From Marinomonas sp. CT5 (GTDB lineage: Bacteria > Pseudomonadota > Gammaproteobacteria > Pseudomonadales > Marinomonadaceae): 64,000 bases of DNA. Under the pieces are notes generated by a model that saw nothing but the letters and a program-made list of their open reading frames with translations, made no database searches and was not told the origin of the DNA. Below, piece by piece: positions 1-64,000 of this stretch. The stretch covers positions 4,622,162-4,686,161 of the forward strand of contig NZ_CP025572.1 in the NCBI RefSeq assembly GCF_018336975.1. Direction: 5' to 3'. A program made the position numbers and the translations under genes. Each line of letters opens with the position of its first letter. The first letter of the stretch is position 1.

Positions 1-270
1 ATTGTGCCAAACGTACTAGGTATTGTTATTGTTTACGCCACCCTATTGGTACCGAATATGATCTTGTTAGAGTCCTTCATCAGTTTCCTAGGACTGGGTG
101 TACAAGAACCCATGACCAGCTGGGGCGCGTTAATTTCTGAAGGCGCTCAAAACATGGAGATTGCCATTTGGCAATTGGCTTGGCCTCTTGGTTTCTTAGT
201 TGTGACTTTATTTTGTTTTAACTTCCTCGGCGATGGCTTACGCGATGCGCTTGATCCAAAAGACCGCTAA
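1..270 (+). CDS. oppC: Oligopeptide ABC transporter permease OppC, C-terminal part
   Basis: Only the last 89 codons are present; the frame is open from base 1 and ends in TAA at 268-270. The visible part is the end of a DppC/OppC inner-membrane permease: it contains the cytoplasmic EAA-loop continuation with the family pattern ESFISFLGLGVQEP, then the last membrane helix and the typical ending LGDGLRDALDPKDR. OppC forms the translocation channel with OppB for peptides delivered by OppA. The oppD ribosome site (AAGGAG) begins at the stop codon, so the three genes are one transcript. The identity as oppC rather than dppC is taken from the very OppD-like neighbour. Confidence 0.9.
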   Translation: MVPNVLGIVIVYATLLVPNMILLESFISFLGLGVQEPMTSWGALISEGAQNMEIAIWQLAWPLGFLVVTLFCFNFLGDGLRDALDPKDR

Positions 271-279
271 GGAGACTTT

Positions 280-1269
280 ATGAGCTTATCTAATTCAAAA
301 AATTTGCTAGAAGTTAACAACTTACGCGTTAACTTCAAAACACCAGACGGTCTTGTGACGGCAGTGAATGATCTGAACTTCAGCTTGGCGCAAGGCGAAA
401 CCCTTGGCATTGTTGGTGAATCGGGTTCAGGTAAAAGCCAAACGGCATTTGCGCTTATGGGCTTGTTGGCTGGAAACGGAGTTATTGAAGGCGAAGCACG
501 TTTTAATGAGCAAAACATTCTGACCTTGAATGAAAAAGCCATGAACCGCATCCGTTCCAAAGAAATTGCGATGATTTTCCAAGATCCAATGACCTCATTG
601 AATCCTTATATGAAAGTCGGCAAGCAGTTGATGGAAGTCTTGATGCTGCATAAGGGTATGAGCAAAGCCGAGGCATTTGAAGCCTCCGTCAAAATGCTTG
701 ATGCCGTGAAGATGCCAGAAGCACGCAAACGCATGAACATGTACCCACATGAATTTTCTGGTGGTATGAGACAGCGTGTGATGATCGCTATGGCCTTGTT
801 GTGCCAACCGAAACTCTTGATTGCAGACGAGCCGACTACCGCCCTAGACGTGACGGTACAAGCTCAGATTCTCACCTTACTGAACGAGTTAAAAGACGAC
901 TTCAATACCTCCATCATCATGATTACCCATGACTTAGGTGTGGTCGCCGGTTTGTGTGACAAGGTGCTGGTCATGTATGGCGGACAAACCATGGAATACG
1001 GCACAGCCGAAGACGTGTTTTACCGTCCTACGCATCCGTATACACAAGGTTTGTTGAAAGCCATTCCTCGTCTCGATGCCAATGACGACAAGTTATCCAC
1101 TATCCCTGGAAACCCACCTAACTTGCTACACATGCCATCAGGCTGTCCTTTCCAAGCTCGTTGTGAGTTTGCTAAAGATCGCTGTGGTGAAAGCATGCCA
1201 CCGCTTGAAGAATATGCACCGGGCCAACTACGAGCTTGTCATAAATCCGTTGATGGATGGGTCGCCTAA
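280..1269 (+). CDS. oppD: Oligopeptide ABC transporter ATPase OppD
   Basis: A 329-residue ABC ATPase that powers peptide import together with OppF. Visible motifs are Walker [11 protein letters not shown], the signature [11 protein letters not shown], Walker B LLIADEP and the switch His in MITHDLG. The C-terminal oligopeptide-transporter extension carries a Cys-rich stretch (CPFQARCEFAKDRC) usual for OppD/DppD. The stretch around MEVLMLHKGMSKAEAF matches what I know of enterobacterial OppD closely, so the symbol is firm. The start at 280 follows AAGGAG by a normal spacing. Its TAA shares one base with the oppF ATG, indicating translational coupling. Confidence 0.95.
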   Translation: MSLSNSKNLLEVNNLRVNFKTPDGLVTAVNDLNFSLAQGETLGIVGESGSGKSQTAFALMGLLAGNGVIEGEARFNEQNILTLNEKAMNRIRSKEIAMIFQDPMTSLNPYMKVGKQLMEVLMLHKGMSKAEAFEASVKMLDAVKMPEARKRMNMYPHEFSGGMRQRVMIAMALLCQPKLLIADEPTTALDVTVQAQILTLLNELKDDFNTSIIMITHDLGVVAGLCDKVLVMYGGQTMEYGTAEDVFYRPTHPYTQGLLKAIPRLDANDDKLSTIPGNPPNLLHMPSGCPFQARCEFAKDRCGESMPPLEEYAPGQLRACHKSVDGWVA

Positions 1270-2270
1270 TGAACACTGCTAACAACATTTTAATGGAAGT
1301 GAATAACCTAAAAGTTCACTTCAATATCAAATCCGACAATGCTTGGCCATGGGAAAAAGGTCACGCTCTTAAAGCCGTGGATGGCGTTGACTTAACCATT
1401 TACGCCGGCGAAACGCTGGGGGTTGTTGGTGAATCAGGGTGTGGTAAATCTACACTAGCTCGTGCGCTATTGCGTCTTGTCCCTATCACCGAAGGCAATG
1501 TGGTTTGGCTTGGGCAAGATCTAACGGATTTAGACAAAAAGCAAATGCGTGATAAACGCCAAGAGCTGCAAATGATCTTTCAAGATCCTTTGGCCTCACT
1601 TGATCCTCGTATGACTGTAGGCGATATCATCGCTGAGCCATTAAGAACCTTCCGCCCAGAGCTATCAAAAGCCGAAGTGAAGGCCGAGGTTCGCACTATG
1701 ATGGATCGCGTGGGATTATTGCCTAACGTGATTAACCGCTACCCTCATGAGTTCTCTGGTGGCCAGTGTCAGCGTATCGGCATTGCTCGCGCCTTGATCC
1801 TTAAACCCAAATTAGTGGTGTGTGACGAGCCTGTGTCGGCTCTGGATGTGTCGATTCAAGCACAGGTTGTTAATCTGCTAAAAGAACTACAAGCGGAAAT
1901 GGGCTTGTCTTTGGTGTTCATCGCTCACGATTTGAGTGTGGTAAAACACATTTCAGATCGCGTCTTGGTGATGTACTTGGGCAATGCGGTCGAGTTAGCC
2001 AGTAAACGCGCCCTGTACGAAAACCCTCAGCACCCATATACCAAAGCCTTGTTGTCTGCGGTTCCCGTACCCGATCCAAAAATTGAACGTGGCAAAAAAG
2101 TTCAGCTTTTAACGGGAGACTTGCCATCGCCAATCAGTCCGCCATCTGGTTGCGTTTTCCGCACTCGCTGCCCTCATGCTAATGAAGGCTGCGCACAGCA
2201 AAAACCGACCTTACAAGTCCTCTCTAGTGAGCACCAAGCCGCTTGTTCACGTTTGGCCGATATCGTATAG
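1269..2270 (+). CDS. oppF: Oligopeptide ABC transporter ATPase OppF
   Basis: Second ATPase of the Opp importer, 333 residues. Walker A is [15 protein letters not shown], the signature HEFSGGQCQRIGIARAL, Walker B LVVCDEP, and the H-loop is FIAHDLSVV. The C-terminal oligo_HPY-type region holds CVFRTRCPHANEGC. An in-frame ATG exists at 1257 inside oppD, but the ATG at 1269 overlaps the oppD stop as TAATG, the usual coupled arrangement, so I chose it. The gene is last in the operon and is followed at once by a strong hairpin at 2300-2340. Confidence 0.94.
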   Translation: MNTANNILMEVNNLKVHFNIKSDNAWPWEKGHALKAVDGVDLTIYAGETLGVVGESGCGKSTLARALLRLVPITEGNVVWLGQDLTDLDKKQMRDKRQELQMIFQDPLASLDPRMTVGDIIAEPLRTFRPELSKAEVKAEVRTMMDRVGLLPNVINRYPHEFSGGQCQRIGIARALILKPKLVVCDEPVSALDVSIQAQVVNLLKELQAEMGLSLVFIAHDLSVVKHISDRVLVMYLGNAVELASKRALYENPQHPYTKALLSAVPVPDPKIERGKKVQLLTGDLPSPISPPSGCVFRTRCPHANEGCAQQKPTLQVLSSEHQAACSRLADIV

Positions 2271-2299
2271 GTCTTTAAAATACGGCAATAAGTGATAAC

Positions 2300-2346
2300 G
2301 CCGCTTTAAGTCACTCTTTTCTAAGAGTTCTTAAAGCGGCTTATTT
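2300..2346 (+). terminator. Rho-independent terminator of the opp operon
   Basis: GCCGCTTTAAG (2300-2310) pairs perfectly with CTTAAAGCGGC (2330-2340), and a nested stem CTCTT/AAGAG lies in the loop. TTATTT follows. It lies 30 bases after the oppF stop. Confidence 0.85.
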
Positions 2347-2458
2347 GTATCCGAAATAGCTATTCTTTCTCATCAAACCTAGTATTCATCACACAAACCT
2401 GCCTTTTTTGTCTATCATAGTAAAAATCTGTCGAGTCACTGAGTTAAGGCAAGTATCT

Positions 2459-2968
2459 ATGCAATTACTCTATCCATTTCTTTTGCTATTTTTCGGTCTC
2501 TTTTCTGCCGCTACTCATGCGGCAGAGACACCTAAAGGAAAAGTCATCCTCACCGTCTCTGGTGCAATTAACACACAAAATTCTAAGCAAGGTATGATGT
2601 TTGATTTAGACATGCTGCAAAACCTACCACAACATACCATTAGAACGCACAACCCTTGGACAAAAGGGACTCATGAATATCAAGGTTTTTCCGCCATTGA
2701 CCTATTAAAACGCTTGCATAGCAAAGGCACACATTTACAGGTCACCGCGCTTAATGAATATATGACAGAGATTCCTGTTAGTGACTTTGTCGATAATGGC
2801 GCTATTTTGGCCATCAAAATTGATGGCAAGCCGATAAGCGTAAGAAACCTCGGTCCCATTATGGTGATCTACCCATTTGACGAACGTAAAGAGCTAAAGT
2901 CTGAGATGTTTTATGGTCGTTCTATTTGGCAAATAAGCCGTATTAAATCCATTATAAAAACGGAGTAA
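2459..2968 (+). CDS. Secreted molybdopterin-binding-like domain protein
   Basis: A 169-residue exported protein with a clear signal peptide (MQLLYPFLLLFFGLFSAATHA, cleavage near AHA-AE). The remainder resembles the SUOX-type oxidoreductase molybdopterin-binding fold: VILTVSGAI, then a domain with YQGFSAIDLLKRL and a closing GRSIWQISRIKSI. The mature part has no cysteine, so it cannot carry the Mo-ligating Cys of true sulfite oxidases. I infer a ligand-sensing rather than a catalytic role. A TTG start at 2408 would bury the signal peptide, and the ATG at 2459 follows TTAAGG, so I chose 2459. Two bases separate it from the kinase-like gene, so they form an operon. Confidence 0.7.
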   Translation: MQLLYPFLLLFFGLFSAATHAAETPKGKVILTVSGAINTQNSKQGMMFDLDMLQNLPQHTIRTHNPWTKGTHEYQGFSAIDLLKRLHSKGTHLQVTALNEYMTEIPVSDFVDNGAILAIKIDGKPISVRNLGPIMVIYPFDERKELKSEMFYGRSIWQISRIKSIIKTE

Positions 2969-2970
2969 AT

Positions 2971-4800
2971 ATGGAGCACTTATTTCAGGGTAAAACCTTG
3001 TTAGATAAGCTAAAACAATGGGTGTTATATGGTTTCATCGCCTTTATTATTGCCATAACTATTGCCGTATTTAGTATTATTACTTACACCAATGACAGTG
3101 CAAAAAATAATGACCGCCGAGTATTTGAAAGTTCGTTATGGAATGCCTTGCAGTTACAAGTACAGTCTTATCGTTTTTTTAATTATCTAGTCGAGTTAGA
3201 CGACAGCGATTACCCGTTAAATGGCGAAGCATTCTTTGAATATGATCTCTTAATGAGCCGCGTCGATTTACTTAGAGAAGGCGCGGTAGCCTCGCTTATT
3301 AGAAACTTCGAAGGCGGGCGTACAACAAGATTACTGAACATTATCAATGGTGAACTAGAGCTGCTTAGCTTTAATTTATCCAAACTGGAAAGTGGTGACC
3401 AAAGTTATTTGCCGGACTCTATTGATCGTATTAAACACGTAGAAAGCCAAATCAATGAGTTTGTCACTTTGGTAAATAAGGGCAGTAATGAATATATCAG
3501 CAACCAGCACCAGTCTTTACAAGAAAACCTTAGGAATATCCAATTACTCTCAATCGCACTTTTGGTGTGTTTGTTGTTTTTCTGCTTCTTCGCTTTCAAT
3601 GGAATCGCAGACCTAAGGCGCGCCTTTAAACGTAATGAAGAGCTTAGCAACTCGATTAAAACGGCTTATGATGACAAATCTCATATGCTTTCTTTTATTG
3701 CACAAGAAATACGCTCTCCTCTTAATGCCATTCTTGGTACAACCAAAACCCTTAATACCACCGAGTCTAAAACGGATATCGAAGCACTTTCTAAACATAT
3801 AGAAGAATCTGGCAATCAGTTACTACAAACTATTGAGATGCTATCAGACCTATCTTTAATCGACGCCGACAAGCTGACCCTGATACCCACAACACAACAT
3901 TTACAAAGCAATATCCACGATTATATTGCTTTATTTGAGTCTCAAATGGCTCGAAAAAATCTACAAAGCATTGTCTATATCGACCCTCTTTTACCCGACT
4001 ATATCAATATAGATTTCACCAGACTTAAAGAGATTATTATCGCTCTGATTCAAAATGCCATTACTCACACCTCTTCGGGCAGCATTAGCCTTCAAATCAG
4101 GCCATCTTCATTAATCGCTTTGCCTGAGCCGCTACCGTCCGATATCAAAAGTGCTCGCATGCTACAAATAGCCGTAAAAGACACAGGGATAGGAATGTCT
4201 AGCACATTACAGAAGCACTTAAGAATCAACCCATCTTTACCCTCACAACAAGAAGGACCGCTGCCAAGCAAAGTAGGATTGAGCTTGGCGCTATGCCACA
4301 AATTGGTTTACCTAATGCAAGGAGAAATGCACTTTTCATGTGCGTCTGACACTGGCTGCGAGTTTTGGGTAGATATTCCCTTTTACATACCAATCACAGA
4401 TTCACTCGAAGAAAACAACACTTTTCTCTGTCCAGATGGAACCCAAGCTTTGATTATCGAAACAGACGCTCAACTAGCAAATATTATTAGCCTGCAGTTA
4501 GCCGCACTCAATATCAAAGCGACAATCTCAAAAGAAGGTAGCTTTTTTAGCAACAAGGATTATGATTTAGTCATTCTAGGCAACACCTCCCGCTTTGAAC
4601 GTGAAGGGCATGATGCCATCATTCAATGGCAAGCTAAGTTCTGTCCAATACTGGGTTATCATGCTGAAGCCGTAGACAAGCCAACCTACAAGATCATAAA
4701 ACTGACTTTCCCATTGACCCAAAATCAGCTTTCACATCACATTAAGACACTATTCACCGAACAAAAAGCGTCTTCTCTAAAGGTTAATAATAATGATTGA
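2971..4800 (+). CDS. Membrane hybrid histidine-kinase homologue without the phospho-His
   Basis: 609 residues. A membrane helix at about 18-40 and another at about 190-212 enclose a helical periplasmic domain. Next come a dimerisation region, a HATPase_c domain (N box LIQNAITHTSSG, G1 box DTGIGMS, G2 region VGLSLALCHKL) and a receiver-like tail from about residue 490. In the H box the expected S-H-E-I-R-T-P reads A-Q-E-I-R-S-P, so residue 245 is Gln (codon CAA at 3703-3705). The receiver-like tail (ALIIETDAQLANII, then DYDLVILGN) has an Asp near the usual site but lacks the acidic pair and Lys pattern. The ATP-binding boxes look intact, so it may be a pseudokinase or an allosteric sensor. The Hpt gene downstream overlaps its end by 8 bases. 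Confidence 0.82.
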   Translation: MEHLFQGKTLLDKLKQWVLYGFIAFIIAITIAVFSIITYTNDSAKNNDRRVFESSLWNALQLQVQSYRFFNYLVELDDSDYPLNGEAFFEYDLLMSRVDLLREGAVASLIRNFEGGRTTRLLNIINGELELLSFNLSKLESGDQSYLPDSIDRIKHVESQINEFVTLVNKGSNEYISNQHQSLQENLRNIQLLSIALLVCLLFFCFFAFNGIADLRRAFKRNEELSNSIKTAYDDKSHMLSFIAQEIRSPLNAILGTTKTLNTTESKTDIEALSKHIEESGNQLLQTIEMLSDLSLIDADKLTLIPTTQHLQSNIHDYIALFESQMARKNLQSIVYIDPLLPDYINIDFTRLKEIIIALIQNAITHTSSGSISLQIRPSSLIALPEPLPSDIKSARMLQIAVKDTGIGMSSTLQKHLRINPSLPSQQEGPLPSKVGLSLALCHKLVYLMQGEMHFSCASDTGCEFWVDIPFYIPITDSLEENNTFLCPDGTQALIIETDAQLANIISLQLAALNIKATISKEGSFFSNKDYDLVILGNTSRFEREGHDAIIQWQAKFCPILGYHAEAVDKPTYKIIKLTFPLTQNQLSHHIKTLFTEQKASSLKVNNND

Positions 4801-5128
4801 TAAAAACCATTTGAATTCTCTAAGCGAATTACTAGGAAGAGACACAGTAAACCAAATACGGTTGGAATATGTGGAAGATAGCTTCGAAAAATTAACCTTG
4901 CTACAACAAGCGTGGCAAGACAAAAACTATCCAGAGCTTGCTCATATCAGCCACTCACTTAAATCGGCTAGTTTAAATATGGCTATGCAACTCTTTGCAG
5001 AACAATGCCAGAAAATTGAAAAAGCCGCTTCTCAACATAGCGATCAAGATTTACAAGATATCATTGAAAAACTGCCCGCCATTCGCCAAGCGTCGTTAGA
5101 AGAACTTGAAATATACTTCTCATCTTAA
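4793..5128 (+). CDS. Histidine phosphotransfer (Hpt) domain protein
   Basis: A small all-helical protein of 111 residues with the Hpt signature ISHSLKSASLNM. His54 is the predicted phosphorylated residue, followed by the Lys and Ser/Gly pattern of the family. Stand-alone Hpt proteins relay phosphate between a hybrid kinase receiver and a final response regulator. It overlaps the preceding kinase homologue by 8 bases and ends the three-gene operon. Because that kinase lacks its own His, the phosphate for His54 probably comes from another kinase, or the module acts by binding. No response regulator is adjacent. Confidence 0.85.
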   Translation: MIDKNHLNSLSELLGRDTVNQIRLEYVEDSFEKLTLLQQAWQDKNYPELAHISHSLKSASLNMAMQLFAEQCQKIEKAASQHSDQDLQDIIEKLPAIRQASLEELEIYFSS

Positions 5129-5185
5129 ATGACGTTATCAAGAAGCCATCTAATACGTCTGTTTAACGGGCAAAAAACCTTACGG

Positions 5186-5686
5186 TTAGATTGACCAAGT
5201 CATGTCAGTGGCATTAATAAAAGTAGTCACAAAGGACTCTAAGCCAGCTTGGTCCATCGCAGAAAAACGGCCAACCTTTGGACTGTCCATATCAAATACT
5301 GCGATTAGCTGGCCATCAACCACAACGGGAATAACCACTTCACTTGCCGAGGCGGCATCACAAGCAATATGACCATCAAACGCATGCACATCTTCAATAC
5401 GTTGCGTTTGCAAGGTCGCTGCGGCGGCGCCACACACACCACGGCCAAATGGAATTCGAGTGCAAGCCACCTTACCCACATAAGGCCCAAGCACCAGCTC
5501 TTCACCGCGCACAAAATAAAAGCCAGACCAATTCAAATCGGCCACGGTTTGCATGACAAACGCTGAGAACTGTGCCGCGTTACAAATAAAATCACGTTCG
5601 TCGCTGAGCAATGCCGCTAACTGCGAGTTGAGTGCTTGATAAGACTCTTCAAGAGAGCCAGCCGAATGAGTGTCTATGGTAAACAT
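5186..5686 (-). CDS. msrC: Free methionine-(R)-sulfoxide reductase (GAF domain)
   Basis: 166 residues forming one GAF domain of the fRMsr (YebR/MsrC) family, which reduces free L-methionine-(R)-sulfoxide in the cytoplasm with thioredoxin. All three family cysteines are present as C75, C85 and C109, in CTRIPFGRGVCG and GHIACDAASASEVV, with the same spacing as in the E. coli enzyme. The product also shows NWSGFYF and the substrate-pocket DMDSP. An upstream in-frame ATG at 5725 would add 13 residues not usual for the family, so I prefer MFTIDTHS at 5686. It converges on the Hpt gene and lies downstream of phoU on the same strand, but a hairpin separates it from phoU. Confidence 0.9.
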   Translation of the reverse strand: MFTIDTHSAGSLEESYQALNSQLAALLSDERDFICNAAQFSAFVMQTVADLNWSGFYFVRGEELVLGPYVGKVACTRIPFGRGVCGAAAATLQTQRIEDVHAFDGHIACDAASASEVVIPVVVDGQLIAVFDMDSPKVGRFSAMDQAGLESFVTTFINATDMTWSI

Positions 5687-5759
5687 CAGATATCCCGCCG
5701 ATAAAACAAAACGGGATGATAGCAAAGAGAAAAGACCGACAGGAAAAATAATTGAGAAA

Positions 5760-5797
5760 ATCAGTCTTCAGGCAAGTAAATAGGCCCAAAGACTGAT
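5760..5797 (-). terminator. Probable terminator of the pst-phoU operon
   Basis: ATCAGTCTT (5760-5768) pairs with AAGACTGAT (5789-5797). Read on the minus strand the stem is followed by TTTTCTC. It lies just after the phoU stop and before msrC. Confidence 0.65.
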
Positions 5798-5808
5798 AAA
5801 CCTTGCCT

Positions 5809-6522
5809 TTATTTTTTACTCACTTCAACAGCAAGATCATTTACATTCACATGACGCACATCCACACCTTTCACCATAAAGATCAAATGCTGACAGGTGT
5901 GACGAGCATGGTCGCCAATACGCTCCAAAGAACGTAATACCCAAATCACATTGATCACACGAGAAATGCTGCGTGGATCTTCCATCATGTAAGTCACTAA
6001 GGAGCGCATCGCCGTATTGTATTCTTGATCCACCGTACGATCTTGTTTCGCCACTTTAATCGCCGCATCAATGTCTAAACGAGCATAAGCATCTAACGAG
6101 TCATGGATCATTCTAGATACCATTTGGCCAATACGATTAATCTCTACATAACCACGAGGAGACTCGCCTTCATTGATCAAATTCAGCGTCAGGTTAGCAA
6201 TTTTCTTCGCCTCATCTCCCATTCGCTCAAGCTCACTGACCGCTTTACTGATCGACAGAATCATACGCAAATCCGACGCCGCTGGTTGGCGTTTTGCTAA
6301 AATGCGACGACACTCTTCATCAATCAAACCATCTAACTTATTGACTGTAGAGTCTTGATTTTTTACATCTTCCGCCAAAGAACCGTTCGCGTCTAATAAG
6401 GCTTGTACTGCGTCTTGAACTTGATTTTCAACCACTCCACCCATGGTCAAAAAGTGTTGGCGAAGCAGTTCCAGCTCGTTGTTAAACTGCTGAGAAATAT
6501 GATCTGTTGTTAATTCTTTCAT
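5809..6522 (-). CDS. phoU: Phosphate regulon protein PhoU
   Basis: 237 residues, the usual PhoU length, built of two related three-helix repeats. Each carries the family metal-binding pattern, seen as AVSELERMGDEAKKIANL and VLRSLERIGDHARHTCQHL. PhoU connects the PstSCAB transporter to the PhoR/PhoB two-component system and keeps the Pho regulon off when phosphate is plentiful. It is the last gene of the pst operon, 14 bases after pstB. No phoB or phoR gene lies in this window. Confidence 0.96.
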   Translation of the reverse strand: MKELTTDHISQQFNNELELLRQHFLTMGGVVENQVQDAVQALLDANGSLAEDVKNQDSTVNKLDGLIDEECRRILAKRQPAASDLRMILSISKAVSELERMGDEAKKIANLTLNLINEGESPRGYVEINRIGQMVSRMIHDSLDAYARLDIDAAIKVAKQDRTVDQEYNTAMRSLVTYMMEDPRSISRVINVIWVLRSLERIGDHARHTCQHLIFMVKGVDVRHVNVNDLAVEVSKK

Positions 6523-6536
6523 AATGCGTCCTCCGC

Positions 6537-7367
6537 CTAGCCGTAGCGGCCCGTTATGTAGTCTTCTGTTTGTTGTTTGCTTGGGTTAGTGAACAAGGTG
6601 TTGGTATCACCAAACTCAATCAAATCCCCCATATACATGAACGCAGTGTAATCAGAAACTCGCGCCGCTTGCTGCATATTGTGAGTCACAATTGCGATAG
6701 TGAACTCATTTTTCAGTTCATGGATCAATTCCTCAATCTTCAAGGTTGAAATAGGATCCAATGCCGAAGCAGGCTCATCCAACAATAGCACTTCTGGTTT
6801 TACCGCCACCGTACGGGCAATTACTAAGCGTTGTTGCTGACCACCAGACATGCCCAATGCACTCTCGTGTAGACGATCTTTCACTTCGTCCCACAACGCC
6901 GCTGAGCGTAGAGCCCACTCGACAGTTTCATCAAGCAAACGTTTTTTATTAATGCCTTGAATACGAAGGCCATACGCCACGTTTTCATAAATACTTTTTG
7001 GAAAAGGGTTTGGCTTTTGAAACACCATACCGACTCGACGACGTAGCTCAGCCACATCCGTGCCTTTTTCATAAATATTTTGATTATGCAGATTAATTTG
7101 ACCCGTAATACGACAGGAATCGACCAAATCATTCATACGATTAAAACAACGTAAAAGCGTCGATTTACCACAACCAGAAGGCCCGATAAACGCGGTCACC
7201 TTTTTCTCTGGGATAGTCATGTTCACGCCTTTCAGTGCTTCTTTTTCACCATAATACAGGTGCAAATCGTTTACAGATAGGCAAACGGTTTCATCTTCAA
7301 TGCGCAACGCCTGTTGGCTACGCTGCATTGCTGAAATATCAATTGAGTGTGTTTTAACGTCGCTCAT
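6537..7367 (-). CDS. pstB: Phosphate ABC transporter ATPase PstB
   Basis: 276-residue ABC ATPase of the high-affinity phosphate importer. It has Walker [20 protein letters not shown], the Q-loop [16 protein letters not shown] typical of PstB, signature [13 protein letters not shown], Walker B VLLLDEP, and H-loop [14 protein letters not shown]. The ending [10 protein letters not shown] is the family C-terminus. The N-terminal 25 residues before [14 protein letters not shown] are longer than in E. coli, which is common in marine gammaproteobacteria. It sits between pstA and phoU with 20- and 14-base gaps. Confidence 0.97.
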
Positions 7368-7387
7368 AATAATCTCTTCTCCGCCGC

Positions 7388-9100
7388 TTACATTTCCAGC
7401 GATTTGTATTTTTCACGTAAATGATTTCGGATGGTTACGGCTGTTAAATTTAACAAAGCAATAACAATCACAAGCAATAAGGCTGTTGCGTACACAAGAG
7501 GTCGCGCCGCCTCCACGTTTGGACTTTGGAAACCAACGTCGTAAATATGGAAACCTAAATGCATGAATTTTTGATCTAAATGGATATACGGGTAATTTCC
7601 ATCCAAAGGCAAAGATGGCGCCAGTTTCACCACACCCACCAACATCAACGGTGCCACTTCACCCGCGGCACGAGCCACAGCCAGAATGACCCCAGTCATA
7701 ATCGCAGGACTGGCCATTGGTAATACGACTCGCCATAAGGTTTCCGCTTTCGTAGCGCCCAGAGCCAAACTGCCTTCACGAACGTTACGAGGAATACGTG
7801 ACAAGCCTTCTTCCGTCGCCACAATCACTACCGGCACCGTCAATAACGCGAGCGTGATAGAGGCCCACATCAAGCCACCCGTACCAAAAGTCGGTGATGG
7901 CAAAGCTTCCGGGAAGAACGCTTGGTCAATGCCAGAACCTAGGAAATAAATAAAGAAGCCAAGACCAAACACACCGTAAACGATGGAAGGCACACCCGCT
8001 AAGTTGTTTACCGCGATGCGAATCGTACGAGTCACCCAACCTTGAGAAGCATATTCACGTAGATACACCGCAGCCACCACACCAAATGGCGTAACCAACA
8101 CTGTCATCAATAGCACCATCATGACCGTACCAAAAATGGCTGGGAACACACCGCCTTCTGTGTTGGCTTCACGGGGATCATCAGATAAGAATTCCCATAC
8201 TTTAGTAAAGTAAAAGCCCAACTTCTGAGGTATTCCCATCGCATTAGCACGATAAGCATGAACGATTTTCGCTACTGGCATCTCATGCTCAGAACCATCC
8301 ATCACTTGTACGACAAAGGTATCTCGGTTGATTTTCGCATACAGGTCGATCAAGCTTTGTTGTAGACCCTTGTACTCTTCATCATATTGACTGCGCTCTG
8401 CCGCCAAATCCGCTTCTGCCGCAGGAGTCAGTTTACCTTCTAACTCTAAACGACGTTGCTTAAGGCGAATACGCTCCAGTGCGTAGTTGATCTTACCAAT
8501 GTCTTTTTTCTCAATCTCATGGATCTGATCGAAGATAACCGTTGCGCGCTCAATACTTTTTTCAAACGTATTCCAGGTTGCCATGGCGGAGTCTGTTGGC
8601 GTCAGATCCTTAGTTTCAGAGACGACTTTGCCACTCTCTTTCACCGCTTTTAGGTAACCATATAAATTACCCCATTCACGACGTTCAGCCGTAAACAGCA
8701 TGTCTGGACGTTTAACATCAGTTAAATATTCATCGATCACCCAACGAAAATCGGAACCGTAGACATCACGGTTACCGGTTTTCATCAGCGTACGTTCCAT
8801 CAGCTTATGACGATCAGGGATATCAATCCCCGCTTCACGCAATTGCGCCGCGGGCACTTCCACACTCTCGACACGCTCTGCAACAATGTTATAGCCCTTC
8901 TCACCAGGTAAAGCATAATGAGCTTCTACCACATCTGCAGGCCAAAAATGCCCTAACCCACGCACCGCAATAAGCAGCAACAAGCCTAAAACCATGATGA
9001 CAGAAATCGCCACCGCGCCGGCATTTAACCACACCCATGGATCACCAGATTTAACCCATTCGGATACGGATTTTTTCTTCATTTTCATTTGAGTACTCAT
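7388..9100 (-). CDS. pstA: Phosphate ABC transporter permease PstA, long form
   Basis: 570 residues, against about 300 in E. coli. The C-terminal half is the standard PstA membrane domain, including the EAA-type loop ([20 protein letters not shown]). Between the first helix (about 25-50) and the permease core lies a roughly 250-residue periplasmic, partly coiled-coil insert with [12 protein letters not shown] and helical repeats near 180-270. Long PstA of this kind is known in Pseudomonas and Vibrio. Its ATG shares one base with the pstC stop (TAATG), so the two permeases are coupled. Confidence 0.94.
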
Positions 9101-11361
9101 TATAACGACCCGTATTTTTTGCGTAGGTGCTGACGCACGGTTTCAGCGATTGTGTTCACCACGAACGTGAAGATGAAGAGCACAAACGCCGCCAAGAACA
9201 AGATACGATAGTGAGAGCTACCCACTTCAGATTCCGGCACTTCCACCGCCAAGTTGGCGGCCAGTGTGCGCATACCTTCGAAGATATTGAAATCCATGAT
9301 TGGCGTGTTACCTGTCGCCATCAACACGATCATGGTTTCACCGACGGCACGGCCCATACCAATCATCACGGCAGAGAAAATACCAGGACTCGCCGTTGGT
9401 AAAACCACACGGGTCATGGTTTGCCAATAAGTTGCCCCCAAAGCTAATGAGCCTTGCGTTAACGCTTTTGGCACACTAAAAATAGCATCTTCAGTAATGG
9501 AGAAAATCGTCGGGATAACCGCAAAGCCCATGGCAAATCCCACCACCAGCGCATTTCGTTGGTCAAAGGTGATACCAAGATCATGGGTAATCCAGCCGCG
9601 AATGTTGCCATCAAAAAAGTTCAACTCAATGATTGGGCTCATCGCCAAACAGAACCAAGCAAGGAAGACGATGACAGGAATCAGCAACAATGGCTGCCAA
9701 CCTTCTGGCACCAACCAACGAATTTGCTGTGGCAAACGAGACCAAGTATAAGCAAATAAAAGAATCCCCACCGGTAGGACGACAAAGACACTAAAGGTCG
9801 CGGCTAGGTTTTCCTCTAGGAAAGGCGCAAAGAACAAACCCGCTAAGAAGCCCAAAATTACAGTAGGTAAGGCCTCCATCAGTTCGATAACAGGTTTGAT
9901 TTTGCGGCGTAGCGCTGGTGCCATGAAGTAAGCCGTATAAATCGCTCCACAAATGGCCAAAGGCACCGCCATCAACATGGCATAGAATGCCGCTTTAATA
10001 GTACCAAACGCCAATGGCATCAAGCTGTATTTTGGCTCGAAGTCGTTGTTAGCTGCCGAAGACTGCCAAGTATAGGTTGGCTCTTGATAACCTTCGTACC
10101 ACACTTTGCCCCATAAAGAAGACCAAGACACTTCTGGATGCTCATTATCGACATGAAAGAAATGCAAGCCTTTATCGTCTTCTAACAACAAACCATTCGC
10201 ACGCGGTGCAAAACTGATTAAGCGAGCATTATCGTCACTCAATTTTTCGTCCAGTACTTGGCGTGTAGACGTGGCATTATAAATCGCTACTAAGCCACGC
10301 TCATCCAAGGTAGCAAAGCCCTTACGGCGTTGCTCCATCGCCATATCGACAATCGCGACAGGCTGCTTCACGTCACGTATGAAGGTCAACTTTTCTTCAT
10401 TGGTTTTGTCATCACGAACGTTAAACCATTGACTCACTCGGCCAGTAGAATCCGCCACCATGATAGACGACTTACCTAATAAATACGTCATTGAAACCAG
10501 CTTGGTGTTGGCGTCTTTGAACAAAGGTATTTCATCTTTTAACTGGATATTATCGAAATCTCGTAAATCGAATTCACTCAATTCCCCAGAGCGGGTTGCC
10601 ACATAAAGGTAACGTTGGTCACCGCTAAGCAGCATACTAGCCACGTCAGGAACAAATGGCAGAGGCTCACTTTGCTCACTCAATTCAACTTCATCCGTGA
10701 TAAAGTTCACATCTTTGGTGACTTTGGTAATGGCGCTTTTTTGCTCGCCAATCGCCGCCATAGTAAGACTGTCACTACCATCGCGAAGTGCTAACTTTTG
10801 AATTGAAAAGTCAGCGACGTCAATTGGCTCTTCACCATATGGATATTCTACAACTGGTGTGATTTTACGCTTGCCATCAGGATAGGACGTTTTGTAGGCA
10901 TGCTTAACAATCAGTGCCTTGCCGTCTTCGTAACCAAATGCCATTAAATGACTGGTATCCGATTCCACAGCAAACGCGGTCACTTTCTCAGTACGAGGAT
11001 TTTTTACCGTGTTGATGACATGACCATCGGCAACAGAGAAGAAGACAATACTGCCATTGCTTGCCACTCGCATGCCGACTTCAGCTTGTTCTTCTGTCGT
11101 TAAGTAGAGACTGTCGCCTTGATCCTGCGCAGGCAATGAATAGCTTGCCTCCAGATCAACACTGGCGCTAGAAAACAATGGCGCCACTTCATACAGTAAA
11201 TAGAAGCAAATTAGAAGTACAGCCAGTATGACACTGCTACCTCCAACGGCAATACCCATCCCAGCCATACGGTCTTTCAGGGCGCGAATTTTTCGATGAC
11301 GCTTTAAAGCTGGCGTATTGAAATCCAGTTCAGGCATCTGATGGTCAGTTGATTTAGTCAT
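9100..11361 (-). CDS. pstC: Phosphate ABC transporter permease PstC, long form
   Basis: 753 residues, more than double the E. coli protein. One N-terminal helix (about 36-62) is followed by a periplasmic region of about 380 residues with beta-propeller-like repeats (RYLYVATRSGELSEF, IMVADSTGRVSQWF, KGFATLDERGLVAIY). The PstC permease core then runs from about residue 440, with [16 protein letters not shown] and MGRAVGETMIVLMATGNTP. It pairs with PstA to form the phosphate channel. The extra domain is absent from the short enteric form and probably faces PstS. Two Pho boxes lie directly upstream, so it may be transcribed separately from pstS. Confidence 0.94.
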   Translation of the reverse strand: MTKSTDHQMPELDFNTPALKRHRKIRALKDRMAGMGIAVGGSSVILAVLLICFYLLYEVAPLFSSASVDLEASYSLPAQDQGDSLYLTTEEQAEVGMRVASNGSIVFFSVADGHVINTVKNPRTEKVTAFAVESDTSHLMAFGYEDGKALIVKHAYKTSYPDGKRKITPVVEYPYGEEPIDVADFSIQKLALRDGSDSLTMAAIGEQKSAITKVTKDVNFITDEVELSEQSEPLPFVPDVASMLLSGDQRYLYVATRSGELSEFDLRDFDNIQLKDEIPLFKDANTKLVSMTYLLGKSSIMVADSTGRVSQWFNVRDDKTNEEKLTFIRDVKQPVAIVDMAMEQRRKGFATLDERGLVAIYNATSTRQVLDEKLSDDNARLISFAPRANGLLLEDDKGLHFFHVDNEHPEVSWSSLWGKVWYEGYQEPTYTWQSSAANNDFEPKYSLMPLAFGTIKAAFYAMLMAVPLAICGAIYTAYFMAPALRRKIKPVIELMEALPTVILGFLAGLFFAPFLEENLAATFSVFVVLPVGILLFAYTWSRLPQQIRWLVPEGWQPLLLIPVIVFLAWFCLAMSPIIELNFFDGNIRGWITHDLGITFDQRNALVVGFAMGFAVIPTIFSITEDAIFSVPKALTQGSLALGATYWQTMTRVVLPTASPGIFSAVMIGMGRAVGETMIVLMATGNTPIMDFNIFEGMRTLAANLAVEVPESEVGSSHYRILFLAAFVLFIFTFVVNTIAETVRQHLRKKYGSL

Positions 11362-11392
11362 CCGCTTTCATCTTTGTTGTGTGACGTTTTTA

Positions 11393-11435
11393 TGTGACAG
11401 TAGTGTGACACCCATATATGACAGTAGTGTGACAG
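11393..11435 (-). promoter_or_regulatory. Two tandem Pho boxes upstream of pstC
   Basis: Read on the minus strand, CTGTCACACTACTGTCAT (11418-11435) matches the PhoB box pattern CTGTCAT-N4-CTGTCAC with only a few changes. A second copy, TGTCACACTACTGTCACA, lies at 11393-11410. The shared core repeats every 24 bases. The sites are 32-74 bases upstream of the pstC start and inside the pstS-pstC gap, so PhoB probably drives pstCAB-phoU from here too. Confidence 0.8.
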
Positions 11436-11449
11436 GCTACGAAACAAAG

Positions 11450-11481
11450 AAAATAGGAGAGCATTTCGGCCCTCCTATTTT
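11450..11481 (-). terminator. Hairpin between pstS and pstC (attenuator)
   Basis: AAAATAGGAG (11450-11459) pairs perfectly with CTCCTATTTT (11472-11481) across a 12-base loop. On the minus strand the second arm ends in TTTT. It lies 34 bases after the pstS stop and upstream of the internal Pho boxes, which fits partial termination that keeps PstS more abundant than the membrane parts. Confidence 0.7.
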
Positions 11482-11514
11482 AAGTATCTCATTCGTAGCT
11501 CACTACAGCGTTAC

Positions 11515-12483
11515 TTAGTTAATACCTAAATCTTTCAAGTATTTAGTAGCCACTTTAGCTGGTAGAGGAACGTAGCCATCTTTTACAACAACCTGTTGGC
11601 CCATTTTAGACAGAACCATTTTTATGAATTCACGTTGTAGTGGTGCAAGCGGCTTATTAGGCGCTTTGTTTACGTAAACGTATAGGAAGCGAGACAATGG
11701 GTATTTACCTGTTGCCGCGTTTTCAACCGTTGCATCGATGAATTTACCACCTTCTTTCTTGGTCAAAGGTACAGCACGTACAGAAGAGGTTTTGTAACCG
11801 ATACCAGAGTAACCAATACCGTTAAGAGAAGTAGAAACAGACTGAACAACAGAAGCCGATCCTGGTTGCTCGTTTACACTGTTTTTGTAGTCACCTTTGA
11901 AAAGTGCGTGCTCTTTAAAGTAACCGTAAGTGCCAGACACAGAGTTACGACCAAACAATTGAATGTCACGGTTCGCCCAAGCGCCAGTCAAACCTGCTTT
12001 ACCCCAAGTCGTGATGTCTTCTTTATGACCACCTTTACGAGTAGAAGAGAAAATCGCATCGACTTCAGGAAGAGACAAACCTTTGATTGGGTTATCTTTG
12101 TGTACAAAAACCGCTAGAGCATCGATCGCCACTGGAATAGCGGTTGGCTTGTAACCGTATTTTTTCTCAAACGCAGCCACTTCTTTGTCTTTCATCATAC
12201 GAGACATAGGACCGAAGTTAGACGTACCTTCTGTCAACGCTGGTGGCGCAGTAGAAGAACCAGCTGCTTGAATTTGAATGTTTACATTTGGGTATAAACG
12301 TTTGAAATCTTCCGCCCACAATGTCATTAGATTTGCTAGGGTGTCAGAGCCAACACTTGAAATATTGCCAGAAACGCCACTTGCTTTGCTGTAAGACATC
12401 AAATTTGAATCAACATCTGCAAAAGCGTTAACAGAAACGCCTACTGCCGCTGTCATCGCTAAACCTGCAACTAGTTTTTTCAT
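11515..12483 (-). CDS. pstS: Periplasmic phosphate-binding protein PstS
   Basis: 322 residues. A signal peptide ([22 protein letters not shown]) precedes a phosphate-binding protein of the PstS-like type. Phosphate-contact motifs are visible: [23 protein letters not shown] and [14 protein letters not shown]. It delivers phosphate to PstCA. An upstream in-frame ATG at 12510 would put nine residues before the signal peptide, so the start at 12483 is preferred. The upstream region carries a Pho half-site and a -10 box. Confidence 0.95.
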
Positions 12484-12843
12484 CACATAAACCTCAGTGG
12501 TTGTAGTCAAATATTTATGAGCAACTGCCCATAGCTCGTTCGATGTTTTGTACTATAGAAAAGTTATGTGACAAAAATGTTAAACAATGAAATATTTCAA
12601 AAAAATTTTATTCCGCTTTACCAAAGCCAACAGATTCGCGGCCTAGAATGGCAACCCACCTCTTCTCATTCTGTATTTTCCTTTTTCATACCAAAAAAGC
12701 CGCTTAATTACCGTTAAATCACCTCTAACTTGCCTTTCATATCATCTGAAATATTCCCAAGCACTGTGTTATCCAATAGACTAACTGTCCGGATTTTCTG
12801 GGCTAAAGTCCGATTATAATGATTAAAAACTGTGGGTATTTTA
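12484..12843. other. Intergenic region between divergent pstS and TRAP genes
   Basis: 360 bases with no credible gene. It holds the pstS promoter (see separate entry). On the plus strand a perfect TATAAT lies at 12815-12820, about 24 bases before the TRAP start, without a recognisable -35 box. The middle (about 12595-12780) shows nothing I can interpret. Confidence 0.5.
12552..12573 (-). promoter_or_regulatory. Candidate PhoB-dependent promoter of pstS
   Basis: On the minus strand a Pho half-site TGTCACA (12567-12573) stands 9 bases upstream of a -10-like TATAGT (12552-12557). There is no good -35 box, as expected when PhoB replaces it. The second half-site is poor (TTTAACA upstream). Confidence 0.5.
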
Positions 12844-13365
12844 ATGTTAAACAAATTGGTCAGTTCAGCTGAGGCGATTTCTCACTATATGGGAAGATGC
12901 GTTGCTTGGCTTACATTAGCGATGATGCTACTTACCTGTCTCATCGTACTTTTGCGTTATGGCTTCGATATTGGTGCGATTGCGTTACAAGAATCCGTGC
13001 TTTATATGCACGCCATCGTCTTTATGTTGGGGGCAGCCTATACCTTTAAAGATGACGAACACGTTCGCGTTGATGTTTTTTACCGTGACTTCTCTGTCAC
13101 CAAAAAAGCGTGGGTAAACATCATTGGCGGCCTTTTCTTCCTATTGCCATTCACCATTTACACTGCGTATTTGAGTTTAGATTATGTGAGTGCTTCTTGG
13201 CGCGTCTTAGAAACCTCTCCTGAACCTGGCGGCCTACCTTTTGTGTACCTGCTAAAAACGCTTATTCCTATCATGATGGTCAGTATGATCATTCAAGGTA
13301 CGGCTGATATTTTGAAAAATATTGGTGTAGTCACAGCAGCACGAACCGCAAAAGGACAAAACTAA
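12844..13365 (+). CDS. TRAP transporter small permease subunit (DctQ/TakQ type)
   Basis: 173 residues with four predicted membrane helices. It has the family pattern of the keto-acid/mannitol-type TRAP small subunit: LRYGFDIGAIALQESVLYMH, then FMLGAAYTFKDDEHVRVDVF. It assists the large DctM permease in Na+-driven uptake of organic acids bound by a periplasmic receptor. I chose the ATG at 12844; a GTG at 12832 is also possible and neither has a strong Shine-Dalgarno. The stop overlaps the next ATG by one base. No receptor gene is adjacent, although three receptors of the matching TakP type lie at 27-34 kb. Confidence 0.88.
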   Translation: MLNKLVSSAEAISHYMGRCVAWLTLAMMLLTCLIVLLRYGFDIGAIALQESVLYMHAIVFMLGAAYTFKDDEHVRVDVFYRDFSVTKKAWVNIIGGLFFLLPFTIYTAYLSLDYVSASWRVLETSPEPGGLPFVYLLKTLIPIMMVSMIIQGTADILKNIGVVTAARTAKGQN

Positions 13366-14753
13366 TGGCTGAATTTATTCCTTTATGGCTCTTTGCCGGT
13401 GTGTGTATTTGCCTACTATTCGGTTACCCAGTCGCCTTCTCTCTGGGTGGCACAGCGCTTATCTTTGCTGCTGTGGGCTCTATGTTTGGTACCTTTGATA
13501 GCGTTTTCCTTGAAGCGCTACCAAACCGCTTATTTGGGATTATTGGCAACGAAACACTCATCGCTGTTCCGCTTTTTGTCCTAATGGGCGTTTTGCTCGA
13601 AAAGTCAAAGTTAGCGGAAAAGCTACTTGATTCCATGGCCATGTTGTTTGGTACTTTGCGTGGTGGTTTGGGTATTTCGGTTATTTTGGTCGGTATGTTA
13701 CTGGCTGCCAGCACCGGTATTGTCGGCGCAACGGTAGTGACTATGGGGATGATCTCCTTACCAACCATGTTACGCCGCGGTTACGATCCCTCTTTAGCGG
13801 CAGGGACGATTTGTGCCACGGGTACGCTAGGTCAAATCATTCCACCCTCCATTGCCTTGGTTTTATTAGGCGACGTGATGTCCAATGCGTACCAAAAAGC
13901 GCAATTGGAAATGGGAATTTTCTCACCTAAAACCATCTCTGTGGGCGACCTGTTTGTTGGTGCCTTGATCCCCGGTTTGATTTTGGTTGGTCTGTATATT
14001 CTTTACGTCATCATGGTCGCATGGTTACAACCTCATAAAGCACCAGCGGTTCCTCGTGACGAATTACGCAATGGCTCAACAGAATCATTAGCCGTTCAAC
14101 TCTTTAAAGGCTTGGTGCCACCTTTGGTGCTGATCTTTGCTGTGTTGGGGTCCATTCTTAGTGGTATTGCGACGCCAACCGAAGCCGCTGGTGTGGGAGC
14201 GTTAGGCGCCGCACTACTGGCATTAGGCAGTGGTAAGCTCAGCTTGGCAACCTTAAAAGATGCCGTCTATTCGACCACAAAAGTCACCTGTATGGTGTTC
14301 ATGATCTTGATCGGTGCCTCCTTATTTTCTTTGGTGTTCCGAGGATTTGGCGGTGAAGAATTAATCCAAGATTTCTTCTCTCAACTTCCTGGTGGCGTTG
14401 TTGGCGCGATGATCGTCGTCATGTTGCTAATGTTCTTCCTTGGCTTCATCCTAGACTTCATCGAAATCACCTTTGTAGTGGTACCGATTGTTGCCCCTGT
14501 TCTGCTGGCTATGGGTTTAGACCCTGTATGGTTAGGTATTATGATGGCGATTAACCTACAGACCTCCTTCCTAACGCCACCGTTTGGCTTTGCTTTGTTC
14601 TATCTGCGTGGCGTTGCGCCACCAGAGCTAAAAACCCAAGCGATATACAAAGGGGTGATTCCGTTTATATTAATACAAGTGTTTGTACTAATAATGTTGT
14701 CTATCTGGCCAGACCTAGTCACTTGGCTGCCAGAACAAGTCTACGCTGACTAG
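13365..14753 (+). CDS. TRAP transporter large permease subunit (DctM/TakM type)
   Basis: 462 residues with about a dozen membrane segments. Typical large-subunit motifs are visible: GNETLIAVPLFVLMGVLLE, a conserved STGIVGATVVTMGMISLP helix, CATGTLGQIIPPSIALVLLGD, and late LGFILDFIEITFVVVPI. It is the ion-coupled transport subunit. The length and the GFILDFIEI and LTPPFGFALFYLRG signatures are those of the FcbT3/TakM branch (alpha-keto acids, mannitol/chloroaromatics by annotation) rather than of C4-dicarboxylate DctM. It is coupled to the small subunit by TAATG and followed 18 bases later by the quinone reductase. Confidence 0.92.
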   Translation: MAEFIPLWLFAGVCICLLFGYPVAFSLGGTALIFAAVGSMFGTFDSVFLEALPNRLFGIIGNETLIAVPLFVLMGVLLEKSKLAEKLLDSMAMLFGTLRGGLGISVILVGMLLAASTGIVGATVVTMGMISLPTMLRRGYDPSLAAGTICATGTLGQIIPPSIALVLLGDVMSNAYQKAQLEMGIFSPKTISVGDLFVGALIPGLILVGLYILYVIMVAWLQPHKAPAVPRDELRNGSTESLAVQLFKGLVPPLVLIFAVLGSILSGIATPTEAAGVGALGAALLALGSGKLSLATLKDAVYSTTKVTCMVFMILIGASLFSLVFRGFGGEELIQDFFSQLPGGVVGAMIVVMLLMFFLGFILDFIEITFVVVPIVAPVLLAMGLDPVWLGIMMAINLQTSFLTPPFGFALFYLRGVAPPELKTQAIYKGVIPFILIQVFVLIMLSIWPDLVTWLPEQVYAD

Positions 14754-14771
14754 CCCATTTAGGAGCTCAAA

Positions 14772-15731
14772 ATGAAAGCAATGCAAATGACAAATTATGG
14801 TCCAGCCAGCGATTTATCGCTGGTTGATGCGAAGAAACCCAGCATTAACGAAGAGCAGATATTGGTTCAAGTTGGTGCTGCTGGCGTCAACCCAGTGGAC
14901 ACCTATATCCGCTCGGGTACCAACAACTATTCCGCTACTTTCCCTCATACTCCAGGATCGGATGGCGCGGGTACGATTGTTGAATTGGGAGCGAATGTCA
15001 CAGGGTTCGAAGTGGGACAGCGAGTCTACTTTAGCCGTAACCTAACCGGTTCTTCCGCTGAGTTTGCCGCTTGCGCAGCGACTCACACTTACCCATTGGC
15101 CGATGCGTTGTCTTTCGAAGAAGGCGCTTGCCTTGGTATTCCTTACACCACAGCTCACCGCGCCTTGTTTGGCCGCGCCAATGGCAAAGCTGGCGATAAA
15201 GTCTTAGTACATGGTGCAACAGGCGCTGTGGGCATTGCGACCGTACAACTGGCCTTGGCGGCTGGTATGGACGTGGTGGCCAGTGCTGGCACAGCCGCTG
15301 GTGCGGATTTATTGCGTCAGCAGGGTGTGAAAAACGTCATTATGCACAATGAAGCGGATCACCTTACGCCTTTTCAATCACTAGAAGCCGGCTTCGATAT
15401 CGTTATCGAGATGCTAGCCAACCATAACTTGGATCAAGACTTAAAGGCCTTGGCCTTTGGTGGTTGTGTGGCGGTCGTGGGAAACCGAGGCACGGTTGAG
15501 ATTAACCCTCGTGATCTAATGGCTCGCGATGCGGCTGTGGTTGGTGTGGCCTTGGCAAATGTCAAACCTGCCGAGTTAGCGCTGATTGCGAAGTCCTTGC
15601 GTCCATTATTGGAAAAAGGGGTGATCAAACCTGTCATTCGTCAAAGTTACCCACTTACTGAATTAGCGAAAGCACATGACGATGTATTAAAGCCTGGTGC
15701 ATTAGGCAATTTAGTAATTCAGGTTAAATAA
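14772..15731 (+). CDS. NADPH:quinone reductase, zinc-free MDR family
   Basis: 319 residues of the medium-chain dehydrogenase family, zeta-crystallin/QOR-like. The N-terminal GroES-like domain has VNPVDTYIRSGTN and TPGSDGAGTIVELG. The nucleotide-binding domain has HGATGAVGIATVQLA with the AxxGxxG pattern of NADPH-dependent QORs. No structural or catalytic zinc ligands are visible. It probably carries out one- or two-electron reduction of quinones or enones in the cytosol. AGGAG precedes the start and it follows the TRAP permease closely, so it is probably co-transcribed, but a functional link is not obvious. Confidence 0.85.
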   Translation: MKAMQMTNYGPASDLSLVDAKKPSINEEQILVQVGAAGVNPVDTYIRSGTNNYSATFPHTPGSDGAGTIVELGANVTGFEVGQRVYFSRNLTGSSAEFAACAATHTYPLADALSFEEGACLGIPYTTAHRALFGRANGKAGDKVLVHGATGAVGIATVQLALAAGMDVVASAGTAAGADLLRQQGVKNVIMHNEADHLTPFQSLEAGFDIVIEMLANHNLDQDLKALAFGGCVAVVGNRGTVEINPRDLMARDAAVVGVALANVKPAELALIAKSLRPLLEKGVIKPVIRQSYPLTELAKAHDDVLKPGALGNLVIQVK

Positions 15732-15736
15732 CCAGA

Positions 15737-15787
15737 AATACGGCGCTTGATTTGTTCTGAATCAGATTAAGCGCCGTTATTGTTTTC
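15737..15787 (+). terminator. Terminator after the TRAP-quinone reductase operon
   Basis: AATACGGCGCTT (15737-15748) pairs with AAGCGCCGTTATT (15769-15781), and a nested GATT/AATC stem lies in the loop. TGTTTT follows. Confidence 0.8.
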
Positions 15788-15923
15788 CCCTCAATACGTC
15801 TAGTTATTCACTTTAAAGACACTATTTGTGCAGTAAAATCCGACATCTTCACAAAAATACGCTACTAAAGCCGCCTTAAGGCCGCTATACTTTCCTATTA
15901 ATGTTTTAATCAAAAGGCGCATT

Positions 15924-16697
15924 TTGACTCAGTCTGATTCCGATGTTTTCAGCCTGCCTGAGGAAGCGGAAGCCCACGATCACGATTACCATCAATTGGT
16001 CGTTGTGCTCGATGGCAATACCGATTTCGATATAGAAGGCAAAGGCAAACAATTGCATACTGGCGAAGGTTGTATTCTTCCTTCGGAGAACAGTCATGCC
16101 TTTGCCGGTCTGGGTGAAAATCGTATTATGGTGGTCAACCTGCCTATTCCGCCACAAAAAAGCATTACCGACGAAGAGTACGAAGTCGTCTCACGCCTAT
16201 TTGATCAGGCGGCGTATTTCCAGCTTAATCCACGCTTGCAAATACTGGCTTCCGCCCTATCGGGTGAGCTACAACAGTACCCTAATGATACAATTCTAGC
16301 TCGCGCCTGCGGCAACACCTTGCTGAGTGCCATTCGCCATCAAATCAACAACAAAGATGTTCGCTCCCGCGGTAACCATTTGGATATTGATAAACTGGAT
16401 CAATTTATTGAACTGAATTTGTCTCGTCGTGTTCATATTGATCAACTGGCGAACTTCTGCTTTTTGAGTGTCAGCCAATTTCACGAACGCTTCAAAGACC
16501 GCACTGGTATGACACCGCATCAGTATTTGATGCGCAAACGTTTAGAACGCGCCCAAAGTTTACTTACAGAAGGCTTTCCACCTATTCAAGTAGCGGAAAT
16601 GTGTGGTTTTTCAAGTCAAAGCGCCATGACCAATGTATTTTCTCAAACCCTAGGAATCACTCCGTTAAAATATCAAAAGCAGTTTAGTGCCCGCTAA
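15924..16697 (+). CDS. AraC-family transcriptional regulator
   Basis: 257 residues. An N-terminal cupin sensor domain (HDHDYHQLVVVLDG, GEGCILPSENSHAFAG) precedes a C-terminal double helix-turn-helix. HTH1 includes RVHIDQLANFCFLSVSQFHERF and HTH2 IQVAEMCGFSSQSAMTNVFSQ, followed by the family ending LGITPLKYQKQF. The start is an unusual TTG at 15924 with AAAGGCG about five bases upstream. The ATG at 15901 runs into a stop after one codon, so it is not the start. It sits between a TRAP operon and putA, both on the same strand. It could control either, and the target cannot be decided from sequence. Confidence 0.85.
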   Translation: MTQSDSDVFSLPEEAEAHDHDYHQLVVVLDGNTDFDIEGKGKQLHTGEGCILPSENSHAFAGLGENRIMVVNLPIPPQKSITDEEYEVVSRLFDQAAYFQLNPRLQILASALSGELQQYPNDTILARACGNTLLSAIRHQINNKDVRSRGNHLDIDKLDQFIELNLSRRVHIDQLANFCFLSVSQFHERFKDRTGMTPHQYLMRKRLERAQSLLTEGFPPIQVAEMCGFSSQSAMTNVFSQTLGITPLKYQKQFSAR

Positions 16698-17009
16698 GTG
16701 CTTCCACTCCCCTAATGCAAAAGCACCTATTTGACCAACGTTTTTAGTATTTTTTTGCCCCATATTATTGGGGAACGATAAATCACTGCTATGCTTATTC
16801 TTGTCCAGTCGGACTTTCTTATAAAAAAAAACGATTTTTTCGAAAGACAGTTCATCCACTCTGTCACTAAAGTGTCAGCATTATCCAGACATGCATTTTT
16901 TGATTAGGCAGAGTAAAAAATAATCAAAAAGCGCTAACTGCTCTATAACAATATGCGGCCTTAATAAAGGACCATTGGGTTCTTTATAGTAACGCGGGAG
17001 AATCCAACC
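16698..17009 (+). other. Upstream region of putA
   Basis: 312 bases without a gene. It contains the inverted repeat at 16896-16930 (separate entry), an A/T-rich tract near 16824-16845, a -10-like CTATAAC near 16944, and the strong ribosome site GGGAGAA ending about eight bases before the putA ATG. A 64-codon minus-strand frame overlapping the AraC 3' end has no family character. Confidence 0.5.
16896..16930. promoter_or_regulatory. Candidate operator upstream of putA
   Basis: A perfect 10-base inverted repeat, TTTTTGATTA and TAATCAAAAA, separated by 14 bases, about 80 bases before the putA start. The centre-to-centre distance suits a dimeric regulator. It could belong to the upstream AraC protein, but this is inference. 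Confidence 0.35.
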
Positions 17010-20000
17010 ATGTTTAAAGCGATTGAGGTATTACAGCCTAACTTCATTCAGCGTCCACTCAATGAATTGTGGCAGCTCATTTCCCCTCTTTATAATATGG
17101 ACGAAGAGAAATGGTTAAAGGAATTATTACCTTTGGCAAAGCCCACTGAGGCAGAGCTAGAAAACCAAACCAATGCCGCGGCAAACTTGATTACTGAAGT
17201 CCGTAAAGACGACGACAGTATGTCTATGATTGATGCACTGCTATTGGAATACAGCTTAGACACCAAAGAAGGCATTTTGCTAATGTGTTTGGCCGAAGCC
17301 CTAATGCGCGTGCCAGATAAAGAAACCGCTGATGCTTTCATCAAAGACCGTTTAAGTGTTGCTGATTGGGCATCTCACGCAAAAAATTCGGACTCCTTCT
17401 TCGTGAATGCTTCTACTTGGGGCTTATTGTTGACGGGTAAAATCGTCACAATGGACGAAAGAAAAGATGGCTCACCAGCGAATTTAGTGAACCGGATGGT
17501 AAACCGTGTTTCTGAGCCGGTGATTCGCAAAGCAATGAACCAAGCCATGAAAATCATGGGGCATCAATTCGTTCTAGGCCGCAGCATTGAAGAAGCCCTA
17601 TCGCGTGGTAAAGGCTATCGCGACAAAGGCTATACCTACTCTTTCGATATGCTGGGTGAAGCCGCGCTAACGGCCAGCGATGCAGACAAATACCTCAAGT
17701 CTTACATGCAAGCGGTTGAGTCCGTAGGCAAAGATACTTACAGCAAAGGCTACCGTCCGACAATTTCTATCAAATTGTCTGCATTGCACCCTCGTTATGA
17801 AGTAGGCTGTGAAGAACGCGTCATGACAGAGCTTTTCGACAGTGTCAAAGCATTGATCATCAAAGCACGTTCCTTAAATGTCGGCATCACTATTGATGCG
17901 GAAGAAGCTGATCGCCTAGAGCTTTCTTTGCACTTATTTGAAAAGCTTTACCGCGACGAATGCGCAAAAGGTTGGGGCTTGTTTGGTCTTGTTGTTCAAG
18001 CGTACTCAAAACGCGCGTTACCGGTTTTAGTTTGGTTAGCGGCACTGTCTAAAGAGCAAGGCGACCGCATTCCTGTTCGTCTTGTAAAAGGCGCTTACTG
18101 GGATTCTGAAATCAAACTATGCCAACAACGCGGCATCAATGGTTACCCAGTCTACACTCGTAAAGAAGCGACGGATGTCTCCTATCTAGCCTGTGCGCAC
18201 TTCTTACTGAGTGAACACACCCGCGCCAATATTTTCCCGCAGTTTGCGAGCCACAATGCCCATACCATTGCGACAATTAGCTGCATTGCTAAGCAGCTTG
18301 GCGCAAGCACAGAAGAGTATGAATTCCAGCGCCTACACGGTATGGGAGATGCGCTTTACAACCGCCTCATTAAAGACAACGACATCTGCGTACGTATCTA
18401 TGCGCCAGTGGGCAGCCACAAGGACTTGCTTCCTTACTTAGTTCGTCGTTTGCTAGAAAACGGCGCGAACAGCTCTTTCGTTCACCGCCTCATTGATGCC
18501 AGCTACCCTGTGGAAGATCTGATCGGTCACCCAGTGACAACGCTTGAAAGCCGTAAGTCACTGGCAAATCCTCACATCAATTTACCAGCCAACTTGTTTG
18601 ATGATCGCAAGAACTCCTTTGGTCCTAATATCGAAATCGACTCTGATTGGACGCCGTTTAAAGCCAAAATCGATGCCTTCATGGGACAAGATACCCAGTG
18701 GCGCGCTTTCCCAATCGTGGGAGGTGAAAAAATCGCAACCGGTCAAACGCATGTGATTGCAAGCCCTTACGACCACAGCGAAACCGCAGGTCAGATTGAT
18801 TGGGCAAACGCAGAGACAGTGACCAAAGCCATCGACCTTGCTGAAGCCGCTTTTCCTGCATGGTCTGCGCGTCCAGCAACAGAACGAGCAGATTGCCTAG
18901 ATAAAATGGCTGACTTGATGGAAGAAAACTACGCGGAATTGATGGCACTTTGCCACCGTGAAGCCGGTAAAACCATTCAAGACAGCATCGACGAAGTACG
19001 TGAAGCCGTGGATTTCTGTCGCTACTACGCGCAACAAGCCCGTAGCCACTTTGCGAATCCAACACATTACACGGATTTCTTAGGCAATGAGAAACAAGCT
19101 AAGCTAAACGGCCGTGGCGTGTTCACCTGCATCAGCCCATGGAACTTCCCACTGGCCATCTTTACTGGCCAAGTGGTTGCCGCTCTTGTAGTTGGTAACA
19201 CAGTCGTAGCAAAACCGGCAGAACAAACCAGCTTAATCGCATTCCGTGCTATCGAAATGCTCCATGAAGCGGGTGTACCGACAGATGTACTGCACTTGTT
19301 ACCAGGTGACGGCGCCACCGTTGGTGCTCCACTTACTAGCGACAAGCGCATTGCTGGTCTTGCCTTCACAGGTTCCACAGGTACCGCACAATTGATCAAC
19401 CGCACGTTAGCGGCTCGCGGCGTTGTGCCAGTGCCAGTGATCGCCGAAACAGGCGGTCAAAACGCTATGTTGGTTGACTCCACGTCTTTGCCAGAGCAAG
19501 TGGTACGTGATGCAGTTCGTTCTGCCTTTGCTTCAGCTGGGCAACGCTGTTCTGCTTTGCGCGTATTGTTTGTTCAAGCCGACATTGCTGATCGCGTTAT
19601 CCCGATGATTAAAGGCGCTATGGCTGAACAAAGTGTGGGCTTACCTTACCTTCACAGTACCGATGTTGGCCCTGTTATCGATAAAAAAGCACAGAAAATG
19701 CTGCTCGATCACATTGAACACATGAGCAAAGAAAGCAAACTTATCGCTCAAGCGGAGCTACCTGACTTTGCCGAAAAAGGCACTTTCGTTGCACCAACGG
19801 CGTTTGAAATTAGCAGCATTGACCAGCTAACCGATGAGAAATTTGGCCCTATTCTGCACGTTGTACGCTATAAAGCACGCGACTTAGATAAGATCATCGA
19901 TACCATCAATAACTCAGGCTTTGGCCTGACTATGGGTGTTCACAGCCGTAACGAAACCACCTGTGCGCGCATTGCGAGCCGTGCTCGCGTGGGTAACCTC

Positions 20001-20132
20001 TATATCAACCGCGACCAAGTGGGCGCCGTTGTTGGTGTTCAACCTTTCGGTGGACAGGGTTTATCAGGCACAGGACCAAAAGCTGGTGGTCCTCATTACC
20101 TTCAACGCTTCGCTATTGAGCAAGACCTTTAA
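17010..20132 (+). CDS. putA: Bifunctional proline dehydrogenase / P5C dehydrogenase PutA
   Basis: 1040 residues. It oxidises proline to glutamate in two steps, passing electrons to FAD/quinone and then NAD+. The proline dehydrogenase barrel runs from about 140 to 440, with KLSALHPRYE, IDAEEADRLE and the substrate/FAD motif RLVKGAYWDSE at 357-367. The aldehyde dehydrogenase domain runs from about 540 to 1030, with ISPWNFPLAIFTGQV, ETGGQNAMLVDST and catalytic Cys847 in SAGQRCSALRV. The N-terminal ribbon-helix-helix DNA-binding domain of enteric PutA is absent. The protein ends right after GTGPKAGGPHYLQRFA, where long (type B/C) PutA proteins continue into a C-terminal ALDH-fold domain. That domain is encoded by the next gene. 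Confidence 0.97.
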   Translation: MFKAIEVLQPNFIQRPLNELWQLISPLYNMDEEKWLKELLPLAKPTEAELENQTNAAANLITEVRKDDDSMSMIDALLLEYSLDTKEGILLMCLAEALMRVPDKETADAFIKDRLSVADWASHAKNSDSFFVNASTWGLLLTGKIVTMDERKDGSPANLVNRMVNRVSEPVIRKAMNQAMKIMGHQFVLGRSIEEALSRGKGYRDKGYTYSFDMLGEAALTASDADKYLKSYMQAVESVGKDTYSKGYRPTISIKLSALHPRYEVGCEERVMTELFDSVKALIIKARSLNVGITIDAEEADRLELSLHLFEKLYRDECAKGWGLFGLVVQAYSKRALPVLVWLAALSKEQGDRIPVRLVKGAYWDSEIKLCQQRGINGYPVYTRKEATDVSYLACAHFLLSEHTRANIFPQFASHNAHTIATISCIAKQLGASTEEYEFQRLHGMGDALYNRLIKDNDICVRIYAPVGSHKDLLPYLVRRLLENGANSSFVHRLIDASYPVEDLIGHPVTTLESRKSLANPHINLPANLFDDRKNSFGPNIEIDSDWTPFKAKIDAFMGQDTQWRAFPIVGGEKIATGQTHVIASPYDHSETAGQIDWANAETVTKAIDLAEAAFPAWSARPATERADCLDKMADLMEENYAELMALCHREAGKTIQDSIDEVREAVDFCRYYAQQARSHFANPTHYTDFLGNEKQAKLNGRGVFTCISPWNFPLAIFTGQVVAALVVGNTVVAKPAEQTSLIAFRAIEMLHEAGVPTDVLHLLPGDGATVGAPLTSDKRIAGLAFTGSTGTAQLINRTLAARGVVPVPVIAETGGQNAMLVDSTSLPEQVVRDAVRSAFASAGQRCSALRVLFVQADIADRVIPMIKGAMAEQSVGLPYLHSTDVGPVIDKKAQKMLLDHIEHMSKESKLIAQAELPDFAEKGTFVAPTAFEISSIDQLTDEKFGPILHVVRYKARDLDKIIDTINNSGFGLTMGVHSRNETTCARIASRARVGNLYINRDQVGAVVGVQPFGGQGLSGTGPKAGGPHYLQRFAIEQDL

Positions 20133-20146
20133 GGGGAGACATTACT

Positions 20147-20830
20147 ATGACAATCGTACAACCTATCCAAATTCAGGTCGCTCAAAAAGTCTTCGAAGCC
20201 TGGGACAAACTTGGCGTCAGTGGTCGTGCAGAAAAACTGCAAAAGGCCCTTAGCTCTTTCCCTAGCGAACAAGGAAAAATGGCCGCTTGGCAAATTGATA
20301 ACGCGCAAAAATCCATTGCTCAAACTCGCGTTATGCCAGGACCAACCGGCGAGCGCAATGAGCTATCTAACCAAGGCCGAGGCCCTTTTCTTTGCATGTC
20401 TTTTATCGAAAATGATAAGACAAAAGTGGGCTTAGTGGGTCAAGTGTTTGCAGCGCTAATTGCAGGTAACCCAGTGATTACGGTTGGCCCATCAGGTCAA
20501 GAAATCATGGACATCATTTCTCCTTTCGTGGCAGAAGGGGTCATACAAAACATTGCTGAATCGGCTCAAGATTCTTTGATTGAAGCGAACCACCTTGCTG
20601 GTATCGCAACGCTTTGTGACTCTATGCAAGCCCAACAGTTGAGCCAGCGTCTTGCAAAGAAAAGTGGCTTAATTTGCCAATTGATTGAAGAAACCGATGC
20701 GGAAAACCTCAGTGTTATTGCCAAACCGCATTACATTCTTCGCTTTGTCACAGAGCGTACTGTGTCTAACAACACAACCGCCATTGGTGGTAACGCCACA
20801 CTGCTCGAATTAGGCAGTATGAACGACTAA
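20147..20830 (+). CDS. Stand-alone PutA C-terminal domain (ALDH-fold, tunnel-sealing)
   Basis: 227 residues that match the C-terminal domain of long PutA proteins. They contain MPGPTGERNELS (enteric PutA has LPGPTGERN) and end ERTVSNNTTAIGGNATLLELG (enteric ERSLSVNTAAAGGNASLMTIG). In fused PutAs this ALDH-superfamily domain has no catalytic Cys; its conserved C-terminal motif packs on the P5C dehydrogenase and closes the substrate tunnel. Here it is a separate gene 14 bases after putA, with its own AAGGGGAG ribosome site and ATG, so it is not a simple frameshift. I infer that it binds PutA in trans. It has no catalytic residues of its own, so a label of P5C dehydrogenase would be misleading. 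Confidence 0.85.
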   Translation: MTIVQPIQIQVAQKVFEAWDKLGVSGRAEKLQKALSSFPSEQGKMAAWQIDNAQKSIAQTRVMPGPTGERNELSNQGRGPFLCMSFIENDKTKVGLVGQVFAALIAGNPVITVGPSGQEIMDIISPFVAEGVIQNIAESAQDSLIEANHLAGIATLCDSMQAQQLSQRLAKKSGLICQLIEETDAENLSVIAKPHYILRFVTERTVSNNTTAIGGNATLLELGSMND

Positions 20831-20863
20831 CCTCGGTTCGAAAAAAGACACAGGCAATAATAC

Positions 20864-20901
20864 ATAGCCCTTTTTGGTTACAAAAAAAGGGCTATTTTTT
20901 T
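20864..20901 (+). terminator. Bidirectional terminator after the put operon
   Basis: ATAGCCCTTTTT pairs with AAAAAAAGGGCTAT, ending at 20895, and TTTTT follows. On the minus strand it also has a T tract, so it may serve the converging binding-protein gene that ends at 20917. Confidence 0.9.
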
Positions 20902-20916
20902 ATGTGTTAACGGCTT

Positions 20917-21984
20917 CTATGGGGCGATTTTCAGAGGTAATAGAGCGTTCTCCCATGCCTTGATAAAGCGTCGACGCTTGGAATCATCCAGATACACCAT
21001 TAAGGCAGGGCCTAAAGGAATAGGATGAAAGTTAATCGTCCGATCTTGCTGACCTTGCTGTGATACCAAGGATTCAATATCGGGAGATAACGCCACCAGC
21101 TCACTTCTTTTAGCAATCACATCTTGTCCCTTTGCAGAAATTAAGAAGTTCACAAAATGCTGAGCGTTCGTCGTATGCTTGGCCTGTTTAGAAATAAAGG
21201 CGGCTCGACTCACAACCAAAGCATAGTCTTGTGGAATCACCACGCCAATACGATGATCACGCCTCTCTCTAGCAAGAGAATAAGACCCTAATAAATTGTA
21301 CCCAAAAATCAGCTCCCCAGAGGCAATGTCATCCAACAATCTCGATGTTTGACCATAAACCTTAGTACGAGCACGCCCTAAACTTTCTTGTAAACGCCCA
21401 CTAATACTAGAAGTTACTTCATCCTGCGTCGCTACCAGATAGCCAATACCAGAGCGACGAGCATCATAAGACCCCACTTTGTGAGCAAAGAAGGTATCGT
21501 CAATACGCATGGCACTTGCCAAAGATTCATGAGTAAGCGGAATCGCTTTTTCTTTAAAAGCTTGCTTGTTGTAAACAAAAACGATCGGCTCATAGGTAAA
21601 GCCAACCACTTCATTGCGCCAATTCGCCCAGCTCGGCAATGCCGTAACCGCTTCACCTTCTATGGGTTGTGCGTAACCATCATTGACCAAGCGAACTTGC
21701 AAATCCATAGCCGAACTAATCACCACATCGGGCTGCTCATCTAGCGGCTTGGCTCTAATCGCGCGATCTAATTCTTGCGTATTAAACTCATGATACTCGA
21801 GTGTTATTTGCGGGTTTTCATGACGAAACACGGCCAATACAGAGGCAATGGCTTTAGTGTCTGTTGCACTGTAAATGATTAATTTACTCCGCTCCCCATC
21901 CAGGTCAGCAGTGAGTCCTTCAGCACTGACTCGAGCAAGTATCAGGACCATACCAGCGAATACCCACATACAGTGCCTCAACAT
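20917..21984 (-). CDS. Periplasmic binding protein associated with TctDE
   Basis: 355 residues with a signal peptide (MLRHCMWVFAGMVLILARVSA). The fold looks like the iron(III)/sulfate-type class of ABC binding proteins: KLIIYSATDTKAIASVLAVF, PDVVISSAMDLQVRLV, VVGFTYEPIVFVYNKQAF, GELIFGYNLLGSYSLA. No ABC permease or ATPase is nearby. It overlaps the tctE start by 7 bases and is last in a tctD-tctE-binding protein operon. A role as a periplasmic ligand sensor feeding TctE is inferred from this coupling. Iron transport is the alternative, but the context argues against it. Confidence 0.75.
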   Translation of the reverse strand: MLRHCMWVFAGMVLILARVSAEGLTADLDGERSKLIIYSATDTKAIASVLAVFRHENPQITLEYHEFNTQELDRAIRAKPLDEQPDVVISSAMDLQVRLVNDGYAQPIEGEAVTALPSWANWRNEVVGFTYEPIVFVYNKQAFKEKAIPLTHESLASAMRIDDTFFAHKVGSYDARRSGIGYLVATQDEVTSSISGRLQESLGRARTKVYGQTSRLLDDIASGELIFGYNLLGSYSLARERRDHRIGVVIPQDYALVVSRAAFISKQAKHTTNAQHFVNFLISAKGQDVIAKRSELVALSPDIESLVSQQGQQDRTINFHPIPLGPALMVYLDDSKRRRFIKAWENALLPLKIAP

Positions 21985-23369
21985 ACCTTTCCCTCATTTG
22001 GCAGATGAATTCTGGCTCTTAGCCCACCCAATGGACTGTCTTCTAAAAAGAATGTCCCTCCATGAGCTTCGGCTACGCTGGCCACAATCGATAATCCCAA
22101 GCCAGAACCACTGAGCCCCTTTTCCAAACGATGAAAACGCTCTAAGGCTTTTTCTCGCAATTCAAGAGGAATACCCGAGCCGGCATCATCAATCATAATG
22201 TCGATACCAGAAGAATCGGACTGCAAACGAATCTCGACCTGATTTTGCTCAGGCCCATAATGCACCGCATTGTCCAAGAGGTTTCTGACTGCCTCCCGTA
22301 AACTGATGGAATCCCCAATAAACAGTGGTAAGGGTTGCTCGCATTGATAAGAAAAATCGATCGCGCGATGAGCATTACCCCGAACGCACTCGGTTAACAG
22401 TTGCTTCATCAGCTCTTCTAGGTTCATCTGTTCACTGACGTCTGTATCAGCACGATGCACCACCATAGCGTGAGCCAACAACTGATTGGTTAAACGCGTC
22501 AAACGTTCATGTTCTTGCCGAATTTTGTGTAGATGTTCGGGTAAATCAGCCAAATTTTGACTTTGGCTAGCGATGTCTAGCTGAGCTTGGGTCGCACTTT
22601 GTGCGGTGCGAATTTGATGGCTGGCATCAGCAATGAAACGTTTCATAACAGCTAGGTTAGATAACAATTGCGCTTGGTAGTCGTTAATCGCACTCACCAA
22701 AGGAGACACTTCTTGAATGGGAGTGGGTTGAATGGGTTCGGCAGAAAGTAGTGAGTGAGACGCCAAGCTTTTTGAGATCAAACTTAGTGGTTGAAGTGCA
22801 CGGTTTATGGCGACCCACAAGACAATCATCACACAGACCATAATACCGAACAGAACGGCAAAGCTGCGATATAAAATATCCGTCATCATCTCATGTCGAG
22901 CCCTAAGTGTTTGCGCCAACACCACAGTCACCCAGCCAGACACAGAAGGCTCAGAAATCCTTTTGTGACGAATCACCACCCGCACGTCCTCAGATAAATA
23001 ATGAGCATTATAAAAAGAGATCGGCGATTCTACGTTTAATTTTGCAGGCAAAGGCATGTCTTGATAACCCGTAATAAGCTCACCTTGCGTACCTAACGCC
23101 TGATAAAATACTTTATCGTCATTCGCAAGTTGCATCATCTCGAATGCCGCATAAGGTAAATCCAAATCCACTTGTTTATCATAGACATGCAACCCTTCCA
23201 TGATCGACAAACTGGCGCTATTGAGCAATCGATCATAAGAGTAATTGGCGGATTGACGGGCATAGTGCCAAACCCCAATACTTAAAATCAGGAAAATCGA
23301 CAGCAACAACAAGGCTGATCGGCCTAACATTCGAGAACGGATTGAATAACTTTGCTCAGTCATCAACAT
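21978..23369 (-). CDS. tctE: Sensor histidine kinase TctE-like
   Basis: 463 residues (461 if the second Met at 23363 is used). Two membrane helices (about 15-32 and 170-190) flank a periplasmic TctE-type sensor domain. The H box FIADASHQIRT keeps the phospho-His, but the residue after RT is Ala instead of the nearly universal Pro. The ATPase boxes are normal: N box EAVRNLLDNAVHYG, G1 DDAGSGIP, G2 GSGLGLSIVASVAEAHGG. It should phosphorylate TctD in response to citrate-like acids and control the divergent tctCBA operon. The reading frame overlaps tctD by several bases. Confidence 0.88.
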   Translation of the reverse strand: MLMTEQSYSIRSRMLGRSALLLLSIFLILSIGVWHYARQSANYSYDRLLNSASLSIMEGLHVYDKQVDLDLPYAAFEMMQLANDDKVFYQALGTQGELITGYQDMPLPAKLNVESPISFYNAHYLSEDVRVVIRHKRISEPSVSGWVTVVLAQTLRARHEMMTDILYRSFAVLFGIMVCVMIVLWVAINRALQPLSLISKSLASHSLLSAEPIQPTPIQEVSPLVSAINDYQAQLLSNLAVMKRFIADASHQIRTAQSATQAQLDIASQSQNLADLPEHLHKIRQEHERLTRLTNQLLAHAMVVHRADTDVSEQMNLEELMKQLLTECVRGNAHRAIDFSYQCEQPLPLFIGDSISLREAVRNLLDNAVHYGPEQNQVEIRLQSDSSGIDIMIDDAGSGIPLELREKALERFHRLEKGLSGSGLGLSIVASVAEAHGGTFFLEDSPLGGLRARIHLPNEGKVC

Positions 23370-24024
23370 GGGCCAAATACCCTAGACCACGAATGGTTTT
23401 AATGATTAACGTCGAACCATCTAGCTGTTTTCTTAATCGAGTCAGTGTTTGCTCAATGGCATTAGGAGTGTAGGCTTCGTCATAACTATAGAGCCGATTC
23501 GATATATCATCTTTGGTCAGTACACGGTCCAAGTTCTTTAGAAAAAGCTCCAATAACTGTAACTCTCTTGGACGCAAATCTAAAACAACGTCTTGCACTT
23601 TGGCGGAATGAGCGGCCAAGTCATACACCAAATTACCGCACTGTATTTCATTACTAGCACCACCACGCTCACGTCGATAAAGCGCACGGCAACGTGCTGC
23701 TAACTCACGGAAATCAAAGGGTTTGGCCAAGTAGTCATCGGCTCCGAAATCTAACGCACTGACTCTATCATCCACTTCCGTGCGAGCGGTCAAGACCAAA
23801 ACAGGTATACGATTTCCCTGATTCCTTAGGTTTTGCAAAAGTTGAAAGCCACTTTTTCCGGGCAAATTAATGTCCAAAATCAGCAAATCAAAATCGTCAA
23901 AAGACAGACCGGCTTCGGCTTTCTCAACCGACCCAACCCAATCAATAGGGTGGCCTAAATTCCTAAAATACACACGAATCGAGTCAGCCAAACTCTCATT
24001 GTCTTCGATCAATAACATACGCAT
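23356..24024 (-). CDS. tctD: Response regulator TctD-like (OmpR family)
   Basis: 222 residues. The receiver domain (about 1-115) has the acidic pair in LLIEDNE, phospho-Asp51 in LLILDINLPGKSG, and Lys in DDYLAKPFDF. A winged-helix OmpR-type DNA-binding domain follows (RPRELQLLELFLKN, ALTRLRKQLDG-like helix, TIRGLGYLAH). It lies 117 bases from, and divergent to, tctC, the expected target. The kinase gene overlaps its 3' end, so the two are translationally coupled. Confidence 0.93.
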   Translation of the reverse strand: MRMLLIEDNESLADSIRVYFRNLGHPIDWVGSVEKAEAGLSFDDFDLLILDINLPGKSGFQLLQNLRNQGNRIPVLVLTARTEVDDRVSALDFGADDYLAKPFDFRELAARCRALYRRERGGASNEIQCGNLVYDLAAHSAKVQDVVLDLRPRELQLLELFLKNLDRVLTKDDISNRLYSYDEAYTPNAIEQTLTRLRKQLDGSTLIIKTIRGLGYLAHVDD

Positions 24025-24088
24025 GACGGAACCCTATCTCATGTCTTGTCAGGTTAGTGTCAGTTTGAAAGAGTAAATTTAAAATCCA

Positions 24089-24106
24089 CTGTGCAGTCTT
24101 GTACAG
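24089..24106. promoter_or_regulatory. Candidate regulatory palindrome in the tctD-tctC gap
   Basis: CTGTGCAGTCTTGTACAG is an imperfect palindrome (CTGTxCA-N4-TGxACAG) 36 bases before the tctC start. A related GTCAG-rich stretch lies at 24048-24064. It may be a TctD site; this is inferred from position alone. Confidence 0.3.
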
Positions 24107-24141
24107 CAAATTAAAACAAAAAGAAATTTGGAGAATAATAA

Positions 24142-25119
24142 ATGAAAGCCAAAATTGCCTCTCTATTACTAGTGGGCGGCATGACTGCCGCACTAAATGC
24201 TAGCGCCTTTGAACCTTCCAAACCGACCTGTATCGCCCCAGCTAAGCCCGGTGGCGGTTTCGATTTAACTTGCCGTATCCTTTCAACTGGCTTTGCCAAA
24301 GCCGATATCACCAAAATTCCAATGGCCGTTACCTTTATGCCAGGTGGTGTGGGTGCCGTTGCTTACAACTACATAAACTCTACAACGCCAGATGATCCAA
24401 ACAAGCTAGTTGCGTTTAGCTCAGGCTCATTGCTCAACATTGCCCAAGGTAAATTTGGCAGAGGTCTAGACGAAAACGACGCTCGTTGGGTTGGCACGGC
24501 CGGTGTTGACTACGGAGCCATCATGGTTCGTGCTGATGCACCATGGAACAACTTAAAAGAGCTGGTCAGCGACATCAAAAAAGACCCAAGTAAATTCGTC
24601 TTGGGTGCAGGTGGTGGCGTAGGCAGCCAAGATTGGATGAAAGCCGCGATTATCGTGAAATCCGCGGGCATTGATCCTAAGAAAATGCGCTATGTTGCCT
24701 ATGAAGGGGGCGGTGAAGCCATTGCTGCCCTATTGGGTGGTCATATCAAAGTTTACCCAGGTGACGTAGGTGAAATGAAAGGCTTGGTTGAGTCAGGCAA
24801 AGTAAAAGTGCTTGGCATCATGTCCCCAGAACGCTTAAAAGGCGAATACTCTAACTACCCTACCGCTATTGAGCAGGGTTACGACGCAGAATGGACAATC
24901 CTTCGAGGCTATTATTTAGGGCCTAAAGTGTCTGATGAAGCCTACAACTATTGGGCAAATCAGTTCAAAAAAGCCTACCAAAGCCCAGCTTTTGAAAAAG
25001 TGGTAGTGGATCAAAACTTGGTGCCTTTCACCATGTCTGGTCCAGCGTTAGACAGCTACATCAAAGAACGCGTTGGTTACATGCGCGGCTTAGCAAAAGA
25101 AGCTGGCTTAATTAAATAA
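24142..25119 (+). CDS. tctC: Tripartite tricarboxylate transporter receptor TctC
   Basis: 325 residues. A signal peptide (MKAKIASLLLVGGMTAALNASA) precedes a Bug/TctC-type periplasmic receptor. The ligand-binding APAKPGGGFDLTCRIL loop and VTFMPGGVGAVAYNYI are visible, as are GAGGGVGSQDWMKAA and VYPGDVGEMKGLVESG. It captures citrate-like acids for TctBA. GGAG is correctly spaced before the ATG. It is the first gene of tctCBA and is divergent from tctD. Confidence 0.93.
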   Translation: MKAKIASLLLVGGMTAALNASAFEPSKPTCIAPAKPGGGFDLTCRILSTGFAKADITKIPMAVTFMPGGVGAVAYNYINSTTPDDPNKLVAFSSGSLLNIAQGKFGRGLDENDARWVGTAGVDYGAIMVRADAPWNNLKELVSDIKKDPSKFVLGAGGGVGSQDWMKAAIIVKSAGIDPKKMRYVAYEGGGEAIAALLGGHIKVYPGDVGEMKGLVESGKVKVLGIMSPERLKGEYSNYPTAIEQGYDAEWTILRGYYLGPKVSDEAYNYWANQFKKAYQSPAFEKVVVDQNLVPFTMSGPALDSYIKERVGYMRGLAKEAGLIK

Positions 25120-25143
25120 TACGTCGTGAATTGAGGCGAAAAC

Positions 25144-25584
25144 ATGTTATATGACCGCATTTTTGCGGGCGCATTATTGGTGCTGTCTGGGCTAATTGCC
25201 TGGACAGCTTACCATTTCGATGTCCCGTTTCAGTATGAGCCCCTTGGTCCAAAGGCATTCCCAATCATTTTATCCGCTGTGCTCGCTATCTGTAGCGTAC
25301 GCCTAATCGTAAAACCGGATGCTAACGCTTGGTTACCTAACAAAGAAATATTGATCAAAATTGTCTGTGGTCTTGTGGTTATGGTGGCGTATGCGCTCCT
25401 CTTTGAAGAAGCGGGCTTCATCCTCGCTACCACAATTGTGGGATCTATTTTCAGTTGGTTATTTGGCGAAAAGCCTCTGAAAGCCTTTTTGTATGCCCTT
25501 GCTTTAAGCTTGGTCAGCTATTTCTTACTAGCCGACTTGATGGAGCTTAATGTTCCAACAGGCCTACTGTTCGGAGACTTATAA
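25144..25584 (+). CDS. tctB: Tripartite tricarboxylate transporter small subunit TctB
   Basis: 146 residues with four predicted membrane helices, the usual TctB size. Characteristic stretches are YEPLGPKAFPIILSAVLAI near the start and the TctB-type middle VMVAYALLFEEAGFILATTIVG. It forms the membrane complex with TctA. It lies 24 bases after tctC, and its TAA shares a base with the tctA ATG. Confidence 0.92.
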   Translation: MLYDRIFAGALLVLSGLIAWTAYHFDVPFQYEPLGPKAFPIILSAVLAICSVRLIVKPDANAWLPNKEILIKIVCGLVVMVAYALLFEEAGFILATTIVGSIFSWLFGEKPLKAFLYALALSLVSYFLLADLMELNVPTGLLFGDL

Positions 25585-27071
25585 TGGACGTTTTACAGTA
25601 TTTATCGATAGGTTTCTCGGTTGCCTTCACGCCGCTTAACTTGGGATTGGTCTTAGCGGGCTGTTTTTTTGGCACTTTAATTGGTTCATTACCAGGTATT
25701 GGACCTATCAATGGTGTTGCCATCTTATTACCTTTGGCCTATTCCATCGGTTTACCGCCAGAATCAGCACTCATCTTGTTGGCAGGAGTCTATTACGGTG
25801 CCGAATATGGCGGCCGCATTTCCAGTATCCTGCTTAACGTTCCAGGTGACGCGGGCGCTATCATGACCACTTTAGATGGTTATCCAATGGCTAAACGCGG
25901 TGAAGGTGGAAGAGCATTGGCGTTATCCGCCGTTTCTTCTTTCTTTGGCAGTATGGGGGCTTTGTTACTTATGGTGATCTTCGCACCATTACTTAGCCGC
26001 TTAGCCATTGAATTTGGCCCATCTGAGTATGTTTGGTTGATGATCTTTGCCTTTACGTGTTTGGCAACTATGGTCGGTAAACGCCCAATCAAAACCATCG
26101 TTGGTGTGGTTATTGGCCTATTATTAGCCACCGTAGGTATCGATTCAGGTACAGGCATTCTGCGTTTCACCATGGGCATTCCCAACTTATTCGATGGCGT
26201 AGACTTTTTAGTTGTCGTGATTGGCATGTTTGCCATCAGTGAAGTACTGATCCTCCTTGAAAGCTGGGCTCGCAACGATTTAAAAATGACGCCCGTTGGT
26301 AAAAGTTTTATCACACTATCGGATATGTTGGCCGTTAAATGGGTGGTGTTGCGCTCCACGTTATCTGGCTTTTTAATTGGGGTGTTACCCGGCACAGGGG
26401 CTTCTATTGCCAGTGCGGTGGCCTACGGGACAGAGAAACGTTTCGCAGAAGGCAATAATGAACACTTTGGCGAAGGTGACATTCGTGGTCTTGCTGCGCC
26501 AGAAGCGGCGAACAATGCTTCTGCGGCAGGCTCTATGCTACCTATGTTGACATTGGGTATTCCAGGTAGTGGCACTACTGCGATTCTATTAGGTGCCTTG
26601 TTAATGTTTAACATCACACCGGGTCCGCTACTGTTTGAGCAACAACCACAAATTGCGTGGGGTCTGATCGCCTCCATGTTCATTGGTAACATTGCGTTAC
26701 TGATCATGAACTTACCGCTTATTGGCCTGTTTGTTCGCTTACTGTCTATTAAGCAGTCTTACCTTGTCCCTATTATTGTTATGCTGACATTCGTTGGTAT
26801 CTATTCCATTCACGGAGATACTTTCGACTTGTTCTTTATGATTGTATTGGGGATCTTTGCTTTTATCTTGCGCAAGCTGGGCTTTTCTCTTGCTCCTGTC
26901 ATTTTGGGCTTGGTACTAGGCGAAGTATTGGAAGAAAACTTACGTCGCGCACTGTCTATCAGTGGCGGTGATTGGTCAATTTTACTTAACGGTACTATGA
27001 CTTATATCTTAGCGTTCGCAACCGTAGCCGCTCTGGTTGCTCCTAAGTTGATAAAAAAGTTTAAAAAGTAA
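25584..27071 (+). CDS. tctA: Tripartite tricarboxylate transporter large subunit TctA
   Basis: 495 residues with about 12 membrane segments. Both TctA signatures are present: the N-terminal GSLPGIGPINGVAILLPL with YYGAEYGGRISSILLNVPGD, and the internal repeat GVLPGTGASIASAVAYGTEK with TLGIPGSGTTAILLGAL. It is the ion-coupled permease for citrate or similar acids. It is translationally coupled to tctB and followed by a terminator. Confidence 0.95.
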   Translation: MDVLQYLSIGFSVAFTPLNLGLVLAGCFFGTLIGSLPGIGPINGVAILLPLAYSIGLPPESALILLAGVYYGAEYGGRISSILLNVPGDAGAIMTTLDGYPMAKRGEGGRALALSAVSSFFGSMGALLLMVIFAPLLSRLAIEFGPSEYVWLMIFAFTCLATMVGKRPIKTIVGVVIGLLLATVGIDSGTGILRFTMGIPNLFDGVDFLVVVIGMFAISEVLILLESWARNDLKMTPVGKSFITLSDMLAVKWVVLRSTLSGFLIGVLPGTGASIASAVAYGTEKRFAEGNNEHFGEGDIRGLAAPEAANNASAAGSMLPMLTLGIPGSGTTAILLGALLMFNITPGPLLFEQQPQIAWGLIASMFIGNIALLIMNLPLIGLFVRLLSIKQSYLVPIIVMLTFVGIYSIHGDTFDLFFMIVLGIFAFILRKLGFSLAPVILGLVLGEVLEENLRRALSISGGDWSILLNGTMTYILAFATVAALVAPKLIKKFKK

Positions 27072-27101
27072 TAATCAAAACGAACTAAACTCGTTTACGT
27101 A

Positions 27102-27142
27102 AAAAGCCTTCATGGTCAATCTAACCATGAAGGCTTTTTTAT
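27102..27142 (+). terminator. Bidirectional terminator between tctA and the first TRAP receptor
   Basis: AAAAAGCCTTCATGGT pairs with ACCATGAAGGCTTTTT across a short loop, with T runs on either strand. It serves tctA (plus) and the receptor gene ending at 27169 (minus). Confidence 0.9.
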
Positions 27143-27168
27143 TATTTGCCATTTAATGAAGCAAAGCT

Positions 27169-28278
27169 TTAATCAAGCTCACGGGCATTGATATAAGCTC
27201 TCTCAGACACTTCGTGCCAGGCTCTAACCTTGCCATTAAACTCTTTAAAAGAGTCGTAGACTTTTTGACTCATAGGGTCAGCAGCGGCCACTTCATCTAA
27301 TGTCTCTGCAGAGGCTTTTTTCAATGCCACTAACACCTCTTTAGGAAAGGCTTTAAAAACAACATGGTGTTCATTCACTAAGGTTTCTAGTGCGGCATTA
27401 TTACGAGCCGTAAATTCGTCCAGCATGTCCGCATTCACATCTCGAGTGGCGGCACGTACGATCAGCTGAAGATCTTTTGGCAAGGCCTCAAACGCGTCCT
27501 TGTTGTAAATAGCTTCCATAGTAGAACCGGGCTCATGCCAGCCTGGGTAGTAATAATACTTAGCGGCTTTATACAAACCAAAAGCAAGATCATTGTAGGG
27601 CCCCACCCATTCTGTCGCTTCAATCGTACCGGTTTGCAGTGCCGTAAAGATCTCACTACCGGGTAAATTAACGGGCGTACCACCGACTTTTTTCAATACC
27701 TCACCGCCCAAACCAGGCAGACGCATTTTTAAACCTTGGAAGTCAGCCAGTGAATTGATCTCTTTATTAAACCAACCTCCCATCTGTACCCCTGTATTAC
27801 CAGCCGCCATTGGAATCAGGTTAAAAGGCGCGTAGGTTTCTTCCCACAACTTCAGGCCGCCACCATAATGCAGCCAAGAGTTCATTTCTTGTGCGGTGAA
27901 GCCAAACGGTACCGCCGAGAAAAACTGTGCAGCGGGTGCCTTACCTTTCCAGTAAAAAGCACCACCATGGCCCATTTGCGCTGTACCACGAGATACCGCA
28001 TCAAATACTTCAAGCGCCGGAACCAACTCACCGGCCGCATAGACTTTGACCACTAAGCGTCCATTAGACATAGCGGTAATATTTTTCGCTAAATTTTCGG
28101 CAGCTGTACCTAAACCAGGAAAGTTCTTCGGCCAAGTTGTGACCATTTTCCAATGAATAACGTCTGCTGCTTTATCAGCCTTTGCTGTTTCTTTCTCTTC
28201 CGACCCACCACAAGCAACCAAACTTGCCGCAGCTAAACCGACCAAAGCCAGTTTTCCCCACATTTTTATTGTTCTCAT
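27169..28278 (-). CDS. TRAP receptor lipoprotein, TakP-like (copy 1)
   Basis: 369 residues. The N-terminus MRTIKMWGKLALVGLAAASLVAC is a lipoprotein signal with lipidated Cys23. The rest is a DctP-family receptor of the alpha-keto-acid (TakP) type: MVTTWPKNFPGLG, VYAAGELVPALEVFDAVSRG, NTGVQMGGWFNKEIN, ATEWVGPYNDLAFGLYKAAK and YYPGWHEPGS. It should bind a keto or hydroxy acid for a TRAP permease. No permease gene is adjacent. It is one of three paralogues in this window and closest to the copy at 31764. Gly after the Cys predicts outer-membrane anchoring, which is unusual for a transporter receptor in a Gram-negative cell. Confidence 0.9.
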   Translation of the reverse strand: MRTIKMWGKLALVGLAAASLVACGGSEEKETAKADKAADVIHWKMVTTWPKNFPGLGTAAENLAKNITAMSNGRLVVKVYAAGELVPALEVFDAVSRGTAQMGHGGAFYWKGKAPAAQFFSAVPFGFTAQEMNSWLHYGGGLKLWEETYAPFNLIPMAAGNTGVQMGGWFNKEINSLADFQGLKMRLPGLGGEVLKKVGGTPVNLPGSEIFTALQTGTIEATEWVGPYNDLAFGLYKAAKYYYYPGWHEPGSTMEAIYNKDAFEALPKDLQLIVRAATRDVNADMLDEFTARNNAALETLVNEHHVVFKAFPKEVLVALKKASAETLDEVAAADPMSQKVYDSFKEFNGKVRAWHEVSERAYINARELD

Positions 28279-28401
28279 TGATTATCCCTAAAAGACTGAA
28301 TGACTTTATTCTTATGAAACGCCTTGCGTGATGACATAAATACAGCAAAAGTAAGTCGAACAACCCACTTTATAGCCGTAACTTATTTACAAAGCGTTTT
28401 T

Positions 28402-28440
28402 AATAGTATGAATTGAAATATCAAGGCTCAAGACTTTTTG
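28402..28440 (-). promoter_or_regulatory. Conserved upstream element of TRAP receptor copy 1
   Basis: On the plus strand AATAGTATGAATTG (28402-28415) is followed by CTCAAG starting 25 bases after the motif start, and then CTTTTTG. The same three blocks with nearly the same spacing occur upstream of receptor copy 2 (33023-33062). This is probably a shared promoter or operator. Confidence 0.5.
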
Positions 28441-28500
28441 GGTTTTATTTTTAAATAGTATTTATTAGTCGAACAATTAACGCCCTATAAGCAAATAAAC

Positions 28501-29910
28501 TTAAAACTTCAGGCTAGTCAGCGCATCTGTCGCTTCCCACTCGGTTAATGCTCCAAAACCGAACCTAAGGTAACCATTCTGTTTATGATTAAAGAAATAT
28601 GGATTTAAAGCTAAATCTGTAAGATCCAACTGTGATGAATCCCCTAAATTCAGCCAAAAAGCTAAGCCTCCTGCAGGAACATGGAAACTAACCCTGTCAC
28701 CAAACAGCCGATTTAGCTCCGTAATACAGTGATCACGACGGGCTTTATAGAGTTTTTTACATTTCCTAATATGACGCTTTACTTCACCTGATTCTAATAA
28801 TTCAGCCAAGGCAAGCTCTGTTAACGTATTACCTTGTCTATCAATCATTAAAATCTCCTGCACGGCTTGTTTTATTAATTCAGGATGCGCCACTAAATAC
28901 CCAACTCTAAGCCCTGGGGCAAATACCTTTGATAACGAACCTATATGCAGCACCCGTTCGGCACCAGGTAAACTCGCTAATGGCGGTATAGGCCGGCTGT
29001 CAAAATGAAATTCATGATCATAATCATCTTCCACTATGTAAAAGCCGTAACGAATTGATAGCTGCAGTAATAATAAACGCCGCTCCATCACCATAGTGAC
29101 GGTAGTAGGATAATGATGATGAGGGGTCGTATAAATAGCCGCTACTTTGTGATTAGCCAGTAATTTTTCTAGATGTAAAACATCAAGGCCTTTACTGTCT
29201 GTTTTGCAACGTAATATAGTGAAACCAGCCGCTTCAAAAGCAGCCAACGCAGGAGCGTAAGTAAGCTCCTCAAATATCATTACACCATCAGATGGCTTAA
29301 TAATACGGGATGCCAAGTAAATGGCCATCTGACTTCCTCGAACGGTACAAATATTAGCTGTCGTCAAATGCAGGTAACGCTCCTGAACAAGCATTCTCTG
29401 TAAGGCGCTACGTAATTCTATCGTTCCCTGAGCATCCCCATAACCCAAATATTGCTTACGACTGGCTGCAATTAATGCCCTTCGATACGCCCTTGCTAAT
29501 AACTCATAGGGAATAAGGCGAGCATCTGGAATGCCGTCATTATCTACGTTTGTACAACTGTCCAAACTTAACGAAGTAGGAACAGCCTCAATGTCTACCG
29601 TAGCAGTACGTGTCACTAAATGTTGATACTGTTCTGATAAATGTTGCTCCGGCAATCGTGCTGAAACAAAGGTTCCGCGTTTTGCTTCAGCCACCAGCCA
29701 GCCTTGTGCAATTAGTTCGTCATACGCCACTTGAACCGTCTTACGATTTAATCCCAATATAGCCGCTAATGATCGCGAGCCAGGTAAAAGAGCACCAGAC
29801 TCTAGCCGCCCATTTAAAATGTCCTCTATAAGTCTATTGACCAACCGAGCATGAGTCGTATCACCAATACTATTCTCTAACCACAACTGCGTTTGCCATG
29901 GACGTAGCAT
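28501..29910 (-). CDS. MocR-family regulator (GntR-aminotransferase fusion)
   Basis: 469 residues. An N-terminal GntR winged helix (about 15-80, GALLPGSRSLAAILGLNRKTVQVAYDEL) is joined to a fold-type I aminotransferase-like domain. The PLP lysine is in HIGSLSKVFAPGLRVGYLV, and EDDYDHEFHF is the usual Asp region. MocR proteins bind PLP, often with an amino compound, and act as activators. It is divergent from a class II aldolase and a DapA-like gene, and the shared gap contains three ATCTGGA sites. The two lyase genes are therefore its likely targets. Its codon use looks more A/T-rich than that of the flanking TRAP receptors. Confidence 0.9.
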   Translation of the reverse strand: MLRPWQTQLWLENSIGDTTHARLVNRLIEDILNGRLESGALLPGSRSLAAILGLNRKTVQVAYDELIAQGWLVAEAKRGTFVSARLPEQHLSEQYQHLVTRTATVDIEAVPTSLSLDSCTNVDNDGIPDARLIPYELLARAYRRALIAASRKQYLGYGDAQGTIELRSALQRMLVQERYLHLTTANICTVRGSQMAIYLASRIIKPSDGVMIFEELTYAPALAAFEAAGFTILRCKTDSKGLDVLHLEKLLANHKVAAIYTTPHHHYPTTVTMVMERRLLLLQLSIRYGFYIVEDDYDHEFHFDSRPIPPLASLPGAERVLHIGSLSKVFAPGLRVGYLVAHPELIKQAVQEILMIDRQGNTLTELALAELLESGEVKRHIRKCKKLYKARRDHCITELNRLFGDRVSFHVPAGGLAFWLNLGDSSQLDLTDLALNPYFFNHKQNGYLRFGFGALTEWEATDALTSLKF

Positions 29911-29922
29911 AACCCTTCCTCT

Positions 29923-29971
29923 ATCTGGACCATTACTAATTGTAAATCTGGATGTTATCTCTGGTCCAGAT
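29923..29971. promoter_or_regulatory. Candidate MocR operator: three ATCTGGA boxes
   Basis: ATCTGGACC at 29923-29931 and ATCTGGAT at 29946-29953 are direct repeats 23 bases apart, about two helical turns. GGTCCAGAT at 29963-29971 is an exact inverted copy of the first. They sit between the divergent MocR and aldolase genes, as is usual for MocR operators. Confidence 0.6.
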
Positions 29972-30017
29972 TAGTTTTATTCTGCCTACTCAAGCATGAA
30001 CTAGGAGTTAAAACACG

Positions 30018-30794
30018 ATGAAAACAGCACACCTAGATAAACAACAACTGATGGCTAATGCGCAACAACAAATGGATCGATTGGTAAATGAAGGTCAATT
30101 TAGCGACAGGCAAAAGCTGGCCTTAACTTGTCGTATTTTATATGAGCACGGTCATGATGCAGGTTTAGCAGGACAAGTCACTGCCCGTACTGAATCCGGC
30201 AATACATTTATCACACAACAATTCGGACTAGGATTCGATGAGATCACCGCTGACAATTTGCTGGAAGTAAATCAGGATTTGGAACCTATCGATCAACAAG
30301 CAATGCCAAACCCCGCCAATAGATTCCACACCTGGATTTACCAACAACACCCTGAAGTGAATTGCATTATTCACACTCACCCAACTCATGTAGCAGCACT
30401 GTCTATGCTCAAAGTTCCGCTGATGGTTGCACAAATGGATATCTGCAGTTTATTTGATGACTGCGCCTTTTTAAGTGATTGGCCAGGAGTTCCTGTTGGT
30501 AATGAAGAAGGCATCATTATTTCTAATGCTCTGGGTAAAAAAAGAGCCGTTTTGTTGGCCCATCATGGTCAGCTAGTTGTAGGTAAAACCATTGAAGAAG
30601 CCTGTAATCTCGCATTGATGATTGAGCGCGCAGCACGATTACAGCTACTAGCAATGGCTGCTGGACAGATTCAGCCTTTACCGACTGAATTAGCAAAAGA
30701 AGCCCATGACTGGCTAACGACTGACCGCCGTAGCAAGGTCAACTTTGCGTATTACGCTAGAAAAGCACTGAAGTCCCACCCTGAATCCATCTAA
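30018..30794 (+). CDS. Class II aldolase/adducin family protein
   Basis: 258 residues of the class II aldolase/adducin fold. The zinc-ligand pattern is visible as IIHTHPTHVAALS and, later, LLAHHGQLVVG. The family start GQVTARTESGNTFITQQFG carries the substrate loop. Members cleave or decarboxylate hydroxy-keto acids or sugar phosphates with a divalent metal. The exact substrate is unknown. It shares an operon with a DapA-like lyase 10 bases downstream and is divergent from a MocR regulator, which suggests inducible catabolism of a small acid. AGGAG precedes the ATG. Confidence 0.85.
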   Translation: MKTAHLDKQQLMANAQQQMDRLVNEGQFSDRQKLALTCRILYEHGHDAGLAGQVTARTESGNTFITQQFGLGFDEITADNLLEVNQDLEPIDQQAMPNPANRFHTWIYQQHPEVNCIIHTHPTHVAALSMLKVPLMVAQMDICSLFDDCAFLSDWPGVPVGNEEGIIISNALGKKRAVLLAHHGQLVVGKTIEEACNLALMIERAARLQLLAMAAGQIQPLPTELAKEAHDWLTTDRRSKVNFAYYARKALKSHPESI

Positions 30795-30804
30795 GGAGAT
30801 GAAA

Positions 30805-31677
30805 ATGAAACTAACAGGCATTATCGCGTACCCAATTACCCCTTTTACTGTAGATACTAATCAACCCGATTTAGAGAAACTGGGACAAAGTTTAGAACTA
30901 CTGTTACAACATGGCTGCGATGCTATAGCTCCTCTAGGCAGCACTGGTGAAAGCGCATATTTAAGCCTTTCCGAATGGAAAGAAGTCGCAGAACATTCAG
31001 TCAAAATTGTAGCGAACCGAGTACCAGTGATTATTGGTATTTCAGAGCTAACAACAGAGCAAGCTATTAATAAAGCGCGTTTTGCAGCTCAGATTGGTGC
31101 CGATGCTATTATGGTGATACCTGTGTCGTACTGGAAACTCACAAACGAGGAAATCTTCAGTTATTATGAGGCTATTGCGGCAACAGTGCCCTTACCAATT
31201 ATGATTTACAATAATCCGGCTACCAGTGGTGTAGATATGTCGCCTGAATTAATCGTCAAAATGTTTAAGGAAATTCCTAACATCACCATGGTAAAAGAAA
31301 GTACTGGTGATATTCAGCGAATGCACAAAATACATCAATTATCAGCTGGCGAGTTACCTTTCTACAATGGTAGTAATCCATTAGCTTTAGAAGCCTTATG
31401 CGCAGGAGCTAGTGGTTGGTGTACTGCCGCCCCAAATTTATTGGAGACATTACCAAAAGAGCTTTATACCTTAATTAAAGCGAATGATCTTCAATCTGCG
31501 AAAGACTGTTTTTACCGTCAATTACCTGTACTAAGCTTTATTGTTGCTGGCGGATTGCCTAAAACAATTAAAGCAGGCTTGGCGTTAAAAGGCCTTCAAG
31601 TCGGCGAGCCTCGTAAACCTCTGACGGCTGCTAATGAGAAAGACAAAGCTACATTAGCAAAATTACTAAGTATTTAA
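30805..31677 (+). CDS. DapA-family lyase/synthase (dihydrodipicolinate synthase-like)
   Basis: 290 residues of the N-acetylneuraminate lyase/DHDPS family. The pyruvate-binding PLGSTGESAYLS, the Tyr in IMIYNNPATSG and the Schiff-base Lys164 in MVKESTGD are all present. Such enzymes form or cleave pyruvate adducts. The context (class II aldolase, TRAP receptors of keto-acid type) favours a catabolic role over lysine synthesis. AAGGAG at 30793-30798 directly touches a first ATG at 30799, whereas the ATG at 30805 has a six-base spacing, so the latter is the start. Confidence 0.85.
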   Translation: MKLTGIIAYPITPFTVDTNQPDLEKLGQSLELLLQHGCDAIAPLGSTGESAYLSLSEWKEVAEHSVKIVANRVPVIIGISELTTEQAINKARFAAQIGADAIMVIPVSYWKLTNEEIFSYYEAIAATVPLPIMIYNNPATSGVDMSPELIVKMFKEIPNITMVKESTGDIQRMHKIHQLSAGELPFYNGSNPLALEALCAGASGWCTAAPNLLETLPKELYTLIKANDLQSAKDCFYRQLPVLSFIVAGGLPKTIKAGLALKGLQVGEPRKPLTAANEKDKATLAKLLSI

Positions 31678-31690
31678 TTTCATATATAAA

Positions 31691-31723
31691 AAAAGCTCCG
31701 TTATCAAAAGTAACGGAGCTTTT
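31691..31723. terminator. Bidirectional terminator, near-copy of 33110-33142
   Basis: AAAAGCTCCGTTA (31691-31703) pairs perfectly with TAACGGAGCTTTT (31711-31723). The T run is longer on the minus strand, so it mainly ends receptor copy 2, but it also lies 14 bases after the DapA-like stop. Confidence 0.85.
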
Positions 31724-31763
31724 AACTGTGCTAATCGACTATCAAGCAAAAACGCTTAGAAGC

Positions 31764-32873
31764 TTAATCGTCTGCGCGTGCATTGATATAAGCTCGCTCA
31801 GACACTTCATGCCACGCTCTGACTTTAGAACCAAACGCTTTAAATGAGTCATACACTTTCTGACTCATTGGGTCCGCGGCCGCCACTTCTTCTAGCGTTT
31901 CTGCTGACGCCTTTTTCAACGCTAATAGCACATCATCAGGGAAAGGTTTTAAGGTGACGTTGTGTTCGTTTACTAATGTCTGCAATGCTGAATTGTTCAA
32001 CGCAGTGAATTCATCGAGCATTTCCGCATTAGCTTGGCGAGTCGCGGCGCGCACAATCAGCTGTAGATCTTTTGGCAAGGCTTCAAACGCTTCCTTGTTA
32101 TAGATCGCTTCCATGGTAGAACCTGGCTCATGCCAACCTGGGTAGTAGTAGTATTTGGCTGCTTTGTACAAACCAAATGCTAAATCGTTATACGGACCCA
32201 CCCATTCTGTCGCATCGATGGTTCCAGATTGCAAAGCCGTAAAGATTTCACCACCAGGAAGGTTAATAGACGTACCGCCCACTTTCTTAAGGACTTCGCC
32301 TCCCAAACCAGGGATACGCATTTTCAGGCCTTGGAAATCCGCCAAAGAGTTAATCTCTTTGTTGAACCATCCTCCCATTTGTACGCCAGTGTTACCCGCT
32401 GCCATTGGAATCAAATTAAACGGCGCGTAGATTTCTTCCCACAGTTTTAAACCACCACCATGGTGAATCCATGAATTGATTTCTTGTGCCGTGAAACCAA
32501 AAGGAACCGCGGTAAAGAACTGAGCCGCTGGCGCTTTGCCTTTCCAATAATAAGCAGCCCCGTGACCCATTTGTGCGGTTCCACGAGATACCGCATCAAA
32601 CACTTCTAGCGCAGGAACCAATTCACCTGCGGCATACACTTTTACATTAATACGTCCGTTGGACATTTCATTAATGCTTTTCGCTAAGTTCTCAGCCCCT
32701 GTGCCCAACCCCGGAAAGTTCTTAGGCCAAGTTGTTACCATTTTCCAATTAATGACTTCCGTTTTCTTTTCCGCCTTTGCGGTTTCTTTTTCTTCAGATC
32801 CGCCACAGGCTACCAAAGTAGCCGCGGCCAAACCGACCAACGCCAGTTTGCTCCACGATTTTATTGTTATCAT
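31764..32873 (-). CDS. TRAP receptor lipoprotein, TakP-like (copy 2)
   Basis: 369 residues, very similar to copy 1 along the whole length. The lipobox is ATLVAC with Cys23. WKMVTTWPKNFPGLGTGAEN, ALEVFDAVSRGTAQMGHG, NTGVQMGGWFNKEIN and ATEWVGPYNDLAFGLYKAAK are shared. Differences cluster in ligand-side positions such as QEINSWIHHGG and TSINLPGGEIFTALQSG, which could shift specificity. No permease is adjacent. It has its own upstream region and terminator, so it is probably expressed alone. Confidence 0.9.
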   Translation of the reverse strand: MITIKSWSKLALVGLAAATLVACGGSEEKETAKAEKKTEVINWKMVTTWPKNFPGLGTGAENLAKSINEMSNGRINVKVYAAGELVPALEVFDAVSRGTAQMGHGAAYYWKGKAPAAQFFTAVPFGFTAQEINSWIHHGGGLKLWEEIYAPFNLIPMAAGNTGVQMGGWFNKEINSLADFQGLKMRIPGLGGEVLKKVGGTSINLPGGEIFTALQSGTIDATEWVGPYNDLAFGLYKAAKYYYYPGWHEPGSTMEAIYNKEAFEALPKDLQLIVRAATRQANAEMLDEFTALNNSALQTLVNEHNVTLKPFPDDVLLALKKASAETLEEVAAADPMSQKVYDSFKAFGSKVRAWHEVSERAYINARADD

Positions 32874-33022
32874 TGAATATCCCTCAGGAAGCTAATTACA
32901 TTTATTGTTATTAAGCTCAGCGTTAAAATAAGAAAAGTACAACCCTAATTGCACATGGACTAAGCCGATATATTAAGGAAAAAAAGCGGCCTATAATTCA
33001 CATTTTATGCACTAAGTGTTTG

Positions 33023-33062
33023 AATAGTATGAATTGCGCTGCCAGTGCTCAAGCCCTTTTTG
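33023..33062 (-). promoter_or_regulatory. Conserved upstream element of TRAP receptor copy 2
   Basis: AATAGTATGAATTG (33023-33036), CTCAAG (33048-33053) and CTTTTTG (33056-33062) recur here in the same order and almost the same spacing as upstream of receptor copy 1. Confidence 0.5.
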
Positions 33063-33109
33063 ATATTTATTTTCCTGCTGATTCTGAGATCTATTCTTAA
33101 AAAAAACAA

Positions 33110-33142
33110 AAAAGCTCCGTTATCAGAGATAGCGGAGCTTTT
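33110..33142 (-). terminator. Second hairpin after TRAP receptor copy 3
   Basis: AAAAGCTCCGTTATC (33110-33124) pairs with GATAGCGGAGCTTTT (33128-33142). The left arm is identical to the terminator at 31691, indicating that the terminator was copied along with the receptor gene. Confidence 0.75.
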
Positions 33143-33160
33143 AGTCGTATTAAAAAATAA

Positions 33161-33196
33161 AATAAGCCCTGCTATCACGCGACAACAGGGCTTATT
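33161..33196 (-). terminator. Terminator of TRAP receptor copy 3
   Basis: AATAAGCCCTG (33161-33171) pairs perfectly with CAGGGCTTATT (33186-33196). On the minus strand TTTATTTTTTA follows. It lies 34 bases after the gene's stop. Confidence 0.8.
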
Positions 33197-33229
33197 GGGA
33201 TCGTTATTTTTTATAGTAAGAAGATGAAA

Positions 33230-34342
33230 TTAGTCCGTCGCACGAGCATTAATAAACGCTCGCTCGGAAATATCATGCCACTCACTAACAGAGCTTAAAA
33301 AAGCAGTGAAAGAGTCATAAACCTTTTGGCTCATAGGATCATTAGCTGCGACTTCTTTTAGTGTTTCATCAGAGGCCACACGCAAGGCTTCCAATAGATC
33401 TTTCGGGAATTTTTTCAACACCACATGATGGTCATCAACCAAAGTTTTCAGTGCCGCATTATTACGCGCAGTAAACTCGCTCAACATATTCATGTTGGCT
33501 TGTTGTGCAGCAGAACGAACAATATCTTGTAGGTCTTCTGGCAACGCATTGAAAGCGTCTTTGTTAATCAAAGCTTCAACCGCTGAACCTGGCTCTTGCC
33601 AACCTGGGTAATAGTAGTATTTCGCCGCTTTGTACAAACCAAATGCTAGATCATTGTATGGACCTACCCACTCAGTCGCATCAATCGTACCCGTTTGAAG
33701 CGCGGTGAAGATTTCACTACCAGGAAGGTTAACCGTTACAGCGCCCACTTTTTTAAGCACCTCGCCACCCAAGCCAGGCATACGCATTTTCAAGCCTTTG
33801 AAGTCTTCTAGCGAATTGATTTCTTTGTTGAACCAGCCACCCATTTGTGCGCCAGTGTTACCTACCGCCATAGGAATGATATTAAAGGGTGCATACACTT
33901 CTTCCCACAGCTGCAAACCGCCGCCGTAAGTCAGCCAAGAGTTAAACTCTTGCGCTGTCATACCAAAAGGTACAGACGAAAAGAACTGTACTGCCGGCGC
34001 TTTACCTTTCCAGTAGTAAGCTGAACTGTGTCCCATTTGTGCTGTGCCACGAGACACGGCATCAAACACTTCCATAGCAGGAACCAATTCACCTGCCGCG
34101 TAGACTTTAATATCTAAGCGACCGTTAGACATTTTAGTGATGTTTTTCGCAAGCTCTTCAGCACTTGTGCCCAATCCAGGAAAATTCTTTGGCCAAGTTG
34201 TGACCATTTTCCAATGAATTGTCTCTGTTTTCTTTTCAACTTTTGCTGTTTCTTCGGCTTTCTCTGATCCGCCACAAGCGACCAAAGACAAAGCAAACAA
34301 ACCAGCGAATGCCAATTTGCCCAATACCATTAAATTACGCAT
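33230..34342 (-). CDS. TRAP receptor lipoprotein, TakP-like (copy 3)
   Basis: 370 residues, the most divergent of the three paralogues. The lipobox is LSLVAC with Cys23. The TakP-type core is kept: MVTTWPKNFPGLGTSAEE, PAMEVFDAVSRGTAQMGHS, NTGAQMGGWFNKEIN, ATEWVGPYNDLAFGLYKAAK. Other segments differ, for example YYPGWQEPGSAVEALINKD in place of the HEPGSTMEAIYNKD of copies 1 and 2. Its leader shares CCCTCAGG near the start codon with copy 2, but the AATAGTATGAATTG element is absent. It probably binds a related but different acid. Confidence 0.9.
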   Translation of the reverse strand: MRNLMVLGKLAFAGLFALSLVACGGSEKAEETAKVEKKTETIHWKMVTTWPKNFPGLGTSAEELAKNITKMSNGRLDIKVYAAGELVPAMEVFDAVSRGTAQMGHSSAYYWKGKAPAVQFFSSVPFGMTAQEFNSWLTYGGGLQLWEEVYAPFNIIPMAVGNTGAQMGGWFNKEINSLEDFKGLKMRMPGLGGEVLKKVGAVTVNLPGSEIFTALQTGTIDATEWVGPYNDLAFGLYKAAKYYYYPGWQEPGSAVEALINKDAFNALPEDLQDIVRSAAQQANMNMLSEFTARNNAALKTLVDDHHVVLKKFPKDLLEALRVASDETLKEVAANDPMSQKVYDSFTAFLSSVSEWHDISERAFINARATD

Positions 34343-34522
34343 TATTTTCCCTCAGGGAGCCAGTTACTTTTTTAACAACTTAGATATTGAATCTAGGTGA
34401 AATGTGTCTGAGACATGAGAAAGTGATGAGGAAACACCACCATCCATGGAGATTGGATCAATAAAGACATTAGCAAGGTGCCGTCCTTTATCGCCTTTTT
34501 ATTATAAGATCAGACAGAAAAT

Positions 34523-34555
34523 TGCCCTTTTACCGCATGAAACAGTAAAAGGGCA
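34523..34555 (-). terminator. Probable terminator of the MocA-type oxidoreductase
   Basis: TGCCCTTTTAC (34523-34533) pairs with GTAAAAGGGCA (34545-34555). On the minus strand ATTTTCTG follows. It lies 63 bases past the gene's stop. Confidence 0.6.
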
Positions 34556-34617
34556 GAAGATGATAAGAATTGTCGGAATCTTGCTCAACCCTTTTTTGCA
34601 ATTTATTGAGACTTATT

Positions 34618-35685
34618 TTACTGAGTCGTAAGGTTTGGCGAGTAATTCCACGACATCCGTTGACCACTTTCTGCCGATTGTTCTGCCAAACCAATCAAGT
34701 AAATCAAATGACAGGCCTGTTCCATAGAAACTGGTGCGTCACCTTTACCTAAAATGGCGTCGCGTAATTGCGCATAAAATTCATCATAATGACCTTGTGT
34801 CGCTTCCTCTTGAATGCTTTCAATATTATCTTCGGCATGGGCGACAAAACGGGTGATTTTTTGCTGGGTGGCTTGTGAAGGAAAGTCATCTTGCCATGGC
34901 ATTTGCCCGGCTCGTAAAGCTTCTTCTTGTGGGTCTAACCCCACACATTGCCAGCTTCCCTTAGTAAAGCGAGCATTAAAGCGACGCATTTCACCCGCTT
35001 CAAACGGCGTAGAGGCTAAACGAATACGTTTGTTATCGTAACCTAACTCCACCTCAAACCAGTCATGAGTTTGACTCCCCTCACGCACCTTATCAATGCT
35101 GGCATGCAGCCACTTAGGTGTACCAAATAGACTTAATGCCTGATCCAGTAAATGCGGTCCAAGATCCCAAAAAATGCCAGTACCAACACCCGGCTCTTCT
35201 CGCCAACGAGCTTGTACTGTGGGACGAAAACGATCGAAACGAGAATCCAAATGCTTCAGCTTCCCTAATTCACCACTTTCAATTAACGCTTTAAGGCGTA
35301 AAAAATCCCCATCAAAACGACGGTTCTGATACACGCAAAACACCAAGCCATTTTGTTTCGCGAGGGTACACAAGGCTTCAATCTGAGATAAGCGAGTAAC
35401 AGAAGGCTTTTCCAACAACACATGTTTACCGTTTTCTAACGCTTGTTTTGCTTGATCAAAATGCAACACATTTGGCGTAGTAATCACCACCAAATCCACA
35501 TCCGGCGCCGCAAACACAGACTCCGCAGACGATACCACCGAGACATCAGGCAGGATCGCCCTCACCTCATCTGCTTTCGAACTGCAAACATACGCCATCT
35601 CCATGTCAGGATCATTCATCACAAAAGGCGTATGAAACACCCGCCCCGACAAACCAAAACCAATCAAACCAACACGAATCGCCAT
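34618..35685 (-). CDS. Gfo/Idh/MocA-family NAD(P)-dependent oxidoreductase
   Basis: 355 residues. The N-terminal Rossmann domain has VGLIGFGLSGRVFHTPF, then VVITTPNVLHFDQAKQALENGKHVLLEKPS with the family EKP lysine. The C-terminal domain has GTGIFWDLGPHLLDQAL with the catalytic His. This is the YdgJ/YvaA-like branch that acts on cyclitols or sugars. The substrate is not predictable. Surroundings give no pathway: a terminator separates it from receptor copy 3 and a toxin-antitoxin pair diverges from it. Confidence 0.88.
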   Translation of the reverse strand: MAIRVGLIGFGLSGRVFHTPFVMNDPDMEMAYVCSSKADEVRAILPDVSVVSSAESVFAAPDVDLVVITTPNVLHFDQAKQALENGKHVLLEKPSVTRLSQIEALCTLAKQNGLVFCVYQNRRFDGDFLRLKALIESGELGKLKHLDSRFDRFRPTVQARWREEPGVGTGIFWDLGPHLLDQALSLFGTPKWLHASIDKVREGSQTHDWFEVELGYDNKRIRLASTPFEAGEMRRFNARFTKGSWQCVGLDPQEEALRAGQMPWQDDFPSQATQQKITRFVAHAEDNIESIQEEATQGHYDEFYAQLRDAILGKGDAPVSMEQACHLIYLIGLAEQSAESGQRMSWNYSPNLTTQ

Positions 35686-35762
35686 GCCACACTCCTTTTC
35701 AACTAAATCATTACAACTCTAAACAGTTTACCTCTAATTGAAAAAATTTGCTGCAATTAAAA

Positions 35763-35820
35763 AAATACAAACTAAACTATGCTGTATTACATTGTATTTT
35801 TTGTATTGTAGATTATAAAC
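35763..35820 (+). promoter_or_regulatory. Promoter/operator of the toxin-antitoxin pair
   Basis: TGTATT occurs three times in a row at 35783, 35793 and 35802, spaced about one helical turn apart, with an inverted copy (AATACA) at 35764-35769. A -10-like TATAAA at about 35814 follows. Such arrays are typical of sites for ribbon-helix-helix antitoxins. Confidence 0.5.
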
Positions 35821-35835
35821 GAGAGTGTGAATGAT

Positions 35836-36105
35836 ATGAGCGTCACGACAGTAAGACTACAAGATGATACTGAGCAGCGTTTAGAGAGAATTGCCAACAA
35901 ACTACAGCGCAGTAAAGGTTGGGTAATTAATCAAGCCCTCGTTGAATATCTTGAAAAACAGCAACTAGAACAAGAGCGTTGGCAACAAACTCTAGAAGCA
36001 ATGGAATCCGCAGCACAAGGAAAAGTGGTCGCAGGAGAAGAAGTTCATGAATGGTTAAACAGCTGGGGATGCAAAGACGAGCTGGACGCTCCTAAGGTAA
36101 AATAA
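35836..36105 (+). CDS. Type II antitoxin, ribbon-helix-helix (ParD/CopG-like)
   Basis: 89 residues. The N-terminus is a ribbon-helix-helix: beta strand VTTVRLQDD, then helices ERIANKLQRSKGWVINQALVEYLE. The acidic C-terminal part would wrap the toxin. It neutralises the downstream ParE/RelE-like toxin and represses its own promoter. An alternative GTG at 35827 is too close to the GAGAG ribosome site, so the ATG at 35836 is preferred. The stop overlaps the toxin ATG by one base (TAATG). Confidence 0.88.
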   Translation: MSVTTVRLQDDTEQRLERIANKLQRSKGWVINQALVEYLEKQQLEQERWQQTLEAMESAAQGKVVAGEEVHEWLNSWGCKDELDAPKVK

Positions 36106-36389
36106 TGAAACTGATCTACACGGAAGATGCCATCACGGATTTAAAACGGCTACGAGAGTTTATCGCCAAACACAACCCAAATGCAGCGTTACGAGTAGCA
36201 CAAGAGCTCATTAGTAAAATAAACCTACTCGTGGATTTCCCTAATCTTGGGACTACCGTTAAATTAGCGCCGTCACCAGAAACAGTTAGGGACATGATTT
36301 TTGGCAATTACATTGTGCGTTATTCCATTCACAAAGAAACAATCATAGTACTTCGTATCTGGCATGGACTTGAGGGTGAACGTAAGTGA
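36105..36389 (+). CDS. Type II toxin, ParE/RelE superfamily
   Basis: 94 residues with the RelE/ParE plan: IYTEDAITDLKRLREFI, LLVDFPNLGTTV, a MIFGNYIVRYSIHKETIIVLRIWHG core and a basic C-terminus. The strongly ParE-like strand (YIVRYSI) suggests DNA gyrase as target rather than mRNA, but that call is tentative. It is coupled to the antitoxin. Its stop codon is immediately followed by the stop of a converging unknown gene, with no base between them. Confidence 0.87.
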   Translation: MKLIYTEDAITDLKRLREFIAKHNPNAALRVAQELISKINLLVDFPNLGTTVKLAPSPETVRDMIFGNYIVRYSIHKETIIVLRIWHGLEGERK

Positions 36390-37121
36390 TCACAATTCCA
36401 AACCTATAAGTTGGGCATTAAGAAAATCCACTTCTTTAATTATTTTGGGAAGTAATTCAGATTGACGGTCATATTCTCGTTCAATGAACTTCATAACTTC
36501 CATCCTTGGATAAGAGTTTCCAGAATAGACAAAAGGCTCAAAGTCCCAGCTGTAAATACCACTATCAACTTCTTTCAAGTTGTACGTTAGCTGACATGTA
36601 ATATTTGACCAATGTTTCGTGTGATTTCCCCAAGCAAAAAAATATTTATAATCTTCGCCATCGGTATACTTCTTTAGCAAGTTTTTTAGAGAACTATACT
36701 TCTTACTTTCGTCGAGCTTTTTTACTAAAGTTGATAAGGAAATACTACGTTGATTAAGTTTGAGTTCATTATCATGATCAAAATCGAGGCAAAAATACAC
36801 CACATGGGCTAACAAATCAGTGCCACTATGCAGGTTTCTCAAAAAGGCATTGATGTGGGCTTCACAAGCGACTTTAAAAAACTGCTCTTTCTCATCAGGG
36901 ATTAGCACTCTATTGACTAATCCTCTTGCCCCAAGCCCTTCATTTTTGAATGCTTCTAAATGTTCTTGGTTAAGGCGCTTGTACTCTTTGTAGTGATAAC
37001 GGCAATACATTTGATTCTGTTGAATCGAATTTAAAGGGGATATCGCTTTTCTATAGTCAGCAGTTTCGCATCGTGCTTTGATTCTTTTATCTAACGCCGA
37101 CCAGTCCCAATAAGCAGCCAT
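36390..37121 (-). CDS. Protein of unknown function, possibly HEPN-like
   Basis: 243 residues, soluble, largely helical, rich in aromatic and charged residues. I do not recognise it with confidence. The stretch CEAHINAFLRNLHSGTDLLAHVVYF recalls the Cthe_2314-type HEPN family, but no clear R-x4-6-H active motif is seen, only NHTKHWSN. It converges on the toxin gene with zero spacing and lies upstream of a long palindrome near uvrD. The A/T-rich composition and the neighbouring toxin-antitoxin pair suggest a small acquired segment. Confidence 0.6.
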   Translation of the reverse strand: MAAYWDWSALDKRIKARCETADYRKAISPLNSIQQNQMYCRYHYKEYKRLNQEHLEAFKNEGLGARGLVNRVLIPDEKEQFFKVACEAHINAFLRNLHSGTDLLAHVVYFCLDFDHDNELKLNQRSISLSTLVKKLDESKKYSSLKNLLKKYTDGEDYKYFFAWGNHTKHWSNITCQLTYNLKEVDSGIYSWDFEPFVYSGNSYPRMEVMKFIEREYDRQSELLPKIIKEVDFLNAQLIGLEL

Positions 37122-37226
37122 GATATCCCTTCAAAACGTTAAAATTTATCAAACAATGACATATACAAATTTCGTACTTGAAAACTCTAGCATCAAGTAA
37201 ATACACAATTAACGGAACAAAGGTAA

Positions 37227-37290
37227 GCTGAGTCTTATTCCTGCTGACGCGCGGAGCTTGCGAAGCAGGCGCAAAGGAATAAGACTCAGC
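37227..37290. repeat. Long nested palindrome downstream of uvrD
   Basis: GCTGAGTCTTATTCC (37227-37241) and GGAATAAGACTCAGC (37276-37290) are a perfect 15-base inverted repeat. The 34-base interior contains a further CCTGC/GCAGG stem. It lies 18 bases beyond the uvrD stop and could end transcription, but there is no T run, so a REP-like or insertion relic is also possible. Confidence 0.65.
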
Positions 37291-37308
37291 GTCCTTTTAC
37301 CCAAAAGA

Positions 37309-39522
37309 TTAAAGCACTTCCAGCTTAGCAAACGACAACACCAGCCATTTGGTGCCTTCATCATCGAAGTTAACCTGTACACGTGCTTGTGGGCCTTGGC
37401 CTTCGTAATTGATAACGAGACCTTCACCAAACACAGGATGATTCACTCGGTCTCCCATATTCACACTGACTTCAGGCGCTTTGTATTTATTTAACACGTT
37501 GCTGTTTTGCAATTTGCTCTTTTCATAACCGTAATCAGGTCGCTGTAAGGAAACAGGGCGGCTCACCTGAGAACGAAGGCGGACTTCTTCCAAACATTCT
37601 TGTGGTAGCTCTTTGATGAAGCGTGATGGGCTATTAAAGGATTCACTACCAAATAAGCGACGGGATTCCGCGTACGTGATATAGAGCTTTTCCATGGCTC
37701 GCGTAATGCCGACATAGCAAAGACGACGCTCTTCTTCGAGTCGTCCTGGCTCTTCGAAAGACATTTTGCTTGGGAAAACGTTTTCTTCCACACCCGTTAA
37801 AAACACCAACGGGAACTCTAGACCTTTTGCAGAGTGAAGCGTCATTAGCTGTACCGCATCTTGGTATTCATCCGCTTGCGCATCGCCCGCATCCAATACG
37901 GCTTTATCCAGGAACGCCATCAGCGGAGAACTAAACTCTTCGTCCTCATCACTCCAGCTGAAACCACCAGCCGCTCCCACCAACTCTTTTAAGTTTTCGA
38001 TACGAGCTTCGCCCTTCTCGCCTTTCTCTTTTTCATGGAAAGGAATCAAACCCGCTTCTTCGATAATTTGTTCAAAAATATCGTTCAGGTTCAAATCTGG
38101 CTGCTGTACCGTGGTGCTTAAGCCTTCGATGAGATGCAAAAATGCCTTGATCGCATTGGTCGCACGACCCGGCATCAAGGACTGACGTACGACCTCTTGC
38201 GCGGCTTGCCACATAGAACAGCCATTATCGCGAGCAATTTCGCGCAAGGTACCAATACTTCGCTCACCAATACCACGAGGAGGTACATTGATCACCCGCT
38301 CCATAGCGCCGTCATCATTCGGGTCCAGCGCTAAACGCGCATAAGCCAAGGCATTTTTGATCTCAAGACGGTCATAGAATCTGTGCCCACCATAAATTCG
38401 ATAAGCAATCTGTTCCCTAACTAAACATTCCTCGATAACCCGCGACTGAGCATTAGAGCGATACAAAATCGCCATGTCGGTCAAAGCCGTTCCCTTGTCG
38501 CGCCACTGTTTGATGATGCCAAGGATAAAACGCGCTTCATCTTGTTCATTAAAACCAGCATACAAGGAGATTGGCTCGCCATCGCCACTGTCCGTCCACA
38601 GCTCTTTACCTAGTCGATCATCATTGTTTTTGATTAAGCCGTTAGCGGCTTTCAGGATATGGCCGGTTGAGCGGTAGTTTTGCTCCAAGCGAATAGTATC
38701 TACGTCTTTAAAATCTTTGGTGAAATTATGGATATTTTCGATCTTGGCACCACGCCAGCCATAGATCGACTGATCATCATCCCCTACCGCGGTAATCGTG
38801 CCTTCGCTCCCCACCATGATTCGTAACCAAGCGTATTGTATGGTGTTGGTATCTTGAAACTCGTCTACCAATACATGACGAAAGCGCTCTTGATAGTGAC
38901 GTAATAAGGCGGGGGTACTCAGCATCAATTCATGCGCCCGCAATAGCAGCTCACCAAAATCCAGTAAACCACCGCGCTCACAGGCTTCTTCGTAGTGGTA
39001 ATACAGCTCGCGCATACCTTTGGAGAATGGGTCATGGCTGTCTGGCACATGAGCCGCTCGTCGTCCTTCGTCTTTTTGCGCATTAATAAACCAAGAAACT
39101 TGCTTAGGCGGCCAGCGAGTATCATCGATGTTTAGCTCTCGCATAATACGTTTGATGAGACGAAGTTGATCGTCACTGTCCATTATCTGGAAATTTTCTT
39201 TTAGCCCAGCATCACGCCAATGAGCACGCAACAGTCTGTGTGCTAAACCGTGGAATGTACCGACCCACATGCCTTGCGGCGGTACGCCCACCAGCTGCTC
39301 GATACGACCTTGCATTTCCCGAGCGGCTTTATTGGTAAAAGTTACCGCCATCAGGCTATAAGGCGACAATTCATAAGCGTGCATCAACCAAGCAATACGA
39401 TGCACTAGGACTCGGGTTTTTCCTGACCCAGCGCCAGCCAAAACAAGGCTATTCTGCAAAGGAGCCGCAACGGCTTCACGCTGCTTGTCATTCAGTGAGT
39501 CGAGGATAAAAGAAACGTCCAT
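37309..39522 (-). CDS. uvrD: DNA helicase II UvrD
   Basis: 737 residues, close to the usual 720. A 3'-5' superfamily 1 helicase for nucleotide excision and mismatch repair. Motifs in order: Walker A LAGAGSGKTRVLVHR, VTFTNKAAREMQ, GTFHGLAHRLLR, DEFQDTN, GDDDQSIYGWRGA, EQNYRS, TLHSAKGLEFP and the C-terminal VYITRAME-like LCYVGITRAMEKLY. The last 60 residues contain the UvrD/PcrA Tudor-like end (VNHPVFGEGLVINYEGQG). It is a single gene with no partner in the immediate area. Confidence 0.96.
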   Translation of the reverse strand: MDVSFILDSLNDKQREAVAAPLQNSLVLAGAGSGKTRVLVHRIAWLMHAYELSPYSLMAVTFTNKAAREMQGRIEQLVGVPPQGMWVGTFHGLAHRLLRAHWRDAGLKENFQIMDSDDQLRLIKRIMRELNIDDTRWPPKQVSWFINAQKDEGRRAAHVPDSHDPFSKGMRELYYHYEEACERGGLLDFGELLLRAHELMLSTPALLRHYQERFRHVLVDEFQDTNTIQYAWLRIMVGSEGTITAVGDDDQSIYGWRGAKIENIHNFTKDFKDVDTIRLEQNYRSTGHILKAANGLIKNNDDRLGKELWTDSGDGEPISLYAGFNEQDEARFILGIIKQWRDKGTALTDMAILYRSNAQSRVIEECLVREQIAYRIYGGHRFYDRLEIKNALAYARLALDPNDDGAMERVINVPPRGIGERSIGTLREIARDNGCSMWQAAQEVVRQSLMPGRATNAIKAFLHLIEGLSTTVQQPDLNLNDIFEQIIEEAGLIPFHEKEKGEKGEARIENLKELVGAAGGFSWSDEDEEFSSPLMAFLDKAVLDAGDAQADEYQDAVQLMTLHSAKGLEFPLVFLTGVEENVFPSKMSFEEPGRLEEERRLCYVGITRAMEKLYITYAESRRLFGSESFNSPSRFIKELPQECLEEVRLRSQVSRPVSLQRPDYGYEKSKLQNSNVLNKYKAPEVSVNMGDRVNHPVFGEGLVINYEGQGPQARVQVNFDDEGTKWLVLSFAKLEVL

Positions 39523-39705
39523 TACATTCCGCCATAATAATTAATAAATTTGTCACAAAAAACGCGTAAAAATAGATTGATTTTTAACCTATTTGGGTTT
39601 TTTATTATCTTGAAATAAGTTGTGTGTCTATTTTGACTTTTTTTAACTGTCGATGACAGTGATCTATGCACTTCAATGTCGTCGAACGTCCAAAAGGGTA
39701 TAACG

Positions 39706-39900
39706 ATGAGCGATTTTGCGGAAACATTAACTGAAGTAAAAACCGACATAATACATGCTTCCATTAGTTTGGATAACGAGACCAAAGAACGAAATCAAAA
39801 GGAAGACGCGGCGCGTATGTTAAAAGCCCGACGTGCTATTGAACAGCATTTGGAACAAAAACGTTTGAGTCATGATATCTCAAACGGTTGGGATGATTAG
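39706..39900 (+). CDS. Small PA3496-like protein
   Basis: 64 residues, charged and helical. The ending MLKARRAIEQHLEQKRLSHDISNGWDD recalls the PA3496 family of small gammaproteobacterial proteins, sometimes called putative envelope integrity proteins. There is no signal peptide or membrane segment. A longer frame from 39676 exists, but AAAGGG lies about ten bases before the ATG at 39706, so that start is used. The function is not established, and the assignment rests on the C-terminal pattern only. Confidence 0.6.
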   Translation: MSDFAETLTEVKTDIIHASISLDNETKERNQKEDAARMLKARRAIEQHLEQKRLSHDISNGWDD

Positions 39901-40199
39901 TTCAAACTAACGTTAAAAGCACACAGAAAATACAATATGACCTAACACCATTGTTAGGTCTACACTCTTCCTTTATCTCTAAAATATCTTAGCCAATGAT
40001 ATAAATGCGACCAACTTCTCCTATTGGCATGTAAAAATCCTGTTTTCTAAAACCTATAGCTACATTTCTACACAGTAAATTATTGCCCTTTTTCGCCAAC
40101 TTATAGCGGTTACTCACGTGTTGGAGTACCATATGGTCTGATTTTTTATATCTTCTAATCCATAATAAAAAAAGAAAATAACCCTCTTGGGGAGTTAAC
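39901..40199. other. Intergenic region before the aminotransferase gene
   Basis: 299 bases, A/T-rich. It holds a hairpin GACCTAAC/TTAGGTC at 39939-39960 without a T run, possibly the end of the PA3496-like transcript, and a GGGGAG ribosome site just before the next ATG. I see no gene in it. Confidence 0.5.
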
Positions 40200-41396
40200 A
40201 TGTTTGAACATATCCAAGCTGCTCCTGCAGACCCGATTCTTGGCCTGAATGACGCTTATAGAAATGAAACGAATCCCAATAAAATTAATTTGGGTGTTGG
40301 TGTATACAAAGACGAGCAGGGTGATACTCCGATCCTACAGTCTGTAAAGCAAGCAGAACAACGCTTGTTAACCCAAGAAAAAACCAAAAGCTACCTAAGT
40401 ATTGAGGGGGCCCCCGCTTACCGGACTGCTGTACAGTCATTACTGTTTGGAAAGAATCATCCTATCATTGCCAAGCAGCTTGCTCAGACCGCCCAAACTC
40501 CTGGCGGAACAGGTGCATTACGCGTCGCCGCAGAATTCATTAAAAAGCATTTACCTGAAGCCACCATTTGGGTCAGTAACCCAACATGGGCCAACCATCA
40601 GTCTGTTTTTCAATCCGTTGGTTTAGAAGTCGGCAGCTATGCTTATTACAATGCTGATAACAAATCGTTAGATTTTGAAGCCATGCTGGCCAGTTTGTCT
40701 CAAGTCCCTGAAGGTGATGTTGTGTTATTCCATGGTTGCTGCCACAACCCGACAGGTATCGATCCGACGCCTGAGCAGTGGTATCAACTTGCCAAACTTT
40801 GCAGCAAGCAAGGTTTCTTAGCCTTATTCGACTTTGCTTACCAAGGTTTTGGGCAAGGCTTGAACGAAGATGCTCAAGGTTTACGTACCTTCATTGAACA
40901 TGTACCTGAAATGCTCATTGCGAGCTCTTTCTCAAAGAACTTTGGCCTATACAATGAGCGAGTTGGTGCTTTAACCATTTTGTGTGAAACAGCGGAACAA
41001 GCCGAAGCATCTTTCACTCAAATTAAACGCTGTATTCGTACTAACTACTCGAACCCACCTTCACACGGTTCGGCGGTTGTCGCGGAAGTGCTTAATGACC
41101 CAGAACTTTTCGCATTATGGGAAAGTGAATTGACAGCCATGCGCACGCGTATCCACGAAATGCGTAGTCTGTTTGTTAATACTCTTAGAATCAAAGGGGT
41201 TACCCAAGATTTCTCGTTTATTTCACAACAACAAGGCATGTTCTCTTTTTCTGGCCTTACTCCAGACCAAGTGGCTCAGCTGCGTAAAGATTTCGGCATT
41301 TACATTGTTGGCTCAGGACGCATTAATGTTGCCGGAATGACTCACAACAATATGGATCCTCTTTGTGAAGCGATTGCTGAAGTCTTAAAAAGCTAA
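40200..41396 (+). CDS. Aromatic/aspartate aminotransferase (class I)
   Basis: 398 residues of the AspC/TyrB group. PLP enzyme motifs are present: [55 protein letters not shown] and the Lys in [17 protein letters not shown], plus the C-terminal [12 protein letters not shown]. It transfers amino groups between aspartate or aromatic amino acids and 2-oxoglutarate. Telling AspC from TyrB by sequence alone is not safe here, so no symbol is given. GGGGAG precedes the start, and a strong terminator follows. Confidence 0.92.
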
Positions 41397-41423
41397 TCTA
41401 CAGCTTCAAATTGGATACGAAAT

Positions 41424-41462
41424 AAAAAATGGCTTTAACTTTATGGTTAAAGCCATTTTTTA
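41424..41462 (+). terminator. Terminator of the aminotransferase gene
   Basis: AAAAAATGGCTTTAAC pairs with GTTAAAGCCATTTTTT (stem 41424-41461). Confidence 0.9.
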
Positions 41463-41544
41463 TATTAGTCACACTTGTTTATTGTTTTCTCTCCTAAGAG
41501 ACTGCTACCTTATAAGCTCTTTATAATCGCCACGGAAACTATCC

Positions 41545-42171
41545 ATGACTGCCACACTCATTTATTGTTATGACCCCATGTGCAGCTGGTGTTGGGGATT
41601 CAGACCGACTTGGAGCAAACTACAAAAAGCGCTACAAGACTTAGTCGATAAAAACCAATTAACCATTCAGCCCATGCTAGGCGGCCTTGCTATCGATTCA
41701 GATAAAGCAATGCCTGATGAAATGAAAAGCAAACTCGAAGCAACATGGCACAAGATTCAAAACACGCTTGGCAGCGAATTTAACTTCGATTTCTGGAGAA
41801 ACGCCGCTCCACGCCGCTCGACCTATCCGGCTTGTAGAGCTTGCTACGTGGCCAGAGACACAGGTTTAGAAGAAGAGATGTATCACGTCATCCAAGAAGC
41901 CTATTACCTAAAAGCTAAGAACCCATCAAATCTAAATACGCTTATTGAATGTGCAGAAAGTATCGGTATGAATGCAGACGGTTTTGAGAAAGCTATGCAG
42001 CATGTTAAAAACCAAGGTTTATTGGAAGAAGAAGTCGAACAAGCTCGGCACCTTGGTTTGAACTCATTTCCCTCTTTAGCCTTACTTATAGGTGATAAAC
42101 TCACTCCCATTCCACTAGACTATAAAGATCATTCTAGTATGTTAAGGGCAATAAAAAAGGCGCTTCTGTAG
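41545..42171 (+). CDS. DsbA-family protein (FrnE-like thioredoxin fold)
   Basis: 208 residues. A thioredoxin fold with a CxxC motif at C13/C16 (CYDPMCSWCWGFRP) and a large helical insert, as in FrnE and 2-hydroxychromene-2-carboxylate isomerase relatives. The cis-Pro region is LGLNSFPSLALLIG. There is no signal peptide, so it acts in the cytoplasm, probably in thiol-disulfide exchange. The last codons, including the TAG stop, lie inside the terminator hairpin. Confidence 0.85.
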   Translation: MTATLIYCYDPMCSWCWGFRPTWSKLQKALQDLVDKNQLTIQPMLGGLAIDSDKAMPDEMKSKLEATWHKIQNTLGSEFNFDFWRNAAPRRSTYPACRACYVARDTGLEEEMYHVIQEAYYLKAKNPSNLNTLIECAESIGMNADGFEKAMQHVKNQGLLEEEVEQARHLGLNSFPSLALLIGDKLTPIPLDYKDHSSMLRAIKKALL

Positions 42172-42181
42172 CGCCTTTTTT
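42153..42181 (+). terminator. Terminator overlapping the DsbA-like stop codon
   Basis: AAAAAAGGCGCT (42153-42164) pairs with AGCGCCTTTTTT (42170-42181). The TAG at 42169-42171 is in the loop/stem, so the gene ends within its own terminator. It may also serve the converging PAP2 gene. Confidence 0.88.
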
Positions 42182-42201
42182 ACGTAATTTAACCCAGCAA
42201 A

Positions 42202-43026
42202 TTATTTAACCCAAATATAACTTCTTACCATTTGAATCAAAGCGGCAGCTGAAACCACATAGAGCATTGGCATTGCCAGCTTATAGTCATTACCATCAAC
42301 AAAAATCGCAACACAAGCAATGACCATTAAAGTCATTGTAAATAGGTGAACGAATGCGCACAAACCAAACTTCCATTTTGCCGTAATAATCACACCACCC
42401 ACACCAAGAATAATACCTAAAGATCCACCAACTAGGACATCCATTGGCCAATGCACTCCAAGTAGTACTCGGCTCAAGCCTACTAAAGCAGCCAATATAA
42501 GGATAGATATTTTAAAATACATATTTTTTATATAGCAAAAACACATACTTGCAATCAAAAATGCCGTTACCGTATGACCAGACGGAAAGCTACGTGCTTT
42601 ATAGGCTCTTCCTAAAAGATTGAAGGTCTCAGGATCAAGCACAGCTGGTGGTCGCGGCATAGCGAAGTAATCTTTCAGCAAATTAACTACAACAGCAGCA
42701 ACAATGCTGGTAAACAAAACCGTCCAATGAAGACGAATATTACGACAAGAAAACAACAGTACTAAGGCAAGCAGAAACACTCCATCGCCAAAAACGGTCA
42801 GGTTTTCCAATAATAACGGTGAAATGCCTGAACTCAGTTGGTTGATTTCCATGAAAGCAAAATGATACCCCCCTATCCAATTTCCAACTAAAGCCATCAC
42901 AGCTAGAACAGCAGCAAACAACAGCAAAATATGGATACTAGATTGAGAATAAGACGACGGTGTCATTCTTGCTTGATCTAACAGCGACTTATAATTTGAG
43001 GTTATCTTGGTGAGATAAAAACGCAT
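42202..43026 (-). CDS. PAP2-family membrane phosphatase
   Basis: 274 residues with about six membrane helices. The three PAP2 motifs are present: KDYFAMPRP, FPSGHTVTAF and SRVLLGVHWPMD. Such enzymes remove phosphate from lipid or undecaprenyl pyrophosphates at the periplasmic face. The ATG at 43062 would add 12 polar residues; MRFYLTK at 43026 with AGAGAAAAG upstream fits better, but this is not certain. It is divergent from an EptA-type transferase, so the two may act together on lipid A or carrier lipids. Confidence 0.85.
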   Translation of the reverse strand: MRFYLTKITSNYKSLLDQARMTPSSYSQSSIHILLLFAAVLAVMALVGNWIGGYHFAFMEINQLSSGISPLLLENLTVFGDGVFLLALVLLFSCRNIRLHWTVLFTSIVAAVVVNLLKDYFAMPRPPAVLDPETFNLLGRAYKARSFPSGHTVTAFLIASMCFCYIKNMYFKISILILAALVGLSRVLLGVHWPMDVLVGGSLGIILGVGGVIITAKWKFGLCAFVHLFTMTLMVIACVAIFVDGNDYKLAMPMLYVVSAAALIQMVRSYIWVK

Positions 43027-43366
43027 AAAACTTTTCTCTACAGTGAAACAATAGATGTGCAAATTTTAAACTAAATAATTGCACATTATATACATAATAG
43101 ATGAAAAATAAGTGAAAATGCATTTTAGATATATAAAAAATGGAATTTACTGTGCTTTTTTATACCTTTATGTGGAATTAACAAATGAAACATTGGAAAA
43201 ATGAAACGCCAAAGGTTGAAGGTAGGCTTATCAGATAAGAGCAATGGCTTAAACTATATAGAAAAACTCCTTCTGTAGATTCACTAACATTTGTACAATA
43301 CCCGACTAAGCACCTGCTCTTTTCTCGATACTACGCAACAACAAGGTCATAGGAACGAACCCCCTA
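43027..43366. other. Intergenic region between PAP2 and EptA genes
   Basis: 340 bases, very A/T-rich, carrying both divergent promoters. I see no gene and no clear PmrA-type direct repeat (CTTAAT boxes). Confidence 0.45.
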
Positions 43367-44989
43367 ATGAATAGCAATCGCTCTGTTTCGTCTAACTCAG
43401 GCTCTTTTTTCAAGCGCGGCCTAACATTCAAGCCTAGTACTTCGACCTTCGTAATCGTATTAGCTTTATTAAATGCCGTATTATACAACTGGCCTTTATT
43501 GCTCTTTTCATTAAAGAATTTAGACGGCTTAACCTTAAATGGCCTGCATACTTTACTGGTTGTCTTTACCGTTATTTATCTTGTCACCACCTTCGTGCTC
43601 TACCTACTCTTTATGGTTTCTCGGCGCTTAGGAAAAACAATTTGTGTCATACTGGCTTTAGCCAATTCATTAGCAGTGTACTTTGTGGTGAGTTACAACG
43701 TCATTCTCGGTACCAGTATGATTGGCAATATTTTAAACACTCAGTATTCTGAATCAGAACAGTTTTTAAGCCCTAAGTTAGTCATCTACTTTATTGTCCT
43801 AGGGGTTATACCTGCTTGGTTAATCATTCGTACTTCCGTGCAAAAAACCTCAAGACTACGACTCTTTATATACCTCATTATTACCATAATCGTGTCCTCT
43901 ACTTTTCTATGGCAATCTCAAAGTAAATGGCTTTGGATCGATGACCACGCTAAGCAATTAGGTGGAAGAATCATGCCTTGGTCATATGTCGGCAACACAA
44001 TACGTTATAAAGTGCAGCAATCTAAAGAAAACGTAGTACAAACCTTATTACCTGATGCCACTTTTCATTCAAATGAAAAAACGGTTGTTGTCCTTGTTAT
44101 CGGCGAGTCAGCACGTGCCGAGAATTTTTCTCTTTATGGTTATAACAAGCCCACTAATCCGCTTTTAACAGCATCGAACGTTATTACTATGAAGAACGCC
44201 ACATCGTGTGCAACATACACCACGGCTGCCGTGAAATGTATTCTGTCTCATAATGATCCAAGCGGCGTTTTTTCCGAAAATTTCGAACCCTTACCCAGCT
44301 ACCTAGAGCGACAAGGCATTGACGTATTTTGGCGGACAAAAAACTGGGGAGAGCCGCCTATCAAAGTTGCCAGTTATCTTGATGGTGGTGATTTAAAAGC
44401 CAACTGTAAAGGCGATGAATGTGATTACGATGGTGTGTTATTAAGTCATTTGGCTGATCAAATAGAAGCATCGGATAAACAAAAAATCTTTGTTGTACTT
44501 CATCAAACAGGAAGTCACGGACCGTCTTATTATACGAAATACCCAAAAGAGTTTGAGGTTTTCAAGCCTGTTTGTCGCTCTGTTGAATTAAGTAACTGCA
44601 CACAAGAAGAACTAATCAATGCTTATGACAATACCATTCTGTATAACGATCACTTTTTAGATCAATTGCGTCTGACACTAAAAAGTCTAAAGAACACTTC
44701 CAGTGCGTATCTTTATATATCAGATCACGGAGAGTCACTTGGGGAAAATGGTATTTATTTACACGGAACACCTTATTCGATAGCTCCTGAACAGCAATTA
44801 AAAGTGCCATTTTTTGTATGGATGTCACCTTCTTTTATCGCACAGAGACACGTTTCCGTCGATAAGTTAAAAGCTCGTAAAGTGAACACCCAAGCCAATA
44901 TTTTTCACAGTGTCATGGGCGCCTTTGATATGGATAGTAAGATTTATAATAAAGACTTAGACATATTCAGAGCAGCACGTCAGCCATAA
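43367..44989 (+). CDS. Phosphoethanolamine transferase, EptA/MCR family
   Basis: 540 residues. Five N-terminal membrane helices (to about 190) are followed by a periplasmic sulfatase-like domain. The catalytic features are all visible: VVLVIGESARAENFSLYGY (metal Glu), Thr285 in SCATYTTAAVKC as the phospho-threonine nucleophile, and SDHGESLGENGIYLHG with the Asp/His metal ligands. Paired cysteines (DLKANCKGDEC, VCRSVELSNC) fit the family disulfides. It adds phosphoethanolamine to lipid A and can lower polymyxin binding. It is divergent from a PAP2 phosphatase. No pmrAB pair is adjacent. Confidence 0.93.
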   Translation: MNSNRSVSSNSGSFFKRGLTFKPSTSTFVIVLALLNAVLYNWPLLLFSLKNLDGLTLNGLHTLLVVFTVIYLVTTFVLYLLFMVSRRLGKTICVILALANSLAVYFVVSYNVILGTSMIGNILNTQYSESEQFLSPKLVIYFIVLGVIPAWLIIRTSVQKTSRLRLFIYLIITIIVSSTFLWQSQSKWLWIDDHAKQLGGRIMPWSYVGNTIRYKVQQSKENVVQTLLPDATFHSNEKTVVVLVIGESARAENFSLYGYNKPTNPLLTASNVITMKNATSCATYTTAAVKCILSHNDPSGVFSENFEPLPSYLERQGIDVFWRTKNWGEPPIKVASYLDGGDLKANCKGDECDYDGVLLSHLADQIEASDKQKIFVVLHQTGSHGPSYYTKYPKEFEVFKPVCRSVELSNCTQEELINAYDNTILYNDHFLDQLRLTLKSLKNTSSAYLYISDHGESLGENGIYLHGTPYSIAPEQQLKVPFFVWMSPSFIAQRHVSVDKLKARKVNTQANIFHSVMGAFDMDSKIYNKDLDIFRAARQP

Positions 44990-45000
44990 GTCTCGACAAT

Positions 45001-45034
45001 AAATAATAAGGACCACTCTTGGTCCTTATTATTT
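45001..45034. terminator. Bidirectional terminator between eptA-like and MocR genes
   Basis: AAATAATAAGGACCA (45001-45015) pairs perfectly with TGGTCCTTATTATTT (45020-45034) across a four-base loop. The two genes converge on it. Confidence 0.88.
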
Positions 45035-45059
45035 AAACTTAGCAATGTCTTATCTAACC

Positions 45060-46610
45060 TTAACCAAAATCATGATTAATTAGATCCAACATGGGATTGT
45101 AAAGCGGCTCTGTTGTGACATTGCGAGACGTTTTCGCTTCCTTTTCATCACTCACTTTAGAGCCTTCTGTTGTATCCTTTTGACTGGATTCTTCGGGCGA
45201 TGCTAAATCACTTTCAACCTTGTCGACCTTATTTTCTTCTAATTCAGTGTCATCCTCAGGTTGACCAACATTATCAGTCACTAAATGTTCCGCTAGTGCT
45301 TTGGCCAATGGTTCCACATCGTCTAAAGTAACGTTCACCGCCAGCCAATAATTTGCATCCGCTTCATGACTCACCAAAGCACCAGGGACAATAGCGTGAC
45401 GAAAGCTGCCTAATAAGGCGGTCATGCTCGCCACTTCTAATGGTTTAGATAACCGCATCCACAAGGATATCCCGCCTTTGCTCGCTGCAAAGCTGACATG
45501 CTCACCAAGCCGAGATTCCAAATGTGCTTTAACACGTTCAGAATTCGCCCAAACATCTCTGGCTCGTTTCATTAGCGAACGCTTACTACTTGTCTGCAAA
45601 GCATCGCTCAATGCGATCTGCTGAACATCACTTAATGCCATATCAGCACTCAAAAAAGCGCCTTCTAACAACGTTTGATGGCGACCCGGTAAACACCAGC
45701 AGGCTGAACGACCAGCACCTTTAGATTCCACACCGCCTATATAAACAATATGATCGGATGAGTCCAAAGATTTATAAGCCATTAAAGAACCTGTGCGATA
45801 AGCTAGATGAGAACACAAATCCCACTCAATGACTGGTAACTTGGTTTCTTCAATAATCGCCAACCAACGGCGCAAACTAAGGTTACTAATCAATTGACCC
45901 GCTGGAAACGAAAACTGGCCCGGTAACACAATCAGGCGAATCGATTTGTCACGCAAGCAACGAATAGCTAAATCCAAATCAACGCCTCGTTCGCCTGCCG
46001 TTAAAGCAACCACCTGCCGACCTAAGCTTTGTAATGTAGTCGTAATTCTTGGATCACAAGGCGTTAATACTAAGACGCTGTCACCTCGTTGAGTCAGTGT
46101 TTGAACTGTTTGGGTGAACATGGCTAAAGGCGACTGACCTAACCAAAGATGCGATGCATGCGCTTTAATGCTTAACCCTTTTAGATACTCAATGACGGCT
46201 TCACGAACCGCTAAATGACCTTTACCGAGTACAGGAAGATGCACTTCTTCTTGACGAACTGCCGGGCTTAAAAATGCATCACTTTGATCGACCAAAGCAC
46301 CACGGTGAGCAAGACATGACCAAGCCGGCTTAGTACCTTCATTAGCCAGTTCACGAAGTGCATCACCCGCCAATAATAGCGCCGGTTTTGTCTCACTACG
46401 ATGACAAACAAAGTAACCAGATTTAGGGCGAGACTCGATCCAGCCATCTTCACTTAATAATTCATAGCCATGTATGACCGTGTTTAAGCTAAGACCCAAT
46501 TGCTTTGATAACGCTCGCAAGGACGGCATTTTATCACCGGGCACAATCGCCTCTTGTGACATCTGATCCAAAAACCAATCCACCACACCTTTATATAAAA
46601 AATCCGCCAC
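45060..46610 (-). CDS. MocR-family regulator with acidic C-terminal tail
   Basis: 516 residues. An N-terminal GntR winged helix (PSLRALSKQLGLSLNTVIHGYELLSEDGW) precedes an aminotransferase-like domain with the presumed PLP Lys in GVESKGAGRSACW. From about residue 440 there is an extra 75-residue tail rich in Glu, Asp, Ser and Lys (QPEDDTELEENKVDKVESD and on), probably disordered, and absent from ordinary MocR proteins. The SKT-type PLP loop is less canonical than in the MocR at 28.5 kb, so PLP binding is likely but unproven. The target is unknown; sufS-like csdA is divergent 208 bases away. Confidence 0.85.
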   Translation of the reverse strand: MADFLYKGVVDWFLDQMSQEAIVPGDKMPSLRALSKQLGLSLNTVIHGYELLSEDGWIESRPKSGYFVCHRSETKPALLLAGDALRELANEGTKPAWSCLAHRGALVDQSDAFLSPAVRQEEVHLPVLGKGHLAVREAVIEYLKGLSIKAHASHLWLGQSPLAMFTQTVQTLTQRGDSVLVLTPCDPRITTTLQSLGRQVVALTAGERGVDLDLAIRCLRDKSIRLIVLPGQFSFPAGQLISNLSLRRWLAIIEETKLPVIEWDLCSHLAYRTGSLMAYKSLDSSDHIVYIGGVESKGAGRSACWCLPGRHQTLLEGAFLSADMALSDVQQIALSDALQTSSKRSLMKRARDVWANSERVKAHLESRLGEHVSFAASKGGISLWMRLSKPLEVASMTALLGSFRHAIVPGALVSHEADANYWLAVNVTLDDVEPLAKALAEHLVTDNVGQPEDDTELEENKVDKVESDLASPEESSQKDTTEGSKVSDEKEAKTSRNVTTEPLYNPMLDLINHDFG

Positions 46611-46818
46611 CGCTTTGTACCTTTTCTAGTTTGTCATCTAGTATCTGTAATCAATCATTATAGTTGTCTAAAAAAAACGCAAGTAAAAGACCAATAATTC
46701 GCGAATTTGTTGGGAGTTAAGGTACAATTTGCCCTATTTCCAGCACGAATTTAGCGGTTTTACTTAATTTAATTCCCTATCAGCGTCCGTTCACCGTTCA
46801 GAACAAAGTAGAGTACCC

Positions 46819-48036
46819 ATGGCTTTTGATCCTTCTTCACTCCGTCACTTATTCCCTATTTTGGCGCAGTCAGCCTACGATCATCCATTAGTCTATTTAG
46901 ATAATGCAGCGACCACACAAAAACCGTTACCCGTGTTGGATGCCATTCAAGATTATTACCGCAGCATTAATGCCAATGTTCATCGTGGTGCGCATTTCCT
47001 TAGTGACCGAGCAACCAATCGTTTTGAACAAGCCCGAGACACAGTCGCCCGCTTTATCAACGCGCCAGAGCAAAGCCATATCATTTGGACAAAAGGAACG
47101 ACCGAAGCCATTAATACCGTTGCTTTTGGCCTTGAGCATTTACTCGAAAAAGGCGATGAAATCCTCATCACCAGTTTAGAACACCATGCCAATCTTGTGC
47201 CGTGGCAGCAATTGGCTTTTCGAACCGGTGCTCGACTTAGAGTTTTACCCTTAACCTCTAATGGCGAATGGGAGCCCGAGTTCAGTCGCTATTTTACCGA
47301 TCGCACGCGTATCTTTGCTGCCACGCAAGTCTCCAATGCCATTGGTGTCGCTACCCCGTTACAAATGATGCTAGACCTCGCCAAACAACAAGGCGCCTTT
47401 ACGCTGGTTGATGGTGCCCAAGCCGTAGCGCACTACCCTGTCGATGTACAAGTATTGAATTGTGATTTCTATGTCTTTTCAGGGCACAAGATGTACGCCC
47501 CCACAGGGATTGGCGTGCTTTATGGTAAAAGCCACGCGCTGGAAATATTGATGCCTTTTCAGACTGGTGGCGAGATGGTGCGTCATGTGTCTTACCAAGC
47601 CACTGAGTTCAATGTGCTGCCATATCGTCTAGAAGCTGGCACGCCTCATATTGAAGGCGCAATAGGATTGGCCGCGGCCTGTGATTTTCTTACTGCTCAA
47701 GATCGTCCAGCATTATTAGCTTGGGAGCAATCCCTCGCTACGCATGTTTTTAATCGTTTGCAGAAAGAAGGCGGCATCGAGATTTATTCTCCAGAAAAAA
47801 ATACCACCTTGGTTTCCCTAAGTGTACCCAATATTCATATTTTGGATTTGAACGCTTACTTAGATAGCCAAGGTGTGGGGGTTAGAGCAGGAAGTCACTG
47901 TGCCCATCCTTTGATGGCGCAACTGGGTGTTGCAGGCACACTGCGTGCTTCTTTTGCTTGTTACAACACCATGGAAGAAGCCGATCGCTTCTGCGATGTA
48001 TTAATTGAAGCCATAGACCTATTGAACGATGAGTAA
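46819..48036 (+). CDS. Cysteine desulfurase, SufS/CsdA type
   Basis: 405 residues of group II cysteine desulfurases. PLP Lys224 lies in FSGHKMYAPTGIG. The active Cys361 sits in the short loop RAGSHCAHPLM, and other motifs are NAATTQKP, RGAHFLS and LEHHANLVPW. It removes sulfur from cysteine as a persulfide for its SufE-type partner. It is followed by sufE with an 8-base overlap. There is no sufBCD here, so it may be a CsdA-CsdE pair; a tcdA (csdL) gene is 11 kb downstream. I leave the symbol open between sufS and csdA. Confidence 0.92.
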   Translation: MAFDPSSLRHLFPILAQSAYDHPLVYLDNAATTQKPLPVLDAIQDYYRSINANVHRGAHFLSDRATNRFEQARDTVARFINAPEQSHIIWTKGTTEAINTVAFGLEHLLEKGDEILITSLEHHANLVPWQQLAFRTGARLRVLPLTSNGEWEPEFSRYFTDRTRIFAATQVSNAIGVATPLQMMLDLAKQQGAFTLVDGAQAVAHYPVDVQVLNCDFYVFSGHKMYAPTGIGVLYGKSHALEILMPFQTGGEMVRHVSYQATEFNVLPYRLEAGTPHIEGAIGLAAACDFLTAQDRPALLAWEQSLATHVFNRLQKEGGIEIYSPEKNTTLVSLSVPNIHILDLNAYLDSQGVGVRAGSHCAHPLMAQLGVAGTLRASFACYNTMEEADRFCDVLIEAIDLLNDE

Positions 48037-48430
48037 CACAATGACGGACTCAGCAAACATAAAAGCCCAACTGCAAGCCTGCCGAAGTAAAGAAGAAACC
48101 TTTAAAGCGTTAGTGACTTTAAGCAAAGCTTTACCGCGACTGTCTACCGAAGAAAAGATCGAAGACAACAAAGTAAAAGGCTGTGAAAGCGCCGTTTGGC
48201 TCATCATGGAAGAAAACAATGGCATACGCCACTTCAAAGCCGACAGTGACGCCAAACTCATGCGCGGCGTATTAGTCGCCATATTAAGCTTGGTAGAAGG
48301 AAAAATGCTGTCGGAAATACAAGCTATGAATTTGACCATCGAGCTGGAGGAACTGAATTTATCTAGCTACCTAACCAGCTCGAGAACCAATGGCGTGTTG
48401 GCGATTTTGGATAGAATAAACAAGGCATAA
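48029..48430 (+). CDS. SufE/CsdE-family sulfur acceptor
   Basis: 133 residues, one SufE domain. The sulfur-accepting Cys52 is in KVKGCESAVWLI, and SSYLTSSRTNGVLAILDRI is the usual C-terminal helix. It takes persulfide sulfur from the desulfurase and passes it on. The ATG overlaps the end of the desulfurase gene. A second, decayed copy of its middle section lies at 49169-49364. Confidence 0.92.
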   Translation: MSNTMTDSANIKAQLQACRSKEETFKALVTLSKALPRLSTEEKIEDNKVKGCESAVWLIMEENNGIRHFKADSDAKLMRGVLVAILSLVEGKMLSEIQAMNLTIELEELNLSSYLTSSRTNGVLAILDRINKA

Positions 48431-48459
48431 CATTTCTTTTGCTTCAAAATGCCTGCCAC

Positions 48460-49083
48460 TTAGCTTTTATTTACAAATATCAATGACAATCCAAAGCCAA
48501 TAAATATTCCACCAGTTAATCGATGAAAGAGTCGGTTAATGTTCTCTCTCGCTAGATACTGACTAATTGATGTCGTTGCTAATGCATAAAAACCCAAGCC
48601 AACCATAGAACAACAAGCAAATGTCCCAGCTAATAAACAAAATTGCGGCAGCACGGCTTGATTCAAGTCGATAAACTGAGGAAATACGGCAGTGTAGAAT
48701 GCAATGGCTTTAGGATTACTCATACCAACCACATAAGCTTCAGTAAAAAGTTTTTTACCTGTAGTTAAAGGTTTCGATTCCTTTTGTAGAGTCGGTTTTG
48801 TATATCGAGTATTCCAAGCTTTAACGCCAAGATACATTAAATATAAACCGCCCAATACTTTGATCAGGCTAAACAGTAAATCAGAAGCAAGAATAATGGC
48901 TCCCAACCCTGCAGCCGATAAACTGGCAAGGGTCATTACCGCCGCAACGTTGCCTGCCACCCCCTTCATGGATTGCCAAAAACCAAAATTAGCGGAGTTC
49001 TTTATAGCGAGCAACACCGCTGGACCGGGGGAAAAAGTCGCTACCAAGCAGATCAGCAAAAACAACCAATAATCCATCTTCAT
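48460..49083 (-). CDS. LysE/RhtB-family amino acid exporter (1)
   Basis: 207 residues with about six membrane helices. The LysE signature FSPGPAVLLAIKNSANFG is at the N-terminus, and GGLYLMYLGVKAWN and MSNPKAIAFYTAVFPQFI are family landmarks. It probably exports an amino acid such as threonine or homoserine; the substrate is unknown. It converges on sufE. The relation to the second LysE-type gene at 49648 is distant. Confidence 0.88.
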   Translation of the reverse strand: MKMDYWLFLLICLVATFSPGPAVLLAIKNSANFGFWQSMKGVAGNVAAVMTLASLSAAGLGAIILASDLLFSLIKVLGGLYLMYLGVKAWNTRYTKPTLQKESKPLTTGKKLFTEAYVVGMSNPKAIAFYTAVFPQFIDLNQAVLPQFCLLAGTFACCSMVGLGFYALATTSISQYLARENINRLFHRLTGGIFIGFGLSLIFVNKS

Positions 49084-49168
49084 TCTCCCTACTGATATCT
49101 GAATTAAAATTTTTCGTTATCAACTTGTTTTAGGTTATTAATCTTAGGTTTCCCTAAAATTTTCAATT

Positions 49169-49364
49169 AAGCAAAACAGTACCGTGACTTTCTACTGAAG
49201 AACAGACTTAAGATAACAAAGTAACAGCTGTGAAAGCGCCGTGTGGCTTATCATTTCAGAAAATAATGGCATACGCCTTCAAAGCCGACAGCGATGCCAA
49301 ACTCAAACATGGTGTATCAGTCTCCATCTAGAGCTTAGTTAAAGAACTAAAGCAAATACACGCT
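49169..49364 (+). pseudogene. Decayed second copy of sufE (fragment)
   Basis: These bases match 48121-48325 of the intact sufE gene along their length. GCTGTGAAAGCGCCGT is identical at 49227 and 48180, AATGGCATACGCC at 49265 and 48218, and TTCAAAGCCGACAG at 49278 and 48233. A two-base deletion between the last two shifts the frame, and several in-frame stops occur (TAAs near 49209-49224). The codon of the active Cys is kept. The copy ends where a MITE-like element begins, after which no sufE sequence is seen. Confidence 0.85.
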
Positions 49365-49632
49365 TAAGGAAGGTGCGAACAAGTCCTCTTGTCTCAGCAT
49401 GTGGATAAAAGCCTGTTATTCGAGGCGAGTAGCGAATGTGAATAGTGGTTCTATTTTCGAGGTGCTCAACAAAGAATACAGGCTTTTAGGCCATGCCCTG
49501 CGGGTCTTTCAGAGAAAACGCCACATGTCGTTGCGACTCTTTGAAAGGTACCTACATTCCTTCAGAGTCGCGCCTTATTTGACGATTTCTCTGAAAGACT
49601 GAGGCTTAGTAGACTTATTCGCACCTTCCTTA
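49365..49632. mobile_element. MITE-like element with terminal inverted repeats
   Basis: A 268-base element bounded by 21-base inverted repeats that differ at one base: left TAAGGAAGGTGCGAACAAG (49365 on), right its complement with T for C (ending 49632). TTAA is found at each outer end, possibly a target duplication. Inside are two hairpins: TAAAAGCCTGT/ACAGGCTTTTA (49406-49416 and 49478-49488) and GTCTTTCAGAGAAA/TTTCTCTGAAAGAC (49504-49517 and 49586-49599), the latter with a nested GCGACTCT/AGAGTCGC stem. No transposase is encoded. It interrupts the sufE relic. The parent insertion sequence family is not identified. Confidence 0.75.
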
Positions 49633-49647
49633 ATCTATACTCAATTA

Positions 49648-50232
49648 TTAATAGATAAAACCCGCTATACCCAAAGCAATAAATAATAATCCCGTAATAC
49701 GATTAATAAGTACGATATGGTGTTTCAGTAAGTGAGATACCTTATCAATAGTTAATGAAATCAACACATGGATAATAAAGGTAATCGTCACCAGTTCGAT
49801 GGTAAGTAAAATAGCATAGGACACAAAATACTCATTGGATGGTACGAACATAGGGAACAATGCTCCAAAGAACACCAGTGTTTTTGGGTTTAATAACGAG
49901 ATTAATACACCATTTTTAAAGCTATAGCCCTTTGCCGCTATATTCATTTCACTATCAGCATAATACAGTGCTTTACAACCTAAATAGCCAATATAACCAC
50001 TACAAAGCCACGTCATAATTTGAAAGGCCTGCTCACTCGAATGAATGACAGCTAACAGCCATGTATTAGCCAGTAAAGAAGCTAACATCAGTCCGATAGC
50101 AATGCCAAAAATTACAGGCAAAGTTCCACGCAAGCTCTGATTAATACTGCTACTCACAACCGCTAAACCTCCCGGTCCAGGGGATAATGCTGACGCAAGA
50201 CAAACCACCAAAAAGGCCCACTGACTTTCCAT
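49648..50232 (-). CDS. LysE/RhtB-family amino acid exporter (2)
   Basis: 194 residues with about six membrane helices. SALSPGPGGLAVVSSSINQS is the LysE signature; CSGYIGYLGCKALYY and SLLNPKTLVFFGALFPMF are family landmarks. The adjacent AraC regulator, 51 bases upstream on the same strand, probably controls it, a frequent pairing. The substrate is unknown. Confidence 0.87.
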   Translation of the reverse strand: MESQWAFLVVCLASALSPGPGGLAVVSSSINQSLRGTLPVIFGIAIGLMLASLLANTWLLAVIHSSEQAFQIMTWLCSGYIGYLGCKALYYADSEMNIAAKGYSFKNGVLISLLNPKTLVFFGALFPMFVPSNEYFVSYAILLTIELVTITFIIHVLISLTIDKVSHLLKHHIVLINRITGLLFIALGIAGFIY

Positions 50233-50283
50233 AAAACACTCACTAAGGCAACAAAACCATCAGAGTAATAAAGCAAGTCCGCG

Positions 50284-51114
50284 TTATCTTGTAAAAAATT
50301 GCTGTCGGTATGCCGATGGTGTAATTCCCATCGCATTCACAAACGCTTTTGTGAAATGGCTTTGATCATGAAAACCGCAACGATGGGCGACATCTATCGC
50401 ACTCGCTCCCGCCTTCAATTGTGCTCTAGCGTGATTCAAACGTTGTTGGATTTGATATTGATGAGGAGTTAACTGATAACAGCGTTTAAATTCTTTGATT
50501 AAGTGAAACTTACTGATACCAGCCTGCTGTGCGACGGTTTCCAATGACACTTTGTGTTGATACTGATCAGCAAGATAATCCCGCACCAGCTCAATGTTTG
50601 ATTGAGACGATCTGAGCGCTCTTGGCGATTGACCCCGTTGCGTTGCGTGTTTTTTCAGCAGGTTGACTAGAAACAATTCCCATTGCACTTCTAAATCCAA
50701 TGTCTCAGCATCCGATTCGAGTTTAGCCAATAATAACTGCATTTCGAGACTCAAGCGTTTATCTGCCAAAATGCTCCCATCGAAGCTTGGCAAACCAGAT
50801 CGCCCAAACAACTCTTGATATAATCTGCCCATACAATCTAAAGAAGGGTATAAAGCACGATAACGCCAACCTTCACCCTGTCCTTTAGAGCCCGTATGCA
50901 GTTCATCAGGGCTAACGATAGATAACTCACCAGGCACAGCATTATGCGTAGCACCTTTGTGACTAAAGTGCATCACTCCCGCATCAACAATAGAAATCAC
51001 GTAATCAGCGTGAGCATGCTTACCAAATACCGTATCCGTGAATTGCGCATGAATCACCTCAAGGCCATCTAAAGATTGGTTACTCGTAGCATGACAATAT
51101 TCACCTTTGTGCAT
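50284..51114 (-). CDS. AraC-family regulator of the adjacent exporter
   Basis: 276 residues. An N-terminal cupin-like sensor (FGKHAHADYVISIVDAGVMHF, VPGELSIVSPDELHTG) is joined to a C-terminal AraC DNA-binding domain, with HTH1 VSLETVAQQAGISKFHLIKEF and HTH2 AIDVAHRCGFHDQSHFTKAF and ending MGITPSAYRQQF. It lies just upstream of, and in line with, the second LysE-type exporter, so regulation of amino acid export is inferred. Confidence 0.88.
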   Translation of the reverse strand: MHKGEYCHATSNQSLDGLEVIHAQFTDTVFGKHAHADYVISIVDAGVMHFSHKGATHNAVPGELSIVSPDELHTGSKGQGEGWRYRALYPSLDCMGRLYQELFGRSGLPSFDGSILADKRLSLEMQLLLAKLESDAETLDLEVQWELFLVNLLKKHATQRGQSPRALRSSQSNIELVRDYLADQYQHKVSLETVAQQAGISKFHLIKEFKRCYQLTPHQYQIQQRLNHARAQLKAGASAIDVAHRCGFHDQSHFTKAFVNAMGITPSAYRQQFFTR

Positions 51115-51176
51115 TGCTAGATATCCTTCCTATTACACATTTGCAGCAACCAGATAATTAGTGATAGTCACTCTGC

Positions 51177-52100
51177 TTATTTCTGCATGACAACACAGTC
51201 GTTATCAAACTCTCGCATATTTTTAGCCACTTTTTGAATCGACTGTGTAAAGCTGAATAGAGACTTATGCTGGCGAGTATTGGTAGGATAAGCCAAACCA
51301 TACGGGTAGTATATGGCAGGTTCAAAAGGTCGAATCACAACATCATTGCCTTCCCAAACTCGCGCAGCAAAAGGTTCCAATACCGCCACGGCTAGACCCG
51401 CTGCAATCATTGCATAGCCAGTATGGGAAGTATCTATCAGAATACGTTGCTTAATCTGAGACTTAACAGAACTCAATGCACCGCCCAGCTCACTCCAATA
51501 TACAGGCGAACTATCAACAACCGTCAACACAGACTCTCCAATCAAATCTTGTGCGCAAATTACTTCTTTTTTTGCCAAAGGATGATCCGATTTGGCTGCA
51601 AAAACAAAACGTGCATTGCCTATAAACTCACGTTCGATTCCAATCAGTTGTGGTAATTCCAAACCAATCGCCAAATCAACGGCATTAGTTTGTAATTTCA
51701 TCACTAATTCAGCCATACCATCCGTATGAATAGTGACGCGCTCATCTGGAAAAAACTTCTTGTGTTCCAACAAAGCTAAAGGCAATAAGGTACTTGCAAT
51801 GGCTGACGTACTACCGATTTTCAGTTCACTTGGCGTTCGAGTGCGTATTTTAGAAGCCACAGATTCTAATTTCTCTAACCCTAAAAAACTCTCCTCAACT
51901 GAGCGAAAAAATTCCGTTGCTTCATGAGTTGGGTGCAGGCGCCCCTTACGTCGATCAAATAATGAGAAACCCAACGAATGCTCTAAATCACTCAGTAAAC
52001 GACTTACCGCAGGCTGAGAAACATGCATTTCTGCCGCGGCAGCAGCCGTCGTTCCTCGTAGCATGATGTAACGGAAAGCCTCTACTTGCCTGAATTTCAT
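51177..52100 (-). CDS. LysR-family regulator
   Basis: 307 residues. The N-terminal winged helix reads FRQVEAFRYIMLRGTTAAAAAEMHVSQPAVSRLLSDLEH (helix-turn-helix about 20-40), and an effector-binding domain follows. It resembles the NocR/OccR branch that responds to amino-acid-like ligands. It is divergent from the peptide transporter operon starting at 52311, with a 210-base shared gap, so it is the likely regulator of that operon. Confidence 0.88.
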   Translation of the reverse strand: MKFRQVEAFRYIMLRGTTAAAAAEMHVSQPAVSRLLSDLEHSLGFSLFDRRKGRLHPTHEATEFFRSVEESFLGLEKLESVASKIRTRTPSELKIGSTSAIASTLLPLALLEHKKFFPDERVTIHTDGMAELVMKLQTNAVDLAIGLELPQLIGIEREFIGNARFVFAAKSDHPLAKKEVICAQDLIGESVLTVVDSSPVYWSELGGALSSVKSQIKQRILIDTSHTGYAMIAAGLAVAVLEPFAARVWEGNDVVIRPFEPAIYYPYGLAYPTNTRQHKSLFSFTQSIQKVAKNMREFDNDCVVMQK

Positions 52101-52310
52101 ACAAAATCAATCCTTTTCAATAACATTTAATTATCAAGCATACAATAATATAAGTGGAAGTCATCGACTTAAATACACATCATGAAAGTAGGTAAAGAAT
52201 GAGAATTTTCATAGCTACTTTATGATTTCTGTCAAACGCCCACTTAAATAGGCCGTGATTAGATTAAAGTGCCTGTAGCCAAACGCCTCTTAATAGTAAG
52301 GATTATTTTA

Positions 52311-54143
52311 GTGACAGACATTTCATCCACACCAATACTGACCGTCGAGAATTTATCGGTAGAATTTGGTCAATCTCGTGTCATTGACGATCTTAATTTT
52401 TCCGTCATGGCAGGCCGAACACTGGCTATTGTTGGAGAGTCAGGGTCAGGAAAATCTGTTACATCACAATCCATTATGCGTTTAGCTGAGGGAACTGGAG
52501 CAACTTACCCAACAGGACGGATCCGGTTTACTTCCGAACAAGGGGAAGTGGATTTATTGACGTTGTCACAAGACAAAATGCGCTCTATTCGTGGTAAAGA
52601 TATTGCGATGATTTTCCAAGAGCCAATGACCTCATTAAATCCTGTTTTTACTATCGGCGATCAAATAGCCGAATCCCTCTCTTTACACAAAAAAGTTAGT
52701 AAAACAGACGCTCTCGCGGAAAGTGTCAAGTTACTTAAAATGGTTCGCCTTCCCGATGCAGAAGAAATGCTCAAACGCTACCCTCATCAATTATCAGGCG
52801 GAATGAGGCAACGTGTGATGATTGCTATGGCATTGGCTTGTCGTCCAAAAGTGTTGATCGCTGACGAACCCACCACAGCACTTGATGTCACCATTCAAGC
52901 ACAAATCTTAACCATCCTTAGTGACTTACAAAAAGAGCTCGACATGGCGGTGATTTTTATCACTCACGACATGGGAGTCGTCGCAGAAATTGCAGACGAT
53001 GTGGTTGTCATGTGGAAGGGAAAGAAAGTTGAACAAGGACCAGTAAAAGACTTGTTTGCCAATCCTCAGCACTCTTATACCAAAGCTTTGTTATCTGCCG
53101 TGCCAAAACTTGGAAGTATGGCCGGAGAAGCTTTCCCCAAACGTTTTCCGATTACAGTAATGGATGATGGAACACCTCGCCAAGTAGGAAAAGAAACAAT
53201 ACAAGATACCGCACGCTATAATGAAAACCCATTATTATCAGTCCGTAACCTTGTTACACGCTTCGATAGTAAAAAAAGCTTTTGGGGAGGCGTCACGCAC
53301 CGAGTGCATGCGGTAGAAAACGTCAGCTTTGATATCTTTCGTGGCGAAACATTAGCTTTGGTCGGAGAATCTGGTTCCGGTAAGTCAACGATTGGGCGCA
53401 CCATACAACAGTTGCAGAAAGCCACCAGCGGGGATATTAGCTTTGAAGGCAAGCCTTTTACCTCCTTGAGTAAACGAGACCGACAGCGTTTACGTCGAGA
53501 AATCCAATACATTTTTCAAGACCCTTTAGCTTCACTTGATCCTAGAAAGACCATAGGTTTTTCTATTGCCGAACCAATCAAAACTCACAACCTTATTCGC
53601 GGTGAAAAAAATATTCAAAAGCGTGTTCATGAGTTATTGGAACGTGTTGGCTTAACGGCTGAACAGGCTAAACGCTATCCTCATCAATTCTCAGGTGGCC
53701 AACGTCAGCGTATTTGTATTGCCCGAGCATTGGCATCGAATCCCAAATTAATTATTGCCGATGAAGCCTTATCTGCGCTCGATGTCTCTATTCAAGCCCA
53801 GATCATCAATCTCTTCATGGAACTGCAAGAAGAACACGGCATTGCTTATTTGTTTATCAGTCATGATATGGCAGTTGTTGAAAAAATGAGTCACCGAGTC
53901 GCTGTATTATATCTTGGTCAAGTAGCCGAGCTTGGTTCTCGCCAACAAGTCTTAGAAAAACCAACCCATCCTTACACACAGCGCTTGCTTAGTGCCGTCC
54001 CCATTGCAGATCCAACCATTGAAAGAGATTTAGGACGCCTTAGCGGCGAAATCCCAAGTCCAGTCAGACGTGTAGGTGATGAACCTCGGATTCTTCCACA
54101 TAAAGAAATCGCCCCGGGACACTTTGTCGCCGAGGCACCATAA
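52311..54143 (+). CDS. Fused peptide ABC transporter ATPase (DppD-DppF type)
   Basis: 610 residues: two ABC ATPase domains in one chain, as in glutathione importer GsiA. The first has [32 protein letters not shown] and FITHDMG. The second has [35 protein letters not shown] and [13 protein letters not shown] start at 52311, eight bases after AAGGA, is preferred over the upstream GTG at 52269, which lacks a ribosome site. It is the first gene of the operon and powers the DppBC-like permease genes behind it. Confidence 0.92.
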
Positions 54144-54193
54144 CTATAAAGAGCTATCCAACGATCACAAAAGACAGAACGGAGCGTTAAATA

Positions 54194-55723
54194 ATGAACA
54201 GTAAAAAGACGTTAGGGTCGATTTTTAAAGCCCTCGCTATTACCAGCAGCTTAACTGCTGCAAGTTTCAGCTTTGCCAGCACATTAACAGTATCTTCTCC
54301 ACAAGATCCCGGTAGCTGGGACCCAATTGATACTTTTTTGGTGAATTGGGCTTCTGTAGCCACCAATATCTATGATGGCTTAACCTATCGTGGTCCAGAC
54401 TTGAAATTGCAACCTGGTCTTGCAACATCTTGGCAGCAACTGGATGACGGTAAGCGTATTCGTTTTACACTACGACAAGGGGTTAAGTTTCACGATGGTG
54501 AAAATTTTAATGCTGCTGCAGTAAAGTTCACCTTTGATCGTTTGATGGGTGACGAAGGTAAAAAAGGGCCACAACGCTCTAATTATTCAGCCATAGATTC
54601 TGTCGAGATCATTGACGACTACACAGTCGATTTTCACCTTAAAGCTGCGGATCCAGTCTTATTAACCAAGCTTGCCGGCTATGGTGCGATGATAGTGCCA
54701 CCAAAATATATCCAAGAAAAAGGCGAAGATTTTTTTAACACCCATCCTGTTGGAACCGGTCCGTTTAAATTTGCTTCTTACGAACCAAAAGTTGGTATTA
54801 AATTGGAAGGCTTTGCAGGCCATTGGGGCGGCGCGCCAAAGTTAACTAACCTAAATTACCGCTTCATCAGCGAACCTTCAACGGCCGTTGCAGAACTTCA
54901 ATCTGGTCGCGTTGATTTGATAATTCCGCCAACTATCCCGATTGGAATGATCACAACGATTGAAAAAGATCCCAACCTTGAAATCGCAACGACGATTAGC
55001 CCAACAGTTTATGCTATGCGGTTCAACACCAAAAACGGCATAACGAAGGATGAAAAAGTACGTAAAGCCTTAATTTACGGTGTGGATCGTCAGGCCATCA
55101 TCAACTCCATCTTGGGTGGCCAAGCGGCACAAATTGCCAGCTTCCAAAGTGCTATTTCATTTGGTGATGACCCTAGTATGTCACCACTGCCCTATGACCC
55201 CACAAAAGCGATGCAACTATTAAAAGAAGCGGGAGTTAAACCGGGTACTAAGATTCAAATCGATATTCGCGGTAACGACGCCACCTTCAATGAAGTGACG
55301 CAAGCAATAGCCAGTTATCTGCAAATTATAGGACTAAACGCCACCATCAAACCCTATGAAACCAATGTTTTACTTAATGACATTATTCCCGCTGGCAAAA
55401 CAGGTGAAATGTTCCAGCAATCTTGGGGTGGATGGACATTAGACTACGATAATACTGCGTATTTCATGTATCACACAGGCGAAAAATGGAATCCATACGA
55501 CAGTGACCCAGTGTTAGATAAGAAGTTAGAGTCTCAGCGCTCTATAACTGATCGCGCTAAGCGATTAGAAATACTCCAGTCTATCGCAAACTACACTGCC
55601 AATAGGGCACTAGAAATGCCTTTGTATAATTTAAACGCTATTTTCGCTGTCTCTAAAAAAGTGAAAAACTTTACTCCTGTACCTGATAGCCGTTTGCGTT
55701 TAAACGAAGTTACAGTGGAATAA
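54194..55723 (+). CDS. Peptide ABC transporter substrate-binding protein (SBP_bac_5)
   Basis: 509 residues. A signal peptide (ALAITSSLTAASFSFA) precedes a family 5 binding protein: GLATSWQQLDDGKRIRFTLRQGVKFHDG, HPVGTGPFKFASYEP and RFNTKNGITKDEKVRKALIYGVDR. It captures peptides, possibly glutathione-like, for the permease. It is followed by two hairpins before the permease genes. The exact ligand cannot be read from the sequence. Confidence 0.92.
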   Translation: MNSKKTLGSIFKALAITSSLTAASFSFASTLTVSSPQDPGSWDPIDTFLVNWASVATNIYDGLTYRGPDLKLQPGLATSWQQLDDGKRIRFTLRQGVKFHDGENFNAAAVKFTFDRLMGDEGKKGPQRSNYSAIDSVEIIDDYTVDFHLKAADPVLLTKLAGYGAMIVPPKYIQEKGEDFFNTHPVGTGPFKFASYEPKVGIKLEGFAGHWGGAPKLTNLNYRFISEPSTAVAELQSGRVDLIIPPTIPIGMITTIEKDPNLEIATTISPTVYAMRFNTKNGITKDEKVRKALIYGVDRQAIINSILGGQAAQIASFQSAISFGDDPSMSPLPYDPTKAMQLLKEAGVKPGTKIQIDIRGNDATFNEVTQAIASYLQIIGLNATIKPYETNVLLNDIIPAGKTGEMFQQSWGGWTLDYDNTAYFMYHTGEKWNPYDSDPVLDKKLESQRSITDRAKRLEILQSIANYTANRALEMPLYNLNAIFAVSKKVKNFTPVPDSRLRLNEVTVE

Positions 55724-55752
55724 AACTCTAACTTCTCTCTATTCGATAAGGC

Positions 55753-55837
55753 GCATTGCTCAGAACACTAACCTATAACTGGGCAATGCAACTTATTTTT
55801 TAAGACTGCCCTATCAGGTTGTCTTAAAAAATAAGTT
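55753..55837 (+). other. Tandem intercistronic hairpins between binding protein and permease
   Basis: GCATTGCTCAG (55753-55763) pairs with CTGGGCAATGC (55779-55789) with one G-U. Directly after it AACTTATTTTTTAAGAC (55790-55806) pairs perfectly with GTCTTAAAAAATAAGTT (55821-55837). The second stem is 17 bases. They lie inside the operon and may protect or partly stop the mRNA, giving more binding protein than permease. Confidence 0.7.
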
Positions 55838-55855
55838 CAATTTAAAGGAAAGGTC

Positions 55856-56779
55856 ATGGCAAACTTTTTAATGAAACGATTTCTGCAAGCGGTATTCGTA
55901 CTGTTAGCAGTCACCTTAATCGTTGCTTTTGCTATACGTTTAACAGGGGATCCAGCACTTATGCTGACTCAAGGGGCCGGCAGTGTGACTGAAGCTGACC
56001 TGATGTTAATTCGTGAAGCATTGGGCATCAATAAGCCCTTTTTTGTTCAGTATTTTGAATTTCTAAAAGGCTTATTCAGCTTCGATTTTGGTCGTAGTTT
56101 CTTAGGTGGAACACCGGTTGCCGATCTAATTAGTAAATCCTTACCAGCCACGTTAATGCTGGCCTCAGCGGTTATGTTTGTATCGATCGTGATCTCTATC
56201 CCTTTGGGTATTAAAGCGGCCGTTTCTAAAGGTAAATGGGTCGATCAAACTATTCGAATCGTCTCTTTAGTTGGTTTGTCTTTTCCCAACTTTTGGCTAG
56301 CTCTAATGCTGGTGCTGATGTTTTCTGTATGGCTACAATGGTTACCACCAAGTGGAATGAATGGCTTCACTAGTTTCTTAATGCCTGCTTTCACCATGGC
56401 GATTATTTTAACCGCCATCAATGTACGCCTTGTTCGTTCATCAATGCTTGAAACCCTTCAGTCACAATACATTATGGTGGCAAGAGCTAAAGGACTAAGC
56501 GAAAACACCGTGCTTTATAAACATGCCTTACGCAATTGTGCGATTCCACTCATCACATACTTCGGTCTACAGTTCGGTGGGCTACTTGGCGGTATTGTCA
56601 TCATCGAACGCGTTTTCAACTGGCCTGGCCTTGGAACATTGGCTTTCGATGCAGTGAGTAGCCGTGATTATCCAGTATTACAGGCCGTTATCACCATTTT
56701 ATCCATGCTCATCGTTAGCGTTAACCTGTTGGTTGATATTGCGTATGGCTTGATCGATCCACGCATTCGTACGGAGTAA
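55856..56779 (+). CDS. Peptide ABC transporter permease (DppB/GsiC type)
   Basis: 307 residues with about six membrane helices. It has FLMKRFLQAVFVLLAVTLIVA and IRLTGDPALML at the start and the EAA loop MVARAKGLSENTVLYKHALRN. It forms the channel with the following DppC-like subunit. AAAGG lies before the ATG. Six bases separate its stop from the next gene. Confidence 0.93.
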   Translation: MANFLMKRFLQAVFVLLAVTLIVAFAIRLTGDPALMLTQGAGSVTEADLMLIREALGINKPFFVQYFEFLKGLFSFDFGRSFLGGTPVADLISKSLPATLMLASAVMFVSIVISIPLGIKAAVSKGKWVDQTIRIVSLVGLSFPNFWLALMLVLMFSVWLQWLPPSGMNGFTSFLMPAFTMAIILTAINVRLVRSSMLETLQSQYIMVARAKGLSENTVLYKHALRNCAIPLITYFGLQFGGLLGGIVIIERVFNWPGLGTLAFDAVSSRDYPVLQAVITILSMLIVSVNLLVDIAYGLIDPRIRTE

Positions 56780-56785
56780 CACAAG

Positions 56786-57637
56786 ATGTCAGCCAAGCGT
56801 TTTAATGTCAGTTTGTCTCAATATAAGAGCTTAGAGTTCATTCTCGGCGTGTTACTCACTGGAGGAATCTGCTTTTTAGTACTGTTTTCTGATTTCTTAT
56901 TTCCAGGAGCCGATAAAATCAATTTATCCGCTCGCTTATTAGAGCCTTTTACTCATGCTGGGCATTTCTTTGGTACAGATCCACTAGGACGAGATGTGAT
57001 GGCTCGCGTTGTATCAGGCGGTAAAATTTCCTTGCAAGTGGGCTTTTTATCTGTAGCAGGCGCCGTGGTATTCGGCGTAATAATGGGATTAATCTCAGGT
57101 TATTACCGAGGTTTCTGGGATGTCATTGTAATGCGTTTTGCCGATGTACAACTGGCCATGCCATTTATTCTTTTAGCCATTACATTTATTGCCATTGTTG
57201 GCGGTGGCTTAGCAAACATGATTTTCTTGCTAATTATCTCTCAATGGGTTCAATACGCTCGATTAGTTAGAGGATCAGTGTTATCTCTGCGTGATCGAGA
57301 ATTCATCCAGTCAGCACAAGCCATTGGGGTTAGTCACTTTAGTATTTTATTTCGTCATTTACTGCCGAACCTTATTGGTCCTGTCATCGTACTAATGACT
57401 CTGAATGTGGCAAACAACATCTTGCTAGAAAGTAGTCTAACTTTCCTTGGTCTTGGCGTAGATCCATTAACTCCAAGCTGGGGGGGCATGCTCGCTGATG
57501 GCCGTACTTACATTCAAAATGCTTGGTGGGTCAGTGTGTTTCCAGGCTTCGCTATTTTATTAACGGTTCTAGGATTGAACCTTCTAGGTGATTGGCTTCG
57601 TGACAGCCTTGATCCGACAGGTAGGACATCACGATGA
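56786..57637 (+). CDS. Peptide ABC transporter permease (DppC/GsiD type)
   Basis: 283 residues. HFFGTDPLGRDVMARVVSGG is the DppC/OppC start motif; the EAA loop is FIQSAQAIGVSHFSILFRHLLPN, and the end is LGDWLRDSLDPTGRTSR. It is the second channel subunit. Its TGA overlaps the ATG of the carboxypeptidase gene by four bases (ATGA), so the peptidase belongs to the transport operon. Confidence 0.93.
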   Translation: MSAKRFNVSLSQYKSLEFILGVLLTGGICFLVLFSDFLFPGADKINLSARLLEPFTHAGHFFGTDPLGRDVMARVVSGGKISLQVGFLSVAGAVVFGVIMGLISGYYRGFWDVIVMRFADVQLAMPFILLAITFIAIVGGGLANMIFLLIISQWVQYARLVRGSVLSLRDREFIQSAQAIGVSHFSILFRHLLPNLIGPVIVLMTLNVANNILLESSLTFLGLGVDPLTPSWGGMLADGRTYIQNAWWVSVFPGFAILLTVLGLNLLGDWLRDSLDPTGRTSR

Positions 57638-59388
57638 GCACTATTTTTTCTTCCACTCAGACTCCAACCTTACAGCAATTGATCAAGCAATTTGGTAAGA
57701 CAGAATATCAAGGCCAATTAATAGAAGCATGGGTATTTGCCAATCAAGAACATCGTCAATATGCCGAATCAGCTTTACTAGAATTAGGAGTCAAAGCCAA
57801 ATTTAGAAGTGCTTATAAACCACTTTTGCACTTTTTTTTAGAAGAAATGGACGTTATTTCGAGTAATGTTACTCGCATTGAAGTGCACTACCCCGTTGAT
57901 CAATCTGCATCGGAAAAGCGTTTTCTACTAGAGACCTACCCGCTTTCTACTTTGGTGGGAAAAGCAAAGATTCATTTTGTCGCTCACTCTAAAGCGTCTT
58001 ATTTTTACGATGTTATCCTTCGATCTGAAACAGGTATTCAAACGCAACATAAAGTATTCGCTCCTAATCATCTGCATCTAGATTTTACTAATCAAACACA
58101 TCTGTCACCAACAGGTTGGTTAAAAATCACAGATACCGCCGGAAAAACCACGGTGAATGAGCGTTTAATAACTGATTACGAAACCCTGTTTAACGCTGGT
58201 ATGGCAGCTATTACAGAACATACTTGGAAAGAAAACGAACCCTATTTCGAAGAATTAAATATCCAAGTGTCCCTGCCTTGGAAAGACCAACCTCTCCCTT
58301 ATCGGCATGAAGTTATTAGTCTATGCGAAGCTTTGCATGAGGATTTCTATTTTTCATTACAAGAATGGTTCAAAGCAAAAGCGGGTTACCTTCCTAGTGA
58401 AAGGATTAGTCAGCCGGGTCAAATTGTTCCAGAGATACATTATTCAGAAACGAATGACCTAACAATCGCCATAGAAACAAGAGTATATCAAACAGAAAAC
58501 TCGGCAAGTCAGCAAAGCCTAGAAACGGCCGAAGGGCCAATCAGTATGTCGCAAGTTGAAAATGAACTCGCGAAAATCACAGGTGATATTTTTACGGCTG
58601 ATACAATAGCAGGCCGAAAAGTAAATGCTCGCTACCACCCAGGCCAAGACTTCTCTGTGATGATTAGTGGTGGACAACACGCTAATGAAACAACCGGTGT
58701 TGTTGGAGCTTTGCGTGCAGCTCACGTTCTGAATCAACAAGAAGGCAGCCATTTTACGATCTCGCCATTGGAAAATCCTGATGGTTACGCTTTGCACCAA
58801 AGGTTAATCAAAGACAACCCGCAACATATGCATCATGCTGCTCGCTACACAGGATTGGGTGATGATTTGGAGTATAGAGACACAGGCATTCTTTACGAAA
58901 AAGAAATTCGCCATAAAGCTCGACAAATAAGCCAAGCACAGTTGCATATTAACCTTCATGGTTATCCATCTCATGAATGGACTCGGCCTCTTTCTGGTTA
59001 TGTTCCTCACGGTTTTGATATGTGGACTATACCAAAAGGTTTTTTCTTAATTTTACGTCACAGCATGAATGAAAAATGGGCGGCCTATGCCGAAAAATTC
59101 ATTCAACAAGTCACACTAAAACTGAGCAATATTCCAGGTGTATTGGCGTTTAATCATGAACAAATTGAGCTTTATAAGAAGCATGCAGGAGAAACAGACT
59201 TTCGTATAATAAACAGTTTTCCTTGTCTTATTTCTCATGGCAAACCCGAAGACATTCCTATACAACTTATTACTGAATATCCTGATGAAACCATCTATGG
59301 GGAGCATTTCATTACGGGCCATGACGTACAGAAAGCCACCGTCTTAGCCGCCTACGAAGTACATCAGCGGCTATCTTCGAACTCATAG
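57634..59388 (+). CDS. M14-type metallocarboxypeptidase of the peptide transport operon
   Basis: 584 residues without signal peptide or membrane segment, so cytoplasmic. The first 330 residues are unlike known domains I can name. From about 345 the M14 zinc carboxypeptidase pattern appears: SGGQHANETTG (HxxE zinc ligands), LENPDGYALHQRL, and the third ligand in HINLHGYPSHEW. It probably cleaves peptides or amide compounds imported by the upstream ABC system. It is translationally coupled to the permease and is the last gene before a hairpin at 59396. Confidence 0.82.
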   Translation: MSTIFSSTQTPTLQQLIKQFGKTEYQGQLIEAWVFANQEHRQYAESALLELGVKAKFRSAYKPLLHFFLEEMDVISSNVTRIEVHYPVDQSASEKRFLLETYPLSTLVGKAKIHFVAHSKASYFYDVILRSETGIQTQHKVFAPNHLHLDFTNQTHLSPTGWLKITDTAGKTTVNERLITDYETLFNAGMAAITEHTWKENEPYFEELNIQVSLPWKDQPLPYRHEVISLCEALHEDFYFSLQEWFKAKAGYLPSERISQPGQIVPEIHYSETNDLTIAIETRVYQTENSASQQSLETAEGPISMSQVENELAKITGDIFTADTIAGRKVNARYHPGQDFSVMISGGQHANETTGVVGALRAAHVLNQQEGSHFTISPLENPDGYALHQRLIKDNPQHMHHAARYTGLGDDLEYRDTGILYEKEIRHKARQISQAQLHINLHGYPSHEWTRPLSGYVPHGFDMWTIPKGFFLILRHSMNEKWAAYAEKFIQQVTLKLSNIPGVLAFNHEQIELYKKHAGETDFRIINSFPCLISHGKPEDIPIQLITEYPDETIYGEHFITGHDVQKATVLAAYEVHQRLSSNS

Positions 59389-59395
59389 CAAAAAT

Positions 59396-59428
59396 ATAGA
59401 TCGGACAAAGAGTATTTGTCTGATCTAT
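59396..59428. terminator. Hairpin after the peptide transport operon
   Basis: ATAGATCGGACAAA pairs with TTTGTCTGATCTAT (one G-U) across a five-base loop, eight bases after the peptidase stop. The T run is better on the minus strand, so it may also end tcdA transcripts. Confidence 0.6.
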
Positions 59429-59549
59429 AGCCTAAAACCTTTTATTACAGATATATCTCAAATAGTTTAAAGGTATCAGATCGGCAGCTAGGCAAAACTA
59501 AAGATGAAAAAATCCATTCCCTAGTAGAGCTGTTCATCCATTTTCAACA

Positions 59550-60356
59550 TCATGCATCGGCTAACTGAGATCCTACTTGATTAGCCTTCTGCGCCAGTTT
59601 TTCCAACACTCGACTGACAGCCACAAAGCCAAAAGTGGCCGTAACAACTGTGCTAGCACCAAAACCTGTATCGCAATTCATCTTGGTTTCTGTATCCCCT
59701 TTTTGGCGTTGCTCGCAAACTGTTCCATTCAACTGTGGGTATTTTAATTGTTCCAAGGAGTACACACATTCGATATCAAAGCGACGTTTGGTATTACGTG
59801 AGAAGTTATAGTGACGTCTTAAAAAGTTGCGCAATTTAGCGGCCAAAGGGTCCTGCTCTGTACGCGATAAATCAGCAATTTGGATCTGCGTTGGATCAAT
59901 TTGACCGCCAGCCCCACCAACGGTGATAATTTTTCGCTTATTGCGCTTACACCAAGCGATTAGAGCGGCTTTTGGCTTTAAGCTATCAATCGCATCAATA
60001 ACATAATCAAATGGCTCAGAAAGCAGCTCAGAGATATTATCTGGAGTAATAAAATCTTCGATGCACGTCACTTGGCAATCGGGGTTAATCAGCTTTATTC
60101 GTTCTTCCATGGCCTCTACTTTGGCCTTACCTATGTTGCCATCCAGCGCATGAATTTGGCGATTGGTGTTAGTGACACACACGTCGTCCATATCGATCAG
60201 TGTAATTTTACCTATGCCTGAGCGCGCCAAAGCTTCCGCAGCCCAAGAACCAACGCCACCAATGCCAATGACACACACATGAGCTTGCGTGAAGTATTCA
60301 TAGGCAGCGTGCCCATATAAACGGCGAATGCCACCAAAGCGTTGATCATTTATCAA
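59550..60356 (-). CDS. tcdA: tRNA threonylcarbamoyladenosine dehydratase TcdA (CsdL)
   Basis: 268 residues of the E1-like/ThiF superfamily. It has the ATP-binding VIGIGGVGSWAAEALARSGIG, LIDMDDVCVTNTNRQIHAL, DFVIDAIDS-like YVIDAIDSLKPKAAL, and an MNCDTGFGASTVVTATFG tail. It cyclises t6A37 of tRNAs to ct6A. In E. coli the gene lies beside csdA-csdE; here the csdA/E-like pair is about 11 kb away on the other strand. Confidence 0.93.
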   Translation of the reverse strand: MINDQRFGGIRRLYGHAAYEYFTQAHVCVIGIGGVGSWAAEALARSGIGKITLIDMDDVCVTNTNRQIHALDGNIGKAKVEAMEERIKLINPDCQVTCIEDFITPDNISELLSEPFDYVIDAIDSLKPKAALIAWCKRNKRKIITVGGAGGQIDPTQIQIADLSRTEQDPLAAKLRNFLRRHYNFSRNTKRRFDIECVYSLEQLKYPQLNGTVCEQRQKGDTETKMNCDTGFGASTVVTATFGFVAVSRVLEKLAQKANQVGSQLADA

Positions 60357-60424
60357 TTTTGTCTCCTCGCAGTGGGTCTACCCTGCGCTTTTCATCCTAA
60401 TACGTGTATTCTTGCACTTAGAAA

Positions 60425-61207
60425 ATGGTAATTAAACTTTATCAATCATTTTGTACTGTGAGCGCTATGATTCAGCAAGCCTTTGAAATGCTTGGGTTAA
60501 CACCAAGAGAAATGCAACTTTATCAAACCTTATTAAAGCTCGGACCCTCTTCAATTCGAGACATTGCCGAACACAGTGGCATTAATCGCGGTACAACCTA
60601 TGAGTCACTAAAACAGCTACAAGGTAAAGGCGTTGTGAGCTATTTCCCTAAAGGAAAGCGACGACTTTTTAGCGCAGAAAATCCCGATATTTTATTAAAT
60701 CTAGCGGAAGAAAAGCGCAACCGCTTGGACAAAACTATCGAAAATCTTAAAAATACGATTATTCCTAATTTGCACCAACAGCAACCAGATTATCATCAAA
60801 CCAATGTTCGTTATTACGAAGGAGATGATGGTATAGAGTGGGTGTTGCGCGACATTTTAAACGTGGTGTCGCAACAAAACCATAAAGAATATTGTGTGTT
60901 TTCTTCTAAACCGATTCGGCCTTTTTTATATCGCCCATTCCCCAACTATACGAAGCAAAGAGTAAAACTAGGTATTAACGTAAAGGTAATCGCCTTAGGA
61001 GATGGTGGTGAAGAAGCCGAATTATCGGAAAGGAAATGGATTAAAACCGAGGGTTCAGTCGACGCCAGTTATATTGCTATCTACCCACCCAAGTGTGCAA
61101 TCATCTCGTTAGCCAGTAACAACTTCCCGTCGGCAGTCGTACTAGATTCAAAAGACATTGCCAAAGCACAGCAGATCATCTTTGATACTCTGTGGAAGAT
61201 GCTTTAA
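60425..61207 (+). CDS. TrmB-family transcriptional regulator
   Basis: 260 residues. The N-terminal winged helix fits TrmB: LGLTPREMQLYQTLLKLGPSSIRDIAEHSGINRGTTYESLKQLQ. A coiled linker (about 90-115) and a C-terminal effector-like domain (VRYYEGDDGIEWVLRDIL) follow. A second Met at 60467 (MIQQAFEML) could be the true start. The target and ligand are unknown. It stands between tcdA (divergent) and the converging atp operon. TrmB proteins are mostly described from archaea, but bacterial relatives exist. Confidence 0.8.
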   Translation: MVIKLYQSFCTVSAMIQQAFEMLGLTPREMQLYQTLLKLGPSSIRDIAEHSGINRGTTYESLKQLQGKGVVSYFPKGKRRLFSAENPDILLNLAEEKRNRLDKTIENLKNTIIPNLHQQQPDYHQTNVRYYEGDDGIEWVLRDILNVVSQQNHKEYCVFSSKPIRPFLYRPFPNYTKQRVKLGINVKVIALGDGGEEAELSERKWIKTEGSVDASYIAIYPPKCAIISLASNNFPSAVVLDSKDIAKAQQIIFDTLWKML

Positions 61208-61239
61208 ACGCCAATCGAGCAAGCCAAATTTCAGTCAAT

Positions 61240-61268
61240 AAAAAAAGCAGCTCGAAAGCTGCTTTTTT
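61240..61268. terminator. Bidirectional terminator between TrmB and atpC
   Basis: AAAAAAGCAGCT pairs with AGCTGCTTTTTT across a four-base CGAA loop. It serves the TrmB gene on plus and the atp operon on minus. Confidence 0.92.
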
Positions 61269-61291
61269 GTCTTTTCCCTCAACCTTTCCGC

Positions 61292-61711
61292 TTATTTCTT
61301 ATCGCGAAACTGCTGAAGTGTACGTAAGCGAGCCATGGCTTCTACCAATTCTGCTGTCGCACGTGAATAGTCGACGTCTGGTTTTTGGTTAGCTAAAAGC
61401 TCTTTAGCATGTGCCTGAGCTTTTAGTGCCGCCTCTTCGTCCAGATCTCTTGCACGAGTGGCTGTGTTAGCCAAGACGGTGACACGGTGCGGTTGAACTT
61501 CTAAGAAGCCACCGGACACGAAGATAAACTCTTCGTCACCATTTTCTTTAACCACACGAACAGGACCTGGTTGCAGAGTCGTCAACAATGGCGCATGTCC
61601 AGGCATAATGCCCAAATCGCCATAGCTGCCTGCAGCCACAAGAGATTGTACCGTACCGGAAAAAATCTCTTGTTCAGCGCTTACGATATCGCAGTGTACT
61701 GTGATAGCCAT
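61292..61711 (-). CDS. atpC: ATP synthase epsilon subunit
   Basis: 139 residues. The beta-sandwich start [22 protein letters not shown] and [20 protein letters not shown] are typical, with a helical hairpin at the end (about 90-139). It is part of the F1 central stalk, linking rotation to catalysis and inhibiting idle ATP hydrolysis. It is the last gene of the atp operon, 63 bases after atpD, with a hairpin in the gap. Confidence 0.97.
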
Positions 61712-61735
61712 AAGTTGCCTCTCTTAGTCATACTT

Positions 61736-61763
61736 AGCAAAAGCGCTTAAGTGCGCTTTTGCT
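61736..61763 (-). other. Hairpin between atpD and atpC
   Basis: AGCAAAAGCGC (61736-61746) pairs with GCGCTTTTGCT (61753-61763). It may reduce or stabilise the distal transcript; no T run follows on the minus strand beyond the stem. Confidence 0.55.
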
Positions 61764-61774
61764 TCGCGTGATGG

Positions 61775-63163
<1,389 letters not shown>

Positions 63164-63180
63164 TTAAATACCTAAATACC

Positions 63181-64000
63181 TTAAACCGCTGCCGCGCCGC
63201 TGACTATCTCAGAAATTTCCTGAGTAATCGCTGCTTGACGAGCCTTGTTGTACACCAACTGCAATTCATCAATGATATCACCAGCGTTGTCGGTTGCGTT
63301 TTTCATCGCAAGCATACGAGCTGCTTGTTCACACGCAATGTTCTCAACCACTGACTGATATACTTGAGATTCAATATAGCGAACCAATAATCCGTCTAAA
63401 ATTTCAACGGCTTCAGGCTCGTAGATATAATCCCAGTGGTGCTTTAACTCTGTATTCTCTTCCGCTTTCAATGGCAAAAGTTGCTCAACCGTCGGTTTCT
63501 GAGTCATGGTGTTCACAAACTCATTTGAAACTACATAAAGACGATCAATACGACCTTCATCAAATGCGTCTAGCATCACTTTTACACTACCGACTAGGTC
63601 GTCAGCTTTCGGTGCATCACCTAAGCCAGTGTGTGCTGCTGTGACATTTCCGCCGTAGTTACGAAAGAATGAAACGGATTTAGAGCCAATCGCACAGATG
63701 TCGATTTCAACACCTGAATCAGCAAACTGTTTCATATCTTTAATAGCTGCCTTGAACACGTTAACGTTCAAGCCGCCACATAAACCACGGTCAGAAGAGA
63801 TTACGATATAACCAACACGCTTCGCCTCACGCTCGGTAAGGTAACGGTGTTTATACTCAGGATTCGCGTTGGCCAAATGACCAACTACTTGGCGAATTCG
63901 TTCCGCATACGGACGAGAAGCGGCCATACGATCCTGAGCTTTACGCGTTTTACTTGCTGCTACTTTTTCCATAGCGCGAGTAATTTTACGCGTATTGTTA
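63181..64000 (-). CDS. atpG: ATP synthase gamma subunit (start outside window)
   Basis: The open frame continues to the last base: codons upstream of the internal Met at 63972 read [17 protein letters not shown], which is the normal gamma N-terminal helix, so about the first 16 residues are beyond the window. The C-terminal helix ends in [19 protein letters not shown]. It forms the rotating central shaft of F1. Thirty bases separate it from atpD. Confidence 0.97.

Follow-up and report, generated by a model that had tools for sequence, protein, structure and literature searches.

The putA locus of Marinomonas sp. CT5

We analyzed a window of 64,000 nucleotides from Marinomonas sp. CT5, in which a putA gene is followed at a distance of 14 bases by a small gene in a different frame. 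The features of the locus are listed below with their positions in the window.

15924..16697, + strand: ORF of an AraC-family regulator, upstream of putA
17010..20132, + strand: putA, 1040 aa, PRODH and GSALDH catalytic chain that lacks both a C-terminal domain (CTD) and its own terminal conserved motif
19053..19133 (residues 682-708), + strand: site in putA at which type A PutAs have a motif such as LPGPTGESNEL..GRGVF; the alignment has ANPTHYTDFLGNEKQAKLNGRGVFTCI instead, and the motif is absent
20133..20139, + strand: ribosome site GGGGAGA, read from the sequence, directly after the putA stop and 7 bases from the ATG
20147..20830, + strand: small subunit gene, 227 aa, ATG start; proposed tunnel-seal or adapter subunit acting in trans
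20339..20359 (residues 65-71), + strand: GPTGERN of the small protein, in the turn joining flap strands 61-64 and 69-77
20753..20815 (residues 203-223), + strand: terminal conserved motif ERTVSNNTTAIGGNATLLELG of the small protein, containing the third flap strand (201-209) and then the tail
20866..20901, + strand: terminator-like hairpin and T run 3' of the small gene, identified by eye only

The putA product is a bifunctional PutA, with PRODH and GSALDH in one chain together with their catalytic residues. It contains the Pfam domains PF01619, PF14850 and PF00171 and is matched by the NCBIfam PutA model PRK11904 at 1614 bits. The motifs GQRCSA, ETGGQN and PWNFP are present in 77/77 PutA chains of such split pairs, that of Marinomonas sp. 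CT5 included. A sequence-only reading of this DNA had placed the end of PutA just past its ALDH domain; indeed, the chain ends in ...GPKAGGPHYLQRFAIEQDL, with the stop 12 residues past the GGP that closes the GSALDH domain. The genome yields a single full-length PutA match and a single small-protein match. The family designation of the upstream regulator is given in an annotated Salinivibrio record, and its Vibrio counterpart is named pruR (PMC3858670). An AraC-type relative precedes putA by at most 1.5 kb, in the same orientation, at 47 of 80 loci (the best 80 of at least 564 named relatives).

The small protein as a counterpart of the PutA C-terminal domain

The small protein has a non-catalytic ALDH fold, consisting of a Rossmann part and a three-stranded flap; the catalytic subdomain is absent and the terminal motif is present. 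Pfam returns only a sub-threshold ALDH match. A search of the PDB aligned the protein with the CTD of the long PutA of Sinorhizobium meliloti (SmPutA, 5kf6 residues 1080-1235, E 3.6e-7) and, more closely, with the GSALDH of the short type A Bradyrhizobium PutA (6bsn residues 618-795 and 970-997, E 1.5e-14). The best match of the fold is the NAD-binding part of type A GSALDH. These results support the claim made from the sequence that the small protein corresponds to the C-terminal domain of PutA, and the terminal motif of long PutAs, which the same reading had assigned to this protein, is found at residues 203-223. In the predicted structure, pLDDT falls below 50 from residue 215 on, within the tail.

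In databases, this protein often carries the name 1-pyrroline-5-carboxylate (P5C) dehydrogenase; it is also listed as an aldehyde dehydrogenase family protein, a proline dehydrogenase or a hypothetical protein. A Vibrio campbellii operon, putBCP, has been described as encoding the proline dehydrogenase PutB, the P5C dehydrogenase PutC and the permease PutP, and the transcriptome in the same paper has it down-regulated in an hmgA mutant (PMC3858670). At locus L159, from a V. campbellii strain other than the one in that paper, the order is AraC-like ORF, putA (1043 aa), small gene (235 aa) and putP, and because of this order PutC is very probably the small gene of a split pair. The two systems are alike in the gene order seen at L159, but the account of putBCP in the sections of PMC3858670 that bear on the operon is one of dehydrogenases and a permease, not of a PutA with a CTD subunit.

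Taken literally, these database names and PMC3858670 would make the small gene a second P5C dehydrogenase. This is hardly credible. The protein is roughly half as long as an ALDH and lacks the catalytic subdomain, and the nucleophile Cys, the general-base Glu and the NAD motifs are found in 0/77 small proteins, although the adjoining PutA has them. More specifically, PWNFP, KPAEQT, FTGST, ETGGQN and GQRCSA each occur in 0/77 small proteins vs 76-77/77 PutA chains. Judged by these residues, the small protein is no enzyme. The risk of misannotation as a P5C dehydrogenase, which had been foreseen, is thus borne out by the frequency of that name in databases and by its use in PMC3858670.

Junction and conservation of the split pair

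With small-gene starts picked blind to the site, a ribosome site (match of at least 4 bases) precedes the small gene in 73/77 pairs with a full-length PutA, compared with 56/871 internal ATGs. The gap between putA and the small gene falls within -12 to +40 bases in 75/77 pairs. Relative to putA, the small gene can begin in any of the three frames (frame 2 in 42, frame 1 in 19 and frame 0 in 16 of 77), and programmed frameshifting or stop read-through was therefore ruled out as the mechanism of expression. We infer that the small protein is made alongside PutA via coupled translation.

The arrangement is found in other, mostly marine, gammaproteobacteria, as the sequence-only reading had surmised. 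Among the best 80 of at least 564 named relatives, a free-standing CTD ORF lies downstream of the PutA ORF in 80/80, and these loci span 11 genera: Psychrobacter (24), Photobacterium (15), Marinomonas (13), Vibrio (12), Marinobacterium (6), Salinivibrio (3), Enterovibrio (2), Nitrincola (2), Aliivibrio (1), Grimontia (1) and Bermanella (1). The PutA ORF is short or broken at five of the 80 (L040, L053, L065, L083 and L087), and these five are excluded from the motif counts. A free-standing CTD frame of 230-302 aa together with a PutA frame of 1045-1099 aa was detected in 47/48 congeneric genomes, the lone miss being a genome that is 77% complete. The named loci and the genome surveys overlap, so that the congeneric and named-loci counts are not independent samples, and the Vibrio counts rest on named loci. 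Beyond the genus, a free-standing CTD occurs in 10/145 genomes of the order, and by family in 33/79 (family of G083), 18/99 (family of G172) and 2/81 (family of G162). Of 274 genomes drawn from across the class, only that of Marinomonas sp. CT5 itself had a CTD match in a frame shorter than 400 aa. The gene putP lies within 0.7 kb downstream at 39 of the 80 named loci, yet at 0/13 of those from Marinomonas; some loci are cut by contig ends.

The separate small gene could also reflect a sequencing break or be the decaying remnant of a fused gene, and a stop was in fact flagged inside two Psychrobacter-like small-gene matches (G563 and G609), though both genes are intact on reading, with 229 and 230 aa. 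This explanation is exceedingly improbable. With dS near saturation, dN/dS is 0.06-0.16 for the small gene (8/13 pairs with finite dS) and 0.02-0.09 for putA (12/13 pairs). The small gene is conserved across 11 genera, with junctions in all three frames; it has its ribosome site in nearly all pairs, and PutC, very probably the same gene, is among the transcripts measured in V. campbellii (PMC3858670). The claim that the gene has its own ribosome site and does not result from a sequencing break therefore holds, and the free-standing small gene is both real and widespread.

Descent of the catalytic chain

A tree of 63 catalytic chains was built from 25 of 83 split pairs and from 20 fused and 18 type A PutAs that were hand-picked from the matches, not drawn at random. 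The 25 split chains form one clade (SH-aLRT 99), which is nested in a larger clade of 35 rows, the other 10 being type A chains (SH-aLRT 100), and all 20 fused chains lie outside it. Type A PutAs are the nearest relatives of the split catalytic chain among the 63 rows. A single clade of split and fused chains was rejected by the AU test for the whole core (p 1.5e-4) and for each half, PRODH (7e-47) and GSALDH (6e-4). Trees and AU tests used LG+G4 with a quick search, and the hypotheses were tested after the first tree had been seen. In this sample, the catalytic chain of the split pair is of type A descent. The idea of a "split" long PutA, with which the sequence-only reading began, is not supported by this result.

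Gene fission, with a cut separating the GSALDH domain of a long type B PutA from its CTD, has some points in its favor: taken together, the two genes match a type B PutA in domain order and length, and a model of a read-through chain superposes on SmPutA (see below). We nonetheless regard fission as quite unlikely, since the catalytic chain falls inside the type A PutAs and the AU test rejects the alternative for the whole core and for both halves. Moreover, a fused form in relatives, which had been proposed as a check, was found in none of 47 congeneric genomes and in none of the best 80 of at least 564 named relatives. In the order, class and family surveys, CTD matches of at least 148 bits occur in free-standing frames only and long frames reach at most 124 bits, with a profile that was built from split proteins and is hence biased towards them.

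Motif partition and origin of the small protein

Two sequence elements distinguish the chains. In type A GSALDH chains, the GPTGE.N loop is found by regular expression in 16/18, the remaining two having close variants, and the terminal motif after GSALDH is found in 18/18. In the split pairs, each of the two elements occurs in 0/78 catalytic chains and in 78/78 small proteins (L158 is the same genome as L101 and is counted twice within the 78). In fused PutAs, both elements are absent from the core (0/20), with a PLGE look-alike retained in L119 and L120, and regular expressions find the GPTGE loop in 18/20 and the terminal motif in 15/20 of their CTDs.

The split pair accordingly stands apart from both known classes. 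It shares with type B (and C) PutAs, such as SmPutA (5kf6), the domain order, the predicted geometry and the location of the GPTGE loop and the terminal motif on a non-catalytic domain, but its CTD is a separate gene product, absent from the PutA polypeptide of Marinomonas sp. CT5, and its catalytic chain is of type A and not of type B descent. Type A PutA (BjPutA, 3haz/6bsn) is nearest to the split catalytic chain, and the NAD-binding part of its GSALDH best fits the fold of the small protein; however, it carries both sealing elements in its own chain and has no CTD, whereas the split catalytic chain is without both.

Several comparisons bear on the ancestry of the small protein. Its terminal 27-mer is closest to neighboring type A chains in 25/25 cases, which also argues against fission. 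A profile of split small proteins scores 112-175 bits against the near type A chains, 95-149 bits against other type A chains and at most 138 bits against fused CTDs; the scores of L143 and L148 are too low, their terminal piece being lost to the overlap rule. In pairwise comparison of the NAD region, the best match of the 25 small proteins is a near type A GSALDH in 17, another type A in 7 and a fused CTD in 1. A constraint joining the split small proteins with the split and near type A GSALDHs was neither favored nor rejected (p 0.132).

A tree of the NAD-binding domain (108 rows, many long branches) places split and fused CTDs on the same side of a branch (support 91, unstarred). This placement would fit a shared origin; it speaks for fission and counts against duplication.

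Because the catalytic chain lies within type A and both type A elements sit on the small protein, the split pair probably arose by partial duplication with reciprocal loss and not by the cutting of a long PutA. That the small protein was born through such a duplication within the type A lineage is likely but unproven.

Predicted structure and proposed mechanism

In long PutAs, the CTD mimics the second protomer of a short PutA dimer: it steadies the aldehyde loop and seals the tunnel. In type A PutAs, the sealing elements act across the homodimer.

Docking of the small protein was modeled with AlphaFold2. A first alignment for the complex was set aside, as rows holding only the small protein appeared aligned to the GSALDH domain, judged by conserved positions; the alignment used contained natural in-frame read-throughs and GSALDH rows only. 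A template-free model of the natural read-through chain, in which the two parts are joined by a 9-residue linker taken from a natural read-through, superposes on the long PutA 5kf6_A over 659 residues at 2.4 A, and Foldseek gives an rmsd of ~6 A across all 757-773 columns. AlphaFold2 has probably seen SmPutA. pLDDT is below 50 in the terminal tail (745-762), the linker (525-540) and the substrate loop (488-507). The small protein is thus predicted to dock at the GSALDH domain in the position of the SmPutA CTD. Of the probably obligate complex in trans that the sequence-only reading had envisaged, the model predicts the docking site, but the tail and the substrate loop are placed with low confidence.

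We estimate at roughly 80% the probability that the 227-residue protein is a non-catalytic PutA subunit that docks on GSALDH as a putative tunnel seal, with a catalytic chain of type A descent and a small gene that arose via tandem duplication. The ancestor of the catalytic chain would have been a short type A PutA with both sealing elements in its own chain, and a tandem duplication most likely copied the 3' part of its gene. The second copy would then have lost the catalytic subdomain while retaining the GPTGE loop and the terminal motif, and the first would have retained catalysis while losing both sealing elements. In the cell, the small protein would be translated beside putA and dock on GSALDH where the CTD of a long PutA sits. 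There, its flap and C-terminal tail would steady the aldehyde-binding loop and close the tunnel that carries P5C/GSA from the PRODH site to the GSALDH site. The split pair would represent a third solution, in which the mimic of the second protomer is supplied as a separate subunit.

It is also conceivable that the small protein binds PutA for another job, as an assembly factor, a membrane subunit or a regulatory subunit for functional switching. In trifunctional PutAs, such switching has been tied to the CTD (PMC5293562), and the tail of the small protein has no confident docking in the model. This seems unlikely, given that the elements kept by the small protein are the very ones lost from the catalytic chain and that it is predicted to sit where SmPutA has its CTD. 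A role as tunnel seal is preferred here.

Implications

The literature searched, mainly by title and the start of the abstract, yielded no conspicuous account of a stand-alone gene for a PutA CTD. Marinomonas, Vibrio and some of their relatives have the presumed tunnel-sealing part of PutA as a separate small protein. More tentatively, the tunnel-sealing domain may have arisen on at least two occasions in the same way, through partial ALDH-domain duplication and reciprocal loss; here, as a separate gene, it might yield a heteromeric PutA whose channel is opened and closed by release and binding of the small subunit.

If the proposed role is correct, the split pair would be a natural PutA whose seal can be added or removed as a purified protein, so that what the seal contributes to GSALDH activity and to channelling could be titrated directly. 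It would also correct how a gene carried by Vibrio, Photobacterium, Psychrobacter and Marinomonas is annotated, and it would show how a self-sealing enzyme can become a two-protein enzyme through division of labor between copies.

Junction between putA and the small gene

Ten split loci carry putA and the small gene, which encodes the proposed tunnel-seal subunit, in the same frame with a lone stop codon between them (L050, L048, L063, L067, L071, L084, L110, L111, L114 and L118). Occasional read-through of this stop would thus yield a fused PutA; the relative frame of the two genes varies among relatives and is not conserved. Unusual spacing was observed in two assemblies as they stand: 163 bases separate the genes in Marinomonas aquimarina (L049), and in a Bermanella MAG (L083) a gap of 1360 bases lies between the end of the 606-aa PutA ORF and the small gene downstream.

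The split PutAs of Psychrobacter (24 loci, L078-L112) extend 24–44 residues beyond the GGP of the aldehyde dehydrogenase (GSALDH) domain, compared with 12–29 residues in other split chains. About half of this extension is Ser, Thr, Gln or Asn (mean 0.49), and it is possibly a tether for the proposed small subunit.

Related copies and origin of the fused domain

The Marinomonas sp. CT5 genome (G000:C1) contains 36 PutA matches, counting PutA itself, almost all to its ALDH part; the match at 2035551-2036963 has three internal stops. Both arrangements occur together in a single genome, G511, of the same family as G083:

Contig C39, 285-aa frame: free-standing C-terminal domain (CTD)
Contig C112, 1206-aa frame: fused PutA

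For two fused PutAs, L120 (genome G151) and L131 (genome G373), the CTD scores far higher pairwise against GSALDH domains of type A (short) PutAs (390 and 396, respectively) than it does against its top match among the remaining fused CTDs (320 and 244). In the core tree of 63 catalytic chains, whose fused and type A members were hand-chosen, fused PutAs do not form a single clade (5 changes, at least 2 forced). Taken together, these results suggest that the fused CTD itself may have had several separate origins.
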